The notes beneath the pieces were generated by a model. That model had not been told where the DNA came from, ran no database searches, and was given only the letters and a program-made list of their open reading frames with translations. Position numbers and translations under genes: made by a program. A DNA stretch of 64,000 nt from Halovivax gelatinilyticus (GTDB lineage Archaea; Halobacteriota; Halobacteria; Halobacteriales; Natrialbaceae), in contig NZ_CP101322.1 in NCBI RefSeq assembly GCF_024300625.1, positions 1,005,992 to 1,069,991 on the forward strand, in the 5' to 3' direction. Shown in pieces: positions 1 through 64,000 of this stretch (within the stretch, counting starts at the first letter, position 1; every line of letters starts with the position of its first letter).

Positions 1-107
1 CGGTTAATGATCGACAGATAACCGGTCCCGGAGTCTCTGCGTAAGACGCAGCCGGAGAGGCCGACAGCAGGGACCAACACCAGACGGGCAAAATTTCGAC
101 GGAGCAT
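1..107 (-). CDS. Lipoprotein N-terminus, partial (cut by window edge)
   Basis: Reading the minus strand from the ATG at 107 gives an open frame of 35 codons that runs off the window. Residues 3-4 are Arg-Arg, followed by a hydrophobic stretch and the lipobox LSGC at about residues 17-20, so the mature protein would be lipid-anchored at that Cys outside the membrane. A Shine-Dalgarno-like AGGTGG lies seven bases before the ATG. It follows two other minus-strand genes (915-1412 and 165-911), 57 bases after the second, so it is probably the third gene of that unit. The function cannot be seen from this fragment. Confidence 0.65.
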   Translation of the reverse strand, partial: MLRRNFARLVLVPAVGLSGCVLRRDSGTGYLSIIN

Positions 108-164
108 CTATTTACCACCTATATTCGAACATAATAAAAATTTCTTTCCATCAGCAGACAGGAG

Positions 165-911
165 TTAATGATTCGGTGTGACGATATCCACAGTGATCGC
201 GTGGAACGTTTCGCTGTCGGTTTCAGAATAGATTGGGCCGGTGCTTCTGTCCCCGATTCGATAAATATTCCAATCCATGTGAGTTTCTGCCGAAATAGTC
301 CTCGATTCGATGTCGTGGTTAGCGTCAAGATCAAAATGGACGCCGACAGCGTTCTCCTGACTGGACGGGAGTGCTGAAAAACATTGGCCGCCGTGACACT
401 CGGCAATGTTCAAATCCCACTCAGTGTAGTGGTACGACCTCGATTCGACGGATACATCAGACGTATTCAACTCGAAGATGGACGCGGATATTCCCGCAGA
501 GACTGGAGGGAAACCAGTCCCAACGCTCAGGCCAAAGGACTGCTTGGACGTCTCATCTGCCGGGTACTCGTTAGAAATTGTTAGGTTATTTTGGTCAGAT
601 GGAGAATCTGCGAGAATGACCTTGAAGTTGGCATTCATCCCAGCAACCATGTGTCCACACTGCCCCTCGCATTCTACTGGCCTCGGTCGTTCCGGATAGA
701 ACTTCAAGAAGGACCATCGGTTACGAGAGCCGGCGGGAACTTCGTCGTGCTCGTGCACTTTTTCGCCGTCCGCATTGTAATTCTCGTCGTCCGCAACGAG
801 ATAGGACGCGTGTCGGTACCAGTTTTCGACGTATTCGTTTGGCGGGTAGCTAGTCGTACGACTTCGGATTCTCTCGAACTCACCATCGATCGGTTCCCAA
901 TCAGTCGCCAT
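165..911 (-). CDS. Hypothetical protein of the left-edge exported gene set
   Basis: A 248-residue protein I do not recognise. Its ATG lies three bases after the TAA of the upstream Tat-signal gene, so the two are almost certainly cotranscribed and translationally linked. It has no signal peptide. Four cysteines occur in two pairs (CEGQC near residue 80 and CHGGQC near 172), compatible with disulfides or a metal site. Glycine, serine and aromatic residues are frequent and there are no membrane spans. Base composition is more AT-rich than most of the window, which suggests recent transfer. One alternative is that it is the C-terminal half of a secreted protein separated from the Tat gene by an in-frame stop and shift. 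Confidence 0.7.
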   Translation of the reverse strand: MATDWEPIDGEFERIRSRTTSYPPNEYVENWYRHASYLVADDENYNADGEKVHEHDEVPAGSRNRWSFLKFYPERPRPVECEGQCGHMVAGMNANFKVILADSPSDQNNLTISNEYPADETSKQSFGLSVGTGFPPVSAGISASIFELNTSDVSVESRSYHYTEWDLNIAECHGGQCFSALPSSQENAVGVHFDLDANHDIESRTISAETHMDWNIYRIGDRSTGPIYSETDSETFHAITVDIVTPNH

Positions 912-914
912 CCG

Positions 915-1412
915 TTACCGACCTCCCTGTAACTCTCGAAGGAATCGTTCGGCTTCGGATCTGCGTCGGCCCCCGCTCTCTACCATCACGAGCCCATCTC
1001 TGCTCAGCGATGTGGGGGTTCGAACGAATCCGGTCACCCAGCCAGAACCGCCATCACGTAACTCGACTAACCGAGGATACGTTTCTCCCAGCTCGGTCCG
1101 CTTGTCGTCGGTACTTCTGAACGTTTGCATTGTGTACTCGCCGCTAGTCGTCACTCGTTTCGGGCTGACAGAATCGATTTGCAGGTCGTACTCGCCGATA
1201 TCGAGATCACCGACCATCGTACCGGTAGCGGAATCGAATCGACCCACCACCTCACGCTTGATATCGAAGGTCTTCGGGTCGTACCTGAATCCGACGTACC
1301 GATCGGATCGACTCGCACTCCCGACGCCGGCAACTCCGACTGGAATTGCCGTCGTGGCGCCGATTCCTTTTAGCAGCGTTCGTCTCGACGTGTTACGGGT
1401 TCGTTCACCCAT
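915..1412 (-). CDS. Tat-exported hypothetical protein
   Basis: A 165-residue protein with a twin-arginine signal: SRRTLLKG near residues 9-16, then a hydrophobic Ala/Gly/Val stretch ending near residue 33 (GSASRS). The mature part is polar, with basic clusters, and matches no family I know. The start is supported by a TATA-like element about 35 bases upstream and the signal sequence beginning at once. It leads a minus-strand set with 165-911 and the partial lipoprotein at 1-107, so the product probably works outside the cell with those partners. Confidence 0.75.
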   Translation of the reverse strand: MGERTRNTSRRTLLKGIGATTAIPVGVAGVGSASRSDRYVGFRYDPKTFDIKREVVGRFDSATGTMVGDLDIGEYDLQIDSVSPKRVTTSGEYTMQTFRSTDDKRTELGETYPRLVELRDGGSGWVTGFVRTPTSLSRDGLVMVESGGRRRSEAERFLRELQGGR

Positions 1413-1439
1413 GGTCAGAGGTTATAGCAAATAAGTATT

Positions 1440-1456
1440 ACTATTTTATATTTGTT
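1440..1456 (-). promoter_or_regulatory. TATA-type promoter of the left-edge exported genes
   Basis: On the minus strand this AT-rich stretch reads AAATATAAAATAG, an archaeal TATA/BRE-like element centred about 35 bases before the ATG at 1412. The flanking 1420-1500 region is the most AT-rich part of this end of the window. Confidence 0.5.
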
Positions 1457-1635
1457 TTGGGTTTAATATTTAAAGGTTATTGGTGGAATATTTTTTCGCA
1501 TGCGGTCCATCAGCGGTCGATCGTTATTTGATGAAGAACTAACGGTAACCGCGGTTACGAATCTGAGCGGATCGCGAGTTCGGTAGGCTATCCGAACCCG
1601 ACATTCCTATACCCGCGCCGGAAAAACGAACGTCC

Positions 1636-3411
1636 ATGTTCCCAGCGCTTCGCGACGAGGTCGCGTCGGCGCTCGAAAGCGCCCTGGCGGCGCGCGAGTT
1701 GCCGACCGACGACCTCGGCATCGAGGAACCGCCGGACGACGTGGAGAGCGTGCTCGCATCGAGCGTCGCCTTCCGGCTGGCCGGCGAGGTCGGGGCCGCC
1801 CCGCCGCAGGTGGCCGCCGAGCTGGCCGAAGAGATCGACGTCGAGGAACTGACCTACGTCGGCGAAATCGAAACCCAGGGACCGTACCTGAACTTCCTGC
1901 CGAGTGCGGCGTACTACGAAGAGACGCTCGCCGCCGCGAGCGAGTCCGACTACGGCCAGCGTCCCGACCGCGAGGAGTCGATCGTCGTCGAGCACACGAG
2001 CGCGAACCCGACGGGGCCGGTCCACGTCGGTCGCGCGCGAAACCCGATCATCGGCGACGCGGTCGCGAACGTCCTCGAGTACGCCGGCTACGACGTCTCC
2101 AGACACTACTACGTCAACGACGCCGGCCGACAGATGGCCGTCTTCACCTGGGCCTACGAGACGTTCGACGAGGACGACCTCGACGACGAACCGGCCCGCG
2201 ACCGCATCGAGTACGATCTGGTCCGCTACTACCGCAAAGGAAACGCCTACCTGGAGGAGGCGAGCGACGACGAGGTGGCAACGGCCGAAGCCGAGATCGA
2301 GGCGATCATGCGCGGACTCGAAGCGGGTGACGACGATACCTACGAGCGCGTGAGCGAAGTCGTCGATCAGGTGCTCTCGGGGATGCAAACGTGTCTGGCC
2401 AGGTTGCCGGCCGAGTTCGACGAATTCGTCAAGGAGACGCGCTTCATGCGCGACGGCTCGACCGACGAGGTCGTCTCACGACTCAAAGAGAGCGAGGTCG
2501 CGACGCGCGACGACGACGCCTGGCAACTCGAACTCGACGACTGGGGGATCGAAAAGCCGTTCGTCTTCCTCCGTTCGGACGCCACCTCGCTGTACACGAC
2601 GCGCGATCTGGCCCACCACGAGTGGAAGTTCGAGCACTTCGACCGCGCCGTGACCGTCCTCGGCGAGGATCAGGAACTCCACGCCAGACAGCTCGCCGCC
2701 GCCCTCGACGTCCTCGGCAACGACACCGACCGGCTCACCTCGATGTTCTACGGCTGGGTGAACCTCCCCGGCGGCGAGTCGATGTCCACCCGCGCCGGCA
2801 CCGGCGTCGACTTAGACGACTTACTCGACGAGGCCATCTCCCGCGCGCGCCAGGAAGTCGAAGACCGCCTCGACGACCGCATCCGCGACGACGACCTGAG
2901 CGACGACGACATCGACCGAATCGCCCGCCAGGTCGGCATCGGCGCCGTTCGCTACGACATCGTCGCGAAACAGCCGACGAAGTCGATCACATTCGAGTGG
3001 GATCGCGCGCTGGACTTCGAGGCCCAGTCGGCGCCGTACGTCCAGTACGTCCACGCGCGGTGCTGTGGTATCTTAGAAGAGGCCGGGCTCGATCCGACAG
3101 ACTCGTCACTCGAGGCGGCTATCGACGCAGCCGCACTCGAAACGGACGAAGAGAGGGACCTCCTGGAAGTGATCGCCAGATTCCCGTGGGTGATCGAAGA
3201 CGCCGCCGACGACCTCGAACCCCATCGCGTCGCGACGTTCACCCGCGAGTTCGCGGAGACCTTCAACGCCTTCTACCGCGAGTGTCCGGTGCTCGCAGAC
3301 GGCGTCGACGCGGACGTCCGCGAGGCGCGTCTCGCGCTCGTCGCGGCGGCGACACACACGATCGCGAACGCGCTCGACGTTCTCGGCGTCGAAGCGCCGC
3401 GGTCGATGTGA
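1636..3411 (+). CDS. argS: Arginyl-tRNA synthetase
   Basis: A 591-residue class I synthetase that charges tRNA-Arg with arginine using ATP in the cytoplasm. The signature [14 protein letters not shown] lies near residues 123-136. The HIGH-type motif reads HVGR here. The KMSKS-equivalent loop is SMSTRAGTG near residues 382-390. The C-terminal part (about 430-591) is the alpha-helical anticodon-binding domain ending in GVEAPRSM, as in archaeal ArgRS. Length is normal for the family and the protein is strongly acidic. A TATA-like ATTCCTATAC precedes the ATG by about 27 bases, suggesting a very short leader. It stands alone and converges with the regulator at 3446-3808. Confidence 0.97.
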
Positions 3412-3445
3412 GATCGGATACGAGTCCCAAGAACGTTCTCCGTCG

Positions 3446-3808
3446 TCAGATCGCTTCCGTTCGGAGGCGGTGGTCGTCGCCGCTCGCGAGTTCGAGGTAC
3501 GAGACGATCTGTTCGAACCGGTCGGTTCGGACGACGTCGCCGCTTCGTCGATCCCACTCGATCACGCCGTAGTCGGTGAGCCGCGGAAGGTGGTTGTGGA
3601 CCAGGAGGATGTGTTTTTCTCGGACGTGCGCCGATTTCGGTTCGTCCAGCTGGCGATGGGATTCGCCCGAGCCGTCACGGACAGCCAACTCTCTCGCGAG
3701 CGCGTCCGTCGGCCAGATACGTTTCTCGTCGAGACACGTCAGCACGTGTCGCCGATCCGGCTCCGAGAGTAATGAAAAGACGCGATCTGGATCGATGGGG
3801 GTCGCCAT
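3446..3808 (-). CDS. Winged-helix regulator, DUF7344-like
   Basis: A 120-residue protein beginning MATPIDPDRVFSLLSEPDRRHVL, the usual opening of small haloarchaeal winged-helix proteins. The reading frame extends upstream to 3901, but that part is low-quality sequence without homology-like features, so I use the ATG at 3808. The pattern LxxxPDRRHVLxxL, then LVHNHLPRLTDYGVIEWDRRSGDVV, fits a helix-turn-helix followed by the wing. No ligand domain is present. It is probably a DNA-binding transcription factor, target unknown. Neighbours are argS (convergent) and the MinD-like gene upstream. Confidence 0.75.
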   Translation of the reverse strand: MATPIDPDRVFSLLSEPDRRHVLTCLDEKRIWPTDALARELAVRDGSGESHRQLDEPKSAHVREKHILLVHNHLPRLTDYGVIEWDRRSGDVVRTDRFEQIVSYLELASGDDHRLRTEAI

Positions 3809-3951
3809 ATCCCTAGTCAACGCACTGATGTCCGTTATAATTGCGCCAAATATTTTAGGCTCGCCCGTTCGGCAACGCGTTGGCGTGACACAGTCGATCA
3901 CGGTTGGTTTCGCTCTCGATCGGCGGGAACCGAACCCGGATGCTACCGTAG

Positions 3952-4758
3952 CTACGAATCCGCTTCGGCGTCGGTGATCGCGCTCGAGACTTCGTCGTTC
4001 GAGGCGGTCGATTCGTCATCGTCGTCGTCAGACGTCGGCTGGGGCGGGTCGACACCGGTGAGTTCGGCGGCGAGTCGGCGATAGGCGATCGACGCCTTGC
4101 TGTCGGGGTTGTGGACGACCAGCGGCGTCCCCGCGTAGAGGCTCGCGCGAACGGCCCGATCCTCGGGGATCGATCCGAGCAGTTCGACGTCGAGTCTGGA
4201 AGCGATCTCCTCGCTCGGGACGTCGCCTGCGGGATGGGTTCGCGTTACCAGCAATCCGGCGAGTGCTCCCTCGACGCGGTCGACGAGTTCGAGCGTCTTC
4301 ATCGCGTCCTGGATGGCCGCCGGTTCGGGCGTCGCGACGAGGACGACGGCGTCTGCCAACCCGAGCGGGAGGACGGTTTCGTGACTCACGCCGGCACCGA
4401 CGTCGAGCAAGACGTAGTCTGCGCGCTCTCGGAGCGTCTCGACGACCTCGCCGAGGCCTTCAGGTGCCGTGTCAGCGTAGCTCGATAGTTCGGTTCCGCT
4501 CGGAATGCCGACGATGTTCTCCGCGAGTCGGTACGTCGCATCGTCGACCGTCGCGTTGCCGGCCAACACGTCGTGTAACGTCGCCGACCCGGGCGAGAGG
4601 CTGACGAAGCCTGCCAGGTTCGCCATCCCCAGGTCCGTATCGACGATGGCGACGCGCTTTCCCGCCTGCGCGAGAGCGGTTCCGAGGTTGACCGTGGTCG
4701 TCGTCTTGCCGACGCCACCCTTCCCGCTCGCGATCGCGTAGACCGTCTCCTGGGCCAT
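3952..4758 (-). CDS. MinD/ParA-family P-loop ATPase
   Basis: A 268-residue deviant Walker-A ATPase. GKGGVGKTTTTVNLG sits at residues 12-26, the switch region VDTDLGMANLAG near 40-51, and VLLDVGAGV is the Walker B. Family members position other proteins at membranes or poles through ATP-driven dimerisation. In haloarchaea, MinD paralogues affect motility, chemotaxis arrays and shape rather than division. The last 30 or so residues are an acidic, disordered tail and I see no clear C-terminal amphipathic membrane-targeting helix. It is divergent from prf1 with 151 bases between the starts. Which MinD paralogue this is cannot be told from the sequence alone. Confidence 0.85.
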   Translation of the reverse strand: MAQETVYAIASGKGGVGKTTTTVNLGTALAQAGKRVAIVDTDLGMANLAGFVSLSPGSATLHDVLAGNATVDDATYRLAENIVGIPSGTELSSYADTAPEGLGEVVETLRERADYVLLDVGAGVSHETVLPLGLADAVVLVATPEPAAIQDAMKTLELVDRVEGALAGLLVTRTHPAGDVPSEEIASRLDVELLGSIPEDRAVRASLYAGTPLVVHNPDSKASIAYRRLAAELTGVDPPQPTSDDDDDESTASNDEVSSAITDAEADS

Positions 4759-4909
4759 GGTAGTCAGTACTAGGCCAGTGAACAGGGATCACCTTAAATC
4801 GTGCCAACGCGTCCGACGGACGGCTGACGCGTGGGAACGAACCGACAGATCGGTGCGCGCTTTACGCGTGTCAACAGGTACTTAGCGCTTGCTCCGTATC
4901 GTTCGAACA

Positions 4910-6166
4910 ATGAGCACGGAGGGAAGCGAGCACTCCGACCGGAAAAAATACGAGTTCCGGAAGGTCATCGAGGACCTGAAGAACTTCGAGGGATCCGGAA
5001 CGCAGCTTGTCACGATCTACGTCCCCGACGATAGACAGGTCAGCGACGTGGTCGCACACGTCACCCAGGAACACTCAGAAGCGGCGAACATCAAGTCCAA
5101 ACAGACCCGTACGAACGTCCAGGACGCGCTGACGAGCATCAAAGATCGGCTCCGCTACTTCGATACCTACCCGCCGGATAACGGAATCGTCCTCTTTTCG
5201 GGCGCGGTCGACTCCGGAGGCGGCCAAACCGAGATGGTGACCAAGGTGTTAGAGAGTCCGCCGCAGCCGGTCGAATCCTTCCGCTATCACTGCGACTCGG
5301 ACTTCCTCACCGAACCCCTGGAAGAGATGCTCGCTGATCAAGGCCTCTACGGCCTGGTCGTCCTCGACCGCCGCGAAGCGAACGTCGGCTGGTTGAAGGG
5401 AAAGCGGATCGAACCCGTCAAATCCGCCTCGTCACTGGTTCCCGGAAAGCAGCGAAAAGGTGGCCAGTCCGCCCAGCGATTCGCCCGACTGCGCCTGGAG
5501 GCGATCGACAACTTCTATCAGGAAGTAGCCGGGATGGCGAACGACCTGTTCGTGCCGAAGCGACACGACATCGAGGGCATCCTCGTCGGCGGGCCGTCGC
5601 CGACGAAAGAGGAGTTCCTGGACGGCGAGTATCTCCACCACGAAATTCAAGATTCGGTCATCGGTAAGTTCGACGTCTCCTATACCGACGAGTCGGGGCT
5701 TCGCGAACTGGTTGACAACGCCGAAGACGCCCTCGCCGACGCCGAGGTGATGAAGGACAAACGCGAGATGGAGACCTTCTTCGAGGAACTCAACGCGGGA
5801 AATCTCGCGACCTACGGATTCGACGAGACCCGTCGGAATCTGGTGATGGGGTCCGTCGAAACGCTGCTCATCAGCGAGGACTTGCGAAAGGACGTCGTCA
5901 GCTACGAGTGTGAAGAGTGTGGTACAACCGACCGAGAGGTCCTCGACCGACGGACGTCGACACCCGAACACACCTGCAGCGACTGTGGCGCGACCGTCGA
6001 CGCTGACGCCACAACGCGCGAGGACGCTATCGAACACCTGATCGAGATCGCAGAGCAACGAGGTACCGAGACGAAGTTCATCTCGACCGACTTCGAGAAG
6101 GGTGAGCAACTCTACGACGCCTTCGGCGGATTCGCCGGTATCCTTCGGTACTCGACAGGCGTGTAA
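4910..6166 (+). CDS. prf1: Peptide chain release factor aRF1
   Basis: A 418-residue archaeal class I release factor that reads all three stop codons and triggers peptide release. The NIKS motif for stop-codon decoding is at residues 60-63. The catalytic GGQ lies in KGGQSAQRFARLR near residue 184. A C-terminal zinc ribbon has two CxxC pairs (CEEC near 333 and CSDC near 355). An upstream in-frame start at 4889 exists, but MSTEGSEHSD at 4910 matches the family start better. All key residues are present and the length is normal. Confidence 0.97.
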   Translation: MSTEGSEHSDRKKYEFRKVIEDLKNFEGSGTQLVTIYVPDDRQVSDVVAHVTQEHSEAANIKSKQTRTNVQDALTSIKDRLRYFDTYPPDNGIVLFSGAVDSGGGQTEMVTKVLESPPQPVESFRYHCDSDFLTEPLEEMLADQGLYGLVVLDRREANVGWLKGKRIEPVKSASSLVPGKQRKGGQSAQRFARLRLEAIDNFYQEVAGMANDLFVPKRHDIEGILVGGPSPTKEEFLDGEYLHHEIQDSVIGKFDVSYTDESGLRELVDNAEDALADAEVMKDKREMETFFEELNAGNLATYGFDETRRNLVMGSVETLLISEDLRKDVVSYECEECGTTDREVLDRRTSTPEHTCSDCGATVDADATTREDAIEHLIEIAEQRGTETKFISTDFEKGEQLYDAFGGFAGILRYSTGV

Positions 6167-6231
6167 GAGCCGACGATCACCGGAAGTTCCGCCGGCGGAA
6201 ATCTTTTACGGTTCACCGTGTACGATCACCT

Positions 6232-8073
6232 ATGGCATCACGGACCGTCGACGGCGACATCTACACCGAGACCCTCGCCGCCATCGACGCCGCTGGAGCG
6301 GCTGGCGAACCGCTCACGACCCCCGAAATCGCCGACGAACTCGAAATGGATCGGCGGACTGTCTACGAGCGGCTCTCCACGCTCGCCGAGGACGGGTTAG
6401 TCGAGACGAAGAAGGTCGGCTCCGGTGGCCGGGTGTGGTGGCGACCGCCCGAAACGACGGATCCCTCGCCGATCGACGGCGAGCGAGCGTCGACGCGACA
6501 CGAATACATCATCGAAGCGCTCGGCGATTCGGTCTGCGAGGTCGACCCCGACGGAACCATCACGTACGTCAACGATCGCTTCCGGTCGATGCTCGGATAC
6601 GAAGACCCAGTGGGCGAGCACGCCTCTACGTTCATGGAAACCGACGACCTCCACGACGCCGGTGAACGGCTCGAATCGCTCGCCTCGTCGGGTCGAAATC
6701 AGCTCACGAAGGCCGAATACGATCTCATCGCACGCGACGGAGAGCGGATACCGGTCGAGAATCACATCCTCGTCAAGGCGGATGCCGACGGAACGTTTCG
6801 GGGAACGATCGGCGTGATTCGCGATATTAGACAGCGGAGGGAATCGGAAGCGAAACTCAGACGACAACAGGACCGACTCGTGGCACTGAACAACCTCCAC
6901 GCGGTCGTCCGCGATATCACCGAAGCCGTTCTCGACCGATCGACGCGGCCCGAGATCGAAGCGACCGTCTGCGAGCGGCTGGCCGACTCCGAGTCGTACA
7001 CGGCCGCCTGGATCGCGGAGGTCGATCCGGACGAAAACGAACTCAGCCCGCGGGTAGAAGCCGGCGACTCGGGCTACTCCGAGGAGGTCGACATCTCTAT
7101 CGACCCCGCCGACTCGACCGGCCAGGGACCGGCCGGTCGGGCCGCCAGAACGAGACGGACGCAGGTCTCACGCGACGTGTTAGCCGATCCGACGTTCGAA
7201 CCCTGGCAAGACCAGGCGAAAGAGTACGGATTTCGATCCTGTGCGGCGATTCCGATCGTCCACGAATCGTCGATGTTCGGACTGATCTGCGTCTACTCGG
7301 AGCGACCCGATGCGTTTAGCGAAGACGAACTCCGGGTGATTACCCAGCTCGGGGAAGTCGTCGGTCACGCGATCGCCGCCGCCGAACGGAAACGAGCGAT
7401 GATGAGCGACGAGGTGGTCGAGATAGGCTATCAGTGTAGAGACTTTCTCGGGCGGTTCGGTATCGACGCCACGGTCGAGGGAATCGTCGAGTTACAACAG
7501 ACGGTCCCGATCGGCGACGGGTCGTACCTGCTCTACGGAACCGCCCATGACGGGGCCATCGAAGCCATCGAACGACTGGTCGAGGCGGACACCGCCACTC
7601 ACTACGAATCGTACTCCGTCCTCAATACCGATCCGTCACAAACGCAGTTCGAAGTGAGACTCTCCGAAGCGCCGATTCCATCGGTCGTCTCGACCCACGG
7701 CGGCTACATTGGGGACGCGAGATTGGTCGACGACGACCTATCCATCCAGTTGAACGTGCCACCGGGGACCAATATCAACCGACTTACCGCGGAGATGCGC
7801 GAGTGCTATCCGGGAATCGAACCGATCACCCGCCGGCAGAAGACGCGGGAAAAACGCACCTCCGAACAGTTTACCTCGGTGCTCGAGAGCGAACTCACGG
7901 ACAGACAGCTCGCGGCGCTCGAGGCCGGATACTTCTCCGGGTTCTTCGAGTGGCCGCGTGACTCCTCCGGGACGGAAGTCGCCGCCTCGCTCAATATCAG
8001 CCCCGCCACGTTTCACCAGCACGTTCGAACGGCCGAGCGAAAGATCCTGGACCAGCTGTTCAACGCCGAGTGA
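6232..8073 (+). CDS. Bat-like sensor/transcription regulator (HTH, PAS, GAF, HTH10)
   Basis: A 613-residue multidomain regulator. In order: an N-terminal winged helix (about 20-70, TTPEIADELEMDRRTVYERL), a PAS domain (about 85-200), a coiled linker, a GAF domain (about 215-385), the bacterio-opsin-activator middle domain (about 400-545) and a C-terminal HTH10 (LTDRQLAALEAGYFSGFFEWPRDS, about 560-610). The family senses redox, light or small ligands and binds DNA directly. Having a winged helix at the front as well as HTH10 at the back gives two DNA-binding modules. No bop gene is in the window, so the target is unknown. A TATA-like TTTTACGG precedes the ATG by about 27 bases. Confidence 0.88.
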   Translation: MASRTVDGDIYTETLAAIDAAGAAGEPLTTPEIADELEMDRRTVYERLSTLAEDGLVETKKVGSGGRVWWRPPETTDPSPIDGERASTRHEYIIEALGDSVCEVDPDGTITYVNDRFRSMLGYEDPVGEHASTFMETDDLHDAGERLESLASSGRNQLTKAEYDLIARDGERIPVENHILVKADADGTFRGTIGVIRDIRQRRESEAKLRRQQDRLVALNNLHAVVRDITEAVLDRSTRPEIEATVCERLADSESYTAAWIAEVDPDENELSPRVEAGDSGYSEEVDISIDPADSTGQGPAGRAARTRRTQVSRDVLADPTFEPWQDQAKEYGFRSCAAIPIVHESSMFGLICVYSERPDAFSEDELRVITQLGEVVGHAIAAAERKRAMMSDEVVEIGYQCRDFLGRFGIDATVEGIVELQQTVPIGDGSYLLYGTAHDGAIEAIERLVEADTATHYESYSVLNTDPSQTQFEVRLSEAPIPSVVSTHGGYIGDARLVDDDLSIQLNVPPGTNINRLTAEMRECYPGIEPITRRQKTREKRTSEQFTSVLESELTDRQLAALEAGYFSGFFEWPRDSSGTEVAASLNISPATFHQHVRTAERKILDQLFNAE

Positions 8074-8213
8074 ATCGAACGATGCGATCGATCGCGTCGA
8101 TCACCGAATTCGGCGTAATCGTGATAAAACCCGGACCACGTTCGGGACAATCCTCATGACGGAACTGGCGGAAGAGACGAACGCGTCCGGCCGAGTGTGC
8201 GCCGGATTCGATC

Positions 8214-10922
8214 ATGAGCCAGCAACACGCCTGTCCCGTCTGGCGGCCCCAGGATTGTGCGGGCGGTCCGGACTGTCCACCTCGCTGTCCTCGATTCGTC
8301 GCCCCCGACGGCACCGCATACACCGTGTACCGATCCGACGCGGGACCGCCGAGGGGCCAATCCGCGGTCCCTCGTGCTCCCAGTTCGACTTCGTCAAAAG
8401 TGGAACCGCCGAAAGACGATGGATCGAGTCGCGTTCGACCGGCCGAGTTAACCTGTCTCGGGCCGCGTCGAATCGAGGGAACCGTCGCTATCGACCAGGG
8501 GGCGGCCGACGCCCGAGTCGAACTGTCACCAGCGGCCGACCCGATCGTCGGCACCGAACTCGTCCGACAGCTCGTCGCGGACCGACTCGACCGATCGGAT
8601 GATAGTGAACCCGACGAGCTGCGCATCACCGGCCCCGTCACCGCCGTAGAGCGCGCTGACGCCGAGTTCGATGAGGCGAGTCGTCTCGAACGCGAGGCGG
8701 GGACCGATCGGGCGACGATCACCGTCGATCTGACGGCGACAGCGCTCGAGCGACTCACCGTTTCCCCCGCGAACCGAAGCGACGTGCCGGCCGAGCGCGA
8801 CCTCTCGGCGCTGTTCGATCCGGACCGGATCGCCGTCGTCGGCGCAACCGATCGCGAGGGATCGATCGGGCGCGTTCTCGTCTCGAACCTCACAAAACGC
8901 TTCGACGGCGACGTAATTCCGGTGACGCCCAACTACGCGTCGGTCCGCGGCGTTCCGGCCGTCGAATCCGTCGAGGACGTCTCTGGCCGGATCGATCTGG
9001 CCGTGGTCGTGTTACCGGGTGCGGTCGCGATCGAGGCCGTCGAGTCGATCGCAGACGCCGGCGTCGACACCATCGCGTTACTCTCGGCCGGGTTCGCCGA
9101 GGCCGGCGCGGAAGGGACCGCTCGCGAGCGGCGATTGCGAGCACTCGTCGACGAGAGAGACCTCACGCTTGTCGGCCCGAACGCCCTCGGGGTCCTGAGC
9201 ACGCGCTCCGGGCTCAACGCGAGTTTCGGCCCGACGCTTCCCGCGGCCGGCTCCGTCTCGATCGTGAGCCACTCGGGAGCGATGATCACGTCGCTTCTCG
9301 ACTGGGCGTCGTCGGTCGGTCTCGGCGTCCGAGACGTCGCTTCCGTCGGGAACGGTGCCGGCGTCGACACGGCGGACCTTCTCGCCTACTGGGGACGAGA
9401 TCCGGAGACGACCGTAATCTGCGCCTACCTCGAGGACGTCGCCGACGGGCGCCGCTTCGTCGAGGTCGCTCGCGACGTGGCGCGAACGACCCCGATCGTC
9501 GCGCTCAAATCCGGCACGACGGACACGGGGGCGACCGCGGCAGCCTCGCACACGGCCGCGCTCGTCGGCGACGACGCCGGGTTCGACTGCGCGTTCGACG
9601 CCGCGAACGTGATCCGCGTCGAGACCGAGACGGAACTCACGGACACGATCTCGCTACTTTCAGACGGCCCGCTCCCCTCGGGCGATCGCGTCGCGATCGT
9701 CACCAACGCCGGCGGACCGGGCGTCCTCGCCGCCGACGCCGTCGATCGGGCGGGCCTCGACGCGGCGAGGCTCTCCGAGGAGGCGACCGATTCATTGGGC
9801 GATCGGCTGCCGGACGCGGCCGCAATCGAAAATCCCATCGACGTCCTTGGCGACGCCGACGTCGATCGGTTTCGCAACGCCCTCAAGTGTACGCTGGCGG
9901 ATCCGGGAGTCGACGCGGCGATCGTGCTCACGACGCCACACCCGCTCGTCTCGCGAGCCGAGCTCGCACGCGCCATCGGCGACTGTCGGGATCGGTACGC
10001 AAAACCAGTCGTGAGCGGATTCCTCGGCGGCGATCTCCCCGCGGAAGTCGCCGACGCCCTCGCGTCGGCCGGCGTCCCGAACTACCCGGACGTCGAACGA
10101 GCGGCGCGTGCACTGTCGAACGCAGCGGCGTACGCCGAGTCGCGCCTCGAACCCGACGACGGGCCGGTCCGAACGGGGTTCGACGAGACAGCCCTGCGTC
10201 GGGCGGTCGAACGGGGCCGCGACCGGGGAGCCGACGCCGTCGGCGTCGACGGCCTGTCCGCGCTTACCGGGTACGGCATCGAGACGCCCGAGAGTGCGGT
10301 CGTCACCGACCCAACGAGCGCCCGCGAGGTTGCTGAATCGATCGGCGGTCCGCTCGTCTGTAAGCTCGCGACCGGCGGGATCGCCCACAAGACCGACCTC
10401 GGCGGCGTCGTCACGGACGTCCCAGTTTCCGACGTCACGGAGGCGGTCGCGAACCTACAAGAGCGCGCGTCGACCGCGGCCGGTGCCGACAAATCCCCGG
10501 TATTGATCCAGCAGCAGATCGACGCGGACGTCGAGTGTCTCGCGGGCGTCACCCGACATCCGCGATTCGGTCCGATGGTCACCTTCGGACTGGGCGGCGT
10601 GCTCGTCGAACAGGTAGAAGACGTCGCACACGCGCTCGCGCCGCTCACTACGAGAGACGCTCGCTCGCTGTGCGATGCGATCGAGGCGAGTGACGTCCTG
10701 GACGGGGTTCGCGGCCGACCGGCGATCGACCGGGACGCGCTGGAACGAGCGCTCGTCGGGCTCTCCTGGCTAGCTGTCGACGCCCCCGAAATCGAAGCGT
10801 GCGAGATCAATCCGCTGCTCGCGCGGCCGGACGGCGTCTACGCCGTCGATTTTCACGCCGAACTGGCCGATGTCTGTCATACCCCCAGCGTCGAGACGGA
10901 CGGGAGCGAAACTGACGACTAG
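8214..10922 (+). CDS. Acyl-CoA synthetase (ADP-forming), fused alpha-beta, with N-terminal extension
   Basis: A 902-residue protein. Residues from about 190 onward form a fused ADP-forming acetate/acyl-CoA ligase: CoA-binding Rossmann domain (DPDRIAVVGATDREGSIG), ligase-CoA domains with the phospho-histidine region ASHTAALVGDD near residue 447, and a C-terminal ATP-grasp beta domain (about 680-895, LVCKLATGGIAHKTDLGG). Such enzymes make ATP from acyl-CoA, ADP and phosphate. The first 190 residues are extra: a cysteine cluster (CPVWRPQDC, then CPPRC, residues 7-25) that could bind zinc, a disordered stretch, and an unrecognised alpha/beta segment. Substrate cannot be assigned. Confidence 0.88.
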   Translation: MSQQHACPVWRPQDCAGGPDCPPRCPRFVAPDGTAYTVYRSDAGPPRGQSAVPRAPSSTSSKVEPPKDDGSSRVRPAELTCLGPRRIEGTVAIDQGAADARVELSPAADPIVGTELVRQLVADRLDRSDDSEPDELRITGPVTAVERADAEFDEASRLEREAGTDRATITVDLTATALERLTVSPANRSDVPAERDLSALFDPDRIAVVGATDREGSIGRVLVSNLTKRFDGDVIPVTPNYASVRGVPAVESVEDVSGRIDLAVVVLPGAVAIEAVESIADAGVDTIALLSAGFAEAGAEGTARERRLRALVDERDLTLVGPNALGVLSTRSGLNASFGPTLPAAGSVSIVSHSGAMITSLLDWASSVGLGVRDVASVGNGAGVDTADLLAYWGRDPETTVICAYLEDVADGRRFVEVARDVARTTPIVALKSGTTDTGATAAASHTAALVGDDAGFDCAFDAANVIRVETETELTDTISLLSDGPLPSGDRVAIVTNAGGPGVLAADAVDRAGLDAARLSEEATDSLGDRLPDAAAIENPIDVLGDADVDRFRNALKCTLADPGVDAAIVLTTPHPLVSRAELARAIGDCRDRYAKPVVSGFLGGDLPAEVADALASAGVPNYPDVERAARALSNAAAYAESRLEPDDGPVRTGFDETALRRAVERGRDRGADAVGVDGLSALTGYGIETPESAVVTDPTSAREVAESIGGPLVCKLATGGIAHKTDLGGVVTDVPVSDVTEAVANLQERASTAAGADKSPVLIQQQIDADVECLAGVTRHPRFGPMVTFGLGGVLVEQVEDVAHALAPLTTRDARSLCDAIEASDVLDGVRGRPAIDRDALERALVGLSWLAVDAPEIEACEINPLLARPDGVYAVDFHAELADVCHTPSVETDGSETDD

Positions 10923-11347
10923 TCACCAGTCCACGATCGTATCGATTTCCGTGTTGCTGGTTTACGAACGGGTCGAATTATCCGGTTGTCGACGCCCTGG
11001 CGGGCCGATATATCGCTCAACCGATAGCGCGACATCGTCCTGATGGGGCCGTCGCAGTCAGTCCCACTACGCGGACAATGCGGTCGGGCGAATCCTCAGA
11101 GGTGCCTTTCTCCGGGAGTTCGAAGACGTCGTCTGTCCGAGTCCACGTCTTCGCAGGGCGGTTCGACGGTTCGGCGACCCGGCCGAGCACACCGCAGCGT
11201 CTCCTGTGACCCCAACGTGAACGGCAGATTCCCGAATCCGGAAGTTCGTTTACACCGAAGGTCACGTTCACTATTCGAAACTAGTAACCAGATTTTATTA
11301 GTGGTAGTGTTGTCCGATCGACCCCGGCACTCGCCGGGTGTTACGAC
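10923..11347. other. Intergenic region without a convincing gene
   Basis: Short open frames exist on both strands, but all are arginine-rich, unlike the acidic proteins around them, and I do not accept them. The stretch holds an inverted repeat around GAAGACG/CGTCTTC (about 11122-11155), an AT-rich promoter-like TTTTATTAG at 11293-11301, and a hairpin CCCGGC-ACTC-GCCGGG (11323-11338) just before the start of the next gene. It may contain remnants of a decayed gene. Confidence 0.4.
11323..11338 (+). promoter_or_regulatory. 5' leader hairpin before the Tat-exported propeller gene
   Basis: A perfect 6-bp stem CCCGGC/GCCGGG with an ACTC loop ends nine bases before the ATG at 11348. It would lie in the mRNA leader if transcription starts about 25 bases after the TTTTATTAG element. 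It may affect ribosome access or mRNA stability. Confidence 0.35.
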
Positions 11348-12736
11348 ATGAGCGGACAATCACGACGGACGATGCTGAAGCGTACGGGAATCGCGGCCAC
11401 AGCGGTGATAACCCCTGGGATCGGTGTCGCGTCGACCGGTCGAGATCGACGTTCGAACCGAAGGAAGGCTCGGGTCCGCGGCAGACTCGATCCGCTGGGG
11501 CAGGCGCTGACGCCTGCGGGGAACCCGAACCACGTCACCTACACGTTCGGTCACGTAACCGACGACGGCCAGTGGGGCGCAGCAAGTAGTTGGCCGGGTG
11601 AAAGCCTCGTCGCGAGTACCCTCTACGACCTATCAGACCTCGAATCACCCACGTTGGTTCACGAACTCGACGCGCCGAACGAGGAGACACGATCGAACGA
11701 TATGAAGTTCGATCCGCTCCGGGAGGGACTCTACGTTCGCGCCCTGGAAGCGAACGACGCCGGTGCGGACGATCCGATCGGCCTGATGGGGATCGATATC
11801 GTCGACTTCGGCTGGGCGGACGGCTCACCGGAGACGCCCGAGGTCATCGCGACGCTCGAAACGCCCCGTACCGGCGTCCACAAGCTCGCCGAACACCCGG
11901 AAGAGCCGATTTTCTACCTGATAGACAAAGATCCCGTCGAACCGGGGATCATCGCAGTCGACGTCAGCGATCCACGAAATCCGACAATCGAGGCGGAGTT
12001 CGGTCCCGACGGCTACTGTCACGACGTTGCGGTCGAGACCGGCCGCGACGCGCTCCACGCCGCGTACATCGCCGGAAACAACGTCGGCTACGCCACCTTC
12101 GACCTCTCGGATCCGCGCTCGCCGACGGAACTGGGCTTCTTCGATTACGACGAGCAGCCCGACTACACCGAGGTCGGCGAGCCCGGGTTCGAACTCTGCC
12201 ATCAGGCCTACCCCGACCCCGAGCGCGAACTGGCCATCGTCGGCGACGAGGTGTTCGGACCCATTCCGGGCGGCAAGCACATCTTCGACGTCGGCTGGGG
12301 CGACGGCTCGCTAGAGGATCCCCAGCCGATCGGCTTTACCACCTCTCCCGACGCCCGACACCAGGGCGAGGAGCCGGGCACCTGGACGGGCCACTTTCAC
12401 GACGTGGTCTACGACCGCGGCGAGGCGCTGCTGATCGACGGCGGCTACTCGAACGGCGCCTGGATCGCGAACATCACCGACCCCACCAATCCCACGCCGA
12501 CCGAGCGGTACGCGACGAACCACGGGATCGAGGACGTCACGCCGTTCGCCTGGGGTGCCGTCTACAACGAGGCCAGGGACTTCGCCTTCGTTACCGACAG
12601 CGATACCAGCGCTTACACGTTCGACGTGTCAGGAAAACCCGCCCGCGGCAAGGACGGCGGCGGCCCCGGTCATTACTTCGACTTCGACGACCTCTTCGGT
12701 GACGACTCGGCGTCGATAGAGCGCGTCGGTCGGTAA
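11348..12736 (+). CDS. Tat-exported LVIVD-type beta-propeller protein
   Basis: A 462-residue protein with a twin-arginine signal (SRRTMLKRTG, residues 5-14, then AATAVITPGIGVAS). The mature part has repeated blocks of the type YDLSDLESPTLVHELD, VDVSDPRNPTIEAEF, FDLSDPRSPTELGFF and NITDPTNPTPTERY, typical of LVIVD/choice-of-anchor beta-propellers: each blade carries a (V/I)xDxSDPxxP turn. Histidines near GPDGYCHDVAVE and WTGHFHDVVYD could be metal ligands. It is a secreted or surface protein, probably binding or structural, with no enzyme signature I can name. Transcribed alone. Confidence 0.82.
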   Translation: MSGQSRRTMLKRTGIAATAVITPGIGVASTGRDRRSNRRKARVRGRLDPLGQALTPAGNPNHVTYTFGHVTDDGQWGAASSWPGESLVASTLYDLSDLESPTLVHELDAPNEETRSNDMKFDPLREGLYVRALEANDAGADDPIGLMGIDIVDFGWADGSPETPEVIATLETPRTGVHKLAEHPEEPIFYLIDKDPVEPGIIAVDVSDPRNPTIEAEFGPDGYCHDVAVETGRDALHAAYIAGNNVGYATFDLSDPRSPTELGFFDYDEQPDYTEVGEPGFELCHQAYPDPERELAIVGDEVFGPIPGGKHIFDVGWGDGSLEDPQPIGFTTSPDARHQGEEPGTWTGHFHDVVYDRGEALLIDGGYSNGAWIANITDPTNPTPTERYATNHGIEDVTPFAWGAVYNEARDFAFVTDSDTSAYTFDVSGKPARGKDGGGPGHYFDFDDLFGDDSASIERVGR

Positions 12737-12840
12737 GGGCCGATACATCCGCGACGACGGCCAGTCCGTCGTACCGCGAATCGGCCGATCAATGCCCATC
12801 GAGAGGCGGGAGTAGAGGCCCTCGACACTCGTCGACCGAC

Positions 12841-13266
12841 TCAGTACACCAGGCTCTCGAGTTTGTCCCGACGACGTTCGAGGTCGATCGCCGGTTCGAT
12901 CGACCGGTCGTCGAGCAATCGGTCGATCACGAGAAGCGGGTCGACTCCGGCTCGTTCGGCCGCCTCGAGCGCCGCTTCGATTCCCGCCCGGTTGTGAACG
13001 AGCGAATCGAGCAATCCGAGCATCAGCGCGAGCGCGACGCCACCCTCGCCGTCGGGGAAGCTGGCGCTAATTCGGGAGAATTCCAGGTTGGTCGCGGCCG
13101 AATCGGCCCGTCGAACGACGGACAGGCAGGTCGGACAGATCGCCGCGACCGTCGGCTCGTCGTGCGAATTCGAACGATCGGCCGCAGCGTCGAGTCCCGT
13201 CGCCGCCGCTCGAAGCGACGGTGGGACGGTGAAGACGACGGGATCAGCAGGACAGGAACAGGACAT
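12841..13266 (-). CDS. Small cysteine-pair protein, DUF6276-like
   Basis: A 141-residue cytoplasmic protein opening MSCSCPADPVVFTVP, with a CxC near the N-terminus and a CPTC near residue 45, together suggesting a zinc site. The C-terminal half is helical (GGVALALMLGLLDSLVHNRAGIEAAL) and ends in an acidic helix. It starts 25 bases after the stop of atpD on the same strand, so it is probably the last gene of the ATP synthase unit. I think it belongs to haloarchaeal family DUF6276, from memory of the pattern. No function is known to me. Confidence 0.72.
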   Translation of the reverse strand: MSCSCPADPVVFTVPPSLRAAATGLDAAADRSNSHDEPTVAAICPTCLSVVRRADSAATNLEFSRISASFPDGEGGVALALMLGLLDSLVHNRAGIEAALEAAERAGVDPLLVIDRLLDDRSIEPAIDLERRRDKLESLVY

Positions 13267-13291
13267 AGAAGCGTCGAACAGACCGATCGAA

Positions 13292-14005
13292 TCAGTTGCC
13301 GCCCGCGGCGGTCTCCTGAATTTCGGCCGCGACGAACGGGTCCTGGGCCGCGTCGTCGGCTTCGGCTTCGGCCTCCTCGTCGGCTTCCTTCTTGTCCTTG
13401 ATCTTCTTCATCCGGAAGATCTCCTCGCGCTCTTGCTCTTCGAGTTTCTGTTCGATGTACTCTTTGTTCTCGTAGAGGTCGGGAAGGAGTTTGAACTCGA
13501 GGGCGTTGACACGACGCTTCGTCGTCTCGATTTCGGAGAGCATCTTCTTCATCGCCGTCTCGACCTCGGCGGCGAGAATAATGCTCTCTAAGAGATCCTC
13601 GTAGGCCTCGGCGGCCTCGTCGATGCGCGCGGACGTTCCCATGATCCCGTATCCGCGCTGATCTAAGCTCTTCGAGACGCGCGAGGACTCGATCTGCGGG
13701 ACGACGACGCCCATGATGTTCTTCGACTCGGTCGTGATCTCGGGGTGTTCTTGCAGCGCCGCGGCGGCACCGCGAACGGCGACGTCTCCTTCCATCGCCC
13801 GAGCCATGTTGATCGTCCGCTGGGCTCGCTCGTAGTCCTCGGAGAGTTCGCCGCGGACGTCCTGCGCCCGGTCGAGGATGTCCATGAACTCCATGATCAA
13901 CCCGTCGCGCTTCTTCTCCAGGGTGCCGTGGCCCCGCTCGGAGAGGTCGATGCGATCTTCGATCGCCATCAACTCCTTGCGAGTGGGCTTTACGTCCTTG
14001 GCCAT
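13292..14005 (-). CDS. atpD: A-type ATP synthase subunit D
   Basis: A 237-residue subunit of the central rotor stalk that couples the A1 catalytic head to the membrane ring. It opens with the typical [34 protein letters not shown] and is long-helical, as expected for a coiled-coil shaft. The C-terminal 35 residues ([14 protein letters not shown]) are a haloarchaeal acidic tail. It is the last ATP synthase gene and is split from atpB by about 650 bases, holding a broken zinc-ribbon gene and a possible small gene, where many haloarchaea have the two genes closer. Confidence 0.96.
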
Positions 14006-14081
14006 CTTGGTGGGTCGTTTTGCCCGCAGGCGGATAACTGTTTACAGATGCGTCGACTTCGGGAGACGAACAGGCTCGTCG

Positions 14082-14272
14082 CTAGCCCAAAAACAGGTCG
14101 ATCATGTCGCTCGTCGAGCCGCCCTTGTACAGCTCGGCGAAGCCGCAGTTGGTACAGGAAACGACGCCAAATCGCCGTTCTGGATGTCGAAGAACTTCCA
14201 GAATCCGGTCCCCGTGGTGGAGATGTCGTCGATTTCGGTCTTCCGTTCGGTGAGACGCGACCGGATCCCCAT
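14082..14272 (-). pseudogene. Frameshifted zinc-ribbon protein (COG3478-like)
   Basis: Two overlapping minus-strand frames together resemble one small Zn-ribbon protein of the type STTGTGFxKxFDIQNRRFGVVSCTNCGFAELYKGG. The upstream frame from the ATG at 14272 encodes TEIDDISTTGTGFWKFFDIQN. The downstream frame to the stop at 14082 encodes RRFGVVSCTNCGFAELYKGGSTSDMIDLFLG. Joining them needs one extra base near 14173-14178. The first CxxC expected near the N-terminus is also missing, so the site would have only one cysteine pair. It is either a decayed gene or a sequence error. It sits between atpB and atpD, in the same direction. Confidence 0.55.
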
Positions 14273-14322
14273 CTTCCGAACGAATCATACGGGTTTTTGA
14301 TCGTTCGATGGGATCGCCGAGT

Positions 14323-14460
14323 ATGCCAACTGGCGCAGTCGCCCTCGTCGTCGTGATCGGCCTCGCGAACCTCGTCGGACTCTACGTGGATCTCGTGGAC
14401 GGACCGACGGCGTCACAAATCCCCGACTCCGCAGACGACGTCGGGACCGACGGGAGGTAA
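14323..14460 (+). CDS. Possible 45-residue single-span membrane protein
   Basis: A short ORF on the opposite strand to the ATP synthase genes. It starts MPTGAVALVVVIGLANLVGLYV, one clear hydrophobic span of about 20 residues, followed by a short acidic tail (VDLVDGP ... DSADDVGTDGR). Codon choice is GC-rich like real genes here. No homologue comes to mind. It could be a small membrane protein transcribed from the 60-base divergent gap, or chance. Confidence 0.4.
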   Translation: MPTGAVALVVVIGLANLVGLYVDLVDGPTASQIPDSADDVGTDGR

Positions 14461-14663
14461 CGGCACACGGGCGACGACTCGCTCGGTAGCAGATTGCGAG
14501 GGTTCAATTCGGCGCGCATTGCTAAAACGGCATTTCCGCATCCTTCGGTTTCGAACGTGTCGTCGCTCGTCCGATTCCACATACGCCCGATAGTCGTGGC
14601 GATCTACGTGGTCAACGGTAGAATACGATCCGTCCGCAACCAACCGAAAATTCTGACCGACGA
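14461..14663. other. Spacer downstream of atpB
   Basis: Nothing convincing is coded here. Arginine- and serine-rich frames on both strands look spurious. With 14289-14322 it separates atpB from the broken zinc-ribbon gene. Confidence 0.35.
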
Positions 14664-16085
14664 TCAGTCCGCCGTCGCTTCGACTTCCTCGCCTTCCTCG
14701 CCGACGTAGTAGGCGTCGATGAACTCCTCGTCGATCCGGTTGAGTTCCTCCGGCGGCAGCATCGAGAGCAGGTCCCAGGCGAGATCGAGCGTCTCTTCGA
14801 TCGTCCGGTTGGTGCCAAAGCCCTGCTCGACGAACTCGTTCTCGAAGCGATCCGCGAAGTCGAGATACTTGTTGTCGCGCTCGGATAGCGCCTCGCGGCC
14901 GACGATGTTGACCAGGTCGCGCAGGTCCTCACCCGTCGCGTAGGCGGCGTAGAGCTGGTCGGAGACGTCACCGTGGTCGGCGCGGGTGAGCCCCTCGCCG
15001 ATCCCGTCGTCCATCAGCCGCGACAGGCTGGGCAGGACGTTGATCGGCGGCTCGACACCCTGGCTGTTGAGCGATCGATCGACGATGATCTGTCCCTCCG
15101 TGATGTAGCCCGTCAGGTCGGGGATCGGGTGAGTAATGTCGTCGGATGGCATCGTCAGGATCGGAATCTGGGTGACCGATCCCTCCTCGCCTTCGATCCG
15201 ACCAGCCCGCTCGTAGAGCTGGGCCAGGTCGGTGTACATGTATCCGGGGTAGCCTCGGCGACCCGGAACCTCCTCACGGGCCGCACCGATCTCGCGTAGC
15301 GCCTCACAGTAGTTCGTGATGTCCGTGAGGATGACGAGGACGTGGTAGCCCTTCTCGAACGCGAGGTACTCCGCCGTCGTCAGCGCGAGTCGCGGCGTGA
15401 CCGTCCGCTCGACTGCGGGGTCGTCCGCGAGGTTCATGAAGACGACCGACCGTTCGAGCGCACCGGTGCGCTCGAAGTCGGCCATGAACTCGTTGGCCTC
15501 CTCCTGGGTGATACCCATCGCGCCGAAGATGACCGCGAACTCGCTGCCGTCTTCGTCGTCATCGCCGCCTTCTTCTTCCGGCACGGTCGCCTGACGCGCG
15601 ATCTGCAGCGCCAGGTCGTTGTGGGGCAGACCGGAACCAGAGAAGATCGGCAGCTTCTGGCCGCGAACGAGCGTGTTCATGCCGTCGATGCCCGAGACGC
15701 CCGTCTGGATGAACTCCTCCGGATACTCGCGCGAGAACGGATTGATCGCCTCGCCGACGATGTCCTGACGCTCGTCCGGGACGATCTCCGGACCGCCGTC
15801 GATCGGGTTACCGGAACCGTCTAACACCCGTCCGAGTAGGTCTTCGGTGACGGGCATCTTCATCGTCTCGCCGAGGAATCGAACCGACGCGTTGCGGTCG
15901 ATTCCCTCGGTGCCTTCGAACACCTGGATCGCGACCAGTCCCTTGCTCGACTCTAACACCTGCCCGCGTAAGGTCTCGCCGCGATCGGTCTCGATCTCGA
16001 CGATCTCGTCGTAACCGACCGGCTCGTCGACCTCGGCGAACACCAGCGGACCGCTGATCTCCGTAATCGTTTGGTATTCCTTCAT
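14664..16085 (-). CDS. atpB: A-type ATP synthase subunit B
   Basis: A 473-residue non-catalytic nucleotide-binding subunit of the A1 head. It opens [31 protein letters not shown] (beta-barrel domain), then the central RecA-like domain with [19 protein letters not shown] in place of a classic P-loop, as expected for B, and the helical C-terminal domain ([14 protein letters not shown]). Its ATG is two bases after the TAA of atpA, so translation is coupled. Confidence 0.97.
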
Positions 16086-16087
16086 GG

Positions 16088-17851
16088 TTAGTACAGACTC
16101 CTGATCTGTTCTGCGAGGTCGCTCTCGATCTCGTCGATGAACGACTCGAACGCATCGGCCGTTCCCATCCGGTTCAGCCGCGGTGCAGCGTCGACCTCCT
16201 GGATCTCGTCGACCGGGACGCCGGCGTCGAGCGCACGGAACGCCTCGTCGTTGAACGTCTTGATCGCCTGCAACATCCGGTAGGTCTTCTCCGGCGCGGA
16301 GTACATGTCCACGTCGTGGAACGCGTTCTGCTGGAGCCAGGCCTCGCGGAGGTAGCGAGCGACCTCCAGGGTGAGCTGCTGGTCTTCCGGCAGCGCGTCC
16401 TTACCGACGAGCTGGACGATCTCCTGGAGTTCGGCCTCCTCGTCGAGCGTGTCGATACCCCACTGGCGAACCTCCGGCCAGTCCTCGGCGACGTTCTCTT
16501 CGAACCACGGATCGAGTTGCTGACGGTACAGCGAGTACGACTCGTTCCAGTTGATCGCCGGGAAGTGGCGTCGTTCGGCCAGGTCGGCGTCGAGCGCCCA
16601 GAACGTCTTGACGATCCGGAGCGTGTTCTGCGTGACCGGCTCGGAGAAGTCCCCGCCGGGCGGACTGACCGCCCCGATGACCGAGATCGATCCCTGATCG
16701 CCGTTTTGCAGCTCGAACAGTCCCGCACGCTCGTAGAACTCGGAGAGGCGGGCCGCCAGGTAGGCCGGGTAGCCCTCCTCGCCGGGCATCTCCTCGAGTC
16801 GCGAGGAGATTTCGCGCATCGCCTCGGCCCACCGCGATGTGGAGTCGGCCATCAGCGCGACGTCGTAGCCCATGTCGCGGAAGTACTCCGCGATCGTGAT
16901 CCCCGTGTAGATACACGATTCGCGGGCCGCGACGGGCATGTTCGAGGTGTTCGCGATGAGACAGGTCCGGTCCATCAGCGGCTTGCCCGTCTTCGGATCC
17001 TCGAGTTCCGGGAAGTCTTCGATCACTTCCGTCATCTCGTTACCGCGCTCGCCACAGCCGACGTAGACGACGATGTCGGCGTCGGCCCACTTCGCCAGCG
17101 AGTGCTGCGTGACGGTCTTTCCGGAGCCGAACGGACCCGGAATCGCCGCCGTCCCACCTTTCGCGATGGGGAACAGACCGTCGAGAATCCGCTGTCCGGA
17201 GACGAGCGGAATCGTCGGCGTCTGCTTTTCGGCCGCCGGACGAGCCCGGCGAACCGGCCACTCCTGGCGCATCGCGATCTCCTCGCCGGAGTCGAGCTCG
17301 GCGACGACCTCCTCGACCGTGAACTCGCCCGTCTCGATCGAGGTGACCTCGCCGCCCTCGTAGGTCGGTGGCACGAGGACGCGGTGGGTGATGCTCTCCG
17401 TCTCGGGAACCTCTCCGATGACGTCGCCGGGTTCGACGACGTCACCCTCCTCGACGGTGGCGGTAAACTCCCACTTGCGCTCTAGGTCGATGCCCGGCGC
17501 GTCGACCCCGCGGTCGAGAAACGCCGACTGCATCTTCTCTTCTAACTCGTCGAGCGGACGCTGAACGCCGTCGTAGATGGAGTTCAGCAGTCCCGGTCCG
17601 AGGTCGACGCTGAGCGGGTCGCCCGTGTTCTCGACGGGCTCTCCGGGACCGACCCCGGAGGTCTCCTCGTAGACCTGGATCGTTGTGAGGTTGCCTTCGA
17701 TCTCGATGACCTCTCCCATCAGCCCTTCGTCGCCGACGTAGACGACGTCGTTCATCCGGGCGTCGAGGTCCGTGGCGGTCACGACGGGACCGCTCACGCT
17801 TTCGATTATACCGTCTTCTTCGACGGTCTCCGTGTCTGTTGCCTGACTCAT
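16088..17851 (-). CDS. atpA: A-type ATP synthase catalytic subunit A
   Basis: A 587-residue catalytic subunit that makes or hydrolyses ATP in the A1 head. The Walker A motif [11 protein letters not shown] is near residue 236 and [32 protein letters not shown] follows near 330. The N-terminal barrel, the inserted non-homologous region (about 110-190) and the C-terminal helical bundle are all present. No intein interrupts the P-loop, unlike some archaeal atpA genes. One base separates it from atpF upstream. Confidence 0.98.
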
Positions 17852-17852
17852 A

Positions 17853-18176
17853 TTACTCGTCCTCCATCAGGTCGATCCCGATCGCGCGTTTGATCTGCTC
17901 GCGCAGGCCGCTTCCGCCGGTTCCGCTGCCGATCGTGACGACGACCGGTTCGACGCTCGTCTCGACGCGCTGGCGGACCCCGCGCGAGAGGTGAGAGACG
18001 TCGTCGTCGGCCATCACGACGATGCCGACGCCGTCGTCGTCGAGGACGGTCTCGACGGCACCGTCCAGTTCGTCCGCCTTCTCGTCTTCCTGGACGTTCT
18101 CGAAGCGTCTGACGCCGGCAAGACGGAATCCGGTCGTAAAGTCCGCGCTGCCGACGACGGCGATTTCCTGGCTCAT
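17853..18176 (-). CDS. atpF: A-type ATP synthase subunit F
   Basis: A 107-residue central-stalk subunit with the family pattern [19 protein letters not shown] at the N-terminus, [14 protein letters not shown] in the middle and ending in an ARD-like basic helix ([12 protein letters not shown]). It binds subunits A and D and modulates rotation. Its start overlaps the end of atpC (ATGA). Confidence 0.95.
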
Positions 18177-19225
18177 AGTACCACCAGTTCGGTTTCGATC
18201 TCCTCCTCGGAGAGGCCGACCTCGCGACCGCGGGCGATCGCGCGGATGTTCTCGACCTCCCGTTCTTTCGCGAGAATGTACGAGAGCACCGCCGATACCG
18301 ACACCGGGTAGATGCTCGACAGCCGGTCCGAGTACGCGAGCAACGCCGCGTCGAGGGCGTGCTCGAACTGGATGAGACTGTCCGCCTCTCGGAGCCGGTC
18401 GAGCGCGCTCGAGAGTCGCTTGCCGTAGCGTGCGTCCTCGGTGATGTGCGTCACGAGGGCATCGCGGTCGTTGACCAGCCGGCGAAGCTCGGCTTCGGTG
18501 AACAGTTCGCCACCGCCGATGTAGAACTCGGCCGGTTCGATGTCCGCGCCGCTGCGTGCGAGCCGGAGCGCGTTCCGGGCGTTCCGGAAGTCGATCTCGG
18601 CCTGCAGGAACTCTACGTACATCGCCTCGGGGCCCTCCTGCGGGCGACCCAGGTCGGCGAGCAGCCGCTCGTAGAACGCGCGGTCGAGTGCGTTTTCGAG
18701 CGGGACCAGCGCGCCGGATTCGGCGTACTCCTCGTAGGCGGCCGTCAGCGGCTCGTAGAAGATCGTGCGATTCAACATCTCGATCGCGTCTTCGATCTCG
18801 TCGACCTCGACGAGCCGGTCTAACAGCGCGTCGTCGAGTTCGCCCGCGCGGATGAGGTCCGTCTGGATCTCTTCGGGCGACGTCTCGGTGTAGATGCCGC
18901 GGATGATCGTCTTGATATTCCAGACGTCGAACTTGCGCAGGTAGCGAGCGATCAGGTCGTACAACCTGCCTTCCGACCAGTCGAGTAAGTCGTCGAAGTG
19001 CTTTGCAAGATTTCGATTCAGCGCGTACTCGATCAGGTCGACGCCCGAAAATCGCGTCCCGAGCTCGTTGATCTCGGTCTCGTACTCGCGCTCTTCCATG
19101 AACCGGGCGATGGCGCTCGGGCCCATCCGGACCAGCTTCCGGTAGTCCTCGTCGGCGAGCAGCGACGCTCGGCGGGACCGGACGCGGGCGTTTACGAACT
19201 CCGGATTCTGCGCACTCGTGCTCAT
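18173..19225 (-). CDS. atpC: A-type ATP synthase subunit C
   Basis: A 350-residue, wholly alpha-helical subunit that forms the socket between the central stalk and the membrane rotor ring. Typical features are NARVRSRRASLLADEDYRKLV near the start, YIGGGEL, and a C-terminal FLAKERE-like segment (YILAKEREVENIRAIARGRE). Its ATG overlaps the stop of atpE upstream (ATGA). Confidence 0.95.
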   Translation of the reverse strand: MSTSAQNPEFVNARVRSRRASLLADEDYRKLVRMGPSAIARFMEEREYETEINELGTRFSGVDLIEYALNRNLAKHFDDLLDWSEGRLYDLIARYLRKFDVWNIKTIIRGIYTETSPEEIQTDLIRAGELDDALLDRLVEVDEIEDAIEMLNRTIFYEPLTAAYEEYAESGALVPLENALDRAFYERLLADLGRPQEGPEAMYVEFLQAEIDFRNARNALRLARSGADIEPAEFYIGGGELFTEAELRRLVNDRDALVTHITEDARYGKRLSSALDRLREADSLIQFEHALDAALLAYSDRLSSIYPVSVSAVLSYILAKEREVENIRAIARGREVGLSEEEIETELVVL

Positions 19226-19803
19226 TGCTCGAACAGTCTCTCGCTTATCTCGCGGAGGTTGTCCTCCCAGACGTCCTCGAGGATCGAGTCGAACGTGTTG
19301 TTGACTCGAACGCGCGATCCCTCGCTCTCGACGACCACGCCGCCGAGACAGTCGTACTCGCCGGCGAACTCGTAGCCGTCGTACTCGTCGATAATCGACG
19401 CGATGAGGTCTCGGTCCTCGGCGCGTCCGTAGACGGAGACGGCGTCGTCCGACTCGTACTCCTCGCTTGCAGCCGAAAGCAGCGACCGGGTCAGCGATTC
19501 GCGCGTCTCGCCGTCGAGCTCTGCGAGTTCGGTCTCGACCGACTCGCGTACGTCACCCAGCACGTCGCGTCGCGCTTCGAGGCGCTCTTGCTTGGCCTCG
19601 AGTTGTGCGCTGGAGAGTCGCTGCTCGCGCAGCTGTTCGACCTCGCGTTCGGCCTCTTGCTCGGCCGTCTCGCGGATCTGGGCGGCGTCTTCCTCGGCGT
19701 CGGCTACGATCTCGTCGGCGCGGCGCTCGCCCTCCTCGCGGATCTCCTCCGCACGCGCGTGGGCTTCCTCTCGAATGTCCTCTACGACAGTATCCAAACT
19801 CAT
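19222..19803 (-). CDS. atpE: A-type ATP synthase subunit E
   Basis: A 193-residue peripheral-stalk subunit. The first 110 residues are an uninterrupted, highly charged helix (EEAHARAEEIREEGERRADEIVADAEEDAAQIRE) that pairs with subunit H as a coiled coil. The C-terminal domain (about 115-193, GGVVVESEGSRVRVNNTFDSILED) binds the A1 head. It starts 13 bases after atpK. Confidence 0.95.
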   Translation of the reverse strand: MSLDTVVEDIREEAHARAEEIREEGERRADEIVADAEEDAAQIRETAEQEAEREVEQLREQRLSSAQLEAKQERLEARRDVLGDVRESVETELAELDGETRESLTRSLLSAASEEYESDDAVSVYGRAEDRDLIASIIDEYDGYEFAGEYDCLGGVVVESEGSRVRVNNTFDSILEDVWEDNLREISERLFEQ

Positions 19804-19816
19804 TGTAAACGGTCGC

Positions 19817-20092
19817 TCAGACCAGGAAGATGACGACGATGGCGAAGATGACGAGCGTCTCCGGCAGCACCGTCATAACGATACCCGGAACGAACATGTC
19901 GCGGTCCTCGGCGATGGCGCCGACGGACGCGGCACCGATACCGCGCTCCGCGTAGCCCGAACCGAGGGCGGCGAGGCCGACCGCGATCGCGGCGGCCGCC
20001 GCGGCCATGTTCTCGGAGACTTCGACGTCAAATTCGTTCGCCTCAGCAGCTTCCAGTGCGATACTCGCCATCTCGGGTAGGTTTTCGATCAT
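19817..20092 (-). CDS. atpK: A-type ATP synthase proteolipid subunit K (rotor ring)
   Basis: A 91-residue ring subunit with two membrane helices (about 29-49 and 68-91). The ion-binding carboxylate is Glu78 in TVLPETLVIFAIV. The rest of the site does not show an obvious sodium-type pattern, so protons are likely. The N-terminal 28 residues (IENLPEMASIALEAAEANEFD) could be a signal-like extension before the first helix. A 194-base gap lies between it and atpI upstream. Confidence 0.95.
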   Translation of the reverse strand: MIENLPEMASIALEAAEANEFDVEVSENMAAAAAAIAVGLAALGSGYAERGIGAASVGAIAEDRDMFVPGIVMTVLPETLVIFAIVVIFLV

Positions 20093-20286
20093 GGTTGAAT
20101 GAACTCCGTAGGTTCAACTGGCTGTGAACAGTCGTATCTGACGCTGGACCCCCCATAAATCCCTCGAAAGAATTCGACATAGCTAAGCTGGTGTGCCAGA
20201 TTTCGGCCGATTCTGGCGTCAGCTAGCGAACGGTTTCGTGCAGAACGCGACCGGATCGAATCGACCGCCCGCTCGGTTCGGCCGGA

Positions 20287-22632
20287 CTAGTCGGCCGCCT
20301 GCGGCGCGCCGTCGCCGCCGAACGGCTCGTACTCCTCGCCGCTGCCGTCGTAGAACTTCTGGAAGAACTCGACGTACTCCAGACGGAGCATCTGAATGCC
20401 CGCGGCGGTGATCCCCAGCAGCAAGACCAGGATGTGGCCAAGCACGAAGACGACGATCGCCCCGACGATCGCGATCGCCGAGAGCAGCAGCCCGTCACCT
20501 GCGTGGATCAACCCGACGAACTCCGGCGAGAGTTCGGCGTACTCGTAGCCCGAGATATCCTCGATGTGGAGTCCGGGGTAGTTGAAGTACGTGTAGCCGG
20601 CCTCGGTCTCGTAGGCTCCGAAAACGAGGAGGTTGACGGCGAACGCCATCCCACCCTTCGCGAGCAAGACCGCGACCATTCGCAGGTACGAGAGGACGTG
20701 TCCGAACGCGTTGGCCGGAATCTCGAAGATTCCCGCGATTCCCTCGCCGATGCCGACCATCACGCTCCCGACCAGCAACATCGCGATTCCGACGATGCCG
20801 ACGATCTCGGGGAGACCGGCGAAGCCGAGCGCGAAGTTCTGCGTCTCGTAGAGCACCGCACCCTCCTGCGTACCGGTGAGGAAGTCGGGCTTCACTCCAG
20901 ACGCCGCCAGGTCGTCGGGCAGGAAGCCGATGCCGTGGTCGAAGCTCCCGGCGTCTTCGTGAGCGAAGATCCAGATGAACAGGCCGTTCATCGCGAGGAT
21001 CCACGAGAGCTTCTCGTAGACGGCCGCCTTCAGGCCGTGGTTGAGTTCGTTGACGAAGCCCATGACGAGCCCGATGTTGAGGTGGACGATCCCGAACAGG
21101 ATGCTCAGGACGATCCACAACAGCGCCCAGTCGCCGAGCTGGAGTCCCTTCGAGAGGACGCCCGCGCCCGGCAAGAACCCGAGTCCGACGTCGGACATGT
21201 GTATGCCGAAGACGTCGTCGTACAGGTAGCCGAAGATGACCGTGAAGACGCCGGCCCAGATCCCGATGGTACCGAGCGCCCGCCCGGCATCGGAATCGAA
21301 GCCGCGGTACATCGCGTACCCCATGGCCATGTAGAGTAGTCCGTACCCGATATCACCGATCATGAATCCGAAGGCGAACGGGTAGGTGAGGAAGATGAGG
21401 AGGGTGGGATCGAGCTCGTTGTAGCTCGGCTGGTTCACCATCCGAACCATCATCTCGAACGGCTTGGCCGGTTTGAGGTTGTCGAGGACGACCGGTGGCT
21501 CGTCGTCCATCGTGACGGCCCCGCCAGCCCCGGCCGCGGCGGCCGAGTTGGTTCCGCCGTCGGTCGCTTTGGGCGGTTCGGCCTCGTCGTCTTCGACCTG
21601 ACGCTTCGAGACGGCCGTCGCGCCGTGTTTGTCGTCTTCGTACCGGTCGCCCTCGTCGGCGTGGCCGTCGTGGCCGTGCTCGCGGTATTCGGCGATCTCG
21701 ATCTCTTCGATCTCGACGCGCTGGCCGACGGCGTCGCGAAGTCGCGTCTCGAGTTCGTCGAACGTGGCTGCCGGGATCCAGCCCTCGGCGACGAACGCCC
21801 GCTCGGTCGTCGCGAAGCGAAGCGGCGCCTCCGCACGTTCGACGTCGATCGAGAGTTCGATTTCGATCGCACGCAAGAACGGCCCGGTTTCGGTCGCGAT
21901 CTCGTCTACGTCCATCTCGATGTCGTCGAGCGCGGTCGTGAGTTCACCCCGGCGCGACTCGAGTTCCTCGAGGTAGGCGCCCGGCGTCTCGTCGACGTCG
22001 GGGACGTTGTAGTTCGTAAATTCGACGCTGACCAGCGCGTCGGCGATCAGGCCGTCGGTGTCGGCCGCCCGCGGTCGTCCGTCGGAACTGGGAGCGGCGG
22101 CAATCGCGACGACGTCGCCGCCGACGAACGTTTCGTAGGCTTCGACGGCGTCGGCCGCTTCCAGTGCGGCCTCGATCGCCGCTGGGTCACCCTCGCCCAC
22201 GACGAGGTCGATGCTCTCGTAGCCCGAGAGGAGCTCGAGGTCGATACCGAGCTCGGCGAACGGCGCTAGCCGGTCGATTCGCTCTTCGACCCGACGGAGC
22301 TCCTCGCGCGTCTCGCTTCGCTCGTCGTCGAGGTCGTTGACGCGGACGCGTAATTGCTCGAGGCGCTCCTCCCAGTCGTCGGCGAGCGTCTCCTGCGGAT
22401 CGACCTCGTCGGGGTCGACGCCCAGGGTACTTTCTAACGCACGGACGGTGACGAGTTTCTCCGAGGCGGCGTCGGCCCCCTCGATCGGATTTCCGTTGTC
22501 GAAGCCGTCCCAGGAGCCGTCGTAATCGGAGAGGTGGACGAGTCCGAGTTCGTGAAGTGTCTCGATGACGTCGGGCATGACGGCCCGCGAGCCCGTCACC
22601 GAGACCTTCGCCATCTGCTCAGGTCTGAGCAT
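20287..22632 (-). CDS. atpI: A-type ATP synthase subunit I (membrane stator)
   Basis: A 781-residue stator subunit (a-subunit homologue). The N-terminal half is cytoplasmic with coiled-coil segments (DDERSETREELRRVEERID). The C-terminal half from about residue 410 has seven or eight membrane spans, including AFGHVLSYLRMVAVLLAKGGMAFAV with the essential arginine. A histidine/aspartate-rich insert near 318-340 (HGHDGHADEGDRYEDD) is a haloarchaeal feature. Its ATG lies inside the end of atpH (14-base overlap). Confidence 0.96.
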   Translation of the reverse strand: MLRPEQMAKVSVTGSRAVMPDVIETLHELGLVHLSDYDGSWDGFDNGNPIEGADAASEKLVTVRALESTLGVDPDEVDPQETLADDWEERLEQLRVRVNDLDDERSETREELRRVEERIDRLAPFAELGIDLELLSGYESIDLVVGEGDPAAIEAALEAADAVEAYETFVGGDVVAIAAAPSSDGRPRAADTDGLIADALVSVEFTNYNVPDVDETPGAYLEELESRRGELTTALDDIEMDVDEIATETGPFLRAIEIELSIDVERAEAPLRFATTERAFVAEGWIPAATFDELETRLRDAVGQRVEIEEIEIAEYREHGHDGHADEGDRYEDDKHGATAVSKRQVEDDEAEPPKATDGGTNSAAAAGAGGAVTMDDEPPVVLDNLKPAKPFEMMVRMVNQPSYNELDPTLLIFLTYPFAFGFMIGDIGYGLLYMAMGYAMYRGFDSDAGRALGTIGIWAGVFTVIFGYLYDDVFGIHMSDVGLGFLPGAGVLSKGLQLGDWALLWIVLSILFGIVHLNIGLVMGFVNELNHGLKAAVYEKLSWILAMNGLFIWIFAHEDAGSFDHGIGFLPDDLAASGVKPDFLTGTQEGAVLYETQNFALGFAGLPEIVGIVGIAMLLVGSVMVGIGEGIAGIFEIPANAFGHVLSYLRMVAVLLAKGGMAFAVNLLVFGAYETEAGYTYFNYPGLHIEDISGYEYAELSPEFVGLIHAGDGLLLSAIAIVGAIVVFVLGHILVLLLGITAAGIQMLRLEYVEFFQKFYDGSGEEYEPFGGDGAPQAAD

Positions 22633-22951
22633 CGACGTCCTCCTGGAACAGGGTTACGACGTGTTCTGTCACCTCGTCGACCTGCTCTCGCGCGCGGTCG
22701 GCGAGGGCCTCCCGCTCGGCCTCGCCCTCGCGGAGGATGCGCTCACACTCGGCGTCGATTTCGTCCCGGGCGTCTTCGAGGCGCGCTTGCCTGTGTTCGC
22801 GCGCGTCCTCCTCTGCCTCGGAGCGGATCTCCTCGGCACGCACCCGGGCCTCGGCGATGCGGTCGTCACGATCTGTCTCCGCCTGGGAGACGATCTCGTC
22901 GGCCTCAACTTCCGCCGACTGTATCCGGTCGAGAACCTCTGGCCTCGGCAT
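22619..22951 (-). CDS. atpH: A-type ATP synthase subunit H (peripheral stalk)
   Basis: A 110-residue all-helical, highly charged subunit (IVSQAETDRDDRIAEARVRAEEI, heptad-like) that pairs with subunit E as the right-handed coiled-coil peripheral stalk. I take the ATG at 22951 (MPRPEVLDRIQ). An upstream TTG at 22966 would add five residues. It is the first gene of the ATP synthase unit. Confidence 0.88.
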   Translation of the reverse strand: MPRPEVLDRIQSAEVEADEIVSQAETDRDDRIAEARVRAEEIRSEAEEDAREHRQARLEDARDEIDAECERILREGEAEREALADRAREQVDEVTEHVVTLFQEDVDAQT

Positions 22952-22981
22952 AGTCGAATCGTCCAAAAGTTGGCGAGGCGC

Positions 22982-22990
22982 CGTATAAGG
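22982..22990 (-). promoter_or_regulatory. TATA-like promoter of the ATP synthase operon
   Basis: On the minus strand CCTTATACG lies about 35 bases before the atpH ATG at 22951, giving a predicted leader of about 10 bases. The methyltransferase gene diverges from the other side of this gap. Confidence 0.45.
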
Positions 22991-23113
22991 TAGTTGCGAA
23001 AGCCGCTCGCTCGATATGACGAAAAAATTTCACCACGCGCGGCGTGGTTCGGGGCCGTCTCCAATCGCCATCGATCAGCAGACATATTGCCCAGGCGAAT
23101 ACACTCTCGGTCA

Positions 23114-23734
23114 ATGGGACTCCTGGAGAACAAGGCGCGAGCCCGCCTCTTCTATAAGTATCTCTCGAGGGTGTACGATCGGGTCAACCCGTTCATCTGG
23201 AACGAAGAGATGCGCGCGGAGGCGCTCTCGTTGCTCTCGTTTCCCGAGGACGCGACGGTCCTGGACGTCGGCTGTGGTACCGGATTCGGGACGGCCGGGT
23301 TGCTCGAACACGTCGATCACGTCTACGCGCTCGATCAAAGCCCACACCAGCTGGAGAAAGCCTACGCGAAGTTCGGTAAACAGGGACCGGTTTCGTTCCA
23401 CCTGGGCGACGCCGAACGGCTCCCGTTCGCCTCGAACACGTTCGACGTCGTCTGGTCGTCCGGATCGATCGAGTACTGGCCCCGGCCGGTCCGCACGCTC
23501 CGTGAGTTCCGTCGCGTACTCGTTCCCGGTGGGCAAGTGCTCGTCGTCGGCCCGAACAACCCGAACAACACCGTCGTGCGGAAACTCGCGAACGCGATCA
23601 TGCTCTTTTACGATGCCGAGGAAGCCGACCGCATGTTCGACGCCGCCGGCTTCGAGGACGTCGATCACACCCTCATGGGACCGTCCTACGATCCCGACAT
23701 CGCGATCACCACGGTCGGGCGCGCACCCGAGTAG
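23114..23734 (+). CDS. Class I SAM-dependent methyltransferase (UbiE/MenG-like)
   Basis: A 206-residue enzyme with the SAM motif I VLDVGCGTGFGTAGLL near residue 50, motif II LGDAERLPFASNTFDVVWS near 100 and a motif III-like EFRRVLVPGGQVLVVGPNN. The opening LFYKYLSRVYDRVNPFIWNEEMR resembles quinone methyltransferases (MPBQ/demethylmenaquinone type), so menaquinone methylation is a reasonable guess, not proven. The frame extends upstream to 22994, but MGLLENKARARLFY at 23114 is the better start. It diverges from the ATP synthase operon. Confidence 0.85.
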   Translation: MGLLENKARARLFYKYLSRVYDRVNPFIWNEEMRAEALSLLSFPEDATVLDVGCGTGFGTAGLLEHVDHVYALDQSPHQLEKAYAKFGKQGPVSFHLGDAERLPFASNTFDVVWSSGSIEYWPRPVRTLREFRRVLVPGGQVLVVGPNNPNNTVVRKLANAIMLFYDAEEADRMFDAAGFEDVDHTLMGPSYDPDIAITTVGRAPE

Positions 23735-23779
23735 GACCCGTCGCCGTCGGTTTGCAGTCACATCGCAGTTGGTTCGACC

Positions 23780-24253
23780 TTACGCCGCGGTCGTTTCGAG
23801 TCTGGCGATCACCGCGCCGTTAGTCGTCATCGTCACGACGACGCGATCACCGGCCTCGATCGACGGCGCGTTCGTCGACGCGACGCGAACCCCCGCCGTT
23901 TGGCCCGCTCGCCAGCGAGGGTCGGCCTCCGCGTTGAACGGCCCCGTCGGACCGCCACGGAAGCCGTCCGCGGCGAAGAACGGAACCGGCGGCTGATACG
24001 TCAGCGACTCCCCCTCGACGGCGACGTGAACGTCGAGATCACGAACGTCGAGTGAGTCTCCATGCCGGTGCTCGAGTTCGATCACACCGGAATCGCTCTC
24101 AACCGTCAGTTCGATGGCGGCCCGGGGCGGCGGCTCGCCCGGGTCGATCGAGGTGACGGCGATGGCGACGACGCCGCCGAGACAGACGGTGAGCGCGAGC
24201 AGGAGTACGACGCCGACGACCGGCGCGATCGAGCGAGTGTCGTCGAGGGGCAC
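23780..24253 (-). CDS. Type IV pilin-like protein
   Basis: A 157-residue protein with the archaeal class III signal: RSIAPVVGVVLLLALTVCLGGVVAIAV (residues 7-33), which PibD would process before the hydrophobic helix that packs into a pilus. The rest is a beta-rich, acidic head (about 40-157). No pilus assembly genes are nearby, so it would rely on components coded elsewhere, or it may be a minor or adhesive pilin. Confidence 0.82.
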   Translation of the reverse strand: MPLDDTRSIAPVVGVVLLLALTVCLGGVVAIAVTSIDPGEPPPRAAIELTVESDSGVIELEHRHGDSLDVRDLDVHVAVEGESLTYQPPVPFFAADGFRGGPTGPFNAEADPRWRAGQTAGVRVASTNAPSIEAGDRVVVTMTTNGAVIARLETTAA

Positions 24254-24359
24254 GGTCCGTCTGGCTGCGCCCTCCTATTTCAACTCGCGGGTCGAATCGC
24301 TCGTTGCGCACCGACGAGACGGCCCGAACTGCCGAAAAACGTGGTCGTCGTTCGCGATG

Positions 24360-25562
24360 TCAACCGATGTCGTCGATCGTCATCGTCCCGGCGTCCGTCT
24401 CGATCACCAGTTCGTACGCGGCGGGCGGTTCGACGATCCACGCCTCGCCAGCATCTAGTTCGGCCACCGGCTGTTCGTCGATCAGAACCGTTCCGTCGAG
24501 CGGATCACCGGTCGCGCCGTCACGAACGGTTAGTTTGAGGAGTTCATCGCCCGGCGTTCCGTTTACCGAGACGTTCAGGTCGCCCTCCTCCCACGTTCCG
24601 CGGTCGATCTGTGGGAGGTCGTTCAGGTTCAACTGTTGGTTCTCCCTGAAGATCTCACCGGTACCGCCGTCGAGGTACGAGAGAAGGGTACCCTGTGCGT
24701 GTACCCGTTCGAGCCGATAGAGCTGTATCGAGGGGTGACCGTTGATGGTGTAGGTCCCTTCCTCGGTCGCCCAAGGATACGCCTCTTCGAACTGGTCGAT
24801 CTCGGAGACGTCGTCGCCATCGAACTGGTTGGGTAACGAGAGATCTCGATTGTCAAAGCGCACAGCCTCGCGAATGTAGGTGCTCCGATCGATCGACCCG
24901 AGTACGGCGCCGGATTCGGTGACCTGTATCACCGTGGTATCCATCTGGTCGACGCCGGAGATCGTGTCGTAGACGTTCGATCGAACCGGACCCTGATAGA
25001 CGCCGAGGTGATTGTCCGGCGTCCGGGGAATAATCGACGTTCCGTCGACGTCGCCGGAGAGATCGGAGAGGTGGAAGAAGTGAGAGACCAGCGCCGCAGC
25101 CTCTCGATCGTGCCTTGCTACCGTCCGGAGCAGTTGATCCGCCGACTCGTCTCCGGTCGCGACGGATTCGACCGCCCTCGCTTCGCGGGCTTCGAGTTCG
25201 TCGATCCGTTCGTATAACCGATCTTCGAGATCCTCGAGCAAGTGTGCGCGCCGAGTCTCGGAGAGGTCGTCCCAGTGGTAGTCGGCTTCGTGGATGGTCC
25301 ACTCGTTTCGCATGGTATCGTCGTGGGACGCGAGCGTGGTTCCGAGATCCGGACCGGGCGTCGTGTACGTCGTTTCAGCCGGATCGTCGAGCCCGAGACG
25401 GGCCGCCGTTCCGTCGTCTTCGGGCTGGATCGCCGGCTGAACGGTCGGCGAAATGTCGTCGACCGCCGGCGTGTCAGCGGTCGGATCGGCTGTCGCGATC
25501 GCCATCGTCAGGAGGGAGGTGACGAGGAGGGCGGCGATCGCGACGGAGAGCGCGGACCTCAT
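24360..25562 (-). CDS. Secreted protein, DUF7096-like
   Basis: A 400-residue protein with a Sec signal (RSALSVAIAALLVTSLLTMAIATA, residues 2-25) and no later membrane span. The mature part has a helical region rich in Arg/Glu (about 90-165, ETRRAHLLEDLEDRLYERIDELEAREARAVE), then beta-rich modules (VIQVTESGAVLGSIDRSTYIREAVRF; DLNVSVNGTPGDELLKLTVRDGATGDPL). It faces the membrane-anchored HTH gene at 25821 across a 258-base divergent gap and follows the same pattern I associate with haloarchaeal DUF7096/HTH pairs. Role unknown, perhaps an envelope protein. Confidence 0.75.
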   Translation of the reverse strand: MRSALSVAIAALLVTSLLTMAIATADPTADTPAVDDISPTVQPAIQPEDDGTAARLGLDDPAETTYTTPGPDLGTTLASHDDTMRNEWTIHEADYHWDDLSETRRAHLLEDLEDRLYERIDELEAREARAVESVATGDESADQLLRTVARHDREAAALVSHFFHLSDLSGDVDGTSIIPRTPDNHLGVYQGPVRSNVYDTISGVDQMDTTVIQVTESGAVLGSIDRSTYIREAVRFDNRDLSLPNQFDGDDVSEIDQFEEAYPWATEEGTYTINGHPSIQLYRLERVHAQGTLLSYLDGGTGEIFRENQQLNLNDLPQIDRGTWEEGDLNVSVNGTPGDELLKLTVRDGATGDPLDGTVLIDEQPVAELDAGEAWIVEPPAAYELVIETDAGTMTIDDIG

Positions 25563-25820
25563 CGATCACTGGATTTCGACCCCAGGTACAAAAACCAGTC
25601 GCCATCACATCCAGCCGACATTCGACCCGGTCAGTCACCCATTACCGAGTCACGTACGCCGGACCTGTCAGCGATGGTGCGTCGATCCGAGCGGTGCAAT
25701 CTGAGAAACAGACTCACACAGACCCACGAGGACTGACAACGAGCGGCGTCTGTCGGCCGTTCGTGTAAAATCCTCGTATGGAAAGGGTTTTTTGACCCCG
25801 GCACGCACCGAAACACAGTA

Positions 25821-26951
25821 ATGCGGGTCCAATCGGCCCTCCTGATCGCGCTCACCGCCTCCCTCCTGTGTCTCGGGGCCCACGGCGCCGTCACCGCGAC
25901 GGCAGACGCCCCCGGTGAGTCCGGTCCCCAGGATATCAGAATCGAGCTGTCTGCCAACGGTGATACGACGTGGTCGGTAGAACACCATTACGTCCTCGAA
26001 GAGGACGAGATCGACCGGTTCGAAGCCTTCGCCGACGAGGTGCGAACCGGTCAACGAGAGGTAGCGAACTACCACGCCACCTTCGAGAACTTCCACGCAC
26101 ACGCCGAATCCGGAACGGATCGAGAGATGAGCGTCGATGACGCCGGCTGGGACGATCCAGCAATCCGGACGATCGACGAAGTCGACGCCTTCGACGCCAC
26201 GGAGGAGTACCCGGAGAACGCGACGGTCGGCACCCTCACGTTCAGCGTCACCATCACCAACTTCGCGGATACCGACGACGGCTACCTATCGGTCCAAGAC
26301 GCTTTGCTCACCGCCGACGGAGAGCCGTGGATCGGCCATCTGGACTCGAACCAGCGACTTCACCTACACGCACCGCCGGACCACGACTTCGTGACGGCCC
26401 CGCACGGAATCGACAACGCCACGCTCACCTGGGATGGCGGCCAGGAATTAAACGCCGACGAGTTCGACGTCGTCCTCGTCGACCGCTCCGGCGTGAACGA
26501 CCTCTCCTGGCTGCTCGTCCTCGGTGGCGGCGTCCTCGTGCTCGCGATCGCCGGCGCGCTGTGGTACGGCCGAACCTATCGGACCGACTGGAACGAACCG
26601 CTTCCATCCTGGTTCAGCGCGGACGAATCGACGACCGAACCGACCGACAACCGAGACGGGAGCGACCGGCCCGACCGGGCCCCTCCCGCCGTCGTCGCGA
26701 GCGACTCCGGATCGACGCCCGAAGACGTCGAACCCGAACTCCTGAGCGACGAAGAGCGCGTCACCCACATGCTGGAAGAACACGGCGGTCGCATGAAGCA
26801 GGCCGCGATCGTCAAAGAGACCGGCTGGTCGAACGCCAAGGTCTCGCAACTGTTAAGCAAGATGGACGACGACGACGATATCGATAAACTCCGTATCGGA
26901 CGCGAGAACCTCATCACCCTCCCCGACGTCGATCCGACGGACGGAGAGTGA
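25821..26951 (+). CDS. Membrane-anchored HTH protein with extracellular domain
   Basis: A 376-residue protein with a signal peptide (about 1-27), an extracellular beta-rich domain (about 33-225, ELSANGDTTWSVEHHYVLEEDE), one membrane span near 235-255 (LSWLLVLGGGVLVLAIAGALWY), a disordered acidic linker, and a C-terminal winged helix (about 312-370: EERVTHMLEEHGGRMKQAAIVKETGWSNAKVSQLLSKM). This topology fits a one-component surface sensor that signals directly to DNA. Targets could include its divergent neighbour at 24360-25562 and the pilin. An ATGC start with a TATA-like signal is in the gap. Confidence 0.82.
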   Translation: MRVQSALLIALTASLLCLGAHGAVTATADAPGESGPQDIRIELSANGDTTWSVEHHYVLEEDEIDRFEAFADEVRTGQREVANYHATFENFHAHAESGTDREMSVDDAGWDDPAIRTIDEVDAFDATEEYPENATVGTLTFSVTITNFADTDDGYLSVQDALLTADGEPWIGHLDSNQRLHLHAPPDHDFVTAPHGIDNATLTWDGGQELNADEFDVVLVDRSGVNDLSWLLVLGGGVLVLAIAGALWYGRTYRTDWNEPLPSWFSADESTTEPTDNRDGSDRPDRAPPAVVASDSGSTPEDVEPELLSDEERVTHMLEEHGGRMKQAAIVKETGWSNAKVSQLLSKMDDDDDIDKLRIGRENLITLPDVDPTDGE

Positions 26952-27030
26952 GTCTTCAGGTTCACCGAGATTCCGCGGGACCCGATTTCTTCAGGTGCCT
27001 CCCGACGGCACAACCGCTCGCCCAACAGTC

Positions 27031-27402
27031 TCGACCAATAAAGCCGCTCACTCGCCCGCTCGTTCGCGCCGGACTACGCCAGCGGCGTCCGTTCGACTAC
27101 CTGCCACGTGCACCTTTTTCGCGTCCGGTTCGCTCCGCTCACCCTCCGCCAAAAATCTGCACCAAAAAAGCCGCTCACTCGCCCCGCTCGTTCGCGGTAT
27201 TACGCGAGCGGCGTCCGTTCGACTACTTGTCCGTCGTACGTCGGGTACTACTCGCACGCGACCTTTTTCCGCTCGGGTCGCACCTGCGGCGCCGACCACT
27301 CGCGCAAAAATCTCGACCAAAAAACCGCTCACTCGCGTCCTCGTTCGCGGTATTACGCGAGCGGCGTCCGTTCGACTACTTGTCCGTCGTACGTCGGGTA
27401 CT
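27031..27402. repeat. Degenerate triple repeat copying the 3' end of the radical SAM gene
   Basis: Three direct copies begin about 27031, 27151 and 27305, each holding an A-rich patch, GCCGCTCACTCGC, CTCGTTCGCG and AGCGGCGTCCGTTCGACTAC (at 27081, 27207 and 27360). Copies two and three are identical over 63 bases (27187-27249 and 27340-27402). On the minus strand the third copy encodes the last residues of the radical SAM protein (YPTYDGQVVERTPLA, stop), and the second and first repeat the same coding tail without a gene in front. It fills the gap 26952-27352 and may serve as a transcription-end or mRNA-stability region. Confidence 0.8.
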
Positions 27403-28348
27403 GTTCGACGATCTCGCCGTCGGTTACGTCGCCCTCGTCGATCATCTCTTCTAGGAGCCACCAGGCGACCTCGACGTGGTCCGACTTGACCGTGTAGAAC
27501 TCTTCGGGCACGCCGAGTTCGACGAACCGTTCGGGGTCCGCTCGCGTCTTGCCGTAGACGAGCGTTCCGTCGTCGGTGACGTCGTCGAACTCGCGGCGAA
27601 TCTGGCGGGCCATCCGCTTGAGTCTGCGGCGGTGCTGGGCGGCGTCTTTGAAGACGGACGTACAGAAGTACACCTTCGGATGATCGCCCATCTCGGCGAG
27701 TATGGTGTCGCGGTCGGTTTCGACGGCGCTCATGTGATTTTCCTTGAGTTCGTATCCCTCGGCCTGCATCCGCCGGTAGTTGCCCTGGGACATCTCGAAC
27801 TCGTTTACGTTACAAAAGTCAGCCGCCCCTTCGTCCAGAAAGTCCAGAAACTCCGGTTCGGAGCGGATGCCGGGAATCTCGAACGCCGGGGTGAGACCCT
27901 CCTCGCGGGCCACGTAGAGGATCTCCTCCCACTCGGTGCCGTGGAGGTCGCCCCACAGCTCTAACGGCGGGTGAAACCGGATCTCGTCGAGTCCCGCTTC
28001 GGCGAGCCGTCGCATGTTCTCCCGGCCGCCGGTGATGCCGGTGTAGAGGTGCGTGTGGTGGTCGGCGCCGAACTCGTCTTTCAGCAGCGACAGGTAGTGA
28101 CAGGTCCGTTCGAGTGCCTCCTGGGGCTCGCCGCCGGTGATCGACGTCCCGAGAGCGTCCATGCGATGAGCCTCTTCGAGAACGTCCGCGTCCGACTCGA
28201 CGAGGCGCTCGTTCGCGTAGACGTCGGTGACGTTCTTGCGATTCTCGCCGAGCGGGCAATAAAAGCAGTCGCGCTGGTCGCAGTAGCCGTAGACGAACAG
28301 CACCATCTTGCCGCCTTTCGCGCACTGCTCACAGCCCTTCGAGATCAT
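27353..28348 (-). CDS. Radical SAM protein (COG2108-like)
   Basis: A 331-residue radical SAM enzyme. I use the ATG at 28348 (MISKGCEQCAKGGKMVLFVYGYC) because the frame upstream to 28696 is arginine/serine-rich and unrelated. The 4Fe-4S motif is C-x4-C-x2-C (CDQRDCFYC, about residues 23-31), one residue longer than the usual C-x3-C-x2-C. An extra CxxC (CEQC) lies at residues 6-9. GTSITGGEPQEALERT is the GGE motif. It resembles archaeal COG2108 proteins related to pyruvate-formate-lyase activating enzymes. Substrate unknown. Its last 16 residues are repeated as non-coding copies downstream. Confidence 0.85.
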   Translation of the reverse strand: MISKGCEQCAKGGKMVLFVYGYCDQRDCFYCPLGENRKNVTDVYANERLVESDADVLEEAHRMDALGTSITGGEPQEALERTCHYLSLLKDEFGADHHTHLYTGITGGRENMRRLAEAGLDEIRFHPPLELWGDLHGTEWEEILYVAREEGLTPAFEIPGIRSEPEFLDFLDEGAADFCNVNEFEMSQGNYRRMQAEGYELKENHMSAVETDRDTILAEMGDHPKVYFCTSVFKDAAQHRRRLKRMARQIRREFDDVTDDGTLVYGKTRADPERFVELGVPEEFYTVKSDHVEVAWWLLEEMIDEGDVTDGEIVEQYPTYDGQVVERTPLA

Positions 28349-28532
28349 TCGATACCCCTGGTTACGGCCGCGCGGGCAAAAACGACACGCATTGGACCTG
28401 CTCTCGCATCGTACCGGATTTGCCATCGCATCGAACCCGATCTGCGCTCGCGACGGGACCGACGATACTGGAGTCGTCGACGCTGACAGTCTCCCCGAAG
28501 ACGGATATACGCGGCGACCGTACCCGGAGTCG

Positions 28533-29639
28533 ATGCTGCTGGTCCTGTGTGTGGACCTCGACGACGACCTCGGGCGCAAAGCCGGCTTCTCGACGCCGGT
28601 CATCGGCCGTGGCCCCGTCGAGGAGGCGGCGCTCGCGCTCGCGACGGCCGATCCCGAAGACTCGGACGCGAACGTGATCTTCCAGGGGCTCCACATCTAC
28701 GACGAACTCGACGGCCGCGGCGAGAGCGTCGAGGTCGCCATCGTGACCGGTAACGAGGACGGATCGGTCAGCGCGAGTCGCGAGATCGGCGACGAGGTCG
28801 ATACGGTGCTGGCGAGCCTCTCGACCGGCGAGGACGTCTCGTCGCTCGTCGTCACCGACGGCGCACAGGACGAATCGGTCCTCCCGGTGATCCGTGCTCG
28901 CGTCCCAATCGACGGCGTCAGGCGGGTCGTCGTCCGCCAGGCGCAGAACTTAGAGTCGATGTACTTTACGATCAAGCAGGTGCTGGCCGACCCGGAGACC
29001 AGGGGAACGATCCTGATTCCGCTCGGCATCTTGCTCTTGATCTATCCGCTTGCACTCCTCGGAATGTTGCTCGACTATCCCGGCGTCGTCCTCGGCGCGA
29101 CGTCGACGCTGCTCGGGCTCTATCTCATCTCGCGAGGACTCGGTCTCGGCGCCTACCTCGACGGAGCCGCAGATCGCCTCCGTCGATCGCTGTACGCCGG
29201 CCGGACGACGCTCATCGCCTACGTCGTCGCCGTCGCGCTCGTCGTCATCGGCACCGTCAACGGATTCGAGACGATCGAGTCGGCCGAAGCCGGCGGCCAA
29301 GCGCTCGACATTCCGCTGACCGCGAGCGCGTTCCTGTTCGGATCGATCCACTGGTTCGCCGCGGCCGGGCTCACCACCAGCCTCGGCCAGATCACCGACG
29401 AGTACATCGCCGGACGGCTCGAGTGGCGCTACCTCAACGCGCCGTTTTACGTCCTGGCGATCGCCCTCGTCATCCACGCCGTCACGGGCTTCTTCTTAGA
29501 CGAACTCACGCTCAGCTACCTCGCGACGGCGATCACCGCCGGAACCTTACTCGGCATCGTGAGTACGCTCACCTTCGCCGTGGCCGAAACGAGACTATCG
29601 GAGCGCTCGACGACGAACGCCGCCGAATACGGCGATTGA
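28533..29639 (+). CDS. DUF373 family membrane protein
   Basis: A 368-residue protein opening MLLVLCVDLDDDLGRKAGFSTPVIGR, the signature of archaeal DUF373. The N-terminal 150 residues are soluble with alpha/beta patterns (VEVAIVTGNEDGSVSASREIGDEVD). Seven or so membrane spans follow from residue 150 (ILIPLGILLLIYPLALLGMLLDY). It is conserved across archaea with unknown role. The frame extends upstream to 28308, but the 28533 ATG fits the family start. It diverges from the radical SAM gene, with starts 185 bases apart. Confidence 0.88.
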   Translation: MLLVLCVDLDDDLGRKAGFSTPVIGRGPVEEAALALATADPEDSDANVIFQGLHIYDELDGRGESVEVAIVTGNEDGSVSASREIGDEVDTVLASLSTGEDVSSLVVTDGAQDESVLPVIRARVPIDGVRRVVVRQAQNLESMYFTIKQVLADPETRGTILIPLGILLLIYPLALLGMLLDYPGVVLGATSTLLGLYLISRGLGLGAYLDGAADRLRRSLYAGRTTLIAYVVAVALVVIGTVNGFETIESAEAGGQALDIPLTASAFLFGSIHWFAAAGLTTSLGQITDEYIAGRLEWRYLNAPFYVLAIALVIHAVTGFFLDELTLSYLATAITAGTLLGIVSTLTFAVAETRLSERSTTNAAEYGD

Positions 29640-29643
29640 CTCG

Positions 29644-30486
29644 TCACCGCTCGCGCTCGACGACGAACGCCGCGAGATCGAGCAGGTACCGCGTTGCGTG
29701 CTCGCTCGTCGAATCCACCCGCTCTAGCGCGGCGATAGCCAGATCGGACTGGGCGCGGGCACGCTCGTTCGCCGCCTCCGGCGACAGGTCGGTCACCTGT
29801 AACAGCGAGGGGCGATCGAGCGTCTCGTCGATTCCCGTCGGTTTGCCGAGCGTCTCCGGATCGGCGACGGCGTCGAGGACGTCGTCGCGAATCTGGAAGG
29901 CAATTCCGACGCGCTCTGCGTACTCACCGAGCGCGTCGACCGTCTCGTCGTCGGCGTCGGCGGCGATCGCCCCGAGTTCAGCTGCCGCCCGAAAGAGCGC
30001 GCCGGTCTTCCGGCGGGCGAGGGCCATGTACTCCGCTTCGGTGCTCGGCATCGCCGTCAGTTCCGTCGCCTCGCCCTCGCCGAGTTCGACCATCGCCTCC
30101 GTGACCGTCTCCATCGCGGCCGGATCGGCGGCAAACAGCGCGAACGCCTCGCCCAGCAACCCGTCGCTCGTAACGATCGCGGGACCGTATCCGTGCGCTT
30201 GCCAGGCGCTTTCGGAACCGCGACGGACGGTCGACCGGTCGATGATGTCGTCGACGAGCAACGAGGCCGTGTGAACGAGTTCGATCCCGACGCCGTAATC
30301 GAGTGCGTCCGCCGGCTCGCCGCCGGCGATCTCGCAGGCGAGAATCGTCACCATCGGCCGCACTCGCTTCCCACCCGAGAGCACCGCATCGGCGACGCCC
30401 CCTCGGAGTTCGCTCGGTTCGATATCCGCGAGCACCGACTCGAGGCGGTCTTCGATCAGCGTCCGGCGGCGATCGAGCGATTCCAT
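29644..30486 (-). CDS. Polyprenyl (geranylgeranyl/farnesyl) diphosphate synthase-like protein
   Basis: A 280-residue trans-isoprenyl diphosphate synthase. The first aspartate-rich motif is DDIIDRSTVRRG near residue 85 and the second is QIRDDVLD near 208, with the conserved GGKRVRP at about 38-44. Such enzymes make the C15-C25 chains of archaeal lipids, carotenoids or quinones. Chain length depends on residues before the first motif and cannot be read off safely. At 280 residues it is shorter than the ~345 of most haloarchaeal IdsA, so it may be one of several paralogues. I use the ATG at 30486 (MESLDRRR). Confidence 0.85.
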   Translation of the reverse strand: MESLDRRRTLIEDRLESVLADIEPSELRGGVADAVLSGGKRVRPMVTILACEIAGGEPADALDYGVGIELVHTASLLVDDIIDRSTVRRGSESAWQAHGYGPAIVTSDGLLGEAFALFAADPAAMETVTEAMVELGEGEATELTAMPSTEAEYMALARRKTGALFRAAAELGAIAADADDETVDALGEYAERVGIAFQIRDDVLDAVADPETLGKPTGIDETLDRPSLLQVTDLSPEAANERARAQSDLAIAALERVDSTSEHATRYLLDLAAFVVERER

Positions 30487-30542
30487 CGGCCGATCTAGTC
30501 GGACCACGAAAAAGTAGGTGACGATCCAGCGGCCGACGCGAA

Positions 30543-32855
30543 CTACTTCGTCGATCTCTGGTCGATATCGGCCGTCTCAGAGACGAACTCGAACGATCCC
30601 GCCGTCTCGTCGGATTCGGTTTCGACGGCCGTCTCGAATCCATCGAGCGCCTCGCTGAGACGCGACGCCTGTTCGGACAACCCCTCAGCCCGGTGGCTGA
30701 CGGCTGAAATCGCCGACGTCTGCTGGGCCGCGGCCGCCGCGACCTGTTCGGTTTCCACGGCCGTCTCGTTCGCGATATCGGTCGCCGAGGCGACCATCGC
30801 GACGATTTCCTCGGTCGCGGCCGCCTGCTGCTCGGTCGCCGCCGAGATCTCCTGAACGCCGTCGTTGGTCTCCGCGGCGTACTCGGCGATGCGGTCGAGC
30901 GCCACCGCGGCGTTCTGGACGGACGCGACGTGCTCGTCGATCCGGCTGGCGGTTCGTTCGACTTCCCGACTGGTCCGGTCGGTCCGCGCTGTGAGCACCT
31001 CGATTCGGTCTTCGATGTCGGTCGCGATCGATTTCGTCTCCGCGGATAGTTCTTTGATCTCGTCTGCGACCACGGCGAAGCCGCTCTCGCCGCCGGCTGA
31101 ATCGCCGCCGTCGCGGGAGGCTTCGATATTGGCGTTGAGCGCCAGCATGTTGGTTTCGTACGCGACCGTCTGTATGAACTCGGCGAGTTCGTCGATCTCG
31201 GCCATTTCGGCTTCGAGCGCCTCGATCGCCTCGCGCGCCTCGAGGGCGTCTGACTGTATCTCCGCCATCCCGTCGATCGCGTCCTGCGCCGCTTTCCGAC
31301 CGTCGGTACCGGCTTGGGCCGTCCGTTCGGCGACGTCGGCCACCTGATTCGAGGCGGCGGCGATCTGCTCGGTCGTCGTCGAGAGTCCGTCTACCTCGTC
31401 GGAGACGGTCTGGAGATTCGCGTGTTGCAGGTCCGTCCCCTCCGAGATCTCCTGAACCGACGTGCTCATCTGTGAGGCGGCTGCCTCGACCTCCTGGGCG
31501 CTGCCGGTAACCGATTGGCTCGCTCGGTCGACCGCGGTTGCGAACGACTGGGCCGACGCCGTCGACGCTTCGAGGGTAGCGACCATCACGTTAAACGAGT
31601 GAGCGATTTCGGCCATCGCCTCGTGTTCGTCATCCGGGTCGAGGCGGCGCGTCAGGTCCCCGTCCGCACACTCGGCCATCACGGCGCCGTACGTCGTAGC
31701 CGTTTCTTCCAGCTGGTGATTGATTGCCGTCGTCTCCGCCCGAGCGCCTTCGGCTTCTTCGCGCGCGCGATTCGCCTCGTCAATCTGGCGTTTGAGCGAG
31801 GTTCGCATCGTATCGAACCCGTCGTACAGGTGCCCGATTTCGTCGATGCGACCCGTTTCGAGATCGACGTCGAGATCGCCGGATTCCATCGCTTCGGTGC
31901 GGTCTCGCAGTTCGGTCAACGGTCGAACGGTCTGTCGACCGAGGATGGTTCCCATGAGCCCGAGTGCGAGAACGCTCGTTAGCAACAACAAGAGGACGTG
32001 CTGTCCGACCGAATCGGCGACGCCGTAAGCTTCGTCGGTCGGCACGGTCGTCACCGCAACCCATCCCGTGTCGGCGACCGGAACGTACGCGAACGCGGTG
32101 TCGTCGGTTACGAGGAGGCTCGATCGGCCGCCGATCGCGGCTTGCAGCGCCTCGTCGTCGACCGCACCGGCCCGGACGGGGGAGGCGTCGGCCCGTGTGA
32201 TCGGCTCGCCCGATTCGTCGACGATCGTCGTCGCGGCCTCGGCCGCCGGCTGCTGGAGTGCTTCGAGGCGATACTCGAGGGTCCCGATAACGACGGCGAC
32301 GCGGTCCGGCCGTTCGGGGACCGGGCTCGCGAAGGCCATCACCTCATCTTCTAACAGTTCGTCCTCGTAGGCGCGCGGCGTGTGCCAGACGTCGTCGTCG
32401 AACGAAAGTTCGGCCTCGAAATCGACCGCCGTCCACGGCTCGTCGATCGCGTGGAGAGAGACTCCGTCGCGACGCTCGCTGTCCGTGCTGGTGACGATCT
32501 CCTCGGCGTCCGTATCGACGTAGTGAATCGCGCGGACCTCGACGGACATGCGGGCGTTCGATTCGACGAGATGGCCCTGGACGTCCTGGACGTCACCCTC
32601 CGTGAGCGGGTCAGAAGCCGAGATCTGACTCGTCTGGACCGATAGTAGCTCCACCCAGTCGCCGATGGTCCCGGCCTGCATCTCGGCGGTTCGCTCCAGT
32701 TGGTCGTTCGACTCCGCGGTCACCGACCCATCGACTTCGGCGTACGTCACGAGGCCGACGAGTCCGATGACGACGACCACGGCGAGTATCGAGATCACGA
32801 ACTTCGTCAGGTACCGGCGACGGACGACGTTCGGAACGAACCGACTCGGGGACAT
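30543..32855 (-). CDS. Methyl-accepting chemotaxis transducer (Htr), partner of the binding protein upstream
   Basis: A 770-residue halobacterial transducer. In order: short cytoplasmic N-terminus, span 1 (about 17-38, VISILAVVVVIGLVGLVTYA), an extracellular double-CACHE-like domain (about 40-280), span 2 (about 285-305), HAMP (TVRPLTELRDRTEAMESGDLDVD), and the cytoplasmic signalling coiled coil with hairpin tip FQTVAYETNMLALNANIEASR-like (EFIQTVAYETNMLALNANIEA). It signals to CheA/CheW to steer swimming. Its ATG shares one base with the stop of the substrate-binding lipoprotein upstream (TAATG), a BasB-BasT-like arrangement. Confidence 0.92.
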   Translation of the reverse strand: MSPSRFVPNVVRRRYLTKFVISILAVVVVIGLVGLVTYAEVDGSVTAESNDQLERTAEMQAGTIGDWVELLSVQTSQISASDPLTEGDVQDVQGHLVESNARMSVEVRAIHYVDTDAEEIVTSTDSERRDGVSLHAIDEPWTAVDFEAELSFDDDVWHTPRAYEDELLEDEVMAFASPVPERPDRVAVVIGTLEYRLEALQQPAAEAATTIVDESGEPITRADASPVRAGAVDDEALQAAIGGRSSLLVTDDTAFAYVPVADTGWVAVTTVPTDEAYGVADSVGQHVLLLLLTSVLALGLMGTILGRQTVRPLTELRDRTEAMESGDLDVDLETGRIDEIGHLYDGFDTMRTSLKRQIDEANRAREEAEGARAETTAINHQLEETATTYGAVMAECADGDLTRRLDPDDEHEAMAEIAHSFNVMVATLEASTASAQSFATAVDRASQSVTGSAQEVEAAASQMSTSVQEISEGTDLQHANLQTVSDEVDGLSTTTEQIAAASNQVADVAERTAQAGTDGRKAAQDAIDGMAEIQSDALEAREAIEALEAEMAEIDELAEFIQTVAYETNMLALNANIEASRDGGDSAGGESGFAVVADEIKELSAETKSIATDIEDRIEVLTARTDRTSREVERTASRIDEHVASVQNAAVALDRIAEYAAETNDGVQEISAATEQQAAATEEIVAMVASATDIANETAVETEQVAAAAAQQTSAISAVSHRAEGLSEQASRLSEALDGFETAVETESDETAGSFEFVSETADIDQRSTK

Positions 32856-34120
32856 TAGCGCTCCACCTCCGCGATCGTTTCGATGGACGCGTCCTCGAAC
32901 GACCAGTAGGCGAACGTCGCCGCCGAAACGTCGCCGTTCTCGTCGAATTCGACGTCGCTCGAGGCGCCGACGTACTCGATCGGATCGCCAGCAGCGGCGA
33001 GTTCGATCCCTCGCGGCAGGTCGCTCGGTTCGATCCGCTCGCCTGGCGGACTGGTGACCCGTCGAACCGCGGCCCGAACGGCCTCCCCGTCGTTTCGGCC
33101 CGCAAACGCGTTCGCGAGTAGTAAGACCGCGCTCGCGTCGTACGCGGACGCGTTGAACGGCGTGCTGTCGGCGGATGCGTCGTATCGGTCCTCGAATTCG
33201 TTGACGAAAAACGACTCCCCAGGGCCGCCCGAGACGGGCGCCGTCCCGCGAACGTGATCGATCGAGTGCTCGACGCGCTCGGGGAGGCGAGTGTCACGCA
33301 TTCCGTCGGTCACGAGGACGGCGACGTCCGGATTCGCCGCGTGGACGTCGCGAAGTAACTGCGCCCCGCTGTCCGTGTATCCGATCAGAACGACGACATC
33401 GGGGCCGTCGGCGAGTGCCGTCCCGATTTCGTCCTCGTACGAGGCGGTCGCCGATTCCGTCGCCTGTTCGTACGGAATCTGGCTCGTCACCGTCCCACCG
33501 TGTTCGACCCGAAACGCGCGCGAAAACGCCCGACTCAACTGGTAGCCGTAGTCGTTGTTCACGTAGACCGTCGCGGCCCGCCCGTGTCCGGCCTCGGATG
33601 CTCGCTCCGCGAGAACGACCGCCTGCATCGCGTCCGACACCGCCGTTCGGAAGACGAATCCGCCGTCGTTGATGGTCGTAATCGTCGGGCTCGTACTCGC
33701 AGGCGAACAGCAAACCGTCCGATAGGGGATCAACACCTGCTGTGACGCCCGGAGCGTCACTCCCGAAGCGAGGGCCCCGTTGATCGCCGGATAGCCGGCT
33801 TCTACCAGTTCGAGCGCACCGAGGACGCCCGTTCTGGCATCGGTTTCGGTATCGACCGTTTCGACCTCGAATTCGACGGGGACGTCCGCCTCGCGTAACT
33901 GGGCAATCGGCAACCGAGACGCGTCACCGATATCCTGACCGGCGGCGCCGAGGTCGCCGCTTCGCGCGCCCAGCAATCCGAGTTTGATCGTTCGATCGGT
34001 AGTATCCTCGCTCGCACTCGATCCGATCCCGGGAACGGTCGAAACGCACCCTGCACCGGTAGCGAGTGTTGCTGTGGCGAGGCCTGTTAGAAATGTCCTT
34101 CGATGATGGCGAGCACGCAT
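32855..34120 (-). CDS. Tat lipoprotein, LivJ/K-type substrate-binding protein
   Basis: A 421-residue lipoprotein with a Tat-type N-terminus (HHRRTFLTGLATATL) and lipobox TGAGC with Cys25. The mature part is a type I periplasmic binding protein of the branched-chain amino-acid family (IKLGLLGARSGDLGAAGQDI near residue 45; AATVYVNNDYGYQLSRAFSRAF; VVVLIGYTDSGAQLLRDV). No ABC permease or ATPase follows. Instead the next gene is a chemotaxis transducer, overlapped by one base. I infer it works as the ligand-binding half of a two-part chemoreceptor, as shown for BasB/BasT in Halobacterium. The ligand is unknown. Confidence 0.88.
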   Translation of the reverse strand: MRARHHRRTFLTGLATATLATGAGCVSTVPGIGSSASEDTTDRTIKLGLLGARSGDLGAAGQDIGDASRLPIAQLREADVPVEFEVETVDTETDARTGVLGALELVEAGYPAINGALASGVTLRASQQVLIPYRTVCCSPASTSPTITTINDGGFVFRTAVSDAMQAVVLAERASEAGHGRAATVYVNNDYGYQLSRAFSRAFRVEHGGTVTSQIPYEQATESATASYEDEIGTALADGPDVVVLIGYTDSGAQLLRDVHAANPDVAVLVTDGMRDTRLPERVEHSIDHVRGTAPVSGGPGESFFVNEFEDRYDASADSTPFNASAYDASAVLLLANAFAGRNDGEAVRAAVRRVTSPPGERIEPSDLPRGIELAAAGDPIEYVGASSDVEFDENGDVSAATFAYWSFEDASIETIAEVER

Positions 34121-34340
34121 AGAGATTCGTCTCTCCTAGGCGTACAAATATCATCGCATAATTTCCACGAAAACTAGTTGGTGGTGGGCGTTATCACGGA
34201 CGTGCTGGCCGACACTTGCCAGTTTCTCGCACGGGCCCGAGACGGAGAACTGCATCGCTCACAGCCCGCTGAATAGCCCATAGCGGCGGAGTCAAAAGCA
34301 ATCTGCGTTCAACTATTCGAAAATGAATTCGCCGACGTAC

Positions 34341-35297
34341 CTACGAGAACTGTTCGATCAGCGCCGGCACCACGTCGAACAGATCGTCGTGGATCGCGTA
34401 ATCGGCGATATCCATGATCGGTGCGTTCGGGTCCGTGTTGATCGCGACGATCGTATCGGCCCCTTTCATTCCCGCGACGTGCTGGACCGCCCCCGAGATC
34501 CCGATTGCGATGTAGACCTCCGGCGTCACTACCTTCCCCGACTGGCCGACCTGTCGGTTCGCCGGCAGCCATCCAGCGTCGACGATCGGTCGCGACGACG
34601 ACAGCGTCGCGTCCAGCGCGTCCGCGAGGTCGCGAATCAGATCCAGGTTCTCTTCTTCCTCGATCCCTCGGCCGATGGAGACGAGTAGATCGGCCTCGCT
34701 GATGTCGACGTCGCCGCCGGCGACCTCCTCGAATCCCGTGACCGTCGAGCCGATCGCCGCCTCGTCGATCTCGGCGTCGAACGCGTCGATCGACGACTCT
34801 CCAGCGCCCTCGGCGGCCGGCCACTCGCCCTCGCGAATCGTCGCCAGCGCGGTCCCCGCGTCGAGTTCCGTCGTCGTCTCGACCTTTCCGCCGTACATCT
34901 CGCGAGTCGCGATCAGCGTCTCGCCGTCGACGTCCAGATCGACGACGTCGGTCACGATGGGCAGGTCGAGACGAGCGGCGACCGCCGGGGCGTAATCCAA
35001 CCCGTTGACGCTGTTCGGGACCAGCACGTACTGCGGCTCGATCGTCTCGTACAGTTGGGAGATGGCCTGTACGTACACGTCGTGGTTGAACTCGTCGCCG
35101 TACTCGACCGTGTGGACGACGTCGACGCCGTCGAGGGCGAGTCCGTCCGCGAAATCGTCGACCGGCCCGCTGATGACCGCGAGGTGGACGTCGCCACCGG
35201 TCTCGTCGGCGAGCGCACGACCGGCCGTCGCGAGTTCGAAACTCACGTCGCGCAGTTCGCCGTCGCGGTGGTCGGCGATTGCGAGCACGTCGGTCAT
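34341..35297 (-). CDS. etfA: Electron transfer flavoprotein alpha subunit
   Basis: A 318-residue alpha subunit that pairs with EtfB to carry electrons from acyl-CoA dehydrogenases and similar enzymes to the quinone pool. The C-terminal FAD-binding domain is clear: GRGIEEEENLDLIRDLADALDATLSSSRP, then QVGQSGKVVTPEVYIAIGISGAVQHVAGM and VAINTDPNAPIMDIADYAIHDDLFDVVPAL. The ATG has a strong GGAGGTGA ribosome-binding site six bases upstream and overlaps the stop of a 21-codon ORF bridging from etfB. Confidence 0.95.
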   Translation of the reverse strand: MTDVLAIADHRDGELRDVSFELATAGRALADETGGDVHLAVISGPVDDFADGLALDGVDVVHTVEYGDEFNHDVYVQAISQLYETIEPQYVLVPNSVNGLDYAPAVAARLDLPIVTDVVDLDVDGETLIATREMYGGKVETTTELDAGTALATIREGEWPAAEGAGESSIDAFDAEIDEAAIGSTVTGFEEVAGGDVDISEADLLVSIGRGIEEEENLDLIRDLADALDATLSSSRPIVDAGWLPANRQVGQSGKVVTPEVYIAIGISGAVQHVAGMKGADTIVAINTDPNAPIMDIADYAIHDDLFDVVPALIEQFS

Positions 35298-35359
35298 CGG
35301 CTCTCACCTCCGGTGAGAACGGTGACGTCGTCGCGCACGGAGTGTGCGACGGTAGTCAT
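35294..35359 (-). CDS. 21-codon bridging ORF between etfB and etfA
   Basis: The etfB stop and an ATG overlap (ATGA at 35356-35359). From that ATG an open frame of 21 codons (MTTVAHSVRDD ... GGESR) ends in a TGA that overlaps the etfA start (ATGA at 35294-35297). The etfA ribosome-binding site GGAGGTGA lies inside it. It probably serves coupling of translation rather than making a functional peptide. Whether it is translated is unknown. Confidence 0.4.
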   Translation of the reverse strand: MTTVAHSVRDDVTVLTGGESR

Positions 35360-36147
35360 GCTGTCACCCCCTTTTCGCGGAGCAATTCAGCGAGTTCGCC
35401 GGCCGTCTCCTCGGCGCTTCCTTCCCAGACCCGCGCCTCGCTCTCGGCTTCCGGCTCGTACATCGCCGTCAGTTCGAGCGAACCCTCGACGACGCCGTCG
35501 TCGAGACCGACGTCGTCGAGCGATTTCGCTTCGAGCTCTTTGCGCTGGGCTTGACGGATGCCTCGCAGACTCGCGTACCGGGGCTCGTTGATCCCCGTCT
35601 GGATCGTCAACACCGCGGGAAGTTCCACCTCGGTCAGCTCCTCGACGCCACCTTCGAGTTCGCGGCGGACGGCGGCAACGCCGTCGTCGAAGTCGTGTTC
35701 CAGGTGGTTGACGACCGCTGCCCACTGGAAGTCGATCGATTCTGCGAGCGAGACGCCCGTCGCCATCCAGCTGTCGTCGCCCGTCTGGACGCCGGTGAGG
35801 ATCAGGTCGGGATCTTCCGCTTCGACGACCGCGCGAAGGATCTCCGCTTTCGCCCGCACGTCGAGCAGGTCGACGCCCTCGAACGCGTCGTCCCAGACGC
35901 GGATCGCGCGATCCGCACCTTTCGCCAGCGCCTGGCGAATCGTCTGTTCTGCCTCTTCGGGTCCGATCGTGACCGTGACGACCTCGTCGGCGATATCCGC
36001 TTCCTGTAACTGGACGGCCTCCTCGACCGCGTAGTCGTCCCACTCGTTCAGATCCGCACCGAGGTACCGACCGGCGATCTCGGTGCCGTCGATCTCGAAC
36101 TCGTCGTCGACGGTGGCCACTTCCGCGACCGTTACGAGTACCTTCAT
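35356..36147 (-). CDS. etfB: Electron transfer flavoprotein beta subunit
   Basis: A 263-residue beta subunit. It opens MKVLVTVAEVATVDDEFEIDG and contains NEWDDYAVEEAVQLQE and VTVTIGPEEAEQTIRQALAKGADRAIRVWD, the nucleotide-binding region, then TGVQTGDDSWMATGVSLAESIDF and a final acidic tail. The frame continues upstream to 36315, but that part is arginine-rich and outside the family. It is the first gene of the etfB-etfA pair and is divergent from the TRAM gene across 220 bases. No acyl-CoA dehydrogenase or FixCX gene is adjacent. Confidence 0.93.
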   Translation of the reverse strand: MKVLVTVAEVATVDDEFEIDGTEIAGRYLGADLNEWDDYAVEEAVQLQEADIADEVVTVTIGPEEAEQTIRQALAKGADRAIRVWDDAFEGVDLLDVRAKAEILRAVVEAEDPDLILTGVQTGDDSWMATGVSLAESIDFQWAAVVNHLEHDFDDGVAAVRRELEGGVEELTEVELPAVLTIQTGINEPRYASLRGIRQAQRKELEAKSLDDVGLDDGVVEGSLELTAMYEPEAESEARVWEGSAEETAGELAELLREKGVTA

Positions 36148-36368
36148 CGCGTGTGACTCCGTCGCCCGGACCGTAAATGCTTTCGAAACCGGCCACACGC
36201 GAACGCCAGTTGTGGCGGGTTCGATCCGACGAAACCCGCGATATCGCGGTGATCCTATCGGTCGGCTCACCGACCGAGCGGACCGAAACGCGTCTACGGC
36301 CGACCGTCGAGACACGGACGCTGGGCGCGATACGCAAGCGGTTTAACGATCCCCACGCTACGTCCTCC

Positions 36369-36833
36369 ATGGCTGACTGTCCACTCGCGGACGAGTGCCC
36401 GAGTTTTTCGGAGCGAATCGCTGGCATGGGGTGTCAGCACTACGGTGATCGGGGCGGGAAGGAGTGGTGTAACCACTACAACCAGCCCATCGCCGACCTG
36501 AAGACCCAGCCCGTCAAGGCGGGCGAAGAAGTCGTCGTCGAAGTCGTCGACATGCACGAGAGCGGTGCCGGCGTCGGCCGCACGGACGACGGCTTCATCG
36601 TCATGGTCGACGGCGTCCTGCCGAAGGCCCGCTCGCGCGTCGAGATCACCCGCGTCCACAGTAACCACGCCCGCGCCGACGAGATCGAACGACTGCCCCT
36701 GGACCCCGAAGACGGAGACGAGGGAGACGAAGACGGTGAAGACGACGAAGAAGAGGTCGAGGCCGATGACGACGACGATGACGGCCCGACCCGGCCACAG
36801 CTCGGCAGCCGCGAAAACTTCTGGGGCAACTGA
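36369..36833 (+). CDS. TRAM-domain protein with N-terminal cysteine motif
   Basis: A 154-residue protein. The N-terminal 40 residues hold four cysteines (CPLADEC, CQHYG, WCNHY), likely a zinc or iron-sulfur site. Residues about 52-110 are a TRAM domain (AGEEVVVEVVDMHESGAGVGRTDDGFIVMVDGVLPKARSRVEITRV), an RNA-binding beta-barrel. The C-terminus is a long run of Asp/Glu followed by RPQLGSRENFWGN. Haloarchaeal TRAM proteins of this type are thought to bind RNA, perhaps as cold-shock-like chaperones. The frame upstream of 36369 is non-homologous. Confidence 0.88.
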   Translation: MADCPLADECPSFSERIAGMGCQHYGDRGGKEWCNHYNQPIADLKTQPVKAGEEVVVEVVDMHESGAGVGRTDDGFIVMVDGVLPKARSRVEITRVHSNHARADEIERLPLDPEDGDEGDEDGEDDEEEVEADDDDDDGPTRPQLGSRENFWGN

Positions 36834-36946
36834 ATTCCAGACGATTTCGAACCGACCGGACAGTCAGCGATATCTCCGTTGTGGATCGGTCGACCCGCTC
36901 TCGATCCACAGACGGCTTTTTGCCCGTACCCTCCGAACCGACACCC

Positions 36947-37573
36947 ATGCGCACGGCGCTCAGAGTCGGCATCGCCATCTACAACGACGGACACTACCAC
37001 GCCGCACACGACGCCTGGGAGGGCCACTGGCTCGACCTGGAGTCCGGAACGCCCGAGGAGCGACTGCTCCACGGGCTCATCCAGTTCACCGCTGCGGTGT
37101 ACCACGCCTGTGATCGAAACTGGGAGGGAGCGGTCGGCCTGGCGACGAGCGCCGGCGAGTACCTAGACGGCATCGACGCCGAATATCGAGGGTGTAACGT
37201 CGACGAGGTGGGACGCTACCTGCGAGCGCTCGCGACCGATCCCGAGGGTATCGAACGGGGTCAGCCGCTCGCGTTGACCCACGAGGGAGAACGACTAACG
37301 CTGGCCGACCTGACGCCCGAGGAAACGGTCGTCGCCGCGAACGTCCTCGCCGAGGAGTGGGACTACGACGAGGAATTGTTCGAACGCGCCGGCGACGCCG
37401 CACTCGAAGCCCTCGACGAGGGTGACGAGGGTACGCCGTTTCTGGCGCTGCTGTTCGACTTCGTTCGCGGGGACGAGTCGGATAGAGCCGTCATTTATCA
37501 GCGGCTCGAGGCGCTCGTCGACCGACGCGAGTCGCGTCGTCGCGACGTCGAGGGGCTGTTCGACGAAAACTGA
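36947..37573 (+). CDS. DUF309 family protein
   Basis: A 208-residue helical protein with the DUF309 pattern in the first 50 residues (YNDGHYHAAHDAWEGHWLD, then LLHGLIQFTAAVYHACDRNW). The HxxHxxWE-like histidines and glutamate may form a metal or catalytic site. The remainder is acidic and helical. The family is found in bacteria and archaea with no agreed role. Start at 36947 (MRTALRVGIAIYNDG). An earlier in-frame start at 36881 adds unrelated sequence. Confidence 0.85.
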   Translation: MRTALRVGIAIYNDGHYHAAHDAWEGHWLDLESGTPEERLLHGLIQFTAAVYHACDRNWEGAVGLATSAGEYLDGIDAEYRGCNVDEVGRYLRALATDPEGIERGQPLALTHEGERLTLADLTPEETVVAANVLAEEWDYDEELFERAGDAALEALDEGDEGTPFLALLFDFVRGDESDRAVIYQRLEALVDRRESRRRDVEGLFDEN

Positions 37574-37628
37574 GCGGGAAGACGGACCGAGCGAAACGAC
37601 TATGTGCTGATACGATCGGGAGTAGCGT

Positions 37629-37943
37629 ATGTCGGTACTCCTCACCGCCATCGCGTTCGTCCTCGGCGTCTTCCTTCTGATGTGGGGAATCCTCTCGATC
37701 GTCGATCCGGAACGGGCGTTCCGGTACGAAAATATCTTTCAGATCCGAGACGTCGAACTGAGCGGCTTCGGCGTGGCGATCCAGCAGATCAGCGGCGTCT
37801 TCTTACTGTTCGCGACGCCGTTCGTCGTCGGTCGGGCGATGGCGGATCCGCTCGCGATCCCCCTGATGTACGTCGTCGCGCTCGCCCCGTTCGTTCGGTG
37901 GTACGACGTCGGCCCCGACTGGCTCGTCGGGTTCGTCCGGTGA
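37629..37943 (+). CDS. Small integral membrane protein
   Basis: A 104-residue protein with three hydrophobic spans (about 4-24, 48-68 and 74-92; the first is LLTAIAFVLGVFLLMWGILSIV). A conserved-looking polar segment DPERAFRYENIFQIRDVELS joins spans one and two. It is a typical haloarchaeal small membrane protein of unknown function. It follows the DUF309 gene by 55 bases and converges with the dehydrogenase gene at 37963. Confidence 0.78.
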   Translation: MSVLLTAIAFVLGVFLLMWGILSIVDPERAFRYENIFQIRDVELSGFGVAIQQISGVFLLFATPFVVGRAMADPLAIPLMYVVALAPFVRWYDVGPDWLVGFVR

Positions 37944-37962
37944 GTCGTCGACACGCTCGCGA

Positions 37963-38706
37963 TTATTCGAACTCCGCGGAGTTGTCCTGCGGTTCGTAGC
38001 CGAGCACCTCTCGCGCACGCTCTAAGGAGTAGTATTTGCGGTCGTTGTCGGAGATTCCGTAGACGATCTCGTAGCCGTAGTCGGCCTCGATGCACCGCTG
38101 AAAGAGGTGGGCACAATCGCGGTAGGAGAGCCACATCGCTTGGCCGCGCTCGTAGTCGACCGGCGGGTGATCCTTCGTGAGGTTGCCGATGCGGACGCAG
38201 GCGACCGAGAGACCGAACTCGTCGTGGTAGTACCGGCCGAGAATCTCGCCGGTCGCCTTCGAGACGCCGTAGAGGTTACCCGGCCGGGGAAGTTCCGCGC
38301 CGTCGAGTCGGAAATCGTCACCCGTGCGGTAGAGGTCGGGCAGGCGCTCGTCGGTCTCGTAGGCGCCGACGGCGTGATTCGAGGAGGCGAAGGCGACCGT
38401 CTCGACGCCGGCGTCGACGGCGGCCTCGTAGACGACGCGCGTCCCGTCGATGTTGTTCGGGAGCACCGACGACCACGGAGCCTCCTTACGCGGATCGCCC
38501 GCCAGGTGAATCACCGCGTCGATTCCCGCCATCGCCTCGCGGACGGCTGACTCGTCGGTGATGTCGCAGACGACGAATTCGCCGGGCAGCTCTTCGGTCG
38601 GCGGATCACGATCGAGCAGTCGCCACTCGTACTCGTCGGACAGGTCGTCGAGGACGGCCGTGCCGACGCGGCCAGCGGCTCCGGTCAGGAGAACCGACGT
38701 TGGCAT
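37963..38706 (-). CDS. azf: NAD-dependent epimerase/dehydratase family, probable glucose-6-phosphate dehydrogenase (Azf)
   Basis: A 247-residue extended SDR enzyme. The NAD-binding motif is LTGAAGRVGTAV (residues 6-17), CDITDESAV follows and the catalytic YxxxK is NLYGVSKATGE near residue 144. AGDPRKEAPWSSVLPNNIDGTRVVYEAAVDAGVETVAFASSNHAVG is typical. The sequence resembles the haloarchaeal NAD-dependent glucose-6-phosphate dehydrogenase (Azf) that feeds the oxidative pentose-phosphate route in Haloferax, and uronate dehydrogenases. Azf is my best guess from pattern memory, not certain. Confidence 0.7.
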   Translation of the reverse strand: MPTSVLLTGAAGRVGTAVLDDLSDEYEWRLLDRDPPTEELPGEFVVCDITDESAVREAMAGIDAVIHLAGDPRKEAPWSSVLPNNIDGTRVVYEAAVDAGVETVAFASSNHAVGAYETDERLPDLYRTGDDFRLDGAELPRPGNLYGVSKATGEILGRYYHDEFGLSVACVRIGNLTKDHPPVDYERGQAMWLSYRDCAHLFQRCIEADYGYEIVYGISDNDRKYYSLERAREVLGYEPQDNSAEFE

Positions 38707-38864
38707 TCATCGGATGGATGGAGCCACCCAGATACGTACCTTGCGGTCTCGGGCGAGTGGTGACAGCGAGCGAGAACGCGGTGCAATACGAGCGGGCGAG
38801 CGGCGAGTTCGTCCCCCAACAACGGATCAAAACGACCTTCCCCGCGGCGGCTGATCCTGCTACT

Positions 38865-39260
38865 ATGTCACCAGCTACGCCGCCGGACGGACGCCAGACC
38901 GGGCGCGATCCCGAGCCCGCCGAGATAGCGTGCTTCGAAGCCGGTATCAAATTCGGCTCGCTGTATCACCAGTTCGCCGGAACGCCGGTGTCGCCGTCCA
39001 GCGCGGAGAGTCTCGCGAGCGCGATGGAGGAAGCGATCGAGAACCAGCCCCACTGCGTCGACGTAACCGTCGACGTCGACACGGGCGCGATCGAGCGCGA
39101 ACTCACAGACACCAGCGCGTCGTACACGGAGGTAACGGGTCGGTTTCTCGAGGTGGAGATCGTCGTCGAGACCGACGAGTACGCCGTCACCTCGCGGATG
39201 CAGATGGACGGTGACTATCCGCTCATGTCCGTCGTCAGCGTCGACGAGAGCGTCTCGTAA
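38865..39260 (+). CDS. mptD: Archaeal dihydroneopterin aldolase, MptD type
   Basis: A 131-residue protein with the archaeal DHNA pattern (ACFEAGIKFGSLYHQFAGTPVSPSSAESLASAMEEAIENQPHCVDVTVDVD). MptD converts 7,8-dihydroneopterin phosphate-derived intermediates to 6-hydroxymethyl-7,8-dihydropterin in archaeal pterin synthesis. The frame begins upstream at 38700, but MSPATPPDGRQTG at 38865 gives the family length. It diverges from the azf-like gene. Confidence 0.82.
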   Translation: MSPATPPDGRQTGRDPEPAEIACFEAGIKFGSLYHQFAGTPVSPSSAESLASAMEEAIENQPHCVDVTVDVDTGAIERELTDTSASYTEVTGRFLEVEIVVETDEYAVTSRMQMDGDYPLMSVVSVDESVS

Positions 39261-39368
39261 TTCCCATCGAAGAGAGTGTCGACTCCGTCTGCCTCCCGCG
39301 ATCTACCGTCGATTTTCACTTTCACTTTCGGGCGATCGTTTAACCCCGCCGGGGAAGTAGGCTCACAC

Positions 39369-39770
39369 ATGAGTCAGGCCTCACTCACCGACGACGACCT
39401 ATTCGGCGAGGCGGCGACCGAAATGCGCGAAGACGTCGAGCAGTCCCTCGATGCGGCGAGAGAGGCCCTCCCCGCCGCAGACGACATCTGGGAGACCGAC
39501 GCGGACAACGTCCTCGGGGCGTTGAACGGCCTGAAATCCGCACTCGACGTCGGCGACGCGGAAGATCACCTCCGCGACGCGAAGAAGTGGTACACGATGG
39601 GCGACCGGGCGGACGCGTTCGACGACGCGTCGGACCTGGCAGACGAGATCGAGACGGTCGAGTCGTCGGTCGCCGACATCGCCAGCGCGAGCGAGCAGGT
39701 CGCAGATCTCGCTCAGACGATGCCCGGTCTCCGCTCGAAGCTTCAAGATCTAGAAGACGACGAGGAGTGA
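39369..39770 (+). CDS. Haloarchaeal acidic helical protein, DUF5790-like
   Basis: A 133-residue, very acidic, helical protein (LFGEAATEMREDVEQSLDAAREALPAADDIWETDADNVLGALNGLKSALDVGDAEDHLRDAKKW). I believe it is DUF5790, widespread in Halobacteria and without known role. It starts at the ATG 39369; the upstream extension to 39276 is unrelated. It converges with the creatininase-family gene. Confidence 0.7.
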   Translation: MSQASLTDDDLFGEAATEMREDVEQSLDAAREALPAADDIWETDADNVLGALNGLKSALDVGDAEDHLRDAKKWYTMGDRADAFDDASDLADEIETVESSVADIASASEQVADLAQTMPGLRSKLQDLEDDEE

Positions 39771-39835
39771 CGACGACAGTCCGCACTCGGTGAGACCGGC
39801 CCGAGCGATGATTCCTCTTCGATGAGTCGCCCTGC

Positions 39836-40567
39836 TCACCGCGACTCCGACAGGTCTCTCGATTCGACGGCTGAGAGCAAACTCGCGAGTGCATCGGCCG
39901 CCAGCTCCAGTAACTCCTCGCCGAGATCGGCATCGCCAGCCGCCGGATCCCCCACTACGCCGTTTTCCGTAAACGAGGCCGAATCGTGTGCGAGGTTGGT
40001 GTGACTTACCCACTCGCCCCAGCCGTCGGCGGCGTCGGCGCGCGCGTCGTCGATCCGGGTTTCGTCGATCAGGTCCGGTTCGATCGCCCGAACGAGCGCC
40101 GTCTCGAGCGAGCCGGCGTGACCCATCTCGGCGGCGTGCTCGCCGACGGTCTCGAACCAGGTGAACGAGACGGCGTAGGCGTCACCATCGCGGCTGATCT
40201 CGCCGGTCACCTCTCGAAGCGCGTCGACGTTCCCGCCGTGGCCGTTGACGCAGACGACGCGATCGAAGCCGTGGTGAGCGAGACTCCTGATGCAATCTCT
40301 GACGGTCGCTCGAAACGTGTCCGGTTCGAGCCAGAGCGTTCCCGCGAAGTGGCGATGCTCTCGCGCCAGTCCGATCGGGAGCGTCGGGGCGATCGCGACC
40401 TCGCCGTCGAAGGCCGACACACCAGCGTCGGCGACGGTCGTCGCGGCCAGCGTGTCCGTTCCCAACGGTGCGTGCGGACCGTGTTGTTCCGTACTTCCGA
40501 CCGGCAACACCGCGATCTCGGTGTCGAGTTCCGCCACGTCGGGCCACGCGACGCGTTCAACGTGCAT
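39836..40567 (-). CDS. Creatininase-family amidohydrolase, candidate ArfB
   Basis: A 243-residue metal-dependent amidohydrolase. The metal-site pattern is GSTEQHGPHAPLGTDT near residues 25-40 and VVCVNGHGGNVDAL near 125, with EMGHAGSLETAL near 165. In archaea one member (ArfB) deformylates FAPy, an early step of riboflavin and F420 synthesis, so that role is a reasonable hypothesis. Creatinine hydrolysis is unlikely. The ATG at 40567 starts MHVERVAWPDVAELD. Upstream frame to 40741 is not homologous. Confidence 0.8.
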   Translation of the reverse strand: MHVERVAWPDVAELDTEIAVLPVGSTEQHGPHAPLGTDTLAATTVADAGVSAFDGEVAIAPTLPIGLAREHRHFAGTLWLEPDTFRATVRDCIRSLAHHGFDRVVCVNGHGGNVDALREVTGEISRDGDAYAVSFTWFETVGEHAAEMGHAGSLETALVRAIEPDLIDETRIDDARADAADGWGEWVSHTNLAHDSASFTENGVVGDPAAGDADLGEELLELAADALASLLSAVESRDLSESR

Positions 40568-40675
40568 AGCCGTCACGACGGGCGGTCGGCCCTTGTACCC
40601 TCCGTATCGATCGAACCGTGACGACCACGCGTTGGCAGGGTCAAACGGTTTCCGACGGTCGAACGGATGGGCGAT

Positions 40676-41020
40676 ATGAGCGACCAGCACCGCGAACTCG
40701 GCGTCGATCTGGGAGCACTCGGTGAGAAGATTGCTGACCACGACTATCCGGCGACGCAGGACGAGTTACTCGCAGAGTACGGGGACGAAGAGATCGAGTT
40801 GGAAGGCGAAACCGTCACGTTCGAGTCGCTACTCGAACCGCTGAACGAAGACGAGTACGCCGCGGCGAGCGAGGTCAACGAGGCTATTCTCTCGATGGTG
40901 GGCGACGAGGCGATCGGACGGAAGAATTACAGCGACCGCACGCCGCCGGCCCCTGGCGAGGATCGACAGGACGAAGGCGCGCCGGATCAGGACGGACAGA
41001 GAGAACAGGAGTCGTTCTGA
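40676..41020 (+). CDS. Haloarchaeal small acidic protein, DUF5789-like
   Basis: A 114-residue acidic protein with the pattern LGVDLGALGEKIADHDYPATQDELLAEYGDEEIELEGETVTFESLLEPLNEDEYAAASEVNEAILSMVGDEAIGRKNYSDR. I believe it is DUF5789, found throughout Halobacteria. No catalytic or metal motif is visible. The last 25 residues are disordered. ATG at 40676 (MSDQHRELG) is preferred to 40667. It converges with the ABC exporter. Confidence 0.68.
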   Translation: MSDQHRELGVDLGALGEKIADHDYPATQDELLAEYGDEEIELEGETVTFESLLEPLNEDEYAAASEVNEAILSMVGDEAIGRKNYSDRTPPAPGEDRQDEGAPDQDGQREQESF

Positions 41021-41057
41021 GCGGTCCGTTCCGTTCGAATAGCCATCGGCGGGCCGC

Positions 41058-43022
41058 TCAGTCGTTATTGTGCGATTGCGTTCGAGCGGTTCGTCGCTGT
41101 GCGCGCTCGATGAACTCCTCCGGGAGCTCGTCGATTTCGCCGGCCTGGACGCCCCAGAGGTGGGCGTAGAGACCGTCGTTCGAGAGGAGGTGCTCGTGGC
41201 TGCCGCGTTCGACGATCTCGCCGCCTTCGAGGACGATGATCTTGTCGGCGTCCTTGATCGTCGAGAGGCGGTGAGCGATCGCGAACGTGGTCCGATCCTC
41301 GGTGAGCGCGTCGATCGAGCGCTGGATGAGCATCTCGGTCTCGGTGTCGACGTCGCTGGTCGCCTCGTCCAGGATGAGGATGTCCGGGTCTTTGAGGATC
41401 GCGCGGGCGATGCACAGCCGTTGGCGCTGGCCACCGGAGAGCTTGACACCGCGTTCGCCGACCTCCGTGTCGTAGCCGTCCGGCAGGTTCTGGATGAAGT
41501 CGTGGGCTTCTGCCGCTTTGGCGGCTTCGACGATCTCCTCGCGGTCGGCGTCGAAGGTGCCGTACGCGATGTTCTCCTCGACGGTCCCGTAGAAGAGGTA
41601 CGACTCCTGGCCGACGTAGGCCATCGACTGGCGGAGCGACGAGAGCGAGACGTCGCGGACGTCCTGGCCGTCGATGCGCACGGCGCCGTCGTCGACGTCG
41701 TACAGTCGCAAGAGGAGCTTCAGGACGGTCGACTTTCCGGCACCGGTCGGCCCGACCAGTGCGACCGTGTCGCCGCCGTCGACGTCGAACGAGATGTCGT
41801 CGATGATCATTTCCTCGCGTTCGCCGTCGGCCTCTTCGTTGGCGTAATTGAAACTGACGTGGTCGTACTCGACGTGGCCGTCGGTGACCTCCAGCGAGTC
41901 CGCGTCCACGTCTCGGTCGATCCGTCCGTCCTCGTCCATCAATCCGAAGATCCGCTCGCTCGAGGCGGCGGCCCGCTGGTACATATTGATAATCTGTCCG
42001 AACTGGGCCATCGGCCAGACGAGTTGCTGGGTGTAGAGGATGAACGCGACGAACACACCCGTCTGCAGGGTTCCGGTGAACGGTCCCGGACCGCTGCCGG
42101 TGAACACCCAGTAGCCACCCACGATGAACGTCGCGACGAAGCCGATTCCCGAGATGAGTTGCAAGCCCGGGAAGAACTTGATCCGGATGCGGATCGCGCC
42201 CCAGTTCTTGTTAAAGTAGTTTCGCGAGACGTCGTCGACCCGGTCGGATTCGTACTCCTCGGTGTTATCGGATTTGATGACCTGAATGCCGCCGAGGTTG
42301 TTCTCGAGCCGGGAGTTTACCTTTCCGACCGACGAGCGCACTTCGGCGTACTTCGGCTGGATCTTCTTGACGAAGATGTAGGTGAAGATCGCGATGAGCG
42401 GAACGGGTGCCATCGAGACCAGCGCGAGCTGTGGATTGAGCCAGAACAGGAGGCCGGCGATGCCGACCACCATCACGACCAGTCGGAACGCCGAGTTGAG
42501 CCCGTCGTTCAGAAAGCGCTCGAGCTGGTTGACGTCGTTCGACAGTACGGACATCATCTCGCCGGTCTGTTTGGTGGCGAAGAACTCCATGTCGAGTCGT
42601 TGCATCTTGTCGTACGTCGCGGTCCGCACGTCGTGCTGGATGTCCTGACTGAAGGCGTTGAATCCCCAGTTACGCAGGTAGTGAAAGACCGCCCCGATGA
42701 CGAACGAGCCGGCGATGGCGATGACGATGAACTGGAACTGCCCCGCCTCCGAGGTGGGGAGCCAGGACTCTGGAAGGATAACCAGGGGTATCTGTTCAGC
42801 GAACGGCGCCGGATCGTCAGCGAAGATGGAGTCGATCGCGACGGCGAGCAAGAGTGCCGGCAAGAGGTCGAGAATCCGAGCGAAGATGCTCGAAAAGATC
42901 CCGACCGTTACCGAGAACCAGTAGGGACGTCCGTATTCGAAGATGAGCCGGCGCATCGGGTTATCGATGTTGTCCCGCTGCTCTTCGAACGGGTCGTCCT
43001 CTTCCCAATCAATACTACTCAT
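41058..43022 (-). CDS. ABC exporter, fused membrane and ATPase domains
   Basis: A 654-residue half-transporter. Six membrane spans occupy about 35-340, then the ATPase with Walker A VALVGPTGAGKSTVLKLLLRLY near 430, signature LSGGQRQRLCIARAIL near 530 and Walker B ILILDEATSDVDTETE. Family members act as homodimers or heterodimers exporting lipids, drugs or peptides. No partner gene is adjacent, so a homodimer is likely. The tail (ERAQRRTARTQSHNND) is basic, unlike the rest. An exact 14-base palindrome overlaps its promoter (43036-43049). Confidence 0.92.
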   Translation of the reverse strand: MSSIDWEEDDPFEEQRDNIDNPMRRLIFEYGRPYWFSVTVGIFSSIFARILDLLPALLLAVAIDSIFADDPAPFAEQIPLVILPESWLPTSEAGQFQFIVIAIAGSFVIGAVFHYLRNWGFNAFSQDIQHDVRTATYDKMQRLDMEFFATKQTGEMMSVLSNDVNQLERFLNDGLNSAFRLVVMVVGIAGLLFWLNPQLALVSMAPVPLIAIFTYIFVKKIQPKYAEVRSSVGKVNSRLENNLGGIQVIKSDNTEEYESDRVDDVSRNYFNKNWGAIRIRIKFFPGLQLISGIGFVATFIVGGYWVFTGSGPGPFTGTLQTGVFVAFILYTQQLVWPMAQFGQIINMYQRAAASSERIFGLMDEDGRIDRDVDADSLEVTDGHVEYDHVSFNYANEEADGEREEMIIDDISFDVDGGDTVALVGPTGAGKSTVLKLLLRLYDVDDGAVRIDGQDVRDVSLSSLRQSMAYVGQESYLFYGTVEENIAYGTFDADREEIVEAAKAAEAHDFIQNLPDGYDTEVGERGVKLSGGQRQRLCIARAILKDPDILILDEATSDVDTETEMLIQRSIDALTEDRTTFAIAHRLSTIKDADKIIVLEGGEIVERGSHEHLLSNDGLYAHLWGVQAGEIDELPEEFIERAQRRTARTQSHNND

Positions 43023-43035
43023 TGACTCGGCTCAA

Positions 43036-43054
43036 TAGTCGGTCGACTATAAAT
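43036..43054 (-). promoter_or_regulatory. TATA box and palindromic operator of the ABC exporter
   Basis: On the minus strand ATTTATAG (43047-43054) lies about 29 bases before the ATG at 43022, predicting an almost leaderless mRNA. TAGTCG-GT-CGACTA (43036-43049), a perfect 6-bp inverted repeat, overlaps the TATA box's downstream edge. A repressor bound there would block TBP/TFB or polymerase. Confidence 0.55.
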
Positions 43055-43196
43055 GTTCCCTACGAACCGAAATAGGCGATTTCCGCCGCATTTTCCGATC
43101 CGGTGCGTACCTCCACCGACCGTCGATAAAAAGCCTCGTCGGAGAGCCGCCCCAGAAAGTAACAGTTATTCATCCCCGCTGGTTTCGGACGTATAC

Positions 43197-43270
43197 GGGC
43201 TCGTGGTCTAGTTGGTTATGACGTGGCCTTTACAAGGCCGAGGTCGGTGGTTCGAATCCGCCCGAGCCCA
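43197..43270 (+). tRNA. tRNA-Val (TAC anticodon)
   Basis: The 74-base cloverleaf has acceptor stem GGGCTCG/CGAGCCC, D-arm GTTGGTTATGAC, anticodon loop TTTACAA giving anticodon TAC (reads GUA and, by wobble, GUG), and T-arm GGTTCGAATCC. The discriminator is A and CCA is not encoded. No intron is seen. A 23-base copy of its 3' end lies 136 bases downstream. Confidence 0.95.
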
Positions 43271-43272
43271 TA

Positions 43273-43407
43273 TTTCTGCCGCGAACAACGTCGTGAGCGG
43301 TAGAAATCTGTTGTGAGGACGGTTCGAACCCTGCAAGTCGCAGCCCGCGCAGCGCCGGAGGCGCGAGCAGGACCGTCTCGATTCGGTTCGAATCCGCCCG
43401 AGCCCAT
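43273..43407 (+). repeat. tRNA-Val downstream element with duplicate of the tRNA 3' end
   Basis: Immediately after the tRNA is a stem TTTCTGCCGC ... GCGGTAGAAA (43273-43306). Next comes a core (43321-43380) beginning GGTTCGAACCCTGCAAGTCG and ending CGAGCAGGACCGTCTCG, then at 43385-43407 an exact 23-base repeat of the tRNA-Val 3' end (43249-43271). The core is closely related to one downstream of tRNA-Phe at 58207-58280. Its nature (integration remnant, small RNA, tRNA processing site) is open. The rest to 43500 holds nothing I recognise. Confidence 0.65.
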
Positions 43408-43506
43408 TTCTGGAACGAACGACCAGCAGCGACGGGAGTCACCCCACGAACGTCGATAAATCGACTGGCGTTGTGGTCTGTTGAGAGGTGGCAACAATTG
43501 ACTCGA

Positions 43507-43532
43507 CCCGCGGGGATTTATCCCGTCGCGGG
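43507..43532 (+). promoter_or_regulatory. Palindrome over the leuA TATA box
   Basis: CCCGCG-GGGA-TTTA-TCCC-GT-CGCGGG is a two-part inverted repeat centred on an ATTTAT TATA-like core, 29 bases before the leuA ATG at 43548. That spacing predicts a nearly leaderless leuA mRNA. A regulator binding the palindrome would block the TATA box directly, so it is a good operator candidate for branched-chain amino-acid control. Confidence 0.5.
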
Positions 43533-43547
43533 TTCGGTTGGGTTGCA

Positions 43548-44772
43548 ATGACGACAACCGAGGGCGCCTCTGTCTCCAGGCAGGGGAGTCGAGTTCTTCG
43601 ACGGTAACGTACCGATTAGTACGGGCGACGACGTACAGATTTTCGATACGACGCTTCGAGACGGTGAGCAATCGCCACGCGTCTCGTTCTCCTACGAGGA
43701 CAAGCGAGAGATCGCAGCGGTGCTAGACGAGATGGGAACCGACGTCATCGAGGCGGGGTTCCCGGTCAGCTCGCAGGCCGAGTTCGAGGCGGTTCGAGAT
43801 ATCGCAGAATACACCGAGACGACGGTCGCCGGTCTCGCCCGGATCGTCGACGGGGACGTGCAGGCGGCGCTCGACGCCGAGGTGGATATGGTCCACGTCT
43901 TCGCGTCGACGTCCGACGTTCAGATCGACGATTCGATGCGCTCGACGCGCGAGGCGGTCAAGCGACGATCCGTCGAGTGCGTCGAGCGGGTCGCGGATGC
44001 CGGCGTCGAGTGCATGTTCTCGCCGATGGACGCCACGCGGACCGATCCGGACTACCTCGTCGACGTGATCGAGGCGACGACGGCCGCGGGGGCCGACTGG
44101 ATCAACGTGCCGGACACGGTGGGCGTCTGCACGCCGACCCGAATGGGCGAACTCGTCCGGTTCGTCCGCGAACACACGGACGTGCGGATCGACGTCCACT
44201 GTCACGACGACTTCGGTCTGGCGGGCGCGAACACTATCGCCGGATTCGAAGCGGGTGCCAATCGGGCCCAGGTCGCGGTCAACGGCATCGGCGAGCGAGC
44301 CGGCAACGCCGCCTACGAGGAGGTCGTGATGGCGCTCGAATCGATCTACGACGTCGACACGGGCATCGACACGACCCGATTCGCCGAGCTATCGGCGCTC
44401 GTCGAGGCCCAGAGCGGCGTCTCCGTCCCGCGAAACAAGCCGGTGGTCGGTTCGAACGCGTTCAGTCACGAGAGTGGCATTCACGCGGCGGGCGTGATCG
44501 AGAACAGCGAGACGTTCGAACCAGGCGTGATGACGCCCGAGATGGTCGGGGCCGAACGAGAGTTCGTCCTCGGTAAGCACACCGGGGCTCACAGCGTCCG
44601 AAAACGCCTCACAGATCGCGGGTTCGACCCGTCCGATGGGCAGGTTCGCGAGGTGACGAAGCGGGTGAAGGCGGTCGGCTCGGCCGGCGAAATCGTGACG
44701 TCGGCCGTTCTCGACCGCATCGCACGCGAGGTTTCGGTCGAACGCCGACAACGGACCGAGGTTCGAGGCTGA
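43548..44772 (+). CDS. leuA: 2-isopropylmalate synthase family (LeuA), apparent frameshift near 43583
   Basis: LeuA/citramalate synthase family: joins acetyl-CoA to 2-ketoisovalerate (or pyruvate) in leucine (or isoleucine) synthesis. The catalytic block DTTLRDGEQSPRVSFSYEDKRE, HCHDDFGLAGANTIAGFEAGA and NAFSHESGIHAAG are intact in one frame to the stop at 44772. That frame has no start before 43720. The ATG at 43548 (MTTTEGASVSRQG) is one base out of phase; removing one G from the run at 43583-43586 gives SRQGVEFFDGNVPIS and one protein of about 408 residues. It lacks the LeuA C-terminal regulatory domain. Position at the head of an ilv/leu cluster favours LeuA. Confidence 0.85.
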
Positions 44773-44928
44773 TGGGGGTCCCAATGGGGCCCGCCGGCCG
44801 AAAGCGACAGCGTTCGGTTCGTCGAGGGGACGGGTGTCACCACCGGTTCCCCGTCTGCCGGACGGGCGGGTGCGAACGTTGCACCAGTCGACAGCTATAT
44901 GTGAACGGCCCCCATTCGACCGGGTACG
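44773..44928. other. Intergenic region between leuA and the ilvB leader
   Basis: A reading frame at 44772-45134 is arginine-rich and I do not accept it. The stretch holds the leuA 3' end and, at 44896-44900, the TATAT element of the next transcript. Confidence 0.35.
44896..44900 (+). promoter_or_regulatory. TATA-like element of the ilv-leu operon
   Basis: GCTATATG, with TATAT 31 bases before the ATG of the 24-codon leader ORF at 44929. By the usual archaeal spacing transcription would start within about five bases of that ATG. Confidence 0.45.
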
Positions 44929-45003
44929 ATGCGAGAGACGACTCCCGCCCACGTCGGGTTTGCCGTCACGGGAGCCGTCGCCACGATTATTGTAGGGGCC
45001 TAG
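44929..45003 (+). CDS. 24-codon leader ORF upstream of ilvB
   Basis: An ATG 31 bases after a TATA-like element begins a 24-residue frame (MRETTPAHVGFAV ... ATIIVGA) that ends at TAG 45001-45003. It is hydrophobic and contains four Val and two Ile, the amino acids made by the genes downstream, plus five Ala. The stop codon lies in the loop of a perfect 8-bp hairpin (44991-45012). The arrangement looks like a leader peptide of an attenuator. The alternative is chance; translation has not been shown. Confidence 0.5.
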   Translation: MRETTPAHVGFAVTGAVATIIVGA

Positions 45004-45012
45004 ACCCCTACA
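44991..45012 (+). promoter_or_regulatory. Hairpin overlapping the leader ORF stop codon
   Basis: TGTAGGGG-CCTAGA-CCCCTACA, eight perfect pairs with a six-base loop. The leader ORF's final codons (GTA GGG GCC TAG) form the 5' arm and loop, so a ribosome finishing or pausing there would melt it. No T-run follows at once, so it is not a standard terminator. Confidence 0.55.
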
Positions 45013-45130
45013 CTACCTCATTTCCCGACCCGGCCGTATCATCGAACCCGAGCCGAGCGGATGGCCAGTTGGCCAGTTCCGGCGTTCGAACCGACCCGCT
45101 ACTGACGAGACTCACCGTGCCAACAGACCA

Positions 45131-46933
45131 ATGAGCGACAGCGCAACGACGCAACGAGAACGAACAGAATCGAACGAACAAACGGATCGTACACCGGACC
45201 CGCGTGCAGATGACGCACGGACGGAGACGCCACCAGGATCGACGGGGGCGCAGTCGGTCGTACGAGCGCTCGAAGCCGCGAACGTAACGGTCGCGTTCGG
45301 GGTTCAGGGCGGAGCGATCATGCCCGTGTACGACGCACTTGCCGAGTCGTCGATCCGACACGTGACGATGGCCCACGAACAGGGAGCGGCGCACGCCGCG
45401 GACGCCTACGGCGTCGTGGCCGGGGAGCCGGGCGTCTGTCTGGCGACGTCCGGTCCCGGAGCGACCAACCTCGTCACCGGAATCGCCGACGCCAGCATGG
45501 ACTCCGACGCCCTGGTCGCGTTGACCGGCCAGGTGCCGACGTCGTTCGTCGGGAACGACGCCTTCCAGGAAACCGACACCGTCGGCATCACCCGCCCGAT
45601 CACGAAGCACAACTACTTCGTCGACGCGGCCACCGACATCGGCGCCGTCGTCGGCGACGCCTTCGAGCGCTCGCAGGTCGGACGCGCCGGTCCGACGCTG
45701 GTCGATCTCCCGAAAGACGTCACGCAAGCGGAGACGGACGTGACCGCCGACCGACCGACGCCGCCTGCGGTCGAAGCGCCCGACCGGCGCGCCGAGCCGA
45801 CGGCGGTCGAGGCCGCCGCGCGAGCGATCGAAGCCGCCGAACGGCCATTGTGTTTGTTCGGCGGCGGCGTCGTCGCGGCGGGAGCGAGCGACGTCGCGAC
45901 GCGCTTTGCGCGGACGTTCGGAATTCCGGCCACGACGACGATGCCCGGGCTCGGCTCGTTCCCCGAGGACGATTCGCTATCGCTCTCGTTCGCCGGCATG
46001 CACGGCACCGGATACGCCAACATGGCGATCACGCACACGGACTGTCTGATCGCCGTCGGCACCCGGTTCGACGACCGGTTGACGGGCGGCATCGACTCGT
46101 TCGCCCCGAACGCGGCGGTGATTCACGTGGACATCGACCCGGCCGAGATCAGCAAGAACGTCCACGCAGACTATCCGTTGATCGGCGACGCGAGTGCCGT
46201 CCTCGAGCAGCTGAGGGCCGCAGTCGAGACGGCACCGCCGGCCGAGTCGTGGCGCGAGCAGTGTGCTGAATGGAAGGAGACGTATCCACTCACGTACGCG
46301 ATGTGCCGCGAGGAGCCGTTGAAACCGCAATTCGTCGTGGAGGCGGTAGACGAGGCGACCGGAGACGACGCGATCGTCACGACCGGCGTCGGTCAACATC
46401 AGATGTGGGCGGCACAGTTCTGGACGTTCACCGAACCCCGGACGTGGGTCTCCTCACACGGTCTCGGGGCCATGGGGTACGGCCTCCCCGCGGCCATCGG
46501 CGCCCGACTCGCGCTCGACGAGGCCGGCGAACCCGACCGGGACGTCGTCTGTTTCGAGGGCGACGGCTCGTTGCTGATGACGATACAGGCGCTGTCGGTC
46601 GCCGTGCGCGAGAATCTCGACGTCACGGTCGCGGTCCTCAACAACGAGCACATCGGCATGGTCCGCCAGTGGCAGGACGCCTTCTACGAGGGGACCCGAA
46701 TGGCCTCGGAGTACGATTGGGTGCCGGCGTTCGATACGCTCGCCGAGGCGTTCGGTGCACGCGGCTTCCGCGTCGACGATCGCGACGACGTCGCGCCGAC
46801 TATCGAGGAGGCGCTCGGCCACGACGGCCCGTCCGTGATCGATTTTCACGTCGATCCGGAGGAGAACGTGTTTCCGATGGTCCCGAGTGGCGGGTCCAAC
46901 GGCGCGTTCGCCCTGTCGGAGGACCACCTATGA
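45131..46933 (+). CDS. ilvB: Acetolactate synthase large subunit
   Basis: A 600-residue thiamine-diphosphate enzyme that makes acetolactate or acetohydroxybutyrate, first step of valine, leucine and isoleucine synthesis. The catalytic Glu lies in MAHEQGAAHAADAYG near residue 80 and the TPP/Mg motif is GDGSLLMTIQ ... LNNEHIG near 475-505. The N-terminal 35 residues (TTQRERTESNEQTDRTPDP) are a disordered haloarchaeal extension. Translation follows a ~125-base leader after the 24-codon ORF. Its stop overlaps the ilvN start (ATGA). Confidence 0.97.
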   Translation: MSDSATTQRERTESNEQTDRTPDPRADDARTETPPGSTGAQSVVRALEAANVTVAFGVQGGAIMPVYDALAESSIRHVTMAHEQGAAHAADAYGVVAGEPGVCLATSGPGATNLVTGIADASMDSDALVALTGQVPTSFVGNDAFQETDTVGITRPITKHNYFVDAATDIGAVVGDAFERSQVGRAGPTLVDLPKDVTQAETDVTADRPTPPAVEAPDRRAEPTAVEAAARAIEAAERPLCLFGGGVVAAGASDVATRFARTFGIPATTTMPGLGSFPEDDSLSLSFAGMHGTGYANMAITHTDCLIAVGTRFDDRLTGGIDSFAPNAAVIHVDIDPAEISKNVHADYPLIGDASAVLEQLRAAVETAPPAESWREQCAEWKETYPLTYAMCREEPLKPQFVVEAVDEATGDDAIVTTGVGQHQMWAAQFWTFTEPRTWVSSHGLGAMGYGLPAAIGARLALDEAGEPDRDVVCFEGDGSLLMTIQALSVAVRENLDVTVAVLNNEHIGMVRQWQDAFYEGTRMASEYDWVPAFDTLAEAFGARGFRVDDRDDVAPTIEEALGHDGPSVIDFHVDPEENVFPMVPSGGSNGAFALSEDHL

Positions 46934-47673
46934 GTGACGACCGCATCGACGCCGGTTTGCCCGGTCGGGCCCCGTCCGAGCGACCGCAGCCCGAGTCGCG
47001 GCGAACGACCGACGGCGTTCGAATCGATCCCGTCGTCGAGGCCGGCCACGTTCCGCGCCGAGCGGTCGTCTCCGCGCTGGTCGACCACGAACCGGGCGTG
47101 CTCGCGCAGGTGTCCGGCCTGATATCTCGCCGACAGTTCAACATCGAGAGCCTGACCGTCGGGCCGACGACCGTAGACGGCCACGCGCGCATCACGACGG
47201 TCGTCGAGGAAACCGATCCCGGAATCGAACAGCTCAAAAAGCAGCTCCGAAAGCTATCGGCCGTCATCTCAGCCGGCGAGATCGCCGGGGAGACCGTCTC
47301 TCGCGAGCTGGTCCTCGTGAAGGTCCGCGGCGACGATCCCCACCAGGTCCACGCGATCACCCGGATGTACGACGGCGAGACGCTCGACGCCGGCCCGCGA
47401 ACGATCACCGTCGAGCTCACCGGCGACGAGTCCCGAATCGACGCGGCGATCGACGCCTACCGGCGGTTCGGAATCGTCGAAATCGCCCGAACGGGCCAGA
47501 CTGCCCTCGCTCGCGGGGACGTACCGACGACGCCAGGTGAGGAACCCGCCCCGGACTGCCAGGTCGCGAATAGAGAGGGCGAGCCCGACGCGGCGAACAC
47601 CGACACCTCGCGCGCTGGGACGGCGGAACGATCCATCCGAGCCGACGGACGCGGACGAGACACGACCGAGTGA
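46930..47673 (+). CDS. ilvN: Acetolactate synthase small (regulatory) subunit
   Basis: A 247-residue regulatory subunit for IlvB that normally gives feedback inhibition by valine. Two ACT-type halves are visible: [32 protein letters not shown] near 45-75 and the C-terminal [30 protein letters not shown]. Extra disordered segments flank them: about 30 residues in front and 50 behind ([22 protein letters not shown]). The start is ATGA-overlapped with ilvB. Its TGA overlaps a GTG opening an 11-codon ORF that reaches ilvC. Confidence 0.94.
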
Positions 47674-47701
47674 ACCCACGAACGATCACCACCAGAACGA
47701 T

Positions 47702-47705
<4 letters not shown>
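47670..47705 (+). CDS. 11-codon bridging ORF between ilvN and ilvC
   Basis: GTG overlaps the ilvN stop (GTGA), ten codons follow ([10 protein letters not shown]), and the TGA overlaps the ilvC ATG at 47702 (ATGA). The gap between ilvN and ilvC is 28 bases, exactly as between leuB and ilvD. Probably a coupling device if translated. Confidence 0.35.
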
Positions 47706-48978
<1,273 letters not shown>

Positions 48979-48982
<4 letters not shown>

Positions 48983-49491
48983 CCGAGCGATCGACGCGAG
49001 ACGGTCGATCAACGCCCGAGTCGACCGGAATAGAACCGACCCGGCGCCGGGCAGCCGACGATCAGACACGAACACGATCCGCATCGAACGCATTCCGACC
49101 AACCGACCGATCCAGCGCAATGACCGACCACGCGAATCCGACCGACGACACCAGTACAGACGCCGCACAACCGAACCGTCCGACCGATCGCACAGCCCGA
49201 GATCGCGAACGGCCGACGCGATCCTCGTCGCCTCGACGGCTGAAAGACGTCGATCACACCTCGCCCGTCGACGGCCCGATGCGCGCCTTCGAACGCAATC
49301 GAGAGGGGCGAACGGTCAAAACCGACGGTGGTCGACGAACCGAGACGGAGCCCGCGACTGAAGACGATGACGACGAAGCGGCCCACGACGAGGATGGGAC
49401 GCGGCGAATGAGAGACGTCGATCACACCTCGCCCGTAGACGGGCCGAATCGGACGTTCTCGAGAGGCTACGAGGACGACGATCGCGAATGA
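48979..49491 (+). CDS. Disordered protein of the ilv-leu operon with repeated [10 protein letters not shown] motif
   Basis: A 170-residue protein between ilvC and leuC, ATGA-overlapping both, so it is a true operon member. It is rich in Arg, Asp, Thr and Pro with no predicted fold. Two copies of one motif occur: [19 protein letters not shown] near residues 87-105 and [19 protein letters not shown] near 143-161. The rest is filler-like. An internal ATG at residue 48 could be the start. I recall haloarchaeal operons having a small conserved gene at this place. No function is known to me; a docking or scaffold role for the pathway enzymes is a guess. Confidence 0.75.
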
Positions 49492-50906
49492 GCGAGCGGA
49501 CCCTCTACGACGCGGTGTGGGACCGACACCGGGTGCGGCGCCTCCCGAACGGACGCGATCAGCTGTTCGTCGGACGCCACCTGATCCACGAGGTGACGAG
49601 TCCGCAGGCGTTCGGAATGCTCGAAGAACGCGAGTTCGACGTCGCGTATCCCGACCGAACGCACGCGACCGTCGACCACATCGTTCCGACGAGCGACCGG
49701 TCGCGCCCGTTCGACGACGAGGCGGCAGAGCGAATGCTCGCCGAACTCGAAGCGAACGTCGCCGACGCCGGAATCGCGTTCTCCGGACCGGAGACCGGAG
49801 ACCAGGGGATCGTCCACGTGATCGGCCCGGAGCAGGGACTGACCCAGCCCGGAATGACGATCTGCTGTGGCGATTCGCACACCTCGACGCACGGCGCCTT
49901 CGGCGCGCTCGCCTTCGGGATCGGGACGTCTCAGATCCGGGACGTGCTGGCGACGGGGTGTGTCGCCATGGAAAAGCAGGCGGTCCGGCGGATCGAGGTC
50001 ACGGGCGACCTCGGACCGGCCGTCACGGCGAAGGATCTCGCGCTTTCGATCATCCGCACGCTCGGAACCGACGGCGGCGTCGGGTACGTCTACGAGTACG
50101 CGGGCGAGGCGATCGAGCGCCTCGACGTCGAGGGTCGGATGAGCCTCTGTAACATGTCCATCGAGGGTGGTGCCCGCGCCGGCTACGTCAATCCCGACGA
50201 GACCACCTACGAGTGGCTCGCAGAAACGGACGCATTCGTTGACGACCCGGAGCGGTTCGAAGCGCTCCGCCCCTATTGGGAGTCGATCCGGTCGGATCCG
50301 GACGCAACCTACGACGACGTCGTGGAGATAGACGGCTCGGCGATCGAACCCACGGTCACCTGGGGAACCACCCCGGCACACGCCGTCGGCATCACCGAAC
50401 CGATTCCCGATCCGGAATCGCTGGCGCCGTCGAAACGGGCGGTCGCCCAGCGGGCCCAGAAACACACGCGAGTGAGCCCCGGCGAGACGATGGACGGCTA
50501 CGAGATCGACGTCGCGTTTCTCGGCTCGTGTACGAACGCCAGGCTGTCGGATCTCGCCGCGGCGGCGCGGGTCGTCGAGGGCCGCGAGGTCCACCGGGAC
50601 GTTCGGGCGCTGGTCGTTCCCGGAAGCCAACGAGTCAAAGCGGCGGCCGAACGGGAAGGGATAGCCGAGACGTTCGAGACGGCCGGCTTCGAGTGGCGCG
50701 AGCCGGGCTGTTCGATGTGTCTCGGGATGAACGACGACCGGCTGGTCGGCGACGAAGCCTGCGCGTCCTCCTCGAATCGGAACTTCGTCGGTCGCCAGGG
50801 GAGTCAGGAGGGCCGTACCGTGTTGATGAGTCCGCCGATGGTGGCGGCCGCGGCGGTGACGGGATCGGTGACCGACGTGCGCGAACTGGAGGTGCCCGCC
50901 CGATGA
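49488..50906 (+). CDS. leuC: 3-isopropylmalate dehydratase large subunit
   Basis: A 472-residue aconitase-family subunit that with LeuD isomerises 2- to 3-isopropylmalate. The 4Fe-4S ligands are Cys in FLGSCTNARLSDL near residue 347 and the pair in PGCSMCLGMNDDRL near 407-410. TICCGDSHTSTHGAFGALAFGIGTSQI is near 125-150 and NRNFVGRQGSQEGRTVLMSPPMVAAAAVTG near the end. Starts and ends in ATGA overlaps. Confidence 0.97.
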   Translation: MSERTLYDAVWDRHRVRRLPNGRDQLFVGRHLIHEVTSPQAFGMLEEREFDVAYPDRTHATVDHIVPTSDRSRPFDDEAAERMLAELEANVADAGIAFSGPETGDQGIVHVIGPEQGLTQPGMTICCGDSHTSTHGAFGALAFGIGTSQIRDVLATGCVAMEKQAVRRIEVTGDLGPAVTAKDLALSIIRTLGTDGGVGYVYEYAGEAIERLDVEGRMSLCNMSIEGGARAGYVNPDETTYEWLAETDAFVDDPERFEALRPYWESIRSDPDATYDDVVEIDGSAIEPTVTWGTTPAHAVGITEPIPDPESLAPSKRAVAQRAQKHTRVSPGETMDGYEIDVAFLGSCTNARLSDLAAAARVVEGREVHRDVRALVVPGSQRVKAAAEREGIAETFETAGFEWREPGCSMCLGMNDDRLVGDEACASSSNRNFVGRQGSQEGRTVLMSPPMVAAAAVTGSVTDVRELEVPAR

Positions 50907-51652
50907 CCGACGAGCGAGCGGCGACCGTCGAGCGCGTCAGCGCGAGCGCCGTTCCGGTCCGGGGCAACGACGTCGACACCGACCAGATTATTCCCGCGCG
51001 CTTTCTCAAGGCGGTCACGTTCGACGGCCTCGGCCAGTTCGCGTTCTTCGACCAGCGGTTCGACAGCGCGACTCCGAAGGGGTCGCGAGACGGAGACGGC
51101 GATAGCGCGGCCCAAAGCGCCGCGCACCACTCGAGCGGGCAGCGCCCGCGAGAAGAAGCCGTCGGAGCAACCGACAATCCGCTGGAGCACCCGTTCAACG
51201 AGGAGCGATTCGCGGGGGCGTCACTGCTCGTGGTGAACGCGAACTTCGGCTGTGGCTCCTCGCGCGAGCACGCGCCGCAGGCGCTCAAACGCTGGGGGAT
51301 CGACGCCATCGTCGGCGAGAGTTTCGCCGAGATCTTCGCGGGGAACTGTCTCGCCCTCGGGATCCCGACCGCGACGCTCGATCCTGACTCGATATCGAGC
51401 CTGCAGGCGTGGATCGAACGCAATCCGGCCGAACCGGTGACGCTCGACCTTCTCGAGGGGGTACTCGAATACGGCGACCGAACGCTCGAGGTCTCGATCG
51501 ACGAGTCCCACCGTCGAGCGCTGACCGAGGGGACGTGGGATACGACGTCGCTGATGCGATCGAATCGAGCGGCCGTCGACGAGACGGCGCGGTCGCTCCC
51601 GTACGTGCAGACCGAATCGACCGACGGCGACGCCACCGGAGCGGACCGATGA
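50903..51652 (+). CDS. leuD: 3-isopropylmalate dehydratase small subunit
   Basis: A 249-residue swivelling-domain partner of LeuC. Signature [24 protein letters not shown] near residues 21-44 and [15 protein letters not shown] near 113-127. Typical LeuD is about 200 residues. Two extra parts are present: a disordered insert of about 30 residues ([20 protein letters not shown]) and a short tail. ATGA overlap at both ends. Confidence 0.95.
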
Positions 51653-52641
51653 CCGAGACGATCGCCGTCGTTCCCGGCGACGGTATCGGACCCGACGTGA
51701 CGGCGGCCGCGGTCGCTGTCCTCGAGTCGCTCGGGGTGGGATGTACCTTCGAGGAGTATCCCGCGGGCGATCGCGTCAGAGCAGATCGCGGAACCGCGCT
51801 GCCCGCGGAGACGGAAGCGGCCGTCACCTCGGCGGACGCGACGCTGTTCGGTGCGGTCGGTGAGACGGCGGCCGACGTCATCCTCCCGCTCCGTCGGGCG
51901 ATCGACGCGTTCGTCAACGTCCGGCCCGCCCGGACCTATCCCGGCGTCGACGCGCTCCGTCCTGAGACGGACGTCGTATTCCTCAGAGAGAACACGGAGG
52001 GCGTGTACGCGGGTCACGAGTCGCGGCTCACCGACGACGTCGCCACGCTCACGCGAGTGAGTACGCGACCGGCGGCCCGGCGGCTGGCCGAATACGCCTG
52101 CGAGCACGTCGACGACGCGAACGCGGAGGGTATCACCGTCGTCCACAAGGCGAACGTGATGAGCGAGACGGACGGCCTCTTTCGCGACACGGTGTGTGCG
52201 GTCGCCGAGCGAGCGGACGTCGCCACCGAGGAGGTGTTGCTGGACGCGTTCGCGACCAGAATCTGTCTCGATCCCGCCCAGTTCGACGTCGTCGTCTGTC
52301 CGAACCTCGCCGGCGACGTCCTCTCTGACCTGGCGGCCGGACTGGTGGGCGGGCTCGGTCTCTTGCCGTCGGCGAACGTCGGCCCCGAGCGGGCGCTGTT
52401 CGAACCGGTTCACGGCACCGCTCCGGACATCGCCGAGCGGGGCGTCGCGAACCCGACCGCGGCGATCCTGTCGGGCGCGATGGTCCTCGAGTATCTGGGC
52501 TCCGACGAGGAAGCGAACGCGGTTCGCCGGGCCGTCGAGTCGGTTCTCGAATCGGGTCCGCGGACGCCCGACCTCGGCGGCACTGCGACGACCGACGACG
52601 TCACCGAGGCCGTTATCGAGCGAGTGAGGCCGGGGCGATGA
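51649..52641 (+). CDS. leuB: 3-isopropylmalate dehydrogenase
   Basis: A 330-residue beta-decarboxylating dehydrogenase that completes the leucine-specific steps using NAD. Motifs are [12 protein letters not shown] at residues 7-18, [15 protein letters not shown] near 106, [13 protein letters not shown] near 165, and [33 protein letters not shown] near 250-282. The ATGA start overlaps leuD. Its stop also overlaps the ATG of an 11-codon ORF reaching ilvD. Confidence 0.96.
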
Positions 52642-52673
52642 CGACGAACCTCCAACGAGGCGGATCACCATGA
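52638..52673 (+). CDS. 11-codon bridging ORF between leuB and ilvD
   Basis: ATG overlaps the leuB stop (ATGA at 52638-52641). The frame [11 protein letters not shown] ends in a TGA that overlaps the ilvD ATG at 52670 (ATGA). It spans a 28-base gap and contains GAGGCGG, a possible ribosome-binding site for ilvD. Confidence 0.35.
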
Positions 52674-54391
52674 CACGAGACGACACCGAACGATCGACGG
52701 AGACGCTACCGAGCAGAGAGATCGCCGAGGGCCCAGACCGCGCACCCCATCGGGCGATGTTCTACGCCATGGGCTACGACGAGTCGGACCTCGACTCGCC
52801 GATGGTCGGGATCGCCAACCCGGCCGCCGACATCACGCCCTGTAACGTTCACTTAGACGACCTCGCGGACGCGGCGAGAGAGGGCGTCGAGCGAGCGGAC
52901 GGGATGGCGATCGAATTCGGGACGATCACCATCTCCGATGCCATCTCGATGGGAACCGAGGGGATGAAGGCGTCGCTCGTCTCCCGAGAGGTGATCGCCG
53001 ACTCCGTCGAACTGGTCGCCTTCGGCGAGCGCTTAGACGGGCTCGTGACGCTGGCGGGCTGCGATAAGAACCTGCCCGGCATGATGATGGCGGCGATCCG
53101 AACCGACCTGCCGACCGTCTTTTGCTACGGCGGCACTATCCTACCGGGCGAGCTCCACGGCGAGGACGTCACCATCCAGGACGTCTTCGAGGGCGTCGGC
53201 GCCCACGCCGAGGGCGACATGAGTCGCGAGGAGCTAGCGGAACTCGAACACGCGGCCTGTCCCGGCCCCGGTTCCTGCGCCGGCATGTACACCGCGAACA
53301 CGATGGCCTCGATGAGCGAGGCGCTCGGACTCGCCCCGCTCGGCTCGGCGACCGCACCCGCCGTCACCGACGAGCGCGTCGAGATCGCGGCCGAAGCCGG
53401 TGAACTCGCACTCGAAGTGATCGAAGCAGATCGCCGCCCATCCGACGTCCTCAGCCGGGAGTCGTTCGAAAACGCAATCACGCTCGACGTGGCGATCGGC
53501 GGGTCGACGAACTCCGTCCTCCACCTGCTCGCGCTGGCGGCCGAAGCCGGCATCGATCTCGCCATCGAGGATTTCGACGAGATCTCCCGCCGGACGCCAC
53601 ACATCGTCGACGTTCGCCCCGGCGGAACGCACGTGATGGCAGACCTCCACCAGCAGGGCGGGATTCCGGTCGTGCTCCGACGGCTCCTCGAGGCGGGGCT
53701 GCTTCACGGCGACGCGATGACGGTGACGGGCCGGACGATCGCCGACGAAATCGAATCGCTCTCGCTGCCGACCGACGACGAAGTCGACCCGGCGGTCGTC
53801 CGCCCGCTCGCAGATCCGATCCACGAGGAGGGCGCACTCGTCGTCCTCACCGGGAACCTCGCCCCCGACGGCGCCGTGTTGAAGGTGACCGGCGACGACG
53901 AACTCCACCATCGGGGTCCGGCCCGCGTCTTCGAACGCGAGGAGGAGGCGATGGCGTGGGTTCAGTCGGGCGGTATCGAATCCGGTGACGTCGTCGTGAT
54001 CCGGAACGAGGGGCCCCGGGGCGGACCCGGTATGCGCGAGATGCTCGGCGTCACGGCCGCGGTCGTCGGACAGGGTCACGAGGACGACGTCGCGCTGCTG
54101 ACCGACGGGCGATTCTCCGGGGCGACGCGCGGGCCGATGATCGGCCACGTCGCCCCCGAGGCGTTTGCGGGGGGACCCATCGCCGCGGTCGAAGACGGCG
54201 ATACGGTGACCGTCGACATTCCGAACCGCGAGCTCTCGGTGGCGCTATCTGACGATGAACTCGCCTCCCGGCTGGCCGAGAGAGACGAGCCCGACCCTGC
54301 TTACACCTCGGGCGTCCTCGCGAAGTACGGCGCGGCGTTCGACTCGGCGGCCAACGGCGCGGTGACGAACCCCGCGGTGAAACGCGAGTGA
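52670..54391 (+). CDS. ilvD: Dihydroxy-acid dehydratase
   Basis: A 573-residue Fe-S dehydratase that forms 2-ketoisovalerate and 2-keto-3-methylvalerate. The cluster cysteines are in CDKNLPGMMMA near residue 123 and CPGPGSCAGMYTANTMASMSEALG near 197-203, with TPCNVHLDDLAD near 57. C-terminal FSGATRGPMIGHVAPEAFAGGPIA is the conserved catalytic region with its Ser. Full length. It ends the ilv-leu run. Confidence 0.97.
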   Translation: MTRDDTERSTETLPSREIAEGPDRAPHRAMFYAMGYDESDLDSPMVGIANPAADITPCNVHLDDLADAAREGVERADGMAIEFGTITISDAISMGTEGMKASLVSREVIADSVELVAFGERLDGLVTLAGCDKNLPGMMMAAIRTDLPTVFCYGGTILPGELHGEDVTIQDVFEGVGAHAEGDMSREELAELEHAACPGPGSCAGMYTANTMASMSEALGLAPLGSATAPAVTDERVEIAAEAGELALEVIEADRRPSDVLSRESFENAITLDVAIGGSTNSVLHLLALAAEAGIDLAIEDFDEISRRTPHIVDVRPGGTHVMADLHQQGGIPVVLRRLLEAGLLHGDAMTVTGRTIADEIESLSLPTDDEVDPAVVRPLADPIHEEGALVVLTGNLAPDGAVLKVTGDDELHHRGPARVFEREEEAMAWVQSGGIESGDVVVIRNEGPRGGPGMREMLGVTAAVVGQGHEDDVALLTDGRFSGATRGPMIGHVAPEAFAGGPIAAVEDGDTVTVDIPNRELSVALSDDELASRLAERDEPDPAYTSGVLAKYGAAFDSAANGAVTNPAVKRE

Positions 54392-54456
54392 GCATCGGTC
54401 GTGGTGAATCTTCGTTCACACCGTATTGATGTCGATCCGACCGCAACCGTCACTCG

Positions 54457-55458
54457 ATGGAGCGCGAACTTGCGCGAATTCTGGGCCGGGACGGCGTCGA
54501 GTACGTCGAGGAGCGCTTTCGCGTCGACGCCGACGAACTGGCCGAGATTCGGTCACGAAACCTGCGCGGCTGCGTCGTCGTCGCGATCGTCGACGAGGGG
54601 CGGATCGTCCTCGTCGAGAACGAGTGGCTGGACGGTCCCGGATTGCCGGGTGGCGGCGTCGAACCGGGCGAACGGTTCGAAACCGCGGCGAAACGCGAAG
54701 CCAGAGAAGAGACCGGAATCGTCGTCGAGATCGACCGACCGTGGCGGGTCATCCGGTCGGAGTTCGAGCGCGACGGCGAGGTTATAGAGACCGAGTTCGC
54801 CGTCTTCTACCTGGCGACGCCGGTGGACGAGGGAGACGTCGGCGAGGATCTCGGCGTGGCTGACGAGGAGATAGCGCGGGCCGGGTGGTTCGATTCACCG
54901 CCGACCGACGCCTTCCAGCCGGACGTGATCGAAACGGCGCTGGAAGAAGCCCGAGAACCGACCGACGGAGCCGGTGAAATCGATCGTTCGTCGAGGCGCG
55001 TCCACGTAGACGACCTGGAGTGGATCGAGTTCGACGAGATGGCGGTTCGAAGAAAGCGCCTGGGCGCGGCGACCGACGGATCGCAACTCGGGGCCAGCCT
55101 CTACGAGCTGCCACCCGGCGGCGAGTCCTGGCCCTATCACTACCACACGGCGAACGAGGAGGCGATGTACGTCCTCTCGGGGACCGGCACGCTTCGGTTG
55201 GCCGACGAATCCGTTGCGATCGACGCCGGCGACTACGTCACGTTTCCGGCCGACGAGACGGGCGCACACGAGCTACGAAACGACGGAACGGAACCGCTTC
55301 GGTACCTGCTCGTCTCGACGATGCTCGAGCCCGACGTGACCGTCTACCCCGATTCGGAGAAAGTGGGCGTCTTCGTCGGTTCCCCGCCGGGCGGTCAGGG
55401 TGACCGTTCGCTGTACGGCTACTACGAAATCGATTCGGACGTCTCCTACTGGGAGTGA
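54457..55458 (+). CDS. Nudix hydrolase fused to a cupin domain
   Basis: A 333-residue two-domain protein. Residues about 35-165 are a Nudix domain (GCVVVAIVDEGRIVLVEN, Nudix box GGGVEPGERFETAAKREAREETGI near 66-88), which hydrolyses nucleoside-diphosphate-X compounds. Residues about 185-333 are a cupin (ASLYELPPGGESWPYHYHTANEEAMYVLSGTGTLRLADES, with the HxHxxxxE-type metal site and PADETGAHELRNDG). Each is usually a separate protein, so the substrate may be a nucleotide sugar handled by both. It starts 65 bases after ilvD. The C-terminus is aromatic (GYYEIDSDVSYWE). Confidence 0.85.
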   Translation: MERELARILGRDGVEYVEERFRVDADELAEIRSRNLRGCVVVAIVDEGRIVLVENEWLDGPGLPGGGVEPGERFETAAKREAREETGIVVEIDRPWRVIRSEFERDGEVIETEFAVFYLATPVDEGDVGEDLGVADEEIARAGWFDSPPTDAFQPDVIETALEEAREPTDGAGEIDRSSRRVHVDDLEWIEFDEMAVRRKRLGAATDGSQLGASLYELPPGGESWPYHYHTANEEAMYVLSGTGTLRLADESVAIDAGDYVTFPADETGAHELRNDGTEPLRYLLVSTMLEPDVTVYPDSEKVGVFVGSPPGGQGDRSLYGYYEIDSDVSYWE

Positions 55459-55459
55459 G

Positions 55460-56881
55460 TCAATCCTCTCCCGGCAGTTCGTCGATGCTGCCGCGGTCGG
55501 TCATCATCGTCGTGCCGCGGGTGACCCAGCGACGCCGGTGGAAGATCACGGCGACGAAGCCGGTTCGGAAGGCGAAGTCGGCGACGATGGCGACGTAGGA
55601 GGCGAGGACGCCGTACTCTAACTGGACGCCGAAGACGTAGGTTCCCCCGAGGAGAAAGACGAACGTCCCGATCATCCGGGCGATGAAGGGCGTGATCGTC
55701 TCGCTGCCGCCGCGGAGCGATCCCGCGAAGACGATGTACGCGGCGATGAACACGGCGGAGATGGCGTACGCCCTGGCGAAGTCGACGGCGTACTCGATCG
55801 TCGCTGGGTCCTGGGTGAAGATGCGGACGAACTGCTCGGCGAAGACGAACAACACGGCACAGAGTCCGCCGACGGTGAGGACGCTCAGGCCCACCGTCGC
55901 CCAGCCGTACCGATAGGCCGCCTCGGGGTCTCGCTCACCGAGCGACTGGCCGACGAGCACGTTCGCGGCGACGCTGTATCCGCGACCGAGCGGCGAGGCG
56001 ACCTGCTGGTACATCCGCCGACCGATGTGGTACGCCGCGTTGACTTCCGTCCCGAACGCGAGCAAGATGGCGTTGAACGGAAACTCCGCGATCATCTCGG
56101 AGAGACCCTCGGCGATGCGAGGCCAGCTGATGACGACGAGTTGCTTCGTGATGATGAGCCCGTCCGGCCGGACGTAGGAGATCGGACTGAGCGAACTTCC
56201 GATCACGGCGAGAAACGCGACCGCGCCGATCGTGTCGGCGATCGCCGTCGCGGCCGCGATCCCGACGACGCTGAGTTCCGGAACCGGGCCGACTCCGAAC
56301 GCGAGGACGACCGTCATACCGATGTTGAGCGCGTTGACGACACCGTTTACGACCATCGGCGTCCGGGTATCGCCCGTACCCTGGATCGCTCGCGCGGCGA
56401 TGAAGTTGACGTGGATCGCCGGCGCCGAGAGCATGATGAGAAGCAAGTAGGTGCTCCCGTAGTCGACGACGTCGGCGACGGCGCCTTCCTCGGCGAGCCC
56501 GCCGAGGACCGAGATGGCGTACTCGTTCGCGAGGAGTCCGAAGAGCATGAACGGGACGGCGCCGACGAGCCCGATCAACAGCGCCTGCGAGACCGCCTGA
56601 TCGCGGTTGGCGGTCGAGCCGGCCCCCGTATCCTGCGAAGAGAGCGCGATGGCACCGTCACCGAAGCCGATTCCGAAACGAAGTGGAAAGCGCGCGTAGA
56701 TGTCCGCGAGACCGACGGCGGCAACCGCGGCCGGCGAGAAGAAGCCCGCGACGACGAGGTCGGTCGTCCGCATCATCGTCCGGAGCACCTGCTCGGCCAT
56801 CACCGGCCACGAGAGGTCGAACACCCGCCGCCAGACGCGGACGAGCGGCCTAGCGGTGGACGATCGATCGGGAGGCGACAC
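55460..56881 (-). CDS. MATE-family exporter
   Basis: A 473-residue membrane protein with about 12 spans in two pseudo-repeats (VFDLSWPVMAEQVLRTMMRTTDLVVAGFFSPAAVAAVGLADIYAR; AYHIGRRMYQQVASPLGRGYSVAANVLVGQSLGERDPEAAYRYG). MATE proteins export drugs or metabolites in exchange for sodium or protons. It converges with the Nudix-cupin gene. The substrate is unknown. Confidence 0.92.
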   Translation of the reverse strand: MSPPDRSSTARPLVRVWRRVFDLSWPVMAEQVLRTMMRTTDLVVAGFFSPAAVAAVGLADIYARFPLRFGIGFGDGAIALSSQDTGAGSTANRDQAVSQALLIGLVGAVPFMLFGLLANEYAISVLGGLAEEGAVADVVDYGSTYLLLIMLSAPAIHVNFIAARAIQGTGDTRTPMVVNGVVNALNIGMTVVLAFGVGPVPELSVVGIAAATAIADTIGAVAFLAVIGSSLSPISYVRPDGLIITKQLVVISWPRIAEGLSEMIAEFPFNAILLAFGTEVNAAYHIGRRMYQQVASPLGRGYSVAANVLVGQSLGERDPEAAYRYGWATVGLSVLTVGGLCAVLFVFAEQFVRIFTQDPATIEYAVDFARAYAISAVFIAAYIVFAGSLRGGSETITPFIARMIGTFVFLLGGTYVFGVQLEYGVLASYVAIVADFAFRTGFVAVIFHRRRWVTRGTTMMTDRGSIDELPGED

Positions 56882-56944
56882 GAGCCGACGTACCGGTCGC
56901 CCGAGTAAAACGGTGTACGTTGCGGAAACCGAGGGGTGATACTC

Positions 56945-57172
56945 TCAGTCGTCGGTCCGGTCGTCTTCGCCGTCTCCGCGGCCGAACCGAATCGTAATCC
57001 AGCGAGTGATCTCGATCCGACGGAGGTCGGCGCCGAAGTAGACCAGCATCGCGACGCACGCGCCGAAAAAGACGGCCGTCGGATCGCCGTCCATGTACAC
57101 CACGAGCGAGCCGAAGCTAACGGTGAGGAGGGCGAATCCGAGACCGGCACTCGAGCGATCGTCAGTTGTCAT
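56945..57172 (-). CDS. Small two-span membrane protein
   Basis: A 75-residue protein with two spans (about 10-27, GLGFALLTVSFGSLVVYM, and 33-48, AVFFGACVAMLVYFGAD), then a polar ITRWITIRFGRGDGEDDRTDD tail. It begins 64 bases upstream of the MATE gene in the same direction and may be cotranscribed. Function unknown. The gap 57173-57448 holds no gene I accept. Confidence 0.6.
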   Translation of the reverse strand: MTTDDRSSAGLGFALLTVSFGSLVVYMDGDPTAVFFGACVAMLVYFGADLRRIEITRWITIRFGRGDGEDDRTDD

Positions 57173-57448
57173 GGTGAGATGCGCACTCGATCCGGTGGGT
57201 GACGCTTCGGACTCCGCCGGCGAAACAGGGAGATGGGCGGATCGAGTCGGCGTATAGGCTAGTGATCGCGAAGGTAATCAGTGGAAGAGACCGATTTCCA
57301 AAAGCTACTCGCCGAACTGAAGGCTCGATTACGCCGGTGAAACGAACTGAGTGGTCGATACCGACGTTCCGAAACTATTTCCGTTAAAAATTCGTATCGC
57401 CCCCAATGCGTGGGGAGTCAGAGCCGACGAGAGAGTCGAGTCGTTCAG

Positions 57449-57895
57449 TCAGTGCTTGAGCTTCGCGACGTTCTGGCGGATCGATCCGATAAGACCCTCT
57501 TTCGTCTCCGCATCCAGGGCGCCCTGGAGCGTCGAGTTCTCGGGTTCGTCGCGGACGACGATTTCGAGGTACGGTTCGAGTTGCTCGAACGTATCGGAGA
57601 GGATGACCGAGTGGTTCTCGGTATCGTGGTCGACCACACCGGCGTCGGCGAGTTTGGGGACGTGACACTGAACGGACGAGACGTAGACGCTCTTGTAGTC
57701 GTTCTGGGCCACCTCGTCCGGCGGAACGTTGTGCTCCCAGCCGGCGACGGTCTCAGCCAACCGGGAGAGCTCGACCGGCTCTGTGCGCCCGCGGAGTCCG
57801 TAGAGGAGGTACCGACGCCGGCGGTTGGCGAGTAATTCGAGGATAGTATCCGCCGTGAGGTCCTCGGTATCCTCCTGCGCTGTAAACGACTCCAT
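57449..57895 (-). CDS. Winged-helix regulator, DUF7344-like
   Basis: A 148-residue regulator. LTADTILELLANRRRRYLLYGLRGRTEPVELSRLAETVAGWEHN (about 13-56) is helix-turn-helix type, then SVQCHVPKLADAGVVDHDTENHSVILSDTFEQL (about 78-110) is the wing region. It belongs to the haloarchaeal DUF7344 family like 3446-3808. An ATG at 57895 (MESFTAQEDTEDL) fits the family start. Targets unknown. Confidence 0.78.
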   Translation of the reverse strand: MESFTAQEDTEDLTADTILELLANRRRRYLLYGLRGRTEPVELSRLAETVAGWEHNVPPDEVAQNDYKSVYVSSVQCHVPKLADAGVVDHDTENHSVILSDTFEQLEPYLEIVVRDEPENSTLQGALDAETKEGLIGSIRQNVAKLKH

Positions 57896-58087
57896 AACAA
57901 CTCCTTACCCGCCCGTGGGCAAAAACGTGTCTTGAATATCTGTCTCGTCGATAACGACGGGACAGACACTCCGTTCAGGGAAACACTATCGGGGCCGGAG
58001 CAGAGGTACCGGCCCCCTACCGACCCGATCCCGTCGCGTGACGCCATTCGAAATCCTTTTTTGTCCCTTCGACCGAGAACTGGGTAG

Positions 58088-58161
58088 GCCGCCTTAGCTC
58101 AGACTGGGAGAGCACTCGACTGAAGATCGAGCTGTCCCCGGTTCAAATCCGGGAGGCGGCA
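58088..58161 (+). tRNA. tRNA-Phe (GAA anticodon)
   Basis: The 74-base cloverleaf has acceptor stem GCCGCCT/AGGCGGC, D-arm TTAGCTCAGACTGGGAGAGC, anticodon loop CTGAAGA with anticodon GAA, and T-arm GGTTCAAATCC. The discriminator is A and CCA is not encoded. No intron. Confidence 0.95.
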
Positions 58162-58163
58162 TT

Positions 58164-58290
58164 TGCTGCTGCGAGCAAACCGCGAGCAGCAGGAATCCAT
58201 CCGACTGGATTTGAACCCTGGAAGTCACAGCCGCGCAGTGAGGAACGAACGAGCAGGACCGTCTTGCTTCGTTCAAATCCAAACGCCACG
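58164..58290 (+). repeat. tRNA-Phe downstream element, related to that after tRNA-Val
   Basis: A hairpin with arms CTGCTGC and GCAGCAG follows the tRNA (about 58166-58192). The next element runs GGATTTGAACCCTGGAAGTC to GAGCAGGACCGTCTTG, bounded by a perfect inverted repeat GGATTTGAAC (58207-58216)/GTTCAAATCC (58271-58280), whose second arm repeats this tRNA's T-arm. The core is shared with 43321-43380. No gene is seen in the remaining gap up to 58489 apart from a palindrome at 58475-58486. Confidence 0.62.
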
Positions 58291-58474
58291 ATTTTGCGTT
58301 TCACGAATTGCCCGCTCCAACGACGCGATCCGGAGAGAGCTGTTCGGTTCAATCCCCTGCCGAAGTACCTGACCGTCGTCAGCTCCACGACCACTTCTGC
58401 GAGCGTGTCGCGTCGGCGTCTGCGCGCTTCGCTCGATCCGTGGCAGGAGCAAGGCGCGGGGATATTCCCGTAGC

Positions 58475-58486
58475 CAACCTAGGTTG
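58475..58486. promoter_or_regulatory. 12-base palindrome before the membrane protein gene
   Basis: CAACCTAGGTTG is a perfect palindrome ending three bases before the ATG at 58490. It could be an operator for an autoregulator. Confidence 0.35.
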
Positions 58487-58489
58487 TGC

Positions 58490-59020
58490 ATGAGAGTAGC
58501 ACACATTTCTCAGCTCGAAGCGTTCGGGACGCGTTCGCTTGCAATTCACGGCGTCATGGTGCTCGCGTTCGTCAATGCGGTACTCGCGGGACTGTTGATC
58601 GGGGGCGAGCTGGGCGTGGTTTCGTTCGTCGCGCTGCTCAGTTTCACGGCCGGATTGTGGGTCTCCCACTCGATTCACTCGCTCGGGAACGCACTCGGTG
58701 AAGACGAGTACGCCGGCGTTCTGAACGAACTCGTGCGGACGGCGGACGATACGGACCGCGGTCTGACCGTCGGTCGCTTTGGCCGACTGCTCTCGCTCAT
58801 CGCCCTGGTAACGGCGATCACGCTTCTCACCGCCGGCCAGGTGTTGGCCGGGCCGATCCTCTCCGTCGTGATCGTGGCCGCCGGTGCGATCGCGCTGGTG
58901 ACCGCAATCGTCGGCTACTTCATCGCAATCGGAGACTCCTACGATCGGTCCCAGGAGCGAACGATCGCCGAGATCGAACGTCGTCACAGCGCGGGCGACG
59001 ACCGTGCGAGCGACCGATAG
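58490..59020 (+). CDS. Four-span membrane protein, unknown
   Basis: A 176-residue protein with four hydrophobic spans (about 21-37, 43-60, 97-115 and 121-142; for example GVMVLAFVNAVLAGLLIGG and GPILSVVIVAAGAIALVTAIVGYF), with a polar loop NALGEDEYAGVLNELVRTADDTDRGL between spans two and three. No family is recognised. I start at the ATG 58490 rather than the TTG at 58484. Confidence 0.68.
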   Translation: MRVAHISQLEAFGTRSLAIHGVMVLAFVNAVLAGLLIGGELGVVSFVALLSFTAGLWVSHSIHSLGNALGEDEYAGVLNELVRTADDTDRGLTVGRFGRLLSLIALVTAITLLTAGQVLAGPILSVVIVAAGAIALVTAIVGYFIAIGDSYDRSQERTIAEIERRHSAGDDRASDR

Positions 59021-59055
59021 TCCGACGGGGTCGAAACGTCGGCCTGCGGCGAGAC

Positions 59056-59659
59056 TCAGCCGTTCGACCCCAGGGTCGGGATATCGAAGTCGAAATCGAA
59101 CGTGCGCGCTTCGTCCAGTAACTCGGAGATGATCGCGGACTTCGCCTCGCTGTAGGTTTCGAGGTCGTCAGTTTCGGCCGCCTTCTGTCGCTTCAGTCGT
59201 TCGTTTCGCTCACGGAGTGCGGGACGCTCACGGAGCACCCTCGTCGTCGCGACGCTCACGCGCCAGCCAGGACCGGAACGGCCGAAGACGTGATCATTGA
59301 ACCGTTGACCGCCCGAGAAACGGAAGACGGGGTGCCACCTCCGAATTTTCGTGTCGAGTGCCACCGAGCGTCGATTCGATCGCCGAAGAAACCGTCCCTA
59401 CCGCACGGTCGGCGACGACGATGTCCAGGTCGACGACGTCCTTGGCGGCCAGGTCCGGAACGGCGGTCGAGCCGACGTGTTCGATCCGGTAAACGGTGTC
59501 TCGGAGGTCGCGTCGGTCGAAGAGACGCTCGAGTCGGTCACGATCGTATCGTGCTCGCCACGCCGCATACTGAGAATCGACGAGTTCGATCGGGTCCTCG
59601 TGTGGACTGACCGTTATTTCGCGGATTCTCGCGACTCTTATTTGCCTTACGGTCCGCAC
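59056..59659 (-). pseudogene. GrpB (UPF0157)-like protein, apparent frameshift
   Basis: Two minus-strand frames together form one GrpB-family protein (COG2320). The first half gives ELVDSQYAAW ... YRIEHVGSTAVPDLAAKDVVDLDIVVAD ... GGTRHENSEV and the second HPVFRFSGGQRFNDHVFGRSGPGWRVSV ... LRERPALRERNERLKRQKAAETDDLETYSEAKSAIISELLDEAR. Adding one base between 59334 and 59342 (GAGGTGGCACC) joins them. GrpB proteins resemble nucleotidyltransferases. It may be a decayed gene or an assembly error. Confidence 0.65.
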
Positions 59660-60016
59660 CCGCGACGACAGTCGTCGACCACAGCGTTGGCCTCGATTCG
59701 CTACTCGCCGGCCGGCATCGAGACGGGCGTCTGTCGACCAGGCTCAAGTTGGTGACCAGCAACGCACCCAATATTGTTTATTACTCACAATACAAATTCC
59801 GACTCACGGACCAATACTCGCCAACCAACCGATCGGTTCCACCGGAGTTGTGTCCATGGAGATCGGCAAAATCGCGACAGCGGGTATCTCCTACTTCCTC
59901 CCACTCGACGGGACGAGTGACTCGATCACGAAACCGGGTTCGACTCACCACCTTATTTTGTAGAATTGGGAAATATACGCAATACTTTTACCCCCGCACT
60001 CGCAACCCAGTATTGC
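59660..60016. promoter_or_regulatory. Upstream region of the VKOR gene with repeated CAATAC motifs
   Basis: CAATAC occurs at 59788-59793, 59812-59817 and 59980-59985, with its complement GTATTG at 60010-60015 and the palindrome CAATATTG at 59769-59776. GCAATACT (59979-59986) and AGTATTGC (60009-60016) form a perfect inverted repeat around the predicted transcription start and directly before the VKOR ATG. AAATATAC at 59971-59978 is the TATA candidate. No gene is seen here. Confidence 0.5.
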
Positions 60017-60652
60017 ATGTCCACCAACACACAGCACACGGCAGTCTTCGAGTCTGACTGGGAGTATTCACCCCGCGTCGCGTCGCTGTTCGGCGCGTTC
60101 GCGATCGTCGCGACGATCGGGTGGCTCGTGACGGTCGTACTGACCGCGATTCACCTCTTTGCGCTCCCGGCGATTCCGGCTGACGCGCCCGTACAGGGAA
60201 GTATCGAGGTGATCACGAGCCAGTGGGCGTACGTGCTCGGCGTGCCGCTCGCGACCCTCGGCGGCTTCTATTACCTCACGACCATCGGGCTCTCACTCTG
60301 GTGGTTCGATACCCGTCACCCGATCCTCATCAAAGTCCTTACGCCGATCACGGCGACCGGCGTCCTCTTCTCGGCGTACTTCGTCTACCTGCAACTGGGC
60401 GTCATCGGCGAAATCTGCCCGTTCTGTATGGTCTCGGCTGCGGCGACGGTCGCGCTGTTCGGCCTCGAACTCGCCATCTTGAAACAGAGCGAGACGCCGT
60501 CGCTATCCCAGATGAGTCGCGACGGACGCTCACTGCTCGCGGAAACGAACGTCGCAGTGGTCGTCCTGCCGGTTGCCATGGGTCTGGTGACGATCCTGGG
60601 ACTGTTCGTCGTCCCCGTCCTTCCACTCCCGGAGGCCGTCCCGTTCGCGTAA
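60017..60652 (+). CDS. VKOR-family membrane protein
   Basis: A 211-residue protein with five or so membrane spans (about 28-50, 75-95, 105-127, 139-155, 178-200). VPLATLGGFYYLTTIGLSLWWFD and GVIGEICPFCMVSAAATVALFG match vitamin K epoxide reductase-family proteins, which oxidise quinols and re-form disulfides in secreted proteins. The CPFC active-site pair is present near residue 135. The pair of loop cysteines usual before the first core helix is missing (GSIEVITSQWAYVLGVP), and there is no fused thioredoxin. It may lack the relay step or use a partner. Start at 60017 rather than 59966. Confidence 0.8.
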   Translation: MSTNTQHTAVFESDWEYSPRVASLFGAFAIVATIGWLVTVVLTAIHLFALPAIPADAPVQGSIEVITSQWAYVLGVPLATLGGFYYLTTIGLSLWWFDTRHPILIKVLTPITATGVLFSAYFVYLQLGVIGEICPFCMVSAAATVALFGLELAILKQSETPSLSQMSRDGRSLLAETNVAVVVLPVAMGLVTILGLFVVPVLPLPEAVPFA

Positions 60653-60681
60653 TCACGACTCGGACTCCCTGCCCGACCGAC

Positions 60682-61020
60682 TCAAAGCGGCGCGCCGATG
60701 AGAACGAACGTCGCGCGGTCGTCACCCGCATTTTCGATCTGGCGGCGCTCGTCCGGATCGAGCCGAATCGCCTCCTCTCGGTGGAGTCTCACCGTCTCGT
60801 CGGCCAGTTCGACGTCGACCGTCCCCTCGACGACGTAGTAGATCTCCTCCTGTCCGGAGTCCGTCTCGTCGTGGGGTTTTCCCGCTTGCCCCGGCTCGAG
60901 TTCGAAAATCGTGAGCCCGAGGTGAGCGGCGTCCAGCGTATCCTTCAGAAACCACATGCCGCCTACTTCGTCCGGGACGACCGATTCGACGTCCGATTTC
61001 GAAGCCGTATCGTAGCCCAT
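60682..61020 (-). CDS. Single-domain cupin protein
   Basis: A 112-residue protein with the cupin fold pattern: LTIFELEPGQAGKPHDETDSGQEEIYYVVEGTVDVELADETVRLHREEAIRLDPDERRQIENAGDDRATFVLIGAPL. The metal-site residues are shifted (PHDETDSGQEE). These proteins bind small ligands or metals or act as isomerases or oxygenases. Substrate unknown. It converges with VKOR. Confidence 0.75.
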   Translation of the reverse strand: MGYDTASKSDVESVVPDEVGGMWFLKDTLDAAHLGLTIFELEPGQAGKPHDETDSGQEEIYYVVEGTVDVELADETVRLHREEAIRLDPDERRQIENAGDDRATFVLIGAPL

Positions 61021-61090
61021 ACGCTCACTTTTCGCCCGACCGAGAAAAAGACGGTGGCGGTCGACAGAACCGACCTCGTGGGGTATCCGA

Positions 61091-62149
61091 TCAGTTATCG
61101 AACGTCGCGGGCGTCGTTCGATCGGACGCCTCGATGCGCTCTCTGGCGTACTCGTCGGCGGCGGCGAGAACCGTCGAATCGGTCTCTTCGGCCCGTTCCA
61201 TCATCCGCGTGAGTCGGTCGCCGATGGCCGTCGCCTTCTCGAAGGCGCTCTCGCGGTCGCCGCCCACGTACTCCTCGGCGACGGTGATGAGACCGCCGGC
61301 GTTGATGACGTAGTCGGGGGCGTAGAGGATGTCGCGGTCGGCGAGCGCCTCGGCGTGTCGTCGCTCGGCGAGGATGTTGTTCGCCGCGCCGGCGACGATG
61401 TCACACTCGAGTCGCGGGATCGTCTCGTCGTTGATCACCCCGCCGATCGCACACGGGGCGAAGACGTCGCACGGTTCGTCGTACACCGCTTCCGGTTCGA
61501 CGACGGCGGCGTCGTGATCGGCGAGAAATCGATCGATATTCTCCTGATTGACGTCGGAGACGGTCACCGACGCACCGCGGTCGATGAGGTCGCTCGCCAG
61601 CGCCGAACCCACCTTTCCGAGGCCCTGAACCACGACGCGGACGTCGCCTACGTCGTCGGTCCCGTACTGGAACTCGACGGCGGCGAGCAGGCCGTAGAGC
61701 ACCCCGGTCGCCGTGATCGGAGACGGATCGCCGAGGCCGTCCTCGCGACCGACGACGTACTCGGTCTCCTCGGCGATGATCTCCATGTCCGGGACGCCCG
61801 TGTTCACGTCGACCGACGTGATGTAGCGCCCGCCGAGACAGTCGACGGCTCGCCCGTACGCCCGGAGCAGTTCGTCCGTCTTGATCTCCGCGTGGTCGCC
61901 GAGAATGACGGCCTTCGCGCCGCCGAGATCGAGATCGGCCGCAGCGGCTTTCATCGTCATCGCGCCGGACAAACGGAGCGCGTCTTCGAGCGCGTCGGCG
62001 TCGGTGTCGTAATCGAGGATTCGCGTCCCGCCGAGACCCGGCCCGAGAGACGTGTCGTGAATCGCAATTATTGCCTGAAGCCCCGTTTCGGGGTCCGAAA
62101 AGTGTGATACTTGCTCGTGACCGCCGTCCGAGAGCGCGTCGAATACCAT
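61091..62149 (-). CDS. Glu/Leu/Phe/Val dehydrogenase
   Basis: A 352-residue amino-acid dehydrogenase. GPGLGGTRILDYDT near residue 36, the catalytic Lys in MTMKAAAADLDLGGAKAVI near 66-84, TSVDVNTGVPDMEII, and the NAD Rossmann segment VVVQGLGKVGSALASDLIDRG near 180. The length and LGGAKAVILGD pattern resemble Leu/Phe/Val dehydrogenases. It would interconvert branched-chain amino acids and 2-keto acids, possibly catabolically. It sits 7 kb from the ilv operon and is not obviously linked. Confidence 0.9.
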   Translation of the reverse strand: MVFDALSDGGHEQVSHFSDPETGLQAIIAIHDTSLGPGLGGTRILDYDTDADALEDALRLSGAMTMKAAAADLDLGGAKAVILGDHAEIKTDELLRAYGRAVDCLGGRYITSVDVNTGVPDMEIIAEETEYVVGREDGLGDPSPITATGVLYGLLAAVEFQYGTDDVGDVRVVVQGLGKVGSALASDLIDRGASVTVSDVNQENIDRFLADHDAAVVEPEAVYDEPCDVFAPCAIGGVINDETIPRLECDIVAGAANNILAERRHAEALADRDILYAPDYVINAGGLITVAEEYVGGDRESAFEKATAIGDRLTRMMERAEETDSTVLAAADEYARERIEASDRTTPATFDN

Positions 62150-62293
62150 ATCATCCCGTACGGTCTCTAGGTGAAAATTCTACCTTTCTGCGCGAGCGAC
62201 GGTCGGCGGGGCGGAACGTTTTCCGTTCGGCGGTCTTGCCACCCGTTCAAGAGAGTGACCTCTATCGGCCCAGTCGAAGATCGGAGAACGACG

Positions 62294-62977
62294 CTACCTA
62301 ATGTCCCGACGAACGTTCTCTAGATAGTCGTCCATGGACAGCTCGCCGGCCCGGTGGTCGAGCGCCCACTCGGGATTGACGGTGGCCCCTCGTCTGACGT
62401 CCCGACCGTCCGCCTCGAACTCGATGACGATTCGCTCGACGTAGGTGGCGAATCGATCGGCGTCAGTGATCGAGTCGCTCGTCGTCTCGAGGACCGTCTC
62501 GAGTTCGTCCATTGCCCCCTCGGTGTCGTCGGCCGTCGAGACGAACGTGATCCGGCAGGCCGGTGCCTCGTATCCGAGCGTCGGCTGTTCGATCCCTCGC
62601 GACCCCGCGGCTCGCTCGAAGTCACCGTCGTCGAACCCGGGAACGCCGTCGTCCGGATCGGGCTCGTCGGGATCATCGTCACGCCCATCCGAGTCGTCGT
62701 CACCGCCCGAGTCATCACCGTCTTCCATCCCATCGTCGTCGGAGTCGCCTCGCTCATCCGAGTCGTCACTGTCGGAGCCGTCGTCGGACCCGACACCGTC
62801 GTCATCGGAGGAATCGTCGGTCGAATCGCTCGATGGAGAATCGGTCGAGAATCCGCCCGCAAGCGACGTGAGCGAGCGGTACGAGCCGGTCGCGCCTGGC
62901 CGGTCAAGACAGCTCGCCAACAGGGCGAGCGCTCCCGTACTGGCGAGTTGAAGGATCGACCGCCTGTTCATAGACAA
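62294..62977 (-). CDS. Secreted lipoprotein with Asp/Ser-rich linker
   Basis: A 227-residue protein with MNRRSILQLASTGALALLASC: Tat-like Arg-Arg, hydrophobic stretch, lipobox LASC at about residue 23. A 75-residue linker made mostly of Asp, Ser and Gly follows (DSTDDSSDDDGVGSDDGSDSD), typical of haloarchaeal surface proteins, then a C-terminal globular domain of about 110 residues with CRITFVSTADDTEGAMDELETVLETTSD. The domain is not recognised. The start could be the ATG at 62971. Confidence 0.72.
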   Translation of the reverse strand: MSMNRRSILQLASTGALALLASCLDRPGATGSYRSLTSLAGGFSTDSPSSDSTDDSSDDDGVGSDDGSDSDDSDERGDSDDDGMEDGDDSGGDDDSDGRDDDPDEPDPDDGVPGFDDGDFERAAGSRGIEQPTLGYEAPACRITFVSTADDTEGAMDELETVLETTSDSITDADRFATYVERIVIEFEADGRDVRRGATVNPEWALDHRAGELSMDDYLENVRRDIR

Positions 62978-63305
62978 ATATTTATTTATGTTACTACAAT
63001 AATCTATTGATTTCCAGTAGAAATACCAGGTTCTGTTTTCGGTGTCGAACGTTCGTGACGTCCAGTTACATCGGCGAAAACTCGCTTGCCCGATTACACG
63101 GAAGGGGCCAGGTGAAATCGGCGATACGCCGTTGACACCGATCGTATTGACAGTACGTCAGTTAATCGGCTAACGGGGTTCGTCCGCGGGCAGCGTCGCC
63201 CCATTTCGGTGCGGGTGCGAGCTGACGAAGCCCAATTCCAATCGTAGTATCTGGCCGGTTCGGGAGGGAGAAACGTTTTCCCAGTAGAAGACGCTACTAG
63301 CTCCT
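62978..63305. promoter_or_regulatory. Divergent regulatory region between the lipoprotein and vapBC
   Basis: AAATATTTATTTAT near 62981-62994 is a TATA candidate for the lipoprotein. The other side has GAAACGTTTTC (63269-63281) and AGTAG-AAGACG-CTACT (63283-63298), two inverted repeats just before the vapB-like ATG at 63306, likely binding sites of the antitoxin's own RHH domain. No gene is seen. Confidence 0.4.
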
Positions 63306-63584
63306 ATGACCACATCAGTCAAAGTTACGGACACCACGAAATCCCGATTGGAAGAGTTACAGGCCGAGATCCGGCTCGAGACCGGTCGAAACGTCACACA
63401 ACAGGAGTTACTCGAACGAATCGTAACCGGGACGCACGCATCGACGGAGACGGTGATCGATTCGTTTCGAGACGAGTTCGAGGGCCTCCCAGAGAAGGAA
63501 ATCGACCGCTGGCTCTCCGATACGATCGATTCAGGGATCGAAACGAACGAGGACGACATCGACGACGTTCTCTACGGGCGATGA
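63306..63584 (+). CDS. vapB: VapB-type antitoxin
   Basis: A 92-residue protein with a ribbon-helix-helix N-terminus (VKVTDTTKSRLEELQAEIRLETGRNVTQQELLERIV) that would bind operator DNA, and an acidic C-terminal part (DTIDSGIETNEDDIDDVLYGR) for wrapping a toxin. It overlaps the following PIN-domain gene by ATGA, as VapBC pairs do. The opening MTTSVKVTDTTKSRLEEL is typical of haloarchaeal antitoxins. Confidence 0.85.
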   Translation: MTTSVKVTDTTKSRLEELQAEIRLETGRNVTQQELLERIVTGTHASTETVIDSFRDEFEGLPEKEIDRWLSDTIDSGIETNEDDIDDVLYGR

Positions 63585-64000
63585 GTATCTTCATCGATAC
63601 GGGCGTTTTCTTCGCTCAACACGACGCGAGCGCGACTCGTCACGACGAGGCGACCGCCGTCATGCGCCGCATTCTCTCCGGTAAATTTGGACAACCGTAC
63701 ACCAGCGACTACGTGATCGACGAAGCCATCACGCTGACTCGCAAACGGGCCGGAACGTTCGAGGCGGCCTGGGCGTTGGGACAGCGAATTCTCGGGGCGG
63801 GCGACCGGCCTGGTGGTATCGAGACGCTCTGGGTCACTCGTGACACCTTCGATCGGACGCTAGAGACGTTCGAGAAATACGCGGATCAGTCGCTCAGTTT
63901 CACGGACGCGAGCTCGATCGCGCTCGTCGAGCGACACGGAATCGACGCGGTGTGTAGTTTCGACGACGATTTTGACGGACTCGTAGAGCGGATCGATCCG
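63581..64000 (+). CDS. vapC: VapC-type PIN-domain toxin, partial
   Basis: The frame from the ATG at 63581 (MSIFIDTGVFFAQHDAS) continues 140 codons without a stop and leaves the window. Acidic residues expected of a PIN nuclease are visible: Asp6 in IDTGVFFA, Glu in YVIDEAITLTR near residue 49 and the late Asp pair in FTDASSIALVERHGID and VCSFDDDFDGL. VapC toxins cut specific RNAs, often tRNA or rRNA. The antitoxin gene directly precedes it. Only the last few residues are missing. Confidence 0.85.
   Translation, partial: MSIFIDTGVFFAQHDASATRHDEATAVMRRILSGKFGQPYTSDYVIDEAITLTRKRAGTFEAAWALGQRILGAGDRPGGIETLWVTRDTFDRTLETFEKYADQSLSFTDASSIALVERHGIDAVCSFDDDFDGLVERIDP

Follow-up and report, generated by a model that had tools for sequence, protein, structure and literature searches.

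Palindromic units in tandem behind haloarchaeal tRNA genes as possible cassettes inserted at the T-loop

Described systems that resemble the units

Integron integrases recognise their attC sites as folded single strands, the outer box of attC being GTTRRRY, and CRISPR and casposon integration proceed by insertion proximal to an anchor, a segment of which is duplicated. The units described here, which trail the tRNA genes of haloarchaea, share several of these traits. As in integrons, they stand in tandem behind a fixed anchor, change on the anchor-proximal side and become reordered, and, as in attC, each contains an imperfect palindrome with outer and inner boxes, an unpaired spacer, a variable terminal hairpin and an outer box that starts with GTT. 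Nonetheless, the units are not members of integrons, since in the three features tested they have no adjacent integrase, a different outer box (GTTCRANNC, that of the tRNA T-loop, instead of GTTRRRY) and no genes, for which they leave no room; each unit, moreover, repeats ~20 bp of its anchor. As in CRISPR and casposon integration, they would insert next to an anchor with duplication of an anchor segment, from which they differ by a conserved palindrome and an inverted copy of the anchor.

Archaeal tyrosine integrases use tRNA attachment sites (PMC8371274), at which the tRNA 3' end is repeated directly on either side of the insert and the tRNA stays whole, as is the case here. On the contrary, the present units are non-coding, measure ~105-160 bp, lie behind about half of the sampled tRNAs and possess both an inverted T-loop arm and a common core that is independent of the tRNA. 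The small mobile repeats of Haloquadratum, MITEs and PATEs, defined by terminal repeats or palindromes (PMC3119063), are likewise short, non-coding, palindromic and repeated in haloarchaeal genomes, but the accessible text of that survey mentions no link to tRNA genes. Nothing resembling tRNA-linked units figures in the available portions of either source (PMC8371274, PMC3119063), and a search of the open literature returned no description of them. Both the cassette-like arrangement and the palindromic element behind tRNAs in most of the haloarchaeal genomes searched thus appear undescribed.

The two starting loci and the anatomy of a unit

The window, a stretch of 64,000 nucleotides of Halovivax gelatinilyticus (NZ_CP101322.1, positions 1,005,992 to 1,069,991), contains two units on the forward strand, anchored at tRNA-Val(TAC) (43197-43270) and tRNA-Phe(GAA) (58088-58161), both called by ARAGORN and Rfam RF00005. 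The original prediction of a related element behind both genes, with a shared core at little-varying distance, was borne out: GAGCAGGACCGTCT is found exactly at 43365-43378 and 58251-58264, its sole exact matches in the window, and starts 95 nt past the end of tRNA-Val and 90 nt past that of tRNA-Phe. The short hairpin anticipated directly 3' of each tRNA is also recovered by folding (H1, 43272-43307 for Val and 58163-58193 for Phe), that of Val lying at a position that is constant in other units. At tRNA-Val, the announced 23-base repeat GGTTCGAATCCGCCCGAGCCCAT, comprising 22 tRNA bases and one flanking T, is exact; its first copy (43249-43271) is the T-loop, T-stem and acceptor 3' segment inside the gene, and its second (43385-43407) forms the right edge of the unit. 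The inverted arms expected to mirror the T-arm of each particular tRNA are present on the left as inverted T-loop copies, GGTTCGAAC at Val (43321-43329), recognised from sequence and from the arm specificity test, and GGATTTGAAC at Phe (58207-58216), whereas the right-hand copy at Phe is reduced to GTTCAAATCC (58271-58280), its acceptor part having decayed. Between the arms, alignments A1-A3 (and pair counts for Val) delimit the palindromic cores, formed at Val (43334-43380) by the left box CAAGTCG(CAG), a variable hairpin and GAGCAGGACCGTCTCG, and at Phe (58220-58264) by GGAAGTCACAG, a variable hairpin and GAGCAGGACCGTCT. Taken by itself, the core has no clear advantage in folding energy over shuffled sequences (z of -0.46 for Val and -1.48 for Phe), and Rfam searches of the window, with curated and with relaxed thresholds, gave tRNA matches alone.

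Units in general are non-coding and mostly ~105-160 bp long, 244 at most, and follow one order: the hairpin H1, the left arm R'', an unpaired spacer, the left box, a hairpin of variable length, the right box, a spacer and the right arm R'. The left box (..AGTCGCAG) and the right box (GACCGTCT..) make up a conserved imperfect palindrome; R'' is an inverted copy of the T-loop and the first T-stem positions (e.g., GGATTTGAA), and R' a direct copy of the T-loop, whose GTTCRANNC is the outer box, the T-stem and the acceptor 3' strand of the host tRNA. In an alignment of 118 matches, which was fitted to the covariance model but agrees with the small unfitted alignment A2, pairing is kept in 92.9% of cells and double changes number 186 versus 56 in shuffles. 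Changes in the box stem are almost purely of the Watson-Crick type, with just 4 G-U among 587 standard pairs, while about 5.7% of the T-loop arm pairs are G-U; when G-T and A-C mismatches were compared as a test of the strand, the box stem showed neither and the T-loop stem was mildly inclined to G-T, but one position with a fixed partner dominated.

The left arm is specific to its tRNA. At the positions where T-loops vary and at the first T-stem positions, its agreement is higher with the host tRNA than with other tRNAs (own/other values of 0.94/0.63, 0.80/0.48, 0.62/0.41 and 0.49/0.25), and in distant genera the arm follows the T-loop variants, TTCAATTCC of Gly-CCC going with GGAATTGAA and TTCAATTCGG of Tyr with CCGAATTG. 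Two other descriptions of the arms were discarded: a full-length anti-acceptor arm, given that the T-loop and first T-stem positions alone stand clearly above swapped-tRNA controls, and a bulge-helix-bulge intron in the T-loop, given that both T-loop copies have the same orientation, which prevents pairing between them. As a separate observation, a T-loop copy variant with one inserted C (GTTCACAATC) recurs at several different tRNAs, Lys, Thr and Pro among them, in association with one type of spacer, in which CGNCGTNG precedes the copy.

The hairpin and the palindrome are distributed differently. H1 is common only to tRNAs whose 3' ends are identical or almost so (similarity above 0.8 in 4 of 29 such pairs and in 0 of 1905 others), and often reappears after the last copy (Thr, Ile, Arg), whereas sharing of the palindromic core is independent of the tRNA; a 65-nt palindrome at tRNA-Phe of one genome (G134) is 94% identical to that at tRNA-Val(GAC) of another (G087), their H1 and acceptor parts being different. 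The palindrome bounded by T-loops is thus the part common between tRNAs and, since H1 follows the tRNA and the palindrome does not, a unit is not strictly a single heritable block.

Distribution and turnover of the units

Both sites are members of a haloarchaea-wide family. In the H. gelatinilyticus genome, the exact core is found six times, in all six cases a short way past a tRNA (Val, Phe, Ser-GGA, Lys-TTT, Glu-TTC and Lys-CTT) and on its strand, with near-copies behind Tyr (three units) and Leu-CAA, Lys and Glu having more than one unit. A covariance model built from nine units gave 32 matches in this genome, 28 of them behind 20 of its 41 tRNAs and all on the tRNA strand, the first units mostly beginning 38-74 nt past the tRNA. 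The other four comprise one match each behind an intron-containing tRNA-Met and behind a tRNA-like gene, both of which the family search missed, one 19 kb past tRNA-Arg, and a weak match. Hence the possibility of a core confined to these two sites, raised along with the original prediction, clearly falls, the core being widely present at other tRNA loci and in relatives. The tRNA-like gene, not called by ARAGORN and followed by a unit, lies on the minus strand (L122, G000:C1:1296800-1298300). The displaced unit is located ~19 kb past tRNA-Arg(TCT), with an integrase gene ending 0.2 kb ahead of it (G000:C1:2200197-2219658; L031, L121, L371), and an integrated element probably sits between this tRNA and its unit. 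In another genome (G071), a 3-kb element encoding a 369-aa tyrosine integrase (L120:3131-4240) lies between near-identical units at tRNA-Gly(TCC) (L120:2775-6060), its right end repeating the tRNA-Gly half from the anticodon onward.

In four genomes of the genus, the own 20-nt 3' end is copied within 700 nt downstream in 79 of 168 tRNAs, 66 of which have an exact copy, as opposed to 1 of 89 upstream and 10 of 1590 when the ends of foreign tRNAs were sought in those flanks, so that chance does not account for the copies; successive copies are mostly 104-160 apart. About half of the tRNA genes sampled carry one to five units downstream. Beyond the genus, model matches occur in 130 of 146 genomes of the order, and a phylum-wide draw of 295 genomes yielded 50 with matches, all 50 within the order. 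Similarly, an exact-pattern scan in which each bacterial and archaeal species was represented by a single genome gave 80 loci, all haloarchaeal; in the genomes searched, the units are restricted to this order. The duplicated tRNA 3' end accompanies 13 of 13 named tRNA-linked matches (from Halorubrum, Halomarina, Halomicrococcus, Halobaculum, Halobellus, Halorubellus, Halegenticoccus, Natronobiforma and haloarchaeal metagenome-assembled genomes). The best matches of other genomes adjoin a tRNA in 27 of 29 cases, a figure biased towards tRNAs since the model includes the T-loop arms, and the other two loci end at a contig edge.

In Halorubrum, Halorussus and related genomes, the core is away from tRNAs in 58 of 82 matches (L266-L344, e.g., L308:2750-3400). 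These dispersed copies are contained in longer intergenic elements, each comprising several modules that are imperfect palindromes (GGGACTCAAAGGGGCAGTCGCGAG...CTCGCGACTGGGGCTTTGG), frequently after a TTTATAAA box and sometimes with tandem ...GGGGCTTTC... end copies; ten loci with such copies gave no Rfam match.

The number of units per orthologous tRNA ranges from 0 to 5, as illustrated by Gly-TCC (2/5/1) and Asp (decayed/3/2). Between G134 and G147, two species with flanks 93-97% identical, most unit-bearing tRNAs differ. At tRNA-Phe, an a-b-c array in one corresponds to c in the other, and the additional two units occupy exactly the interval from the tRNA to c; these are either incoming or old ones that were lost, but not local duplicates, since their H1 is unrelated to that of unit c. 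Glu shows x-y against y (identity of 0.95 for y, tail 93% identical), Val(CAC) A-B against B-A (identities of 0.93 and 0.96), and Lys(TTT), Thr(CGT) and Ser(CGA) exchanged or replaced units, those of Lys and Thr looking swapped. The junctions of the differing units are inside the repeated T-loop-acceptor segment. Presence or absence of whole units is precise and their order changes, although gain and loss are indistinguishable in single G134/G147 cases. An exact tandem is also found at Arg-CCT in G087.

Such variation makes one suggested role, that of a conserved signal for tRNA 3' processing or for termination, unlikely, orthologous tRNAs having 0 to 5 units and about half having none. The alternative suggestion of an attachment-site remnant comes nearest among the three originally put forward and stands in part: the direct copy of the tRNA 3' end is real and units appear and vanish precisely there, but they are not the remnant of one ordinary element, considering that (i) units contain no integrase or element body, (ii) tandem arrays lie behind about half of the tRNAs, and (iii) they turn over between close species.

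Possible origins of the units

The best explanation, to which we would give an even chance, is that the units are small non-coding cassettes inserted site-specifically at the tRNA T-loop by means of an attC-like imperfect palindrome. A cassette would enter the tRNA gene inside its T-loop-to-acceptor segment and supply its own copy of that segment, leaving the tRNA intact, while the old 3' end and older cassettes would be displaced downstream, generating the tandem array. The part recognised would most likely be the palindrome consisting of anti-T-loop, left box, variable hairpin, right box and T-loop, probably as a folded single strand by analogy with attC, with an exact crossover point that may be placed within the segment. 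The arm might be fitted to each tRNA by templated copying, which is a guess. Insertion by cassettes would account for the change next to the tRNA and for the attC-like architecture, as well as for the exact acceptor copies, since a cassette ruining the tRNA would be lost.

Insertion would be carried out by a recombinase, for which a host Xer-type tyrosine recombinase is the natural candidate. A single-copy XerA-like gene (G000:C1:3187205-3188212, L361), whose best NCBIfam match is recomb_XerA_Arch, below cut-off, has counterparts in each of the 122 good genomes from the order; being universal, also in good genomes without model matches, it is a candidate with an uninformative profile. The search for integrases and further copies suggested at the outset yielded the copies, at many tRNAs, but, among five PF00589 matches in the H. 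gelatinilyticus genome, no integrase within 10 kb of its unit-bearing tRNAs; one of the five is 0.2 kb from the displaced unit (2219577). Neither were integrase or mobility genes encountered within the units, non-coding at such size, which share with tRNA-integrated mobile elements the direct repeat but not the gene content. Counting against cassettes are the failure to find a recombinase linked to the units, the separate inheritance of H1 and palindrome, the position of the Halorubrum and Halorussus cores, mostly off tRNAs, and the fact that no excised circle or empty-site junction was seen within one species; ordinary recombination between the 22-23-bp repeats can, in addition, delete or reorder tandem units.

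The main rival, a serious one though rather unlikely in our estimate, is that the units function as a structured RNA in read-through transcripts of the tRNA (a trailer, a small RNA or a protein-binding hairpin), copies being multiplied and lost by unequal homologous recombination and passed from one species to another along with flanking DNA, without any dedicated recombinase. It agrees with the constant location on the tRNA strand, the strong conservation of pairing, the G-U tolerated in the T-loop arm and the TATA-like sequences ahead of dispersed Halorubrum copies, and swapped orders are possible through tandem duplication and deletion, for which the tandem at Arg-CCT in G087 is the expected product. 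However, a structure lacking from about half of the tRNAs and widely variable among orthologs must be dispensable, a base-for-base acceptor copy is needless for an RNA hairpin, the box stem changes nearly without G-U intermediates, the folding energy of the core is not unusual, and both first units and units with unrelated H1 are left unexplained.

It is improbable that the units are scars of ordinary tRNA-targeting integrases, left by excised proviruses or plasmids, or mini-elements moved in trans by them. Archaeal attB sites are usually located at tRNA 3' ends (PMC8371274), and integrase genes do occur between two near-identical units at tRNA-Gly in G071 and beside the displaced unit 19 kb from tRNA-Arg; nevertheless, such integrases are site-specific, whereas core and architecture are the same behind different tRNA sequences, and the G071 element repeats the tRNA half from the anticodon and not from the T-loop. 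Furthermore, the tRNA-Val unit found no match in phage and plasmid collections, nor the long core pattern an exact one in viral contigs, a looser pattern giving at least 120 matches and being too unspecific to use. Ectopic gene conversion with replication template switching, by which cores would spread through T-loop annealing and the local T-loop, acceptor and hairpin would be recopied, accounts for H1 following the tRNA when the core does not, for the left arm matching each tRNA and for the frequent recurrence of H1 after the last copy, but on its own leaves the constant anatomy, the tRNA-adjacent position and the order-wide box conservation unexplained and is very improbable.

Returning to the cassettes, an integron-like haloarchaeal system can be proposed tentatively, in which tRNA T-loops would serve as insertion platforms where a host recombinase would integrate and shuffle palindromic, non-coding cassettes, each re-supplying the tRNA 3' end. 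Even if homologous recombination alone were at work, a conserved palindromic element, apparently undescribed, trails tRNAs in most haloarchaeal genomes searched. If the proposal is true, a large proportion of the tRNA genes across an archaeal order would be platforms for recombination, with incoming cassettes taking the place of their 3' ends time and again. The preference of integrating elements for tRNA genes would then have a natural model of its origin, integron recombination might have its counterpart in archaea, and haloarchaeal laboratory strains would provide a marker of recombination that is easy to score.
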